From Pomacea canaliculata (lineage: Eukaryota; Mollusca; Gastropoda; Architaenioglossa; Ampullariidae), in assembly GCF_003073045.1 (NCBI RefSeq), contig NC_037593.1, forward strand, positions 12,470,735-12,534,734: a stretch of 64,000 nt of DNA. Direction: 5' to 3'. The notes beneath the pieces are model-generated. The model did not search any database. It saw only the letters and a list, made by a program, of their open reading frames with translations, and was not told the origin of the DNA. This document shows positions 1 through 64,000 of the stretch, piece after piece. The translations under genes and the position numbers were made by a program. The first letter of the stretch is position 1. Each line of letters opens with the position of its first letter.

Positions 1-3000
1 GCTTTCGCCTAGTGGTATTGCTTCTGGAAGACATGGACGTTTCTGAATCTGTGGAGCCTGCAAGAACTGCATTTTCTATATTTCAGTTTTGCCAACAGCT
101 TTATTAGAAAGATACAACAGCAGCCCTTCTCACTCTGTTCTTTACCCAATGCACAACTCTCTCTTTCAAACATCTTTTTCTCTTTTCATACACACACATG
201 CACACAGTATTACAACCCCAAATTCTGCTGTTTGGAGAATCTGAAAAAATTAACTCACACATGCTGGGTGTCTTCTTCCGTCTGCGAGGAATGGTTGGCG
301 ACTGTGGTGCCTCCTCACTGTGATAGTACTTAACATGAGATTCCAGGAGGCTGGCTTTACGAAAACTTTTACCACATCCAGGAACAACACACTTGTGGCT
401 GTTGTGGTCTTCTTCCACTACAAAGGCTTTAGGTGGCATGCTCGGCAAGGTCATCAAGGGAGGGGCACTAAGGGGCACTGGAAAACAAAATGGACAAAAC
501 CCTGGTGTGGTCACAAAACTATTGTAATAAAAACAGAACAAAAATACATGATGATTATAGAGCTGTTTTCCAGTAAACTATGCTGCATCGGTCCAGAAAA
601 AAAAACACATCATTTTCCTTCTTTACGTAATAAAAACCCACTAATTCAAAAAATTGAAACTGTCATACCTTTCTCTTCAAAAGACTTTTCTTCAACCTCT
701 GTTGACTGAGCTTTCTTGAGTATAGGCAGGGACGCTGATACTTTATGTGGTTCTAACACTTGCAGCGGACCTGGCACTTTAAGATGCTTCCTTTTTCTCC
801 GCCGAATAGGTGGGAAAGATCCTGCTCGCTTCTCCTTTTTGGCTGTAGGGGAATTACAACACACTAAAATAATACGGGTTCTGTCTCATTTTCAGATGCT
901 CTTCATAAAGTCTTTTTCAGATAATTGCAAGCAAGAGTAAGAAACAAAGGGATGTTACCTGGAGAAAGACTAGGCTTCTCTGCGTTATAAACCTCTGTTT
1001 GACTGCTGGCTTCTGCTCCAGGAGTTGCTATTGGCTTGTCTTCTTTCTCAGGCAATTCCTCCTCTGGAGTCTCAGTCTTCACCTCCTGCTTCACTTTCAA
1101 CTGCTCGTTCAAAGCACGAGTAAAACTCTGTGGAGGTCACACAATGAGCAGTCAAAACTATCTTGATTTAACATCTGTGACAATGATTTCTTATAATTAA
1201 GGTACTTTTGAAGATAAATGCTAAATTTTACTTGATCTTGAACAAAATAAAAAAAGCTGAAAATAAAAAACACGATTGACTGAGATTCTATCAAGGCATG
1301 TTTATCTCACTGGTACAAACTGCATTACAATCATCTCTGACAATCCTACAACTGGTTTCAAAACTACTACCTAAAGATTTTGAAATAATGAATTAAATAA
1401 AAGGTGCTCTAAACATTAAAAATAATATTCATCATTAAAATTTTTAAAGTAAAGAAATGCATCTATGCCAAGGGATATTGGGGAGATTCCCAAAAACATT
1501 TTAACGTCATGAATGCAAGATGCTATTTCCCAAAGTTTGGGTGAATAACATCTTTTCATTAACTCAAAACACATCTCCAAATATCACCATGAACAGAAAG
1601 AATCCAAACTTGTGATATCACGCTTATACTAATATGGTTATCTGTAGCTTTGACAGCGTAAATTTATCCATGTATAATTCTGGTGTCTGTTGTTAACCTT
1701 GTTCTGTGTATGATGATCATTGTACACTGTATCTCAAATATGGAAGAGGGATATACCAGATTATGGTAAATAGTATCTTGCAATGAGCTTTAATCAGTCA
1801 TTTAGAAAAACATTGCAGCCCACTAGATTTTTAAACTCCTAATTCCATCAAGATGTTTTGCCAGAGTGAAGACGAACATGCACAACCTGATGTCTTGATC
1901 GAGTTATAATACAGAGGATTTCAACAGTTGTTAGACTGAAAATCTGGTTACCTTTCCCACTTCTTTGTTTTTCTTAAACATTGATGATGAGCCATCAGAC
2001 TTGTTTCGTTTTGCAAAGAGAGATCCAGCAACAATGAGCTTGTTTTTTTTGTGCGGCCCACAATATGTCCGCTGAAGTTTATCGCCTGGTTGACCACTGC
2101 TGACAGTGCTGGAGCTACCTGGGCTGAGCTTTTCTGAAACAAACATGCACATAGTGACTGATTAACAGCCACAGACGTGGCAACCCAAAAATCAGTCAGC
2201 TATGGGCCAACTACGACACACCATAACCTGAGCATCTGCAGCCAGGCCTTCCACTCAGCTGTGCCATGTGCATGTTAACAGCCTAGTGTGCATTCATGAA
2301 AGCAGGTTCTGGAAGTGACCAAGCACCTGCATGTCTGACATGTAGCCCAAAGGTGCAAGAGACAACACCAGACACCCACTTATGATGCCAGTACCAGACC
2401 GTAGTAGGTTACACAAGACAGAGAAGCACGCAAGCATCTTACTCAATACAAACCTGTTCTTTTCAACCTTCTCCCTTTCCCTGATATTTTTGCCTCCTTT
2501 GATCCTGTAACTACACAGAGAAAAAGATAGTGTTACACTACCAGTAACAGGCTATATTCTGGTCTTCTTGACTGCATATCTACTGACACCCACTGCCCCA
2601 AGTCCACATTCTGTCTTCAGCATCATCCCGATAGATATTGAGATACAAATCCACAGGATTTTTCTATAAAACAAGGAAGAAAGAATTAAGTGTTTAATGT
2701 CATGTTTAGACAAATGATTCAGGGACTTGATAAAGAAGAATTTTTGCTAAAAATGATACAGGATACTGGTGGCAGCGCACTTTACCTTTGAAATCCAGTG
2801 GCTTACTCTTCAACTTTTTTAGATCTCTTCTGGACAGTAGTGGAGGTTTTATCAGGAATTTCTGCAAAGGTAATCAGCAAAATCAGTAGTCACAACAACC
2901 ACCACCTTTAACTCATTAATTAAACAATCAAAAATATTCTCTATAATCAAAAAGCTTAAGAAATATTTCTTTGAAAGCAATGTACAATTTAATAAGCTTG

Positions 3001-5612
3001 TCAACATTTTTCATTTTAAGAAAGGCATGACATGGATCATGTATCCTTTTTGAGGGGGACACTAAACCATGCAACGTAAAGTTTTGTCTATCATTACTAC
3101 CATTACTATTATTATTGAGCACAGAATGCAACTAGGGAATGTCTCTGCATACATTCACTGATGAATAGCATCTAATAATATCAAGAATCTTCTAATGTAG
3201 ACAGTAAACAAGATGGTTAATTTTAAAGGAAATATTATTTCTCTCATCTGCATGTTAGTGGGGGGAAGACAGTAAACAAAAAGAAAACAGGAAAATTGTT
3301 GATTAAAAATTAATTGTCAATTAATATGAAGCTCATAAAGCACACACAAAGCGAAAGCATAAAATGCAATCCTTCTGACCACTAAGAACTTTCTGTAATA
3401 GCTGCTTAAGTCAGTACAAGATAGGAATCCATCCACAGCTTTTCTCTAACAGGATGCTCTGAGTATACTTACTGACTGCTTTTGTTCTGTTGGAGCAGGT
3501 GAAAGATTGATTGCTTGAATGGTTTTCTTGAATCCATCATAGAAAAGCACACCATATGAACCTGGCATCCACATGTGCATGCACGCACACATACACACAT
3601 TAATTTCAATCTGAGGTCTCAGCATTGAAAACATGAACACCCTAGCTTCAGCTATCTCTACAGTGGACATGATGTATGCTAACCGCAGCTATAACAGCAT
3701 CTATTATCACTAAAAAATTATAAATGATACTAGAAACAAAAACTGTGCTTGGAATTTGACAGTACTTTGTGTATTAGAAAAAAGTTATGCATATGCATAT
3801 ACAAATTCATTCTCTTTTTTTTTTCTTGTCATACAATGCAATTATTTTAGACCAACAGAACAAACTACTAAAATCAAAACATGCAAATTAATTAATAGGG
3901 CTTTTCCTTTGTAAGGGATTATAATATTAACTTCCAAAACAAAGCAGCTAGTGCAATGAACATCAAATTTTCCAAAATTCTAACCCACTCTTACCATCAC
4001 TGTATACTTCATCGATCTTAGCCAGGTACATCTTACAGTCAGTCCACTTGGCCAATACCTTGTCGCCAACTTTATAGTCCTAGCAGGTAAGAAACACAGG
4101 AAGACGATCATCAACTGCTAGAGGTGGTCAAGGTTACTTATGCTTTCTTTCCTTTTAATTCACATGCAAGCAAACATAAGCAGCAAGCTTTTTAAACACA
4201 CACACAAACACACACAGTTATACACATCAGCATGCAGGTAAACGTGAACACATACGCTCTTTTGTTTCCTGCGTCTCTGTCTGTTCCAGCGCTCTGAGTG
4301 ACGGGTAAGAGGTCGCAAATGGTCACTATTCATGTCTACCCATTCATCATAACGCTGGTTCCACCCTTCAAAATGGATTCTCACACATAGTTCTGTTTCA
4401 TCAATCTCTATAATTTTTGCAGGATACCTGTAAAAATTATTATTTTATTAAAAACCATTTCTTAAAATATGCCAAATCATAATGATAAATGAAAGTTAAT
4501 GAAGATGCAATTCCACAAGAAGATATCCAAGTACAACAATGCAAAGACCATAACAAATAAAATTAGATAATGACTTTTCAATGAATTTTTTTTACATCTT
4601 TTTGGACTGGGACATGGGTGGATGGAAGGTTACAGAGATGCTAGCAGCTAATTCAAAATTATTGGGATTTACCATTTCTGCAGATAATCCATAGCCTCAA
4701 GACGTTCTCCTTTCCTCCAAATAATCCCTGGGCGCAGTGGAAGTTTGTCTCTTCCTTCTTTGTTTTCTTCACTGTCTTCTTTTGGAGCCAAATTGGGCTC
4801 TGCTGATCCAGATGCATCATCTTTTCCCTTTCCTCCTGCAAAATAAGAAATCAAAAAAGATTATGTGACAGCATCTATGTAGCCACACACATGCACACAA
4901 GCATCCAGATACTTGAGGAAGTAGAATACATGTGTCTCTTCTTCAAGATGAAGAGTGTTTACACTTCGTTATTGCTGTCATAAAATGCCTATGCTGAAAG
5001 ACAACACAGAGGGATCAAAATAATTACATGGGAATGGGAACAAAAATTCCATAAGTCAAAATTCGGAAAGGTCGCGTGAATGATTACAATAAACCGATTC
5101 TACTTTGCATTTCCTCCTGAACACTTAGAAGGGACATAACAATTCCCGTTTTGAGGGTTTCTTTCATGTAAAAGGTTGCGCCCCTTGAGGGATCCATTGT
5201 TTATATATATTTTAAGTTGATTACTAGCTCAGTCACACGGTGTATGCTATAATCATCTTTCATATCCATATAAAGCATATTGTAAAAAAAGATCTCTTAC
5301 CCGAACTCATGTAGCTATCTGTCTCAGATGACGATGGCTCCAGAGTGCAGGAGTTTGAATCTTCTGTACCTGATGTGACACTAGCAGTGTGTGCCTCGCT
5401 GGTGTTGTGTATGTCATAGTTGCTGACGCTGGAGGCTGAACTCGTCAGTATTTCCGCTCCGGGTTCTGATGTGTCATCAGACATCTAAAAATGAAAATAA
5501 CTATTTCAGAATTAAGAAGCAACTTGTTGCACAATTTCTGTTACACATGCATAACGTCCACATACTGGAGTGATTTCACAGCGAAAGATCTCGAACTTAC
5601 TTCTGACGCCAT
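1..5612 (-). CDS. PHF20L1: PHF20/PHF20L1-like chromatin reader (3' end outside window)
   Basis: PHF20-family proteins read methyl-lysine through Tudor domains and act in MOF/NSL acetyltransferase complexes in the nucleus. I trace 13 exons, all with consistent phases: 5612-5601, 5484-5301, 4835-4673, 4427-4256, 4079-3995, 3561-3473, 2861-2786, 2504-2454, 2133-1952, 1127-959, 842-669, 477-259 and 57-1. They encode about 544 residues. Tudor 1 lies at about residues 99-165 (core [14 protein letters not shown]), Tudor 2 at about 178-225 ([19 protein letters not shown], then YGVLFYDG), a basic/acidic linker follows, and a C2H2 finger (C-x4-C-x12-H-x4-[13 protein letters not shown]) sits near 480-506. 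The PHD finger expected downstream is outside the window. The start is a 12-nt coding exon (MASE) that splices in frame to MSDDTSEPG; translation could instead begin at that second Met. Unlike vertebrate PHF20, about 95 Ser/Thr/Glu-rich residues precede Tudor 1. PHF20 versus PHF20L1 cannot be separated here. Family call is firm. Confidence 0.9.
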
Positions 5613-6061
5613 TTGGTGTCTTTTTAAAATGGCGGAACGGAAATAACAAGTCAAATGTTCGCAATTGAAGTATTTCAGCTTTGTTTCAAATAACATTAAA
5701 GATTTGTGCTTTGTTTTTTTGTAGTAGAAATTTAACTACATCATTGCAACTCTTATATATAATATGTATCGCTACACAGTTTATTTCAATCTAGAATGGG
5801 TTCGAGCAACACTGAGTGTGCGACCTACTATCGCACTGCGGGACATATGCACTAAAGTTTGGGCACGCTGAGTAAACAATCACGGCAATGCAGAAGAAAG
5901 TAAAATCAAGTTTGTTGAAAGCGTCGCGGTTTATTTGTGAAAGGTATCAACATCTTTGTGATAAGAATTCAAAAAAACTTGATTTAATTTTCAAACTATG
6001 GAAGTTCAAGGACATATGAGTACACGTCTACTGATGCTGGGTCGGAGCGATCTTTGAAAAA
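5613..6061. promoter_or_regulatory. Divergent promoter region, PHF20-like / GST
   Basis: About 450 bp separates the two divergent start codons. No TATA box was found at the expected places. Both starts sit in ATGGCG-type contexts (ACCAAATGGCG for PHF20, AAAAAATGGCGGCC for the GST), which resemble a YY1 site overlapping the start codon, and a third AAATGGCGGAA lies at about 5627. A bidirectional TATA-less promoter is an inference; there is no transcript evidence. Confidence 0.4.
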
Positions 6062-9000
6062 ATGGCGGCCAACTTGTTTTTGTATTGGGGGTCTGGGAGC
6101 ATTCCTTGCTGGAAACCAATGATCGTACTAGCAGAAAAAGGCATTAGTGAATATGGCAACAAACTAATATCCTTCAGCAAGAATGAGCAAAAGTCGGATG
6201 AAATTTTAAAGCTGAATCCCCGTGGACAGGTGAATTACAAGCTGGATGCTACACATTTTTAAAAAGTGCATTGTCAGGATTATTTATGTGGACTGTATTC
6301 GACTTTTGACAACGGATTTATAATAGTACTGAATTCACTATTGCCAGGTATTATTTTACATTTCATACAGATTTTACATTTGTTTGCTGTTAATATAGGT
6401 TCCAACATTTAGAGACGGAGACGTAGTTGTGAATGAATCAACAGCCATCTGTGAATATCTTGAGGTAAGTAGGTCTATTCTTAGTCATAGCACGGACTTG
6501 TATCACTTTAATAGTCATTGTGACTTTGCACACTTGTAACAAATTTGATATGGTAAGGCGTGCGGGGGAGCACCAAACTGGGTGGAGCTTCAAATTTAGT
6601 TATATGATTTTACCAGGCTTAATTTCAACTAATGCCCTAAATATTTTTTTTAAATCCCTAAAACGCTCCTATCAATATCATCCTGTTTAGTGAGGCAGTT
6701 TATTAACAGTGGGACACAGCTTCGTGCCCTACTCCCCTCTGTACAAAGGGATTGATAATGCCTCTGTTCAAACACCTGCTGTCTATATAACTCACTTTTC
6801 TTCAGTGCCTTTCCATACCACACAAATCACACCATGACCGCTCTTAGTCAATAATCATGAAGAAACTTGAAAAATCTACATGAGTGCTCCATAACAAGCT
6901 GACATCATAAATGGATCATTTGACCAAAACTTGGACATAACTTTTTTCTCATACAAACATTATCACACATTTCATAGCACTGCTACTATGGCATAGGACC
7001 CCATATCAAATTTGAGCCACACATTTTTATGCTACGTCAACAATCAAATCAACATTTTACCTAGTCATACCATACAGTTCATCTTGAAAATTTTATTTGT
7101 TACAATACAAAAAGCAAGCATTTTGCTGTCTCCATTTTTTGTGTCTTTTTGCATATGTGAGGTGTTGAGACATACTTTATATACATTCTCTTCCTAAATA
7201 CCTTATCATCTTCCAGTGAATTTAGTATCATTATCTTGTTAATACATACATGGGGAATAGTTATATGGATTAAAAATTACTACTTGTATCTTTTATCAGT
7301 ATGCACAGTATAAACCAAGTATATCCAGTTAATCAGCTGTTAAAAGAGCAGATTAAAACTAAGAGTGTATGATGAGTAAAACATGGAATGACTCTTCTAT
7401 TGTTAGTTCAAGTTTGCAGAACAAGGTGCCACTCTGCTACCTTCAGATGCTGCCACACGTGGCAGAGTTCTTCAGCGTATGTTTGAGGTGAGCAAATTGT
7501 TATGTATTTTATCAGTTGTCCCAGCATGTAAACATATGCATAGATCATGTAACTAAGAGTGATCCTAACCGCCTATTGGTTGAATATTTTTATCAGGATG
7601 AGCAAAGCTACCCTCCTGCCCCTTACCCAAACAGTTTAACCTAGACTCAAAAAAACCTCCAACAATTTTAACCTTGGGTCTTAAAACCCCATGCATTTAT
7701 GGATGGGAAACTTCATATGTTGATGCACGCATGAATTTGTTCATCTGTGTTTATGGGCACAGGTATGTGTACATGCAACAAGACATATATATGTGTGTTT
7801 GTGCTTATGTTTACATGTCTTTAATTGCTTTTGATTACATTGCAGTGCTTTGTAATTCCTGTTACAATAAAGGTTGCATCTTACCCTCTCCCATACTTTT
7901 CTCTTGTTTTCATCTAGAAGCCACATGGAATAAAGCTGTTCAAATTTTTTTTCATACCAGACTCAGAACCTAATGAAGACGCTGATTGAAGGTGTTGCCT
8001 ATTTATTTTTCCACAACAAGCCTGAAGAAATTAACCAGGTATTGCATTACATGTGGAAAGTCCACTGTTGTATCATCATTTGATTATTGTATTTTTCTAC
8101 CCCATCTGACACACACACACACACATGGGTATTTGAACTCCCAAAAACCGAATAAATATTATTACTCTCACGGGCATCTTGAAAGAGCAAACTTTGGCAC
8201 TCTGAGATGTTGTAAAATCATCTTTTGATAAAAAAAATACATGAAAGAATCGCAAAAAGACATTGCCTTCCTGTAGAATCACAGAAAAAAAGGGATAAAC
8301 TTTTGCAAAGAAATACTAAGTCAGAACACAATGATTAGAGCTGGAGTGCTTGCTTTCAGTAATTATAATTTCTTTTTAATCCATTTGTTAATTTTTTAAA
8401 ATGTGTATACACAAGCTAATTACAGCCTCTGAGAACAGCAGCTAGGTGTCATGTTTGAAACTTTTATTTCTTAGGATGAACTGAATGCTAAAAAGAAGGC
8501 AGCACGCACAGAGCTCGAGCGCTGGGAGGAATACTTAAAAGCCGTAAGTACAAAAAGTATTCCAAAATTTTGTTTATGTAATGCATCTCATTTAATGCTG
8601 CACAAGGCAAGTCATACGTAGTCATATCCTTTATAATGCATTCTTTAGTTTGGAAATAAGTATAGAAACGAACATACTGTTGTTTAATGATCTGAGTAAA
8701 GCCTAAAGCAGAATTAGGAGAGATCTGATATGTGACCAATTCTAATTAGTGGTAGGTAAGCAAGGGAAGTAAATGTAGCAGGATTAAAAACTCAAAATTG
8801 CATACAACCATCTGAAAGCTATATGGGAGCTGAATTTCTAGATCTAACAAAAATGGAATAACTGTTACAAATCCTGCATAAAAGCTTCATCTTTTCTTTT
8901 TTTGAAAAAATTTAGTTTGTGATCTTAAAAGCATTTTATATATATATATGTTCTTTTAAGCTCATTCCCAAGGAGAATATATTTCAAGTTCAGTTTTCAG

Positions 9001-9498
9001 AACAGTGATCCTTACCTTATAACTTTCAGCCATTTCTCTACTTCTGTTTTAGGCTATGTTACTGATGTAAAACAAAATTCATTATTGACTGCTTCTTGAT
9101 GGAGTGAAAAGATGTCAAACATGACCAAAGAGATGTTCAAGTTAACCATTCCGTGAGAATAAAGCATAGACTGCTAAAAGGGTATTCCATCTCGCATTTC
9201 TTCCATTGCTGAACATGACTGTTGTAACCTATATTCATAACGGTTTTTCTCTCCCTTCCCCTGCCTTCACATTTTTCAGGAGGGAACAGACAGCTACATT
9301 GTTGGCAGTCAGTTCACAATGGCAGACGTGTTTCTTTTCCCATTGCTGGCTTTTGGTGTGCGTGGCAACCTCAATCTGAGCAGTTTTCCTGCAATCAATG
9401 CTTATTACCAGCGCCTGGAGCAACGTCCTTCCATCCAGGAAACATGGCCACCACATTGGAAAGAGGGACCTGGCACAGATTTTTGCAGTGGCATTTAA
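6062..9498 (+). CDS. Glutathione S-transferase, rho-like (GST A-like)
   Basis: Cytosolic GSTs conjugate glutathione to electrophiles in detoxification. Six exons, all phase 0: 6062-6229, 6399-6464, 7407-7487, 7961-8038, 8475-8543 and 9280-9498, giving 226 residues, the usual length. The N-terminal thioredoxin-like domain begins LFLYWGSGSIPCWKPMIVL, holds NPRGQVPTF (the cis-Pro turn) and NESTAICEYLE (the conserved glutathione gamma-glutamyl contact region). The helical C-terminal domain includes GSQFTMADVFLFP (the N-capping/hydrophobic staple region) and ends in RPSIQETWPPHW, a tail shared with fish rho-class GSTs. The start is the first ATG, in a good context. Gene structure is intact. Rho class is a judgement from remembered fish sequences; that it is a GST is certain. 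Confidence 0.93.
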
Positions 9499-10177
9499 AC
9501 AGTTTTAACTTTCCTAAGGGTTAACAGTGAAAAGTTTATTCTTGACCAGTTCTTGTTTTCGTTTGATTTCAACTTTAAGAAAGTTATCCTCTTCTTGGAT
9601 TTTTGATATTTGCTTGACGTGAATGTTTATAATACTATAGTCAGAACTATGCTGTGTTCTTTGGGCTTGTCATAACATGATGCGTTTTTTGTTTTCTATA
9701 CTTTTTTGAAATTCTACCTTCGTACCTTAGAACTTGACCACAATCTGTTCTGGAAGGCTGTCAAATGCCATACAGTATAAGTGCCAAACACTTTTCTGTA
9801 TTACGTGCACTACTCTGCTACTTCTCTTCAATGCCTACGTAGCAAAATGAATGTTACCTGTACCTGTGATAATTTTTTTTTATCCAAGGCATGACTGAAG
9901 CACTAAAAGGAGAAACTAGAAAATATTTGTATGGCTGCATTTAACAAGTATTAGACATGAGTTCCACAGTAAAGGTTTGACCAATTAGTATTTCCATTGA
10001 CTGCCACAGCAAGAAAGTTATTTTTGGTGACCTTTGCTTGCTGTTGGTACTTGCAATAATCAAAATTGTGAAATTGTGTTGGGCTTGATGTGAAATGCAG
10101 TTTCCTGTGACTTTGTGGTAAGCTGCATTGATTTTAGGGCAGTTTCAAATGGTATGTACCCTTTAAGATTTACAATA

Positions 10178-10388
10178 TATAGCTATGAGTTTTTTGTCTT
10201 GTTCACACATCTGCAATGGCCACAACCACATATAGCTTTGAGCTTTGTGTCTTGTTCACACATCTGCAATGTTCACAACCACATATAGCTTTGAGCTTGG
10301 TGTCTTGTTCACACATCTGCAATGGCCACAAGCATATATATTTTTGAACTTTGTCTTGTTCACACATCTGCAATGGCCACAATAATAT
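10178..10388. repeat. Minisatellite, ~53-bp unit, four copies
   Basis: Four adjacent imperfect units share the core GTCTTGTTCACACATCTGCA followed by ATGGCCACAA and then an ATATAG(C)TTTGAG stretch. The last unit is shorter. It falls within the probable 3' UTR of the GST, before its AATAAA. Confidence 0.85.
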
Positions 10389-10513
10389 TTACCATTCCAA
10401 GCCTTGAGTAAGTTTTTAATGAAACAGATGTCAAAGGAACTATTCATATATTTTGGTTCTGATGGTTTAGAAATTCACATTTTTGTTTTGCAATAACTGG
10501 TTGTTTGAACCAA

Positions 10514-10519
10514 AATAAA
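10514..10519 (+). other. Candidate polyadenylation signal of the GST
   Basis: AATAAA about 1.0 kb after the GST stop codon. A second AATAAA near 11005 is an alternative. Sequence match only. Confidence 0.4.
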
Positions 10520-11728
10520 ATGCTGCTTTGTGAAAGCACTCAAAGAGTATGCTATATATAGTCTGTTTACAGTGCATTGGCATGTCATACCCTCTTCATT
10601 CCATATTATTGTCTTTGAATTCTTACATGTTTCGATCATTGCCTGACATCATCACTAGCAATAGTGTACTTGTTAAAGATTGACATGAGAATGCAGAAAA
10701 TGCATGCATATGTGCCTGTACGTAAGAGCATCATATAAAATGATTAATGCCTGTCTTGCTTAATTTTGGCTAACAGAAAAGGGAGTCTGAAATGACTTGA
10801 CATAGCAAAAGTCAAAACATTTTTTTTTAATCCTCATATTATCTTTGTGGTATTTCTGTGATTTGTTGCAAATATGGGACGATGAATCATTGTAACAGAG
10901 CCATTAAATGTAGAGGAACAGCAGTTTGAGTGATTCAAGCATATGACAGAACAACGACCTGGATGTCACTGAAGACATAATCCAAGATGTATTCATGTCC
11001 ATCTGACAATAAAAATCTTTAGGGTCTGTAACATTTCTTGGCATTTCACGCAAGCTTGTATACTGCCATTTCTCAATTCATAAATTTCTATTTGAATCAG
11101 TTTATTTGAGGTACATGTTCATGTTTTAATAAGACCACACACCAAGCTACAGAAATAGACTACAATTTCTCAGACATGATAAGTTTTGTTTTCTGCTTTT
11201 GTAAACGATAACAAAAGGTGAAGTCTTTCTGATGAGCTGTACATTTTTTACTGATCTAGAAAATGGCACTGGTGTGTATCTGACATAACCTGTATAAGTT
11301 CAAACTTAGAAGACAGTCTTAAAACAAACATCCAAATACACAAGGCAAGTCAAAAACAAAAGTAACCGAATTCATTGTCTATACAAAAATAGCTTATTTA
11401 TAAGCATCATAAGAAGTGCAAGAAAAATGATTACAAAAATGTGAGTGGCGGTGTCTATCACAGAATTTTAATGCACTTATAAATTCCCACATCTTTGGAT
11501 CAGTAGTTTCATCTGCATACTCGATAATCAATGTCTAGAGTATCAATAACATAATTTTTACGAGCTTCTATTTCTAAACCGTAATATTGAAAATCTATGT
11601 CTTGATCATTTAGCAGAGGACTGAACAGGCAACAAATGATTATTTTCTTGACAGTCACTTTTCCATGTATGATGCTAAACAGTATAATAATCTTTCATGC
11701 ATACACATACAAAGAGATTCACCAGCGC

Positions 11729-14700
11729 TCATAGAGAGGATAAGGGCTTAATGGTCCATTTAACACCATCCTTTGATTCTGTAACAGATTAAAATCTACC
11801 ATAGGCATCATGTTAATAATAAAATATGCCTGCTCCTGACAAAGCTGCAAGTGCAGCATGGTGACACCAATGCCAAAGATAAACTTTTAGGAAGCATCTA
11901 CATTAAAAAATCTTATAGGCAGACCGGGACATTAAAATTAATGCCGATACAGAAGAACAGTACTTATTACAACTTCACATCCTGTAAAGTACAGAGCAGC
12001 TGCTTTTAATGGTGTTAAGTGATCTGTTAAAGAAAAACTAGAACCACCACAAAATATCAGCTCACCATCAAACACATTCATTAACCAAAATATGTACAAC
12101 AAATGAGTGAAAACAAACTACTCACCAACTTTCTGGTCTTTCTGAAGTTTTAGCAAATGCTGAATGACATTGTTGGCTGCACTTATTTGAAGCGCCTCAG
12201 GAACACCCTAAGAGAAGCACATAATGAACATTTACAGTACATAATAAATTGATCTCTTTGGTGTTAACCCTGATTATTACTCAGGTTTAGAATTTTCTAT
12301 AAAAATGGTAAACCTGAAATAACAGGTAATTTGAAATGACATAAATGCAGTCTTAAGCCTGAATACCAAATGACAGTACAACTACCATCTAATGGCACTG
12401 ATTTTCACATGTTTTTACCATGAGGAATAATAATTCTAATAAGGTTAACGCACATATTTTTATTGTAAATTCTCTTTCTCTAAATGTCTGGCAAGTCTTG
12501 AAGAAAGAGAATGTACAATAAAAATTTTGTGCACCTTAAAACAAGTTTATCAGATCCATCATTCACACCTCCCATCTCAGTGAGGTGACTACAAGCATCT
12601 TGTCCGTCAACTCCCAGGGCCTGGTCAGAACCTGGGGTAGCAGAATCACTGGTAGAAAAGTGTAAGCTATCATCCCATCCCATGAGATGGAAAGGCCAAA
12701 AACTGACCAACACTGAAGGTCTGAAACTGGTGACACAAAAGTCTGAAGTTTTGCATTCCAGCAACTGGCACACAGGTCAATGTAAACTTGTAAGTAGTCA
12801 GACAACTGCTGAAAGACTGAAGGAAGCAGGGTCCATTCCAAGGAAGATCTCTGTACTTTCCTGCTGAAGATATTCAAGCATCTGGGAATGGAGCAAACCT
12901 GGAGCCAAATCCTATAATTTCTGCACCTCAGCAGAAACTTCCAGACTCAAAGACAAAGAGTAAGGTACTGAAACCCCCATCTCCATGCAGTTGTAAATAC
13001 AGTGAAGTTGTCCCATGAAACAAATCCCTGAACACTACACACACAGGCAACAGGCACAGCATATGGCTCAAGAGCAGATAAAGAATGTAACAACTGCCAC
13101 AGTAACCATCAAAAAACAAAAGCAAAAAACTTTACTAGTGTCGCTGTTGATTTTATGGATGTTGAGTATACTGCAGGCTAGGAATGTGCTAGTTCACTAT
13201 CAAGGAGTAAACTTTAAATGGTTGGAGAGCAAATGTAGCTTATTCTTTCAAATGGTCATGTTGTCAAACTGGATTTCCATCCTTTTGTTGCCATTGGATA
13301 AGTTACTAAAGCATAACAGCAAAAAAATCATTCAGTACATTTCACTATTTAATTTTCCAAAAAAGAAGAAGATGGTTTTAAGAATAGTATGAATGTCTCT
13401 ATATTAGTGATAACATGTGTGACCTACAACATAAATAATCTTGACTATGTCCATTGGCTCCATTGGTGTATCTCTGTGGTCAGTGAGACACTGGATGATC
13501 TGAGATTCTCGCTTGTTACGATGTTCGATGTAACCTCCCACAGTTTCCTTGGGATTGTCAATTACAAAACCATGACCTGGGTAGATAACTGATGGGTTGA
13601 GGTCAAGAATTTGCTTCAGGGACTGCATATAGCTTGTAAGATCTTCAACTGTCTGTAAATAATCAACAATTTTTGGCTAAGATTTGTTCTCAAAAGTACT
13701 TCTGCTGTTTTCTTATATAAGAAAATTTACTGTGAAATCTAGAATATGTTACAGAAACTAATCATTTTCTCTTTTCAGGCACTTTTTAAACTGACAGCTG
13801 CTACAGTAAATCTCTTTTGTGCACCATAATCTGATTTTACATTAGTGTCACAAAAGTGGAATCGTAAACTTAGTGGTGTCTCTTGTACCACTAGCTTGTG
13901 AGCTGCCACTGCAAGTGCACCAAATCATTTATTATTGTAGACACTAGCATCTTGTTTTGTGCATACTCACAGTGGTTGAACCACCAAGGATAGTATCACC
14001 ACTAAAGATAGCATTTTCTTCCACTAATTGTAGTATCGTGTGATCTTCAGAGTGACCAGGGTTATGGTATAACCTGAAAAATGATACAATAAGAATACAT
14101 AGATTTTTTTTAAAAAGACAAATATCAGAAACATAAATGTCCTTATGACACTTCATCTTCATGTTATTTTATATACATGTGTACTTTGAATAACACTTTA
14201 CACAGTTCTGCATCAAGACGGATTCTCTATATAGATGAAAGGTAAACATAACTTACACATTACCAGTCTAACCTTCTGCTTTGACCTGTGTTCAGTTATT
14301 GTAAGAAAACAATAACACAGATCTTACCGATACGTTTATTATAAGGTCAAAGAAAAAAGGGTCAAGGATTAACTTCTCTGCAACTATTTTTGAGGCATAA
14401 TCACACAATTATTAAGCAGCTGAGAAGCAAAGTGGCATAAATATTACAGTCTGCACTGCTTTTGCTGAAAAGGCTGTCATTTACTGCTTCTTTATTGCTA
14501 GCATATTCCTGAAGAGTCACTGACCTTAGAGTGGCACCTTCCGTATGGAAAACATGCTGATCTTTGATGAAGGTATAATCTGTATTTTTTAATGGAACAT
14601 CTGCTTCAGAAAGTCGCTTTAACTTCGAAACTTTGTATCCTATTGAAAGATGTTACAAAGCATAACAACTGACTGACCGCAATAAAATATTAATTTAGAA

Positions 14701-16899
14701 TGATCTAATAGGGAGTTTTAGCTACTCTGTTAAGAATTTTACTATTGTATCAATCTACAGGGGTTTTTGCTAAGAATCCATAAAATTAATCATAAGCATT
14801 ACACAAAAGTAAAATCGTAATGCTTAACTTGCTGCATGGCTTTGTGAGACACTTACCTTCACACTGATACACAGAGATACCTGAATTTCAAGAATTTAAA
14901 AAAAATTATAAGCAATGAACTAAAATGACCAGATCAAAGATCAAAGTAATCAGAAACACACTGTTCCTACTTCACTTCATCATGAAATAGCAATCTTCAT
15001 GTAAACACACAGGAAATTAAAAGTATCCAATGGCACTTCCTAAAAATATTTTTGGAAATATTGTTATACAAATTTTTGTGATCGCTGAGAAGTCTAGTCG
15101 ACTAGTCCTGTAGGTAGTAGATTCTACTGGTCAAAAAGCACACAGAATTAAATAAACATAACTCGTGATGACAAAAAACTTTAGTATTTGAAACAGGCTC
15201 TAGAATGATGAAAAATATCACTAGCCATTTTAATATGTGTCCTCATATTGCCATTAGTTGTCCAAAATAAAAAACCAACCCAAAAATGTAAATCGTCAAA
15301 TCAACGTTTTCCTATATCTGTGTTAATGGATTCCATTCAAAATTGGTTCACATAGTTAAATGATTTGTCTCTTTTTTTAATTTAATATTTTTTGGACATT
15401 AAATAATATGCATAAGATTGTGGGGACCACTGTGTTTAGTGATGACAGTCTGTATATAACAATAATGGGTAATAATGATCTTGTAAGAGCGCATTTCCAT
15501 GTGTGAAGCAAGCTCAATACATATAAACAAAAGACATTTAAACAAAGGAACCGACAGTCAACCATAAAAGAAACTCAAGCATCAGCAAATGGATGACAAA
15601 CATAAATTAAATACTTGGATAAAGATGAAAAACTAAAGACAAAGATGAAAGATGTTGCAAATGTGTTAAACATTTTAAAAGACCTAAAAAAGGTAAAGAA
15701 ATGTATGCTTTCAGAAAATTTCTGCAGTGCTATCAATATTTATAACTCACCCTCATTAAAAGAGCTACAGATGTCATCCACGCCTCCAACATGATCAGGA
15801 TGCCAATGAGTAACAATTATTTCTTGCAGGGACACAGCAAATTTTTCCAAGGCTGCTTTAAGTTCTTTTATGTACTCCATGATGCCTGAATCACCTGTAT
15901 CCACTAATATTCGTCTGAAATAAAGCCTATGGCATTATGATAAAAAAGAAAAAAAAGTGCTGCTGCTGTGTAATTAATTAAGCCAGCACTGACTAGACAT
16001 CAGCCATTATGCAAAAGACTGACTTTGTTTCATATGTGTATGGCCTATGCCTTGCGCATGCATGGTAAGGATATATTGCCTGCATGTGTACTACATGCTA
16101 TTTCTTTTAATTTTATATATATATATCTGGGTACATCGGACAGGGCAGGGGGTAGCGAAAGTAATTCCTAAATTGCAATCAAACCTTGTCAGCTTATGTA
16201 ACTATGCAGTTGTTTCCAAGCCAAAATGTATCAACAGACGAGTGAAGCCACTTATAAATTGGTACCAGTCAAGGGTTGTATGTATAAAGAATAGTACTAT
16301 AGCGAATATAGGCTTTACTAAATAACTAGAACATAATATTCGTCATTATCTGACAATCTCTATGTGCGTGCGTATGTATGTGAAAAATGCTTTTTAGATA
16401 AATCACTAAAATTACGATAGCTAAGAGTATAATGGACAAACTCAAACAACAGCTCCGAAGCAGTGCCCACGAACCGCAAGACCAAGTCTACCCCAATGCG
16501 GGTACACTTCACTGCGTACTCTCACTCATAAAATAAGCTAACACGAGTGCGCGCGCGTCAAAATAAAGGGAAATAGAAATTTAAAATATATTTAAGAATC
16601 ATAAAAGCGTATGCACACTGTTAAATATATCAACTGCTAAACTGTTAATTGCCTCTGCGTTTAGTTCGCAATATGGGCGAAGTCCACATACTAGTCTAAT
16701 ATAGGTCTGGATTTCTCTTTTGTACACAGAATGCAAAAAGAACAAATTTCACGTTAAACTATTTTTTAAATTGCCTTTTTCCAGTGCCAATTAGATAGGT
16801 ATTTGTCCCCTGTAGCGTGTGAGGTCCAGGATTGCATCCCAAAATACGAATTACTCGATGAGAAAGCTGCTCAAGTTTAGGTATCGTAGCTACCGCCAT
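11729..16899 (-). CDS. LACTB2: Beta-lactamase-like protein 2 (endoribonuclease LACTB2)
   Basis: LACTB2 is a metallo-beta-lactamase-fold single-strand RNA endonuclease that turns over mitochondrial transcripts. Eight exons: 16899-16775, 15914-15751, 14880-14857 (24-nt microexon), 14639-14525, 14073-13971, 13652-13428, 12207-12126 and 11778-11729, giving about 295 residues (human 288). The N-terminus has [19 protein letters not shown], near-identical to the family. Metal ligands are all present: THWHPDH (H-x-H-x-D-H), the His of NPGHSEDH, the Asp of FSGD and the His of YPGHG. The last exon ends [13 protein letters not shown], matching the family's short Trp/Lys C-terminus. Intron 1 starts with GC (AAAAAG|GCAATT), and the frame stops if it is read through, so a GC-AG intron is the simplest reading. 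The 3' edge of exon 6 could shift by 3 nt. Intact gene. Confidence 0.93.
12208..13427 (-). other. LACTB2 intron 6, nothing recognised
   Basis: A 1.2 kb intron. Open frames of up to 125 codons exist on both strands but none resembles a known protein or has splice-consistent borders. Confidence 0.5.
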
Positions 16900-16906
16900 T
16901 TTAGCT

Positions 16907-16916
16907 GTCACGTGAT
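16907..16916. promoter_or_regulatory. E-box/CLEAR-like GTCACGTGA just upstream of LACTB2 ATG
   Basis: GTCACGTGAT lies within 20 bp upstream of the LACTB2 start codon, which itself lies in an AAAATGGCGG (YY1-like) context. A near copy of this arrangement, CACGTGACATAGAAAATGGC on the minus strand, recurs at about 19142-19161. The palindrome binds bHLH factors of the USF/TFEB type in animals; function here is inferred. Confidence 0.4.
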
Positions 16917-17999
16917 ACAGCAGACAGCACTAAAGGATGGAAAGAAGTATTTTCTTACAATTACCATAAATTTTGGTCTTTTGAACGCACCTCTATATAA
17001 GCCGCACTCACTACATTTTTTCCATCTCTTCTTTTTTCACAAATAAACCGCAAATATATGCAACTTAAAAGCTATACAACGTAGGCAATTCGACACGGAG
17101 GGTTGTGTGCATCAGCATATAAAGCTTCATGAATTGCACATGCGGCTTTGATTTTAACATATGATTTTAGAATATGAACACTTTAACATGGAGCTCATCG
17201 AAAAATTAAATCTGAAAAACTTTTCAAACAAGCCGCATCGCTGTTTAAGCCGAAGCTATAGGGCTTTTTCGTAATGGTTTTTATAAAGCTGGGGAAACAG
17301 TCGATCGCGGCACGTACTGTACTTTGGTTCTCGAATGCCTAATTGATTCTCCTCTCCTTATCGACAAGCAGAGTCCACATTTCACATATGTAAAGCAGGA
17401 TCGGTATATATACGAAGGACTTAATACAGAGTGTATATAAGTACTTAAACCTGATGTTATGAGTGTCCCAGACCCTGCATGTCCAGCCTAGCTATAGTCA
17501 TTAAATTGCTGCTTTTACTGTCGCAATCCTCATAACCGCAAATGTGACTATTTCACTGTTTCCCGTAAACGAAAAGAAAGCTAAACACAATTAAACAGTC
17601 TTAGCAACCTCTAAGCAACCTCTAAGCAACGATTGAAAAGACCAATCGATCTTAAGGGTCAGAATAAGGTACGGATCTTAGGTCAGTGACTGAAAATCGA
17701 ACGTTTCTCTACCCACACGTACAATTGGGTGGTGCAGTTGGGGTTACGTAGAGAAAAAATTACACAGGGCAAAATAGATATATTAATAGTGGAAACAATT
17801 CATCGTACAGTTTTGCTCGCAGTCTAATTAGCTGTTTCGCGTTATATGCATGCGTTAAATTCTGTCATTATAGAAAGTAAAAAAGTCCACGAAAATAAGC
17901 CGAACTCTTGCAGTTACCGTAAATTTCGGACTACAGTATACGCGTTAATGCCCTGCAAAGACTGGTCCGGATCTCGCACAGAAAAAAGTCAAAGACTAT

Positions 18000-18205
18000 A
18001 TATCCTTCAAGGGACCTTGGAGGGTGGTCGACGCCGCTGCCAGAGGAAGAATTGTCGAGCCAGTTGCACTTAATAAATGACAGGAAAACTTTTCTTTGAA
18101 GGCGTCATGCATCATTCCTATCGATCGTGCCTTATAATTAACTGCTTGTACATGCCGGGGGAATGCGGCCCTATATGCTTCACTGGGGGTGAAAAGAAAT
18201 AAGAT
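18000..18205 (+). mobile_element. RTE-like LINE 3'-end remnant
   Basis: Read on the plus strand, 18001-18050 encodes LQGTLEGGRRRCQRKN, matching the C-terminal segment LQGTLEGSRRRGRPRK of the LINE at 21-25 kb. The tail at 18165-18203 (GCGGCCCTATATGCTTCACT, then GGGGGTGAAA) matches the tail at about 25118-25146. Short and heavily decayed. Confidence 0.7.
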
Positions 18206-19399
18206 GTACATACCGGGATCGATCGTCGTATATAGTACCCATTAAAACGATTTCTCAAGTATGACCACGTGTACGTAGGTTTCTAGGGGCCGTCCGGTAA
18301 AACAAAACGTAGTAAAATGCTTTCTATATAACACACAACCCACCCACCCACCCACCCCCTCGATCACTGAACACTGTGAAGTCACCTTTACTCTACAGTA
18401 CGTCCTACTTATCGTTATCTAAAGCCACAAATTTAGTGCGAAGGCGAAGATGCGCGTCCTAAAGAGTATTTAATTCACAATTATGGGTAACGTTAGTGAA
18501 AATCATTTATAAATTTTAATTATTGTGGCGAGAAGATCGAGGTGTTGGGGAGAAAACAGCTATATATTATAATTATAGGTGGCGAGATAACGATCTTGGT
18601 GATCCGAGGATGTATAGTTATAATAATAATCTTTAATTTTAAAAGTTTGACACAACAATATTTTTATTTCCATTATTGAACGGGTCATTATTTTCCGAGT
18701 CCTCGTGATATTAATGCCATGAAATTTTTTTCTAGGCGCCAGTAAATCACACTAATACTATATTTCCAATCATCAATGGCAAGTCATACACAATGATCAA
18801 AGTAATTGTTTACCTGGCATTTCAAAGTTCGGTGAACGATAAAGTGTATAATCCCTTATTTTTAACTTCGATCGGTAGAGATCGAGACTTAGATCGGCTT
18901 ACTTGCTGTGTCTGTGGAATCTTCATATACATGTACATGTATATATCATACACAGACGCGCGCATCTATGTAACCACGCTTCCATTCTCTTTCTCGTTAT
19001 CATTCAGAGTCCATAGTCTGGCTAAATAGATTCCAATTATGACTGTATGTCTTTTCTTTTCTTTTCTTTTATTATTTTTTGGTGAAGTCATGGTCATCGT
19101 GGTTCTACGGACGGACCGAACTCTCAATGTTGAACTTGCCGCCATTTTCTATGTCACGTGAGAAAGCGGTATACTATTTAGTAAATGACAGACAAACTGT
19201 CTTAAAGAAAAAAAAGTAAAGTTAAACTTATGTAAGTTGAAGTTTAACTGTACTACAATTATAGATAATTAAAGTTGTCAAAAATACTTGAGAGTTAGCG
19301 AGACTTTGTCATTTCCGGAGTGTTCCGATAACCATTATTGACATTACCTGGTTCATCTTGACATGTTGTCTTTTGTCGTTAACTCTGAAATTTAGCACC

Positions 19400-32220
<12,821 letters not shown>

Positions 32221-34811
32221 AAGAAAGTCATCGTGTGATTTTGTAAACATTTTGTACAGCAAGAAAAGGTTAATTGCTGAAAGTGGGAAACACTGAAAAC
32301 TTGCTTCGTATCTGATAACATTATCAGTTCATGGAAGAAGTTGCAGTCATGTCAATTCGTGGATTTCTGCTATAAGTGTCTCCTGACTTTACTACAAAGT
32401 GATTATTGCATTTATCTTTTGGCAACTGGGAGTGGTACCCTTTGGAAAAAACCACCAAACTGTTGATTATGTGGTGTTGGACCTCCAGTCTCTCAGTATC
32501 CTGTAGCTACTGGAGTTGGTTGAAATATTGCCTTGATAAATCAGCTACCTGAGGGATGGGCAGAGGGGAAGGACCAAAAAGAATGACACAACAAAACCCT
32601 GAGATATCTGGAATGAACTGATAATGGAAGTAGTGTTTGATGATGTGAGCACATCAATCTTCAGGATAAACATAAATGTAATTCGTCTCCAGCTTGTATG
32701 GTCATTTATTGTGGTATAGGTCTAGACAGCATTGTAGTCCCCCCTATCACTCCATCAAAAGCCAGAAGAAACAAGTCGGTGATATATGGGAAAAGTGCTG
32801 GGAGATTGCTGTGGGGCTGGGAGAATGAGTGGGTATCAATTATTTAAATGTACAGTTGCTGGAATGTTATATAAATCTGCTGATTTGGACATTAAGGATA
32901 AGTGGAGCTAATGTCCACCTACTTCTGGAACTTCCATCTGCATAGATGTGCATGTAAGTACTTTATTCTTGGTAATTTAAAATTAAGGCATGGGAACTGG
33001 GGAAAGAGGATCCATTACATAAGGCATATCTGTTGCCTAGTGTGGGTCTAATCATGTTAGCCATGAGTGACAGCCGAATGCTACATAATTCCTAGGAGCA
33101 GAAACCTGTTACTGGGTTTTAAAAAATGTGGATGAGGAGGATTGGCTCATTCAGTCTCTTAATGTTTTTCAGTCAGATTTTTTTTTCATATCTGCCCCAC
33201 AAACATAAATAAATGTAGGTTACTTGAAAGTTGTTAACCTGGTGCAAGTTTTTCTTGGCCTTCTTACTTGTTCTTTGATGAAACCAGGAGTGAAGAGAAT
33301 GCACAGCAGATCACCTTGTCAGTCCATCTGGCCATTTCATGGCAGTTTTTTTTGTTGTTTTTTTTTGTTTTTAGATAATATCCAGTGAGCATATTAGTGT
33401 GGTGTGCTCATTTAATGGTTGTTTCTGGCTGAAACTGGTAAAATTTCCATTGTAAAATACTGTCAAAGGAGTTATTCATTCAAAGAACAAAACATTTAAA
33501 GATTTTCTTGCATCACCACTTAATTTGAGAGCACACTTCAGCTGATCAACACCAGTTAGTTCTGTTTTTCACACTTCCCATGCTGTCCAACTTTTGTAGT
33601 TATTAGAGATTGCTCAAGTAAAATTTTGCTCATTATAGCATGGATATGTGTGTTTAGACTTTCAGTAACTGAGATCTGTGTGAGATACCAAGTCTTGTGA
33701 TTGAATCCCCGAGTGAAACTAACTTCAGAACTAGCATGCCTGTAGCAAATAATCATAAAACACTGTGTTTTAGCTCTCATGCAGGTAAAACATCTTCGAT
33801 CAGGGAGCAGAAGGTAAACAGGGGGCAGTTTTATGCTCACTTGATTGACAATGTGTTTACAGTTTTGTTACAGAGCTGCAAGGAAGGAGGGGGGAAACCC
33901 TGACAAATCCATGAAACTTATCTGTCTTTTTTTTGCCCCCGAACATCCATATTGTCCACTTTCTATTAGTGATAGCTCTTTGCTGTTGCATCTTCTGATC
34001 CCAGATGATGTACTGGGCAGTGTGTGCAGTCTCTTTCAGACACAGCAGTTTTCATACCAGACTGCAGCTATGGGTAGATTACTTTCAGATTGTGTAAGGT
34101 ATTTTCTAGCTGTTTCATTTTTATCTATCATTGTTTGTAACTTGCATTGTTCATTGCCACATGGACTGCATCAAAATAATATTTGCTATTCTAGCATAAT
34201 GGATTTGTCAAAATATGGTTTAGCAGCTGAAGGGGAAGAACTGCTACATGTGGAATTAGATGCAGCAGGATGAGAGTTTAGGTGCTAAAGTGTGAGTGTT
34301 TATTGTTTATTGCAAATCATATTTATACTGTTTTTCACAGGAGTCAACAGTCAAACCTGCCTGTGAAAAGGGTACCTTGTGTAGCACAGCAGGACTGTTT
34401 GCTTGAAGCTTTAACTCTTTACATCTCAGTGTTTCTTGCTCAGACACTGACTTAATGTTTTTTGACTATACATATTCATCTGAACTGCAGACATAAAGGG
34501 CACGCTAGTGGTTCCTTACTAAATAGAAAAATAAGTTGATTATTTTGGACTATGCTAGAAGTGGATCTTGGCAAAAAAGAAAAAAAAAGAAAAAAAGGGA
34601 GTTTTGCAGAACCCAGGCTGTTCTATCTTACTTTAAGATAAGAAATCCCTCTTGTTGAACAAAACCTTGCTACTGTTGGTGAAAATTCATACAAGTATTG
34701 TCTGAGTTTTTTAATTTTGTTTTTGTTTTTTGTGCTTTCTTCACATTCTTAACAAGGAGACATTTTTCTTTTGCTGACTGAATGTAAACAAGCTGTTCCA
34801 ATTGTACAAAT

Positions 34812-34930
34812 TCACTTCATCATCTCCATCATATCATTCATCAGTCATCATTGGTTTTTGTGGAACATAGGCCTGCATCATTGTTGTCCAGCATGCGGTG
34901 CTTTCAGTCTTGTATTTGGAGCATAGTTGA
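34812..34930 (-). mobile_element. Possible LINE 3' tail
   Basis: On the minus strand this reads GCAGGCCTATGTTCCACAAA followed by ATGATG/GATGA repeats. That resembles the GCCCTATG-TCC plus short-repeat tails of the other RTE-like remnants in the window. No coding part remains. Confidence 0.4.
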
Positions 34931-37900
34931 CTGGGGCTTAAAGAAAAATATTCTAGATATGCAGCATTTATCTCAAATGTGTATTAAAAGCTAACTTCAT
35001 TTGCTATAAGTGCGCGCTATTCATATTGAAAATTTGTTTATGATATTGTAGAGTGTCTATTTTTCTACACACAAAAAAAATTGTTAAATGATGATACATA
35101 TTCAGTGACGTCCTACAGTGACTGCCAGTTTATGGTAGTGTCCATACTTATTGTTCTGCCTTTCTCAGCACAGACACAGGTATCAGAATTCTATTTTTCA
35201 GCAAAAAACACATTAGCAGAAGCAGAGCAATGTTTTTTTTTTTCCCTAATGTCACAAATATCATAGGGTAGTTTTATTAGCTCTAACTACCTTTTAATTT
35301 CTTGTGGGTCAGATAAAATTGTTGATGCAAAACTAAATTTTTTAGACTGTCCATAATTTTAGTAAGAAGTAGTACAGTCCCTTTCTCCTAGACTTGTTTC
35401 TTTTGTCTAACCATATTCTTGCCACACAGAAAGGAAGGACCATTTTAACCTGTGTCAAAAATATTGTCATTGAAGATAAATTGAAAAATAAATTTTATTA
35501 GACTTTTCTAATGCCTGGATTGTTTAGTATGTTCTAAGCTTTAAAAGCAGAGTTGTTGCAGGTCATTTATTCATAACAAGTTGCTCATAGGTATGCAGAG
35601 GTGGAGACTGCCGGCTGTTTCTCAAAATGTCTGTAGTCATGTATTAAGAATGTCAAGTTTCCTAAAGACTGTATAGCCGTGAAGAAAGTTTAAAATTCTG
35701 GACATAGGCTGTTGTTTAATTCTGACCACTACTGTATTAATAGAATTTGGATGAAGATCCCTTATGAATATACTGTCTAGTTCCTTTTTCTTGTCGATCT
35801 TTTTGATAAGGGCTAATAGATGTACATTACTGTTTACAGATTTGTGAAAGATGATAAATATTCAACTTAATCTTATGAAAGGAATTCATGTCCCTATTTG
35901 CTGCCAGGTATTTGCAAGAGAAACATGGATTCCAAAAGGAAGCATACACCATTCATACCCACTGAAAAAGATCACTGTAAAACGCTGCCCACATGTTCAC
36001 AAACTGATACACATAATCAGTCTCAAACACAGCCTCCATGGTTTTTTGGGTTTTTTTTTTTTTAGCTTTCAAGGAGGTTCCATTACGTGGGAAATTTTCC
36101 CAGCCCAGAATACTTTTTCTTGACATACCTCTTATGCCACATAGTGCTGTCATGCTATGGTTTAATAGATATTCATTATCATAAGGAGTAGATCTTATGT
36201 CCAATAGACTAGGAGTTAGTGGGAGATTGTTTTCCATTCCATGGCTTGATTCCTCATGTAATATCATTATAGAATTTTAATTGTAGGGAAAAAATTGCAC
36301 TGAAACCCAGTCATTTTCTGTGCTTCTTTGTAGCTACTTTTGCTTTTTTAAGTCTAGTCCTGTTTGCAGTGTGAATTAATACCTGTGCTATTTCTGTGTG
36401 ACACTAACAGCATGTTACTCCTGTTTTGGTTTTAATTTAAATTCTGTCTCAGGAAAACTTGGTAATTATTTGTTCAGAACAAAAGTGCACAATCAGCACA
36501 TAGAAGATGTATAAAAAAAAAGAAGACATTTTCTTAAAATTATTTGAGAAAAGTTGTGTATTACAAATGTCAAACTCCATGTAACAAACCCTGCTCTTTT
36601 TTCTTTGCCTCATAGACATAGCAGTGAAACTTTATGAAGAGCATCAGCATTGGTTGTACATGGGGGCTTCTAGTCAATATCAGCTGTTTCATGAGAATGT
36701 ATTCCTTCAAACATTAGCTTATATGCTGTCATCATTTTCAGTCCCTAACATTATTACCCTCATCTGCTTGAAGTTTTGAAGGTCTGCTTAAAACACCGTA
36801 AATAAATTAAGCATTCCACTAGACATCATTTAGATTTTACTTAAAACAAGACTTCTGGCAATATATGTTAGAAATGTGCACAACTCAAGCACAACGTGAG
36901 TATGGACTTCAAAATAGTGTGTGTGTATGTATGTTTTTCAACCCAGAAATGGGTGGCTAGCATCTCGTCCATCATTTTATTTTTCTCCTTCTCTCTCTTC
37001 CTTTCTTTATTTACATGTGTACATGTTGTGTGTGTGGGAGTGTGTGAGAGAGTGAAAGAAAAGAGCATATGTGCCTGCACATTTACACACCTTGTGAAAT
37101 TAAATATGGAAATATATCTCTCGTTTTACTGTCAGTATCTGTTAGCACCTATATAAAATAGAAACACGTTAATAACTTGTATACTCTTGATGCACACCAA
37201 AAACCTTTTTCTTTGAGATCTTCAGCAGGAATGTCTTGAGTAATTTCCTTAAATAAGATTGTCTTACATTGTAAAATGAAAATGTAAAGTGAATTAAAAA
37301 CAGCCATACTCCTTGGATCTTCTCATCTAGGGGCTATATTTCATGGCTTAAAAATGCTAGCTGCTGGGATTGTACATAAAATGTTACAGAAGTTGCCCAC
37401 AAAAAATATTGAACTGTGTCTATACTCATATTAAAATGAGAATGAGAGAGGCTGAGGGTATGTGTGAATTCCTTGGAGGGTTGGTACAGTTTGCTTTCAG
37501 AAAGAGACCAGTGGTGTCTCGTGAAGTAGACTCATGAAGAAAGAGCTTATTGAAATGCTTTGAAAAGTTACCTGTTGTTACGACTATACTTCAGGAATGT
37601 CAGTCCTTTACTCCAGAGAAGAATGACTGCTTGTTTTAAGTGATATCATTTATGTGCGCTATGACTTGTGCTGCAGCCTAATATGATAATGCTTTTTCCA
37701 GCTGTGCTGGTGGATCAACCAAGTCAAATAAAATTAATTTAATCTAAAACAAGACCTGCAACAAAGATTTTGTCAGAGGGATTTTTTTGTTGTTGTTTTT
37801 TTTTTTAATGAGAAACTAGTGAAAGTAGCTTGTATCAACACAGAGAAATGTGCTTTACAAATTCAAGTATAACTTATTAATAATATTAAATCTGAATCTG

Positions 37901-38565
37901 CACAGAGCATTTGTTTTAGCATCACAAAGGAAAGTCTTAGTTCTTATTTTGTGTGTGTGTATTGCAGATGTCTGGATACTTTTTTTTTGTTTTTTATTTG
38001 ACTTGGTAGAACTGCCTTGAGTTTGAGGTGTTTAAGGCTTGTAGTTTCAGGCTAAAGTAAAAAATAGTCCTGTTTTCTGCAAGCCCAGTTTTGCATTGTT
38101 TAGTGTATGCTAGTAAAAGATTCTATTTTTAATCAATATTTTGTTAACTGTTAGAATCATTGTTTAGAGGGAGTGTGATCCAGTATTTTAGAGTATATAA
38201 TGCCTTTTCCCAAAAAGGAAGAAAAACAACCCAAAACTGCTTATATAATTTTCCCAAGCTGTGAACAAAATTATCTCTTGAGTGTTGATGGTTCTAAAAT
38301 AAGTCAGTCTAGAATTGCATAAAGTCTGTTAAAATGTTTCATCTTTTCAACAGTTCGCTGTTTAATAGAAGGTAGTGTAGTTATAACAGATTTGATTTTT
38401 TTTCTCTTTTCATTAAGAGTTAGAATGTGTGCAAATGTAAATAGATCAGCACTTGTAAACAGATTTCATGCAATGAAGGTACCAGGAGAGTTGATATTAT
38501 GATTATGACTAATTATTATTGCAATGTATGAGGAAGCAGTATGAGACATTACAGAAGAATGAAAA

Positions 38566-38571
38566 AATAAA
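38566..38571 (+). other. Candidate distal polyadenylation signal of the Hippo kinase
   Basis: AATAAA with a downstream GTGTGTCTTATTT, a typical GU/U-rich element. Sequence match only. Confidence 0.35.
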
Positions 38572-38894
38572 GTGTGTCTTATTTAATATTGTGTTTTAAT
38601 GACCAAACTAGACAGTTGTGAAGAATGTATAGTAGGGTGTAGCATCATGCAATGAACTGTAACAGATCAACAGGCACATTTGGGTTTTTGTACAACCAGC
38701 TATGCTGAGTTAAAAAATTTATGGCAAAGAAATCTCCAATGAGCAGGACCCTTTTTTCTGCCCAAAAACATGCAAAAATCATGGGTTGTTTTTTTTAATT
38801 AGTGCTTACTTTTTTGTCAAGAGTTCAATATTTAACAACAGCAAAAAAAATTTAAAAAAAAAATAACAATCAGCTTCTGATTACATCTACATTG

Positions 38895-39335
38895 TTAGAC
38901 AATATAAACGGTACAGGTACCGGTTTTCGTTTCTAGTCGCTGTAAAGGAAAACCTTGCTTAGTGTTAAAGGATGGTATAAAGTTTCTTGACTTGATGACA
39001 GCTCGACTGTAACCATCCCTTGCATCCATCCCATAGACTGATTTTGATGCCTCACTCACTTGTCCTGACACGGAAGCGTTCGACACCTGTTAAGACTTGA
39101 CTGTCAGTGTAGTTCACTGCGCTGGATGAGAGTTACTGAGGCAGTGGGGAATACAACCAGAGAAGGAAGAGTTTAAAATAATTCTCTTCGTTGTCATGGA
39201 GGGATCCTTGGGTCTGTCACAGATAGCTGTAAAGGACGTTGCATTCCTCCGTCCACCGGCTTAGGACAACCTTGTCTTCGGAGACCAGGTGATCCTTGCT
39301 GTCTCAGATGGCGGATTATTTCTGCTTTTGTCCAT
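38895..39335 (-). mobile_element. Decayed RTE-like LINE fragment
   Basis: Minus-strand translation at about 39310-39200 gives DSKDHLVSEDKVVLSRWTEE and then CNVLYSYL, matching the endonuclease-RT linker of RTE elements (compare LSRWTEYCQDLYNYK in the large LINE). Downstream on the same strand, a 63-codon frame (39086-38895) contains IPSFNTKQGFPL, which may be a decayed RT segment, though this second part is weak. Confidence 0.55.
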
Positions 39336-40196
39336 TCGCCTGATAGGCTGAGGGGATCGGCTCTCCTTGATTTTGTTTCTGCGTTGTGTCATGTTTTTTT
39401 TTCTTTATGAAAGTAATTGATTCTTTATGTTTACAGGGGTTTATGCTGCGTTTTCTCCCCTCTTCTGTTTTGAAGCTGGTTTGCATATAACCTTCTGAGG
39501 TGTGAATTGATTTGGATGTGGATCCTGTTCAGCGCAATGAGCTTGCCTTTTGGCTGAAATATTACTCTATACAAATTAACTTATTATTATAATTACTAAA
39601 AAAATCAATGAATATCAATGAATCAAAAAATATCAACGAATTATATATTTTATTGCACTTAATCAGTACTCTTCATTGAACATGAATATTTCATACTTAA
39701 CTTTGTTAATACATGCATGTTTTTAAGAATTCAGTAATGCACAGAGGACTAATTTTCACTGGAACTCCACCTTATTCTCAAATTGCTCTTTACATTCATA
39801 CATATTAATTTTCTTTGTTTGCTTTAAGTGAAATATCAGATTGCCTTTGCACAATGACAATACCTGAACGCATCTAGCCTTCGCTGTACATCAATGTAAC
39901 AGTTACTGTACAGCGCAATGAGACATAAACTGATTGTTGATGTAAATATTGCACTATACAAGCAAACTTTATTATTAGCTGCCCTGTGTAACTTGACGAT
40001 CACGACTTGTTAGCGAGAAAAATGACATACACGTACGTCTATCATGATTTGTCATCAACACGACATCTATAATCAAGATTTTTACCTGTCTCCGACACAA
40101 TGTCCGCTTGTGATCACGATTTGTGATCTCTCTTCGTTATCATGACTTGCTGATTGTCGTGAAGTCACTTCGACATGACATCAGTTTGTTTACTAA
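39336..40196. other. Gene-free stretch before the GPCR pair
   Basis: AT-rich sequence with no recognised exon or repeat family. A loose repetition of CATGA/ACGACTTG/GTGATC words at 40000-40205 gives a degenerate, repeat-like look up to the stop codon of the receptor gene. Confidence 0.4.
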
Positions 40197-43100
40197 TCAC
40201 GACTTGTCACTGACTGACATTACGTCCCTCGACGACATCAGGCGCCGGCACTGCTGCCGGAAGCGCGCGCTGCAGAAGCTGTACACGATGGGGTTGGTGA
40301 CGCTGTTGATGAAGTAGGAGCGATGGGCCAGGTTGTACAGGTTCAGCCGCCAACCGGTCAGGTCCACGTCGATGGAGTGGTGCACGGCCCGCACGCACGT
40401 GATGGTGAGGTAAGGGAGGTAGCTGATGATGAAGATCGCCGTCAGCACGAACATCATCCAGGTGGTGCGCGCAGGGATCCGCTTTCTCGTGTGGCGCCGC
40501 CGCACGCCCGATGCCGACCTCGTGCTGCCATTGATGTTGTCGTTGTCGTCGACGCCGAAGGAGCGGAGGCGGCGGATGCTGCCGTTGACGAAGGCGCCGA
40601 AGCGAGACAGGGAGTCAGTTTTGCCGCCGCTTCCGCGCATGCTGCCACTGGGACTTGAGGAAACTGTGACAACAGACTTGCTCTTGGCCCTCCCTCCACT
40701 GGACGCCATTGTAGGAGACTCCGACCTCACTGATGACAAAGACTTTTGCTGTCCAGGCTCGGAACCAACGTCGCCTACGAAGTCGACCCGTGGACCTAGT
40801 CGACCTGTCTTGCCGGCTTCACTGCTTTTGTCTACTCTGAGTTCTGAGTTCATTTCTAAGCCATTTTCTTCTAAGTCTCTTTCTACGCATTTTTTCTTGT
40901 CCCTTTCAGTCCTGTCCGGGGATTCATCTCCTTGGAACGGTCCAAGCTGGAGAACACTACTGACTTCATCTCCAACAGGCACGTCACCTTCGCTGGATGA
41001 TCGAGTTCTTTCGATGTGTTTTAACCCCTTGCTGGAGTGATGAAAGCAGAGCAACTCTTCGGAGAGGCCGCGAGCTAGACTTTGCACACGGGTCTCGCGC
41101 AGTTGATTCTCTTCAGAGTCAGACTGAGGTTGGCTGCTCTTTGCTGGACCTGTAGGACTTTTACTCACACTTCCATTGAGCCTTCCGTCCTCATGGTGGG
41201 GGTTGTTATGGTGGTAGTGGTGGTGAAGTTTCTGGGTTTCTGATTCCGATTGCGTATCCGCCAACGACTCCATTTCCTCTTCGTGAGCTTTGGTGGGCGT
41301 GGCCTTGCCTTCGGAGCTGCGTCGCGTCTTCATCTTGTGCCGGCGCCTGAACTTCAGCCAGCTGGTCCGGGTGGGGCGATGGGCGTGGCTTTCGCTAGCA
41401 GAATGAGAAGGGGCGTGACTGTCCCCGTACCCGGAAGACACCGAAGGCCTCCTGTTGAACACTTCGTCGTCAGGGCCTGACGAAACCTCGTGCCGGTTAT
41501 CGACATGAACATGAGACCTCATCGAGGAACTCACTGAAGCTTCCGACATGGCCACGCTTTCAAAGCGCCCTCTCAAGCCAATAGCCTCGCTCTGACTAAA
41601 CACTGCCGACTGGCGCTTATGCTGCACTATCTTGTTCGCGATCGTGACGTAGGCCGTTGTCATAGTACCCACGCATGCGAAGAAGACCAGGGCAAGAATA
41701 ACGTTGTAGATAAGCTGGAATGGAGTATGGATGTATCTGTCGTCCACGGAGCAGGTGGAACCGTTGACATAGGGATTACCTAAGGAGACCAAAAATCCTG
41801 TTATAAAATGTTCAAAATGTTTTTGTGCTTCATAGTGTAAATACAAACTTTATTATGGATAGAGTCAATCTAGTTCCACGATCTAGGGCATCAATGTACT
41901 TATCTACCTTTTCCATTTGTACATTACTAGTTTCGTTTTTGGAAATAGTGTGATAATACCTTGGTATGAAAGTCATGAACACAGCTACCTAGGTTTTATG
42001 CTGAGAGAATACCCAGTTACTGAAATAATTACAGTAATTTAAATACTTAACTAATTGGCTGCATATTAGATATCATCGGGTTATATAGCCATTTATTTAA
42101 ATAAAATTGCTCATAACGACCCCAAAGAAAGTCTCCCTTTGCATTGCATTCGTCATGTCGAAAGATGAACTTTTTTTTGTGCTTACTTTTGACATATTTT
42201 CTTCCTGAGTGAATACTGGCTGGGGGGTGGAGTTACATTTTCATATTAGTCTCGTATATAAGATAAAATTACATTACAGTTGTCCATATAAAAATGTATA
42301 CAAACAGACGTATGCATGTATACCATATTTAATACATACACGCACTACACACCCGTCTTCATAGCTGTGACAATATTACAAACCTGTAGGGACAGTATGG
42401 CGACCATTGAGGACAACAAATGGAACTGCGATAACAAAGGCCACAGATACACACCAGAATACTGACCTCTTGACCTTAAAGAAAGGAAAACAAAACTGCT
42501 TTTAACAAGGAAAAATACGAAGACAACAACATATTCATGCATTTATTTATTTAAAATCTTGTAGCTTATCTTCACTACCACTCTTATTAGTATTGAGATT
42601 GTCTTTATTTTTCATCGATATTTTTACACGTGCAAACATCGCCGTCGCTGTTGTCACCATCACCATCTCCACCAACTTTATGCGACCTCTAAAGTCAGTC
42701 ACAATCCGCCACCACCACCACCACCTCCACTACCAGCTCTACTATCACCACAACTTACAGCTACATCTCGCAAACTGAACTCACCTCCTTCGGACTCAAC
42801 TGGTGCTTCAAAGGAAGACAAATCTTCTTACGGCGGTCAAGAGCCACAGCTACGAGAATAAAGCCAGAGGCGAGCGTGAGGAAAATGTTGGAGAACCTGA
42901 AAGTCCGGCACAGCCAGCGGTTGTTGAACGTTTTCGTGAAACGGATATCTGTTATCTCCCCTGGTATGGAGATCACGTTGAAAAGGAAGTCGAAGACGCT
43001 CATCGTCAGGATGTAGGTCCTGGTGGAGCTCGGCCGGAACCTCTTGTAGTATACGAGCAGAACCAGAAGATTACCCATACTGCCCGCGATGGCCTGGAGG

Positions 43101-43240
43101 CCCATGAACACCAAGGAGGGCAGAAGCTCCAAGGCCTCCTCATCCTCCTCACGATGCAATAAATCACGAGCATCTTTTTCTGACAAGCGTGTGCTGTTGG
43201 GGTCAGGTATAACTTCCATCAACAGAGGATAATAACCCAT
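40197..43240 (-). CDS. Rhodopsin-class GPCR with very long third intracellular loop
   Basis: A seven-transmembrane receptor, probably for a neuropeptide or amine; ligand unknown. Exons 43240-42785, 42474-42384 and 41779-40197 give 709 residues. TM1 ends GSMGNLLVLLVYYKRF, TM2 starts TYILTMSVFDFLFNV, the TM3 disulfide Cys is in WLCRTF and its ECL2 partner in GSTCSVDD. TM6 is MFVLTAIFIISYLPYL without the usual CWxP, and TM7 is SVTNPIVYSFCS with intact NPxxY. The TM3 end reads ALDRRKKICLPL, so DRY has become DRR. Loop ICL3 is about 370 residues, Ser/His/acidic-rich, and looks disordered. N-glycosylation is possible at NST near residue 15. It is a paralogue of the downstream receptor at 47-48.5 kb. 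Start chosen at the first Met; an in-frame Met8 is possible. Confidence 0.88.
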
Positions 43241-44487
43241 GATCTCGAGGAGAGAATGTTAGACACACTCGATGGAAAGTCTCCCGATCTGCAGACAGTT
43301 TCGTCAGGGTTTGAAGGGAATTCCAACACTTCCAGAGAGTTTTACAGTTGGTATAAAACATGCACAGGATCTCAGTTTTGAAAGGTCTGCAGAGAACCAT
43401 AAGGTCTTTGACCTTTGCGAGGTCTGCCGAGTACTCAGTGGTCACTGGTCAGCCATCAGTCCATGCGGAAGATTTTAAAGTCGACTTTTGTTGTCTTGGA
43501 TTGTCGGCAGCAGCGGATATCTCGGCAGGTTATTCAAATCTGAAACCGGAAGACGGAAAATGAACGCAAACCGCCAATCCACGATGCTCAGACAACCATT
43601 ATTAATTCCTGTATCAGTAATCATTACCCTAGTTGTAACTAGGTGATACTGCGCACGACACTCATGGACGAGACGTTAGCCGCCATTTCAGGGTTGAACA
43701 TTTCCTACACTCGAATATTTTGCTGTCTTAATATGGACACGTATATACCCCCCCCCCCAAACACACACACACACATACACACACATGCATGTTGTACGTA
43801 TACACGTACACGCAAGGAAGTCAATCTGATAAATATTTTTTCAAAGGTGTGTTTAAGTAACTTTTTGAAAGTTTTCTATGCTTATAGATCAGTTTATCAA
43901 CAAGATGAAAGACTTTTGGCACACCTGGCTTAACATGCTTAACATAAACACTCAGGGTAATTTTTCAGAGGTTTAAACACACTTTGGCTGAAAGGAGACA
44001 ATAAAACAATTTTTTCGCTGCTGCGGTTTTTGCTGGTGTTAGAAGCAGCACAGTGCGACTGCTAGGACACAGCAGCAATCCTACGGGAGGGTGGTGTGTC
44101 CACTTGATGAAGAGAGCTAGGAAGCAGAGGAAACCTAACAAACGCTCTTTCACACACACAGGATCTCCATGTATCATTAAAATGTAGTGGCTTTTAGTAC
44201 AGACCCTTACAGCGGAATCTCAAACTGTGCGATTTGTTTGCTTGAAGAGAAGAAATAAAGACATAAACACAAGCAGGGTCAGCGAATGATTTGCTGCTTA
44301 CAAAACTAACAAAACAAAACAGTATTTCTTGATACTGATTTAGACTAAAGATCTTGTGAAAGAGAGGATAGCAGCAATCGAGGAAATGCGTCCATCCTCT
44401 TCAGAACCTATTTGTGCTCTTGAAAAAATGCCCATCCAGAAATATGGAAAGGCTGTAAGGCTTTATTCGTTGTCTCAATGCACTTTA

Positions 44488-44764
44488 GTGACCCCCATAT
44501 CCGGGGGCAATAGGTTCCAAGACCCACGCAAATTGCGTAGAATACTGAACTCCGCAGATAGCAGCAACCAATACAAACAGCGACAACACTAGCCGAATAG
44601 AGGTGAATTCTGGAGTGGGACGAGGATTATGGGCATCTGGGTTGCCTATGGTAAGACCCGTTCTCTCTTGTCCAGTGTTTCCATTTTTTTTTTTTTAATT
44701 TCTTTTCATTTTTTAGGAGTGCGCTATATCACGAACATTGTCTAAAGATACGGGGGCATGGCTG
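44488..44764. mobile_element. Probable MITE, Tigger-like termini
   Basis: A roughly 277-bp stretch bounded by TA on both sides has related inverted ends: GTGACCCCCATATCC on the left and, reverse-complemented, CAGCCATGCCCCCGTATC on the right. Internal GGTTCCAAGACCCACGC and CTCCGCAGATAG resemble the ends of non-autonomous Tigger elements. No coding capacity. The ends match imperfectly, so this is tentative. Confidence 0.4.
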
Positions 44765-45794
44765 TACCTACATGCTTACATTTTCTCAAATATTTCCAAT
44801 TCAAAAATTAAAGATCACAATAGTTATTTCGCTTTATTGTTGTCAGAGATTTCGTCATAAATATTTGGAAAAAACTTAGGATGTAAAAAAAAACAAGACT
44901 TTGACAAAGCAATTCTTACTGTTCACGGTGTCGCGGACAGACAGTTCGCATCCAAGCTGTAAACATCCTTCAGGAAAAGCAGCCAGCCATGCACAGTCCC
45001 GTATCTACGATGAGCAGAAGGCAAAAGCTGCAGAGGGTCTGCCGTGACGCCGGCAGTCAGATCGTCAGAGGATGCACTTCCACCACTGGGGTCAAAGGGT
45101 CACATCCGAAGCCTATCACTGGAAGACTTTCTTCGGACCGCGAGCAGGTCAGGCACGTGAAAGGTTTGACGCTAACGGAAGACGGGACGTCACGATGACG
45201 AGTGGTGACATCTGAACCGAGGATGGTCAACGACAGACTTTAGTGATGCCGTCACCTATCAGACCGTTGGGGCTTTGTTTGTGTGTTTGGAGTCCGTTTT
45301 GGGTGTGTGTTTTAAAAAAAAGTCTGTTCCTCTAATAATAAACTTACATACGAACACATGTGTGTAGAGAGAAGTATGCCACAAACGCCATTGTCAATAA
45401 TGCGTTCGCGCGCGCACACGCACATACGAATAGTTTTGAGCAAAAAACAAATGATTGCTTGTGATCGCCTTCGTTGGAACAGATTTCAAGCTATATCCCA
45501 CATGTGCATTTGAAAGTGGAACATTACGCGCGTGCGCACGTACGCACACACTCAAGTATGATACAAGTCGTTCAAAAACTGTGGTGGCAATCAACAGCTG
45601 CTGCTGACCATCATGCTTGCTAATGACCCGGAGTGACAGTACTTCAGTCTCAGTGTGTGAGAGTCAAGATCACTGTCATTGTACCAGCAGGAAGACACAT
45701 CCTTCCTCTCTCCGTGCAGCGCCATTTGTTCCAGCAGATAAGCCCTGAGTGAGTGAGACCACGAGTCTGCGCGTGTGCACGTGCACGACCTTTT

Positions 45795-45885
45795 ACGTAT
45801 GTGTGTGTGTGCCTGCGTACGTGTGTCTGTGTGTGCGTGTGTCTGTGTGCGTGCGTGCGTGTGTGTGTGCTTGTGTGTGTGAAAG
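45795..45885. repeat. TG-rich dinucleotide/tetranucleotide tract
   Basis: Imperfect (TG)n interspersed with GCGTGCGT and CTGTGTGTG units. Confidence 0.85.
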
Positions 45886-46253
45886 AAATAGTTCAGTGCG
45901 CCACAACAGTCGTGGTACAGTCGTAGAAACAAAGGATAAATAAATACATTTCATGGATTAATAATCTGTTCGTGTAAGACATTGACTGCTGCAAAAGCAT
46001 CTTACATTAAAATATATCTGTTATTATTGACAAGTTAAATTGTCTGAATTCAAATATAGCAAGCGACAGAGCTGTCTTTGTACTACACTCACCTCTCTCT
46101 ATCCTTTAAAATATATATTATAGCATGTGATTCATTTTTAATTCTTGTATAAAGCTTGACAATGTAAAGCTCAGTACAATACACTTTTCCCCGAAAATTT
46201 GGGACAAAGAACAAAGACATAAAGCAAGAACAAAAATATCAGGATTGTTCATG

Positions 46254-46264
46254 GCTGCTGCTAC

Positions 46265-46320
<56 letters not shown>

Positions 46321-46327
46321 ATGATGC
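46254..46327. repeat. Compound trinucleotide tract (CTG)n(ATG)n
   Basis: About 14 CTG units run directly into about 9 ATG/GAT units. Not inside any recognised exon. Confidence 0.9.
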
Positions 46328-47005
46328 TCGCGGTATAATTATAATGCAGATATATATAACGCATTTCTCCACTGTACAGCAAATTCAATGAGCTTTACAA
46401 ATATTTTCGGAATACAGAGTACTTAAAGTAAACAAACAGATTAAAAAATGTATATAACACACATACTGACACTGACTAAAACATATCAGCAAGCAACCGG
46501 CTAGAGATACATTAACAGACATAAAAGATGGAAAATCTGCTTATGAAGCATGCCAGGGGTTCGTCAAGTAAAGATCTGGTAGACTTTACCTTTACTCTTA
46601 CCTTGTAAAGTTTCAGCCAACGAGAGAGGTGTGACAATACATAAGTGATGTTTGTTTTGTTCATCGTGATGTTTAAGTAGGTTCAGAAGGTAAAGGAAGT
46701 TTGTTTTCAGATAGAGTAAAAGAAATATTATTCCTGCACTTAGAGAATCATGAGAAAAAAATTGTACCTCAGAAGACCGTTTTAATATTATAATGGGCTT
46801 GGGGCAGTTATCGTAGGGGAGATAATTGTTTGGTCTGTTTCATTATAGTTTTATCTTTCTTATTCGATGCTTGTCTAGGATCATGAAAAATAAGACAATT
46901 TATTTAATGTCAGATGTTTGTACTCATCCCTTAAGGGAATGATACAGGAACGAGGACAGTGAACCCGGGATGACGAGCTGCGCACCATAAAAATTGTCGA
47001 GTCGA

Positions 47006-48520
47006 TTACTTGCCCTTGCCCGTTACAAGACTGCGACACTCCTGCCGAAATCTGGCGCTGCAGAAGCTGTAGACGAGCGAATTCACCGCACAGTTGAAGA
47101 AGTAGGAGCGGAGGGCGATGTTGTAGATGTTCAGCTCCCATCCCACCAACCCCTTTCCCACGTCATCAGACACCGCGCGTGCGATGATGATGAGGAGGTG
47201 CGGCAGGTAGTTGATGATGAAGACAGCGGTGAGGACAAACATCATCATCGTCGTGCTCTTCGGAATCTTCTTGATAGAAGTGGCTTTTGCGCGTTTGATT
47301 TGCTTCCCTTGCTTAACATCGGCTTGCGAAAAGGAGGAAGAACTCTTCTGACTCTGAACGGGTGTAGTCGACCTGTTCTCGGCAGCAACAGATGAATCAC
47401 GATTCTCAGATGGCTTCGCATTGATGGGACGAAGGTTTCGGTCGGTGCCATCGACTATCAGGAGCTGGACTTCTGCTTGAGGAAAGCACGGAACAAAGTG
47501 CGCGCGCCGCCGCTGCTGGGAGGACTGATGGCCGCCGGCTTGTAGAGAGTCCAGGGAAATCTCCTCGGAGTGAGCAGAGCTCGCCGGCAGCTCCGAGCTG
47601 GCCGATTCGTTCTTGGAACTGCTTGTCGTGTCACCAGTAGACGACGGCTTACGCCAGCCGCCGGGAGTCTTCAGACTGGCCTGTCCGGTGATGCTCTTCG
47701 AGCGCTTCCGGTGCTGCCAGAGCTGACGTCCGACCCCCACGTACGACACAACCATGATGGTCACACAGATAATGAAGGCGAGGGCCATCAGTGCGTTGTA
47801 AACCATCGGGAACGGCGTCGACACGAAAGCGTCGTCGATGGAGCACGTCACGCCCGTGACGTTCGTCACACCTGTGGGGATAGTGTGACGCCCGTTCAGC
47901 ACGGCGAACGGGATGGTGAGGGCGACGGCGACGCCAATGCAGACTGCCACAGAGACCGCGATCTGGCGAGGTGTCGCCTGCTTCTGCAGGGGTCGGCAGA
48001 TCTTGCAGTACCTGTCCCTCGCCACGGCCACTAACACAAAGGCGGAGACTAAGGTGAGAAAGCTGTTGATGAAGCGGCAGATGCGGCACAGCCAGGGCAA
48101 GTCAAAGGTGAAGGAAAACCGGATGTCGAGGATCTCTCCGGGAAGTGACATCACGTTGCCCAGCAGGTCGAAGACGCTCATGACCAGGATGTATGTGCGC
48201 GTGGCGCTGGGTTTGAACCTCTTGTAGTAGACCAGGAACACCATCGTGTTGCCCACCACGCCGAGGATCATCAGGAGGCTGATGTAGATCAACGTGGCCA
48301 ACATCGATCTCGCCATCTTTTTGTTCAGCTCATCAAAAAATTCATTGTCGATGACCTGCTCAAAGCTTGTGTTGACATAAAGAGCGGTTGTGGTCACAAT
48401 ATTGTCAGTCGGTCTGAAGTTGGAGTTGAGCATTTGCCCAATAGCTGAACTGAAGCTTTCAGCAGTAGTAATTTCAGGAGCTAGTAAATCACCCCCAAAA
48501 GCGACTTTCATGAACGCCAT
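47006..48520 (-). CDS. Rhodopsin-class GPCR, coding region without introns
   Basis: A complete 504-residue seven-transmembrane receptor, ligand unknown, paralogous to the receptor at 40-43 kb. TM1 ends GVVGNTMVFLVYYKRF, TM2 begins TYILVMSVFDLLGNVMS, TM3 ends VAVARDRYCKICRPL with an intact DRY, and the ECL2 Cys lies in GVTCSIDDAF. TM5 is MALAFIICVTIMVVSYVGVG, TM6 FVLTAVFIINYLPHL, TM7 NCAVNSLVYSFCS, where NPxxY has become NSLVY. ICL3 is about 130 residues, Ser-rich. N-glycosylation is possible at NTS near the N-terminus and at NVT in ECL2. Introns present in the paralogue, at positions equivalent to those around TM4 and ECL2, are absent here. Start is the first in-frame Met with an upstream in-frame stop. 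Confidence 0.9.
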   Translation of the reverse strand: MAFMKVAFGGDLLAPEITTAESFSSAIGQMLNSNFRPTDNIVTTTALYVNTSFEQVIDNEFFDELNKKMARSMLATLIYISLLMILGVVGNTMVFLVYYKRFKPSATRTYILVMSVFDLLGNVMSLPGEILDIRFSFTFDLPWLCRICRFINSFLTLVSAFVLVAVARDRYCKICRPLQKQATPRQIAVSVAVCIGVAVALTIPFAVLNGRHTIPTGVTNVTGVTCSIDDAFVSTPFPMVYNALMALAFIICVTIMVVSYVGVGRQLWQHRKRSKSITGQASLKTPGGWRKPSSTGDTTSSSKNESASSELPASSAHSEEISLDSLQAGGHQSSQQRRRAHFVPCFPQAEVQLLIVDGTDRNLRPINAKPSENRDSSVAAENRSTTPVQSQKSSSSFSQADVKQGKQIKRAKATSIKKIPKSTTMMMFVLTAVFIINYLPHLLIIIARAVSDDVGKGLVGWELNIYNIALRSYFFNCAVNSLVYSFCSARFRQECRSLVTGKGK

Positions 48521-48869
48521 ATTGCTGTTTTGTAATAAATTTTTTAAAAATTAAATAAAGGGCGAGGCTTTGGTTCTTCACAGAATGGTGCCAATATCTT
48601 GCATGCTTAAAGCAGAATGAAACAAAAATAACTTTAAACTGCAAGGCAGAATGGAAATTCAAGATTCCAGCAGAACATATGATGCGAGGTCATAGGTCAG
48701 GCTGTAGGGTGTGGCGAACTCAGCTCTGGACAAGCGTAGTCAAGTGGCACTACATTTGTCGTCTGTAAACATCAAGAAAAAAAATACAAAAAATGAAATT
48801 GAGAACAAAAGGAAACAAGTACAACATCAATGGCTATGATAACAGCTAAAATACGATGATTTAGATGTT

Positions 48870-49045
48870 GGTTACAGGATTACAGGAGAGATCACGTGAT
48901 TACAGGAGGGATTAAATGATTACAGAACTAATTATGTGATCACTATTACAGGACTGATTACAGGCTCGTTTAGAGGACTCACATCACACTTGGTTACATG
49001 ACTGATTGCATGATCACAGAAGGGATCACACTGATTATAGAGTTT
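48870..49045. repeat. Degenerate GATTACAGGA/TGATCACA repeat
   Basis: About eight to nine loosely repeated units of roughly 18-22 bp built from GATTACAGGAGRGATCACGT variants. Unit length drifts, so it looks like an old satellite-like tract. Confidence 0.6.
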
Positions 49046-49180
49046 ATTACGTTAAATACATCGAGTAACGACATAATGTTGCAGTAGTGAGCATGATGGC
49101 ACCTCTAAATAACATTTCAAAATTTATGCAATTTACTAGCTTACAGTAGAGTTTATACTAACTTTAAACGCTCCATATTT

Positions 49181-49181
49181 C

Positions 49182-49246
<65 letters not shown>

Positions 49247-49261
49247 TATTATTATTATTAT
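49181..49261. repeat. (ATT)n microsatellite
   Basis: About 26 near-perfect ATT units with one interruption near its end. Confidence 0.95.
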
Positions 49262-51662
49262 GAACTATCTGATTTTCAACTGGGAAGAAAGTCTAACATA
49301 AATTATTTGACAGTGTTTCTCGGGGTTCTCTCTGTGACACACTACGATGACACACTAGTGTCCCATCATGCTCCTCTTCCCTCTCTCCAGCCATCGTTGC
49401 CGTGTTCTCAGTGGTTTTTGCCTCCCTTCCAGAGGATACATCCTTCCGCCCGCAGCCCTGCTCCGAACATCATCAGCACACTTCAAGAACCGGATGTGGC
49501 ACGACTGACACTAGCGGCTGGAGAGAGAGAGAAGGGTGAATGAGCACGAGGCTGCTCTCTTTTCCACTTCCGACCAAGGTTTTGAGTGGTCAGAGCGTCT
49601 CAGGGACGAGAAGGGGCCAATCATCGTGACTCTTATCTCCAGCTACATCGTCCACCATGCCCTTTTTTTTTTAAATTTCACATCCGTCTTCCTCTATGTG
49701 TGTGTGTTTTGGCATTCTTGTATAGCACTTCCTTGTTCCCAGTGCTTTTTTTCTTCGCAGAAGTAAACTCATTGGAAACCATCCTTTGACTTTCAAGCAT
49801 GCAGACACGCGCAGTCAAAGATATTTTTATACATTTGCCATCGTACAAATCCTGGAACACTCATGTAAGCACACACACACACACACGAATTCAAAAATTT
49901 TCCGACTATACAGTCCTAACGAAATCGCTAGTTATTACAAATAGAAAGTATAAATATGTAATTTAAGCCCGAACTTAAGTATGCTAAGTGAGTTTACACT
50001 AAAGATATTGAGTTCTAGTTTAGGATAAATTATACATTTTATGATTTTTTCAAAACATTAATTGACTTTTGTTAGTATTGTCTCTAAAAAAAAAAAAACT
50101 TTCAATACTTCAAAACTGAAAGGATAAACCAGAAAGATAAAATGTGACTGGTAACATAAAATGTTCAACAACAAAAAAATGATATACTGTACAATAAAAT
50201 GTTGCCTTCTACCTAATGTGTCCAATGAATATTTTTCACTAAGATGCAAGAAAAGAAAAAAAAACAAAAAAAAAAAAACGAAGCCATGGTTTGTGTAAAA
50301 ATAGTATAGAACGAGAGTATCACAGTATTGACACAGTATCGAACAAAATGGGAATAAAATAACAATAAATAAGTTTAAAATTAATACCTTTTGGTTTTCC
50401 TGTCATGTGGCTTATTCATCTTGGTTAAGATAAAATGCTGCTTCTGAGCTGATGTGTTGGTAATGAAGTCTTTAAGTATTCGCTAAGCCTGTGTGTTGTG
50501 GCCAAGTTGCTCCAAGTTGTTACCTCACTGCTCCGTTGTCAACTGCCGATGGCTTGGAGCTAATACATCAGGGAACAGTCACCATGCCTGGTAACTCAAA
50601 ATGCCCTTTGCTCTCGGGAAGGTGGTGGTGGTGGTGGTGGTGATGTTGGTAGTGGTGGTGGTGGTAGTGGGGAGTTTCCTCTGTTGATCATGCAGGTCGT
50701 CCAGCCATTACATCCTGGTCTTCAGGAAGAAGCCTCTCCCTCCTCCAACTGCGCATCATGTCCTCTTAACGAGGATTGTCTAGTGGCGAGAGGTTGACAT
50801 GGTGCTGTGGATTCAAAGCTGTCATTTACGAATCTTTAGTAGCACATTCCGGCAGTTGTCTTAGCTCCAGAACGCCACTGAAGAGAATACAATTTATGTA
50901 ATTTAAAGGACAATCTTATTATGATGATGATGATGATGCAGAAACATCCCTTTGTGTCCGTTCTGAGAATACACTGGTGAATGTCAGTAGTATGCGATAC
51001 CGTCAAATACCAACTCGCCCTGGCAAGAACAGTAGCCAGCAGACAAAGACTGTGAATCTCAACATAGCTTCTATTAATATATCTATATATATATACACTC
51101 ATTGATTATTATTGTTAATATTCACAGCGCAGCGCTCAACTTTTATTTATCTTCCTTTCTTGTGTTATCAATGCATTTAGCAAAGATAGCAAGGGAAGCA
51201 ACACTTCGATAATTACTTGAGACTGACGAGTGGTCTTCTTTAAATTTCTTCAATGAAGAACAGAGGCTCACCTGCCGGAGAATGGTTGGCTGGTTATTTG
51301 AGTTTTAAGCAGTGCCAGCAGCTATATATATATATCCCAACGAAAGAAGGTAATAACATGTTAAAAGGTTGAAATCTTCAGGAGGAAAAAAATAGAGAAA
51401 GACAGCAGTGGTGTTTTTTAAAAAAAAAACAAAAAAAAACCTCGTACATTAAAACTATTTTCCTCATATAAAATATAGGAAATAAAATTAATGTGTTTTA
51501 ACACCCCCCTCACACACACACACAGAGCAACAAAAACACAATTTATATGTAAATATGGTATCATATGCAGTACTATATAGTAAATGCTAATGGCACAATA
51601 ATATAAATACCATAGAAAATAAAATAATAAAAAATAAAATAATAACAAAAAATAATAAAAAA

Positions 51663-52040
51663 TATTCTGAAGTACCAGGCTCTTTTCCTCCTTCATGTCT
51701 TTGTAGATGATGCCAGCTTTCTTGCAAATGATCGTCTCATCATTGTGTCTCCAGACAACTGTTTCTATTTCATCCACTTTAACAGCAATCTCTCCATCTC
51801 TTCATTTACATTCGACCCTCTATTCGAGATAACCCTGATCCCTTTGGCCGGTGTGATGCTCGTGATCTGGTCCTTCTGTTTCAAAATTGTACATGTCGTC
51901 GATGACCCTACTCGCGGGCAATGTGAACTACTCTAACACCACGCTCATACTCTTTAATGATTTCGTGTTTCTGTTCCATGGAGATCATATGCTTCTTCCT
52001 GCCAACACTGTCCTTACGGGACTGGCAAAACTAGAGAGTG
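51663..52040 (-). mobile_element. Decayed Tigger/pogo (TcMar) transposase, N-terminal part
   Basis: Minus-strand translation begins near 52030 with VGRKKHMISMEQKHEIIKEY and then ERGVRVVHIARE, the HTH start of Tigger/jerky-type transposases. It continues in other frames with LKQKD, SITPAKGIRVISNRGSN and VNEEMERLLLKWMK (CENP-B-type HTH region), and ends near TIICKKAGIIYKDMKEEKS. At least two stops and frame changes break it. The DDE catalytic part was not found. Confidence 0.8.
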
Positions 52041-54177
52041 AGTAGAGTTGCCCAGCGCTTTACCTACGACCACGAACTTTTATTACTGGACTGCTGGCAG
52101 ACCATTTTTTCCATCTAACTACTAAAACGAGGCATGCTACTACAAAGCTTCCGGTTTATTCACATTCTTTGTTTAGGCTCGCCGAGACTAACAGCAGAGA
52201 ATATCGCAAGAGGCTAAGTGTTAGTCTTGGTAGGCAGACAGCAATCCACCTATCTGCATCCATGTACGACATATAAATGACACGGGCTCGTATAGCAAAT
52301 TTCCGCTCGTAAGGATAAAATTTCCACAAAGTTTTGGCTCGTATCTCGATTTACTTGTATGTTGGTTCAGCCGTATGTAGAGGTCTTTACACAAAATATT
52401 GAAGATTAGTTGTTTTTTAAAGTGTAAAGATTCGCCCTTTTAATATTCTTAGAGTTTGACTCAGTTTTGTGCACTCACACTGCTTTCATATTCATCCATC
52501 AACTGTTCTGTGTGTGTGTGTGTTTTCATAAGATAAAGAGACTATAGCTACACATTGTACAAAATGATCGTGTGTTAGTGTATATCTATTAACAAATGTC
52601 TATAGCATAGGGTTTTGGACCACAGCTTACTAATTACATGAGCATCTTTAGAGTTCCTTGATTAATATAGCATGATTTCCTTCTCCTGCTGTTTCTTATC
52701 AGTAATGTCCCAGTCACAGCAAAGAGGATGCGCGCCCTCTTTGGTCACAGCTCGGACGTCGTGGTCCAAGTACACACACTGTTAAAGATAAGTCGTTGTC
52801 AGAAGATTATGGTTAATGCGATTTTACTCCATGCCTACCAGGCTTACCTAAATTAATGCCAAGTCTCTTAGAAGACCACACCCCGGCCGTCCATCGTCCT
52901 AAAACCGAGCTCTCTTGTGGACGAAGCGCAGATTTCCGCACCCTCGCAACTTCCCTCTTCGCCAGATACTCAATCATACAGACGGATAAACATGCAAACT
53001 GGCTAACCGTCAGTCAGTCAGAAGGGTAGCTGCTCCTGCATAACTACATATAGATGTGTGTGTGAGAATGTGTACGTGTGTGAGAGAGAGAGGTCTCTGT
53101 GTGCATGCCTCATATCTGAGTGACGACAGGAGACCAAAATGGCGATGTTTAACAGCGTGTTAAAATTTAAGAAATTGTGATTTAAAACAGTATATAACTA
53201 CTAAATCTTTCTTTAAAAGCCTTCAAAGAAATTTTTTAATATGTATAAAGAAAAACTCAGCCAAATTTCAGGTCTGTGTCATGTCAATATAAAGTTATAA
53301 GATTTTGAAGTAAACAAGCTGACAAAAACAAGAAACTGAGAAAGCAAGAAAGGGTGAGAGCTAAGTAACTGTCTTTTATCGAAGCCTTTCACTTAATTTA
53401 TGTGCTTGGTGGACAATATAACCCCCTCTTAATGTTTTCCTACATGTAACTTTGTGATGTCGACAACGGCATAAGGCTAAGTTACGTCTGTTAACTGCTA
53501 CAACGGTCTAAAAACTCAATTGTGGTTTTCATTCTTTTACACGTAGTATTTTGAGAAGAAATAAGCGTCTGACAGTTACAATGAACATTTAATAGAAAGA
53601 AAGTATCCTACAAACTACAGCTTTAAGTTACTGTCGACATTTGTCTTCATTCGGAAGCCATGACACAACCTATGATCCGGTCAAGGTCGGCATTAGTGAA
53701 TTCTGATTGGCTATATGCAAAGTGTGTCTACGCATGCGTCCATTTTAGGAAATTTCCGACCTTTTGTCTTGTCTAGAAGAGAGGCCTATGTTTGAGAGGT
53801 GATTGAAAGTTCATGACGATATTGTTGCTTTATTCCAAACATTATATATTCTCACTAAGTCTGTGTTCGGCAAAAGCAAATATGAAATCAGTCACTGTCT
53901 TTAGTGACAAATATACATCTAGATAGTTTTATGAAAAACCACCTGAAGAGAGGATAGAAGACATGTTGACATGTTGAACATTCATAATATTCCGTAATCT
54001 CAAATTGACTAAACATTAAAATTTTCATCAAATAGTAGGGGCGGTGACGTGATTGACATTTTGGCTTTTGCTTGTGAGATAAACGAGAGTAAGAGCGCGA
54101 GTTAGAGATTAAATGTCACGTGATGTTTAACTGCTCATTGATTGGTTAAAGTGGTTTGTACAGGAAGTGTTGGTATG

Positions 54178-54184
54178 TTTATAT
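54178..54184 (+). promoter_or_regulatory. Candidate TATA box of first deaminase-like gene
   Basis: GTTTATATCC, about 145 bp before a GTATGT donor at 54329. A non-coding first exon from about 54210 to 54328 is inferred, joined to an acceptor (TTATTTCAG) ending at 54641. The equivalent layout recurs in the paralogue. Confidence 0.45.
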
Positions 54185-54543
54185 CCACAGAGTAAACAGC
54201 CCGAGTCAGTGTTGCAGGCGATCACCCCGGCAACACTTGATGGGAGATAAGCAGTCAACAGTTGCTGCCCTTTGACCATAGTTTGTGTCCTGCAGCTCGC
54301 ATGTATACGACTTCTAGCTAACTGCTTGGTATGTATATGCTTGGGAAAAAAAATGGCATACAACTCACTTTATCAGCCACATTTGAATGAACTGATTTTT
54401 GAATAATTGTTATTTTAAACAAGCTAACTTACAATGTTAGAGAGTCATAACAGAAGAGGAAGCAGTTGTAACATAGAGAGAATATAACAGTTGAAGATGG
54501 AGCTGCCAAACTCTTCTATCTCGGTACATTATATTCTCAACGC

Positions 54544-54546
<3 letters not shown>

Positions 54547-54633
<87 letters not shown>
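54547..54633. repeat. (GT)n microsatellite next to a splice acceptor
   Basis: About 43 uninterrupted TG units end 8 bp before the TTATTTCAG acceptor of the first deaminase-like gene, inside an inferred 313-bp intron of the 5' UTR. Confidence 0.95.
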
Positions 54634-54638
<5 letters not shown>

Positions 54639-54667
54639 CAGATCAAGGGAAAAGATTTTTCACAGTA

Positions 54668-55876
54668 ATGAAGATGCAGCTCATCGTTATTCTCGTTGTT
54701 CTCATTGCTGGCCCTTGTCATGCTACTCCCATGGAGAACTACACGCCTCAGCAGGTGAAACCTTTGTTTAATCAAATGAGAATGTACGGAGATAAAAAGA
54801 AGAAGGAGAGTGAAATCGATTACCGACAATTTCTGGTACTACTAGTAGCTTCGCACGATGAAATTTTGCACGGGCCAATTGAAGATTTCAAAGACCCGCA
54901 TTTCACACACAACTTTGAGAATGGCAACTACAAGGACAGAGTAATGCTTGTCATTAATCAGGACCAACAACATGGGGAAATCCAGTGTACGGACGACGGA
55001 ATACTCGCCGAAAAACTCGCAAATTTCAGACTGATAAAGCAAAACGAGTTTCCCATTATCATGATGTATTCATATTACATCCCTTGTGCAGATATTCCGA
55101 ACCTTGGCTATTCCTGCTCCGAAGAGTTAGCGATCTTTGCGTCCTGGAACAGTCAAAAAACCGGCCTTTTGGTAGCGTACACTGACATTTTTCATCTAAC
55201 TGATGAAGAAAAGGCTAAAAATTTTATGCTTCATGCAGGCATACCCGCATTTAGATTCCAGGAGACCCAACCTCGAAAATGGGAACTTGTTTCTGTCTAT
55301 ACAGTACAGCCTGTACAACAAGTTCCTCTGCTCCTCAGCCTGTTCCAGTGTATTAGCGGAACTGTAAATCGCGCGAGATTATCGGAGAATACAGTCGTCC
55401 AGAAGCAGATCATTGCCTTCTATGTCAATTCCATGGCCTACCAGTGTTTCTCAAAAGAGACTGCAAGACTGAGAGACTCAAACAGACAACACCTGCAGTC
55501 ATGCTTCTGTGGCTATGCTAGAGCCAGTATCGGCGATGATTCCAAACACTCTGAGAAGGTGGCTGAGGACAAGCAGTACATCACTGCCTGTGCAAACTCA
55601 GTCTTCGATCCGGTGATATTACTGCCTGGTCAACCAGTTCGCCCATTTGATCCATATTCTTACTCATGGGAAAGCACCTCAGACCCTCGCCTTAGTCAGG
55701 TCTTTCCTCAGTCTCCGGACAGCAGTCGGGGAAGACACCAAATCTCTTGCTTGGAAGCAGACCTGACACTGGAGTCTCTGTGCACACGAAGAGGCTCCAA
55801 AAAGCGACCCCAGTCTCCGTCTGAGGGACCAAAAACGAAAAAGCCTCAAATGGCAGCTGGAAGAGGAAGAGGTTAA
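54668..55876 (+). CDS. Secreted cytidine-deaminase-like protein, copy 1
   Basis: A 402-residue protein in one coding exon. Residues 1-19 (MKMQLIVILVVLIAGPCHA) look like a signal peptide. The N-terminal domain (about 25-210) has helix YTPQQVKPLFNQM, strand FLVLLVAS, then HGE at 102-104, strand PIIMMYSYYIPC with PC at 139-140, C150 and SEELAIF, then strand GLLVAYTDIF and a helix to HAGIP. That order is the deaminase-fold plan: His and two Cys bind zinc, Glu is the proton shuttle. Known families have H-x-E and PC-x2-4-C; the x9 spacing here is unusual. A C-terminal domain (about 215-372) of no recognised family has conserved Cys228, 260, 279, 308, 361 and 372 and the motif FYVNSMAYQCF. The tail is basic (KKRPQSP, KTKKPQ, GRGRG). 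ATG54668 is preferred over upstream frames that read through the GT repeat, because it gives the signal peptide and follows the acceptor. Deaminase identity is an inference from motifs; activity and substrate are unknown. Confidence 0.75.
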   Translation: MKMQLIVILVVLIAGPCHATPMENYTPQQVKPLFNQMRMYGDKKKKESEIDYRQFLVLLVASHDEILHGPIEDFKDPHFTHNFENGNYKDRVMLVINQDQQHGEIQCTDDGILAEKLANFRLIKQNEFPIIMMYSYYIPCADIPNLGYSCSEELAIFASWNSQKTGLLVAYTDIFHLTDEEKAKNFMLHAGIPAFRFQETQPRKWELVSVYTVQPVQQVPLLLSLFQCISGTVNRARLSENTVVQKQIIAFYVNSMAYQCFSKETARLRDSNRQHLQSCFCGYARASIGDDSKHSEKVAEDKQYITACANSVFDPVILLPGQPVRPFDPYSYSWESTSDPRLSQVFPQSPDSSRGRHQISCLEADLTLESLCTRRGSKKRPQSPSEGPKTKKPQMAAGRGRG

Positions 55877-57359
55877 AGAAAACAAGAATCTGAGATTAAA
55901 CGAGGGAAACAAAGGTAGAAAGACGTTATGGAGAAGGAAAAGTACAACGAGTGGGAAGAAACTGGATTAAGAGAGGAAAATGGAGACATTTATTATTCTG
56001 TTAGAGATTCTACTTTGACTAATACTCACTACCCGTGACTTCTTTATACTTATCATGAAGACATACACTGTTGTATAAAATGAAATTTTAATATAAAATA
56101 ATTGTTGTTAAATAATAAGACATATTGTGCGCACGAACAACAGCACAAGCTTGCCAAAGTTGGCCACGTGACACTCCACAAATAACACAGCACCCATCAG
56201 AATTGACCTAAGGGAGAAGGGAGGATAATTTCGAAATCGAAAAAAATTCCTGCTAGGCGGGCGGCAAGGATCAGAGCAACTTAGAAGTAATCCATTGTAG
56301 TAATGTTTAATTTTACGATCGATTATTTTAGAAATAGTATCTTAATAAATAAAATAATAAGCGAAAATTCATCATTTAATTTAGACGCATAAAAAAAAAA
56401 CTGAAGTTGAAATTTTTAGACTAAAAGAAAAATCGCACATCATTTACAGCTTCCCAATCTCACACCTAATATATGACAGTTATGATTTTACTTTTAAGAT
56501 AGTTCATTATGTTTTTGTATCTTGGCCTTTATGTACCATAATGCACTTAAAAATTTCTTACTGTCATTTAATAATCACTTGTCATTTTACACTCACTTTC
56601 TATTATATAAAGATCGCATGGCTCTTTGTCATATAACTACAAGTTGTTGGTTGAAAATGCATCCGCGAAATTTCCCACTAACACTCAATTATACGTAGTT
56701 GTAAATTTATTACAGCATTGCACTGTATTTCCTACAAATCAAAGCTGTTGTTTATGTCGTTTACTACAGCACATAATTATAATTATTCTAACAGGCAACC
56801 CAATGCATTTAGATATTACAGCACATTATTATATGTCACATTTATTACTTTAGATTATAGTTCAGTTAATCAGATTATTATATTAATTTTGTATTAATCA
56901 TATATTATTTTGTATTAACCTAGCGAGATTAATTGGTTCTAATATTTTTAGTACTTTTGATATAAAATGTATGTGCTTTAACAAATATTCGTTGCACTGA
57001 TAATAAACAACATTCAAACAGGGATAAGGTTAGTGATGTGTGTGACATGTATGCCCGCTTTTGCTTGTGGTCGGGTGTGTGTGTGTGTGTGTGTGTATCA
57101 CATGATATGATGAAAGATTTAACTGTCCAGAGTTCCACTGATAAAATACAATCGCATCTTTAACATTCCCATGTGTTTGTGTAGCATTAAAAGCTATCTT
57201 TGCCTGAAACGGAAAAGAAAAAGTTACAAATGAAAATAGTCGTTAAAGTGGAATCTTTTACAGATAGTTTCCAACATATACAATATTCTCAGTATTTAGT
57301 CTCAACACGGCACATTTCAATGGACAATCAACAGATTACTGATCCCATTTTCATGCTTC

Positions 57360-57885
57360 CAAGCATAGACATAAGTCCAACCACCGTAGAATAGGATCTG
57401 GCATAGCCACAACATAATGTCTACTACCAAGTAAATCTGTACAAAACCCTGTTAGTGCTCTACGGATGCGACACGTGGACTCTGGTCGCCCATACGGAAA
57501 GGAGAATCCAGGCATTTCAGAACAAGTGCCTGAGGAGGTTGCTCCGGATCTTGGGCAAAGAACCAACGACTTTGTAAGAAACAAGATTGCCACACTCGTA
57601 GGACACCAAGACCTCTACTTTCAACAGTCAAGCAAGGTAAGCTGGTCTTCTCTGACCATGTGACCCGGCACGATACCCTGTCGAAGACCCTCTTTCAAGG
57701 CATCTTGGAGGGCAGTCGACACTGCGGTGGCCAGAGGAAGACCTGGCTTACAAACCTCACAGACTGGACCGGTCGACCTGTACAGGACCTGCTGACCATT
57801 GCCCACCATAGGCAAAGACTTGGCAGGAACAGACTTCCTGTTCCTTTTTCTTATCACTCACCAGACAGAACTTTGAGATAATCTT
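57360..57885 (+). mobile_element. RTE-like LINE, C-terminal and 3' fragment
   Basis: Plus-strand translation gives LYGCDTWTLVAHTERRIQAF (about 57455), NKCLRRLLRILG, then KTLFQGILEGSRHCGGQRKT (about 57680) and WLTNLTDWTG. These match the order and spacing of the C-terminal zone of the 21-25 kb LINE (YGCETWTLLAATEKKLQAF, LQGTLEGSRRRGRPRK). Truncated and frame-broken. Confidence 0.8.
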
Positions 57886-59034
57886 CTTAATGATATCCAA
57901 GTGAGATTTTCATCTAATCCCATCGCTTGCCAAGTGTCGTTTCCTGAAACTCTTCTGTCTGAAACCTTAAGCACAGCTGAGTGGTGTGCATCCGCGGAAA
58001 TTCCGGCTTCGTGTGTTGACTGCTTGCACCAAGAAGGTCAGCAGGGACTGAAGGACTGACAGCGCCTTATCTTATCATCGTCTTAATGCGTGTGACACCA
58101 AGATGCAGGTGAATTGCTTCCCACTTATGTGCTTGCGAGCATGCCTGGGCGCACGAGTTCTCTAACCAGCTCGGCATCTACCAAAGTAGGGGAAACAGTA
58201 GAGTGGTTAGGATTACTTTTTTATTTTAATTACTTTTAATTTTACCTAGTTATTTCAAATAAGCTTAGGACAAGATACTGACTTCCCAAATTGGAGTGAA
58301 TAGCATTGTTCATTTTTCGAGATCCAAGACTACAAACAACACCATGCACAAGAGCGAAGTGCATGGGTCCCACAGGTCGCCAGAACTGAATACAATGTTT
58401 TATCTTGGACACTGGGTGAGCTTAAGTCACCATGACTAAAAGAATGATTAACCCTGAGAGGAATAATTGTAACGATGTGTATGACACGTCGTCATGACTA
58501 CAGGCAGTTGTTAAATCCATTTCTGCCATCGCTCCACGATGATTTGCTTCCCTGTCTGTACTCCTTAATCCTTAGCCAATGATCACATGACGCGACTGAC
58601 AGACAGGCACATATATGTGTATGTGTGCTTGGAATCCATTGTCAAACCGACGAAACTTAAATTAAAATTTTGAAGTGTAGCGATCACAACATATTACTAA
58701 TATTACATCTGTCACACCACACTGTTTGATGTGCGCATTCGTACAACAAAAAGACCAACTCATTTTTTCTGAGGCTTCCCCGCCCAGAGTGACAATATCT
58801 TTAACAATAATATGATCAGCAGAACATTAAATAAGCACTGTAATCACAATTTACTCATTACACCGCCATGGTACATTAACACACTGTTCAACACAACAGT
58901 AGCATTACAATGTTCATCACAAAGACAAAATTAATTTGTTTTTCACAACAATTCTTTAAAGAACATTATTTGGAGCAATTTTCTGTTCATCATTCCTTTG
59001 GGTTTGTGAGGCGGGGACTTTTCTTATTGTGACC

Positions 59035-59225
59035 GGGAATAACTACTGGCAGCAACGAGATGGTTTTAATCCGAGTCACTAAGGCTATGGTCTTGTAACC
59101 AGATGCCTCATGAAGAGAAGGAACATCCCCGAAACGAGATGCGAACCCAGGACATCCAGTCTTCACCGTGTTGCTGACAGGTGCTAACCTTGAAGCCCCT
59201 GGACCACCATGGGGCAGCGGTAGAC
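59035..59225 (-). mobile_element. tRNA-derived SINE-like sequence
   Basis: On the minus strand GCCCCATGGTGGTCCAGGGG, then CTTCAAGGTTAGCACC resembles a tRNA 5' half with an A box, and TCCTGGGTTCGCATC about 50 bp later resembles a B box. A T/A-rich body follows. It is too diverged to be a functional tRNA. Confidence 0.55.
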
Positions 59226-59434
59226 AACGGACATCTCACTGCACATGCGTAGAAAACACGGGAAGAAAAAAAAAATCAGACTCGTTGCTGGTATCCTAGA
59301 CATTTTAATACGCAGTACAAATTATAGTCGAGTTTCTTTTTCCCGGTGGGTGAGCGACATGTTGAAAAAACCTCGTGATCCTTTCTAGCTTGTTCATTGG
59401 TTGAAGACATGTGAACAGCAGGCCTGGGAGGGCT

Positions 59435-59440
59435 TATATA
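59435..59440 (+). promoter_or_regulatory. TATA box of second deaminase-like gene
   Basis: GGGCTTATATACAGC places a TATA box about 30 bp before a plausible start in the CGCACCCTCACACACTGACA region. A strong donor follows at 59548. Confidence 0.6.
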
Positions 59441-59465
59441 CAGCTCAGACGCGCACCCTCACACA

Positions 59466-59547
59466 CTGACAGCACTCGAAGAGATCTCGACAACAAAGCT
59501 ACCCTTGCCAGTCTTTGACCAGCGCCACAACGACTTCATACACCCTG
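59466..59547 (+). other. Inferred non-coding first exon of copy 2
   Basis: From the predicted start site to CACCCTG|GTAAGT. The matching acceptor AATATTTCAG ends at 60817, giving an intron of about 1.27 kb in the 5' UTR. Inferred from signals alone. Confidence 0.5.
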
Positions 59548-59984
59548 GTAAGTCTCACATCTTTTGTTTTCTGAATTGCTGAGTCAAATTATCTTTGGTG
59601 TTGATTAATTTAACAAATGTGTAGTCCTTTTACCGTTCAAACACTGAATATATCTGTAAAAAGAATATATTAGTTGAGAGATAACTGGTAAACGAAACCT
59701 TAAAATTTCAAACAAATATAGTCATATGTCTGATTTTGATTTAACTAAAGAGACGGTGCAAATCGACGCAGTGTTTGTAATATTAGATAAATATAATGAA
59801 GTTTTTGCACGAGATTATCCCAGAGAAATTGAAAAACAGCAAAAAGTTCCATGTCCTACGAACGAAGTGGACTCTCGGCGAGACCACTAAACTAAAATAA
59901 TTTGCTTATACTCTTTATATTTGACATGACCAAATTCACAATTTAAAAAATAGAGTTGTGCTGCATGCTCATCTCCTTCTTCTT

Positions 59985-60036
59985 CTTCCTCCTCCTCCTC
60001 CTCCTCCACCTCATCATCATCATCATCATCATCATT
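59985..60036. repeat. (TCC)n(TCA)n trinucleotide tract
   Basis: TCTTCC and TCC units run into about eight TCA units, inside the 5' UTR intron of the second deaminase-like gene. Confidence 0.9.
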
Positions 60037-60782
60037 AAAGTTAATGTCTTCTTTGTGGTGTGCACTGTAAGAATTCCTTTTTCGGTTCCTTATAAATTTT
60101 GAAGGTGTTTCCTTTTAAAGACTCTGAGTACAATTTCGCGCTAAGCCTTAGATTCATCTTAATAATTATTAAATATACTTCATCTCCTACGAAACTGCAC
60201 CTGCACCTGGTCTCCTGTTCCGGAAACCTACTTTTCAAAGGTCGAAAGCGCAGTCGTCCAGCTTCCGCTTTCGTTTGTGATATATCTGTGATAAATCTGA
60301 ACTTAAAGCGAAGTTAATCCTACCTGTGGCATAGTAAAAGAACTGAGCTTCCTCGCTCCTTCTGCCATTATTCATGATAAAACAGGAAAGTCAACCAAGC
60401 ATGACTTCCACAGCCTAGAAGACCACTGACTCAGATCCCACGACCACTCGCAGCAGTCCGAGAACCAACTACAGGTGCATGGGGTGAGGGTGAGGGAGGG
60501 GTGGGGTGAGAACCTCCCTTTATCTCTGTTGTCTAGCTTTTAGGTCCATCCAAACTTCACACTCGTTAGACAGCACACTAACACCTGTGTCTGTGTTCAT
60601 GCAGACATCCTGCGTGGTGCGTATGTTCATTTTTATGCTAAAGTACCTGTTAATTCTAGATGATAAATAAGTGATTTTATTTCAGATATGTTAAAAAATA
60701 TGATAAGACACTGCCAAGCTTGCATAGTATTGTTAGCCTTTGCATTAATGTGCATGCGTGCGTGCGCGTGTATGCGTGCATA

Positions 60783-60806
60783 TGTGTGTGTGTGTGTGTG
60801 TGTGTG
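60783..60806. repeat. Short (TG)n run before the acceptor of copy 2
   Basis: About 12 TG units end 11 bp before the TTTCAG acceptor. It occupies the same position relative to the acceptor as the long (GT)n of copy 1. Confidence 0.85.
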
Positions 60807-60837
60807 AAATATTTCAGTGCGCGCCTGTACAGTAATC

Positions 60838-62166
60838 ATGGCAACAAAGGAACTCATTGTCCTTCTTGTTCTCATCGATGTCGCCTGTGGTGCTGTGCCA
60901 GACTACGAGTACACGGCCGGCACGGTGAAACCTTTGTTCGACCAGATGTACGACTACGGCGAATTCAAGAAGAAGGAGACTGGAACCAGATACCATCAGT
61001 TTCTGGTCGTGCTGGTTGCTTCTATCTCCGAAATCACAAACGTTCCACATGAAGATCTTACAACACAGGACGGGGTACTCCACTTTGAGAATGTGCGCTT
61101 CAAGAACAGAGTAAGATTTGTGCTAAACGACAATCAACACGCTATACAGGAATTCAATCCAAACCGTCCTTTGCACGGAGAAATGCAGTGTATTCACACA
61201 GGAATACTTGATAAAATGATCACAGAATATAAACGAATAAAAGAAGGACACGAGTTTCCTATTGTCTTGATGTATTCATTGTACATTCCCTGTGCGAATA
61301 TTCCAGACCTTAGCTACTCTTGCTCAGAAGAGTTAGCAATCTTTGCTTGCCGTCGTAGACAGGACGCACACTTCGTGGTTGCGTATTCTCATATTTACAA
61401 TCGTACTGATGAAAAGAAGGCGGTTGAGTTTCTGAGCACGGCAAATATACTTGGATTTAGATACCAGCGAAACTCACAGGGGACCTGCGATCTCGTTTCT
61501 CCTTATGAAGTCAAATATACTGAACGCCATTTGCTGCTGCAAGAGTTGTTCAAGTGTCTCAACAACACCATTAGTCGATCTCGGTTTCCAAGGAAGCCGG
61601 CTGATCGGACAGAAATCATTGCATACTATGTCAACAGCATGGCATACGAATGTTTCGGACAAGAAAATGGCAGACTTAGGGACCAGAACAGACAACGTGT
61701 GCAATCATGCTTTCATATGTATGCTAACAAAAGTATTGGCTTTGAAAGTCTTCTCTCCAACATGGAGACTGTCAACAAGGACAAGCAAGACATCGCTGGT
61801 TGCATTACGAACGTCTTCGCTCTTCCGAATTTGCTGCCTGGACAACCAAAAGATCCTTTCAATCCATTTTCAGACACTTGGAGCAGCACAGCAGATCCTA
61901 AACTTAATGAGACCTTTCCTGAATCTCCGGCAAGTCGCAGGGGACCTCGCCAAATGTGTGTGGAACCAGAGTTGACACTGGAATCTCTGTGCACACAGAA
62001 GGGAAAACAGCGAAGAGGTCTGAACATACAGAAGCGTCGAACACCAAGAGCAGCAGCTGTAGTTGAAAAGAAAATGCTTGCTGCAAACAGAAAAGGAGCA
62101 AGAAAAGGAGCAAGAAAAGAAACAAGAAAAGAAACAACAAAAGAAACAAGAAAAGAAAAATGTTAA
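60838..62166 (+). CDS. Secreted cytidine-deaminase-like protein, copy 2
   Basis: A 442-residue paralogue of copy 1, again one coding exon on the same strand. Residues 1-19 (MATKELIVLLVLIDVACGA) look like a signal peptide. The proposed deaminase domain has YTAGTVKPLFDQM, FLVVLVAS, HGE at 113-115, PIVLMYSLYIPC with PC at 151-152, C162 in YSCSEELAIF, and strand HFVVAYSHIY. An 11-residue insertion precedes HGE relative to copy 1. All proposed zinc ligands and the catalytic Glu are kept in both copies. The C-terminal domain shares Cys240, 272, 291, 322, 374 and 385 with copy 1, and YYVNSMAYECF and RLRDQNRQ. The tail is longer and lysine/arginine-rich with ARKG and TRKE repeats, ending in KC. The start follows an AATATTTCAG acceptor by 20 nt. 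Same caution as for copy 1: the fold is inferred and the target unknown. Confidence 0.75.
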   Translation: MATKELIVLLVLIDVACGAVPDYEYTAGTVKPLFDQMYDYGEFKKKETGTRYHQFLVVLVASISEITNVPHEDLTTQDGVLHFENVRFKNRVRFVLNDNQHAIQEFNPNRPLHGEMQCIHTGILDKMITEYKRIKEGHEFPIVLMYSLYIPCANIPDLSYSCSEELAIFACRRRQDAHFVVAYSHIYNRTDEKKAVEFLSTANILGFRYQRNSQGTCDLVSPYEVKYTERHLLLQELFKCLNNTISRSRFPRKPADRTEIIAYYVNSMAYECFGQENGRLRDQNRQRVQSCFHMYANKSIGFESLLSNMETVNKDKQDIAGCITNVFALPNLLPGQPKDPFNPFSDTWSSTADPKLNETFPESPASRRGPRQMCVEPELTLESLCTQKGKQRRGLNIQKRRTPRAAAVVEKKMLAANRKGARKGARKETRKETTKETRKEKC

Positions 62167-64000
62167 GAAATAAAATATTTTCTGGAAGTTTAAAAACGTA
62201 ATGGAGTGAGAAAAAATTAATTAACTAAAGAACTATGACTAAAAATGACCCCCTCTTTTTCCGGACAAAAAAACAACAACAACAACAAACAAACAAACAA
62301 AAAAAAAAAAAAAAAAAAAAAAACGAGCACGAAGAGAAAGAAATTTGAGGTAAAAAGAGAAGAAATCGAAGAAAAGGAACATCATTACACTACAATCATT
62401 GTTTTGGAAGGAAAGCACTTTATGTCTTATATATATTCCAATCCTGAAGTGTTTCACAAGATGATTTTTTGAAATATAATTTTAAATTTATTTTGCACAC
62501 GAAGCAGCTGTTTTCTTTTAGATGTATTATTTGATACCGAGGTCTTGATGCTGACTGCCTCTGCTGTCAGACGAGCATGCTTGCTTTATTTCACCACACG
62601 ACCCGCCATTAAACATCGTCGACGACTCAACGCCCAGGACGAACTTGATTTCCGGGTCGACAAACTAATACTCAGGTCAAGAACATGGATGGTCCGAATG
62701 ATTTTGTGTCCGTTTAGGTAGGTCTCAGGTTACAGTGAAAACTGCTGCTTCCAGTTCCCAAGACAACCTGGTCAGTTCAAGAACATCCACTGGGCTGACC
62801 TGCTCTGTGCCACAGTCACTTTCTGGTTTGCAGTAAGTGTGTTGACTGATGTTTTCAATGAGAATAAAATGAAAATGTATATAATTTTGTGATCAGTCTT
62901 TATAGCAGATGGTGTACAATGATCTTAGTTTTACCACAAACGTCTGAGGAATGTGACTGTCGTGACCACAGTATACTTCTGTTTTATGGGAACTTACACA
63001 TCTTGCCTTGTCTTATGCACATAATCTTACACACCCGGGGGCTAATCCATGTACCCTGGAAGCGCACCCCGTTATAGTTGGTGGAGATGTTTTTTATTTT
63101 ATTTATTGAGTTTGGAACAAGACAGGAAAGACAAAAGGCTTCCACGATTATGTTAAGGTCTTGAAAAGAAACTATGAAAGTGTGCTGACTATGACTTTCT
63201 TCTTCTTTTCCTTTTTTGAGAATGTTGTACATGTGGAAAGCTGTATTGTGGAAATTAAACACAGTTAACATGATGCTTTTCCCGGTTGGTCGTTTGTGAC
63301 GCACATTAGGTGTTCTGTTGCAGTAACCTTCAAATCCAGCGGCCATTCACTTGTACTTAAATACTTACTATGGTAATGTTTATCTTTTATATTGTCAAGT
63401 TTACTTCACTGTATGTACACATTTTTTGTTGATTGTTTTGGATTTGTGTTGGATGTTACATAGAGTGGGAAACACTTTTTCTTTTGTTGCCAGTCAGGCA
63501 TGAGATGCTTGCATGTTCTGTTTCCTTTCCTTTTTTTCCTTTTGATGACTGCCGCGACGAAGGACTCCGTTCGAACGAGTCTTACCTTCCACCCGCTACC
63601 CAACAGGTAGCCTGGCTTCATATTTTTGAGTTTTCTAAGCCAAGCAGGGGCAGTGGGGTCTCTCTCTCACACACACACACGTACTTGATTATCCCTCAGA
63701 AGGACTTACTAAAGCCCATCAGCTTCAATGGGGTAAAAAACCACGCTGTCTGTTGTGTTATTCTCGCACGACTGCTCCCACCCGACTCTGTAACGAGTGG
63801 GGTACATAATACAGCACACTAGTGTGTACCACACATTCACTTTATTGCAGTTATTGCAATTATTTGTAACACAGAGATGATGGTGAATTTCAAGATAGTC
63901 TGTATTCGCACTCGGCTGTTTGTTGGAATAAGATGGTCTACGAATTTCATTTTTTTATTAATAAATAATACAGGACTTCAGTAATGAGGACATCTGTAAT
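62167..64000. other. 3' flank of copy 2, no further gene recognised
   Basis: AATAAA occurs at about 62168, too near the stop to be a likely sole signal, and again at about 62864 (GAGAATAAAATG). An A-rich tract at 62266-62323 (CAA/CAAA units then about 23 A) could be simple sequence or the end of a retroposon. Frames of up to 129 codons at 63400-63830 show no homology I recognise. Confidence 0.45.

Follow-up and report, generated by a model that had tools for sequence, protein, structure and literature searches.

Two tandem genes of the gastropod Pomacea canaliculata encode putatively secreted proteins with a predicted AID/APOBEC-like deaminase fold

Two intact genes in tandem

Two genes lie in tandem on the forward strand of the 64 kb stretch of Pomacea canaliculata DNA analysed here (the window), and their features are collected in Table 1. 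A first-pass annotation, made from the letters of the sequence, had reported open reading frames of 402 and 442 residues at this locus and had taken them for tandem paralogues; both frames were located intact, and their products share 46% identity across nearly the full length. A tblastn search of the window with both proteins and with P0001–P0008 detected no homologous copies beyond genes 1 and 2. Identity between the two genes amounts to 0.64, 0.69 and 0.52 at the first, second and third codon positions, with a dN of 0.43 against a dS of 1.19 (NG86), indicating that the encoded proteins are under constraint. Since acceptor-like stretches precede both start codons, each gene probably comprises one coding exon and a putative untranslated first exon farther upstream. 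Pure TG repeats adjoin the presumed splice acceptors at 54547–54633 (gene 1) and 60783–60806 (gene 2), and were perhaps retained from the duplicated ancestor.

Table 1. Features of genes 1 and 2 in the window (positions counted from the first nucleotide of the window)
Feature	Position	Strand	Remarks
Gene 1 splice-acceptor-like stretch	54631..54641	+	ends in TTTCAG; upstream of start; read from sequence
Gene 1 CDS	54668..55876	+	one exon, 402 aa
Gene 1 putative signal peptide	54668..54724	+	approximately residues 1-19; hydropathy
Gene 1 deaminase-like domain	54737..55312	+	alignment to gene 2; fold inferred from gene 2 model
Gene 1 HGE motif	54971..54979	+	His (presumed zinc ligand) and Glu (presumed catalytic)
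Gene 1 PC-x9-C motif	55082..55117	+	two Cys, presumed to bind zinc
Gene 1 Cys-bearing C-terminal domain	55313..55786	+	alignment
Gene 1 basic tail	55787..55873	+	net charge +9
Gene 2 TG repeat and splice-acceptor-like stretch	60791..60817	+	ends in TTTCAG; upstream of start; read from sequence
Gene 2 CDS (P0001)	60838..62166	+	one exon, 442 aa
Gene 2 putative signal peptide	60838..60894	+	approximately residues 1-19; hydropathy
Gene 2 deaminase-like domain	60913..61515	+	residues 26-226; structure model and fold matches
Stretch absent from C0Q70_07331	61111..61551	+	441 nt, in frame, GT-AG; contains entire zinc motif
Gene 2 HGE motif	61174..61182	+	residues 113-115; alignment
Gene 2 PC-x9-C motif	61288..61323	+	residues 151-162; alignment
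Gene 2 Cys-bearing helical C-terminal domain	61516..61995	+	residues 227-386; structure model
Gene 2 basic tail	61996..62163	+	net charge +17; partly 12-bp tandem repeat

Both proteins start with a markedly hydrophobic stretch (9-residue Kyte-Doolittle maxima of 4.2 and 3.3) followed by small residues, as in signal peptides, which suggests that both would be secreted by way of this putative leader.

The sole public model returned for genes 1 and 2, C0Q70_07331 (P0003), is a partial model of gene 2 that starts inside the protein and contains neither the leader nor the catalytic core, so that the family is easily missed. The omitted stretch points to an error of prediction or else to splicing that would give a deaminase-less protein. 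This stretch begins with GTAAG, finishes with AG and keeps the frame, and a splice form without it may coexist with the full one. It is nevertheless very improbable that the public model is correct and the real product of gene 2 no deaminase, given that the frame stays open across the stretch in both window genes, that all six further full-length relatives possess it (8/8 in all) and that it contains residues ranking among the family's best conserved, while GTAAG, GTGAG and GTATG are all absent from the gene 1 CDS.

Elsewhere in the window, a Pfam scan covering 10 of 179 ORFs revealed matches to rhodopsin-type GPCRs (7tm_1) in reverse-strand ORFs at 40200–41849 (below the cut-off), 42764–43258 and 47009–48550, perhaps neighbouring paralogues. 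A row of ORFs at 21155–24279, also on the reverse strand, resembles a LINE-type retroelement, and the one ORF of this row that was scanned (23197–24279) matches Exo_endo_phos and Exo_endo_phos_2. Exon-like ORFs on the forward strand at 25434–25805 and 26486–26806 match successive portions of Pkinase, of the STE20/MST type by eye.

Relatives in gastropods and a bivalve

Protein searches returned at least six full-length relatives (P0002, P0004, P0005, P0006, P0007 and P0008). P0006 is a protein of the bivalve Mytilus galloprovincialis; P0008 comes from Batillaria attramentaria, which like P. canaliculata is a caenogastropod. The nearest database protein to gene 1 among the matches listed is P0004 (89%). 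As the search requires shared exact words, and one search, which scored the best 8000 candidates, missed P0005, additional relatives may have escaped. The alignments described below comprise eight members, namely the two window proteins and the six full-length relatives, the partial P0003 being omitted. We refer to the set as a mollusc family of putatively secreted AID/APOBEC-like deaminases.

A conserved zinc motif with an enlarged loop

The order of an HGE and a PC...C motif, on which the first-pass annotation had based its deaminase proposal, is common to the whole set, all eight members showing the arrangement HGE-x34/35-PC-x9-C (the pattern script took an upstream HGE outside the alignment in P0004 and P0005, for which the spacing is given from the aligned HGE). 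H113, G114, E115, P151, C152 and C162 in gene 2 numbering are invariant in 8/8 members of the alignment, and by analogy with known deaminases the His and the two Cys would bind zinc. The nine residues that separate these Cys in every member, compared with the shorter classical and SNAD1 spacings, point to an enlargement of loop 5, which lies at the entrance to the active site. This loop is conserved: among six divergent members, pairwise identity averages 0.62 in loop 5 and 0.65 in helix 3. Loop 3 varies from 5 to 22 residues across the family.

Retention of this motif bears on whether the proteins are enzymes at all. They could instead be secreted binders of nucleic acid or of another partner, built on a deaminase fold whose metal site provides stability without catalysis. 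AID/APOBEC-family members without known activity exist, which counts for such a role, and the changes between P0001 and P0002 cluster away from the active site in loops 4 (3/7 identical) and 6 (2/5), resembling a possible binding face. The clustering is less clear between gene 1 and P0004, where loop 4 retains 5/7 and loop 6 3/5 identical residues, and loops 1 and 7 each 4/6. Structural zinc binding alone would not demand the catalytic Glu, which is invariant in 8/8 members. We regard a non-catalytic binder as rather improbable, and an active deaminase as likely.

Predicted fold and database searches

A structure model of gene 2 and a Foldseek search, the checks that the first-pass annotation had proposed, gave a core with a predicted deaminase fold and APOBEC3/AID proteins as the top structural matches. 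The expected elements of the fold were recovered, the model showing a central sheet in the order a1-b1-b2-a2-b3-a3-b4-a4-b5, helix 2 beginning at HGE and helix 3 at PC...C. This order implies that the His, the Glu and the two Cys would meet at one zinc site, in a model whose block 151–160 has a pLDDT of 54. AID/APOBEC entries occupy 29 of the first 33 Foldseek rows and all of the best 50 VIA rows, two results that are not independent, as the VIA list re-examines Foldseek's own matches. The Foldseek TM-scores lie below 0.5, and the confidence of the model is moderate; inside the core it is poorest near loop 3 and near the zinc motif's first Cys. We consider a deaminase fold in both proteins highly probable.

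Sequence searches give weak support for the family assignment. An HMM search against deaminase families, likewise proposed in the first-pass annotation, brought none of the eight members above a Pfam cut-off and only one to a sub-threshold match. The other seven gave no match to the Pfam deaminase models, three of them showing one chance-level match to an unrelated model. The exception is P0008, whose three best matches were NAD1 (E 0.022), APOBEC4 (E 0.029) and SNAD4 (E 0.11), all over the core and all below the cut-offs. None of the eight members matched the SNAD1–3 models, which Pfam presumably includes. Queries with a family consensus, or with the core of either window protein taken alone, likewise gave no Pfam match. 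Sequence searches of the PDB returned nothing for the protein of gene 2 or for P0008, and with the family alignment MarR-type matches only (E 0.15–0.2).

The fold alone does not reveal the substrate. It is common to dCMP deaminase (1vq2, Foldseek rank 19) and Rib2 (ranks 28, 30 and 31), so the proteins could be secreted or lysosomal deaminases of free nucleosides or nucleotides, for example digestive or salvage enzymes of the gut, and neither polynucleotide editors nor immune factors. This alternative appears unlikely, inasmuch as the top structural matches are APOBEC3/AID proteins, the weak Pfam deaminase matches of P0008 fall in AID/APOBEC clades, and the additional loops and the C-terminal domain would seem to exceed the needs of such an enzyme. 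A polynucleotide substrate, as suggested by analogy, appears on balance probable.

A Cys-bearing C-terminal domain and a variable basic tail

After the deaminase-like core comes a C-terminal domain some 160 residues long, in which five Cys are invariant in the eight-member alignment; the invariant C322, C374 and C385 are spread over its length. Residues 224–392 of gene 2 were modelled with a pLDDT of 86.6, and this domain model gave no clear structure match in the PDB. The basic tail remarked upon in the first-pass annotation is present in both window proteins, but it is not conserved in the family, as P0005 stops just after the last Cys. Much of the length of the gene 2 tail is made up by a 12-bp tandem repeat at 62085–62158. 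In P0002, a close relative, the tail is shorter than this repeat-lengthened one.

Tail and domain could be read as parts of an anti-cellular effector that gains entry to microbes or parasites, whose RNA or DNA it would then mutate or damage in the manner of bacterial toxin deaminases. Secretion, the basic tails of both window proteins and the helical C-terminal domain would all aid targeting or entry. The lack of conservation of the tail argues against this role, as does the finding of no sequence relative in phage records, viral contigs and prokaryote genomes, and we judge it improbable.

Proposed function

The reading that we favour, at somewhat better than even chances, is that of tandem secreted, zinc-dependent AID/APOBEC-like (helix-4) deaminases that edit polynucleotides in innate defence. 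The signal peptide would export each protein; a zinc ion would be coordinated by the HGE His together with both Cys of PC-x9-C, and a water molecule activated by the Glu would displace the amino group from cytosine, yielding uracil. The lengthening of loop 5 and the variable length of loop 3 would alter the shape of the active-site entrance, while the Cys-rich helical domain might stabilise the protein in the extracellular medium or bind a partner. Foreign single-stranded RNA or DNA would thus be deaminated in haemolymph, in mucus or after uptake into cells. The analysis itself shows the fold, as a prediction, and the catalytic residues, through their conservation, and supports the interpretation made in the first-pass annotation. 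Zinc binding, activity, substrate and role are all drawn from comparison with SNADs and AID/APOBECs, and the defence role itself we place slightly short of even. It is a tentative and rather doubtful extension that these proteins form an unnamed molluscan clade of extracellular polynucleotide deaminases, with an enlarged inter-Cys loop and a disulfide-stabilised C-terminal domain, which mutate viral, bacterial or parasite nucleic acid. A mollusc family present in gastropods and a bivalve would widen the secreted AID/APOBEC-like group, and its small single-exon genes are suited to testing extracellular nucleic-acid deamination in animals.

Comparison with known deaminases

Our searches of the literature on mollusc APOBEC-like or secreted deaminases found no description of this family, a prior mention being possible. 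Secreted AID/APOBEC-like deaminases as such are already known. SNADs are presented in one account as the sole AID-like enzymes with a secretion signal in multicellular eukaryotes (PMC8201067), and the named clades, SNAD1–4, come from sponges and from cold-blooded vertebrates, fish included, their biochemistry being reported as unknown (PMC8201067; PMC11004436). Fish SNAD1 is reported to show its top expression in immunity-linked organs and to respond to infection, no biochemical data being given (PMC11004436), and 13 snad1 genes have been studied in carp (PMC13402138).

The mollusc proteins resemble vertebrate SNADs, as these are described in PMC11004436, in a (putative) signal peptide, an HxE and two-Cys motif, an AID/APOBEC-like predicted fold and Cys near the C-terminus, and also in the occurrence of several paralogues. 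They differ in their hosts, molluscs instead of vertebrates, in the C-x9-C found in 8/8 members where SNAD1 has CVxxC (PMC11004436), and in a C-terminal domain that spans some 160 residues and retains five Cys throughout the alignment, a feature for which SNADs were compared by description only. Sponge SNAD4 (PF18750) is likewise a secreted invertebrate deaminase whose profile P0008 matches over the core (E 0.11); however, this match scores 13.0 bits, far below the curated cut-off of 27, and the other seven members gave none.

Classical AID/APOBECs are intracellular and carry Cx2-4C (PMC11004436), whereas the mollusc family has a putative leader, C-x9-C and an extra C-terminal domain, and identity to APOBEC3A/B/G/H and AID is 12–17% in the structure-match rows. 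The classical motif, given as HxE-x25-30-PC-x2-4-C (PMC11004436) or H[AVS]E-x24-36-PCxxC (PMC5956068), is replaced in all eight members by HGE, a spacing of 34 or 35 and then C-x9-C. Since neither the classical nor the SNAD1 Cys spacing is found and no Pfam match reaches a cut-off, we file these proteins neither under SNAD1 nor under classical APOBEC.

Among invertebrate systems, the AID-like proteins of sea urchin and brachiopod (SpAIDL; Liu et al. 2018) share an HxE-PC..C arrangement and proposed immune roles, but two of these measure 193 and 194 aa and have PCxxC, and the terms 'signal peptide' and 'secreted' are absent from the main text of that paper (PMC5956068). Aplysia, also a gastropod, has three predicted APOBEC3-like loci (PMC9334734); these were found by InterPro signatures and are compared here by description only, and the window proteins have no Pfam deaminase match. 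Set beside these systems, the mollusc family would have a layout of its own.
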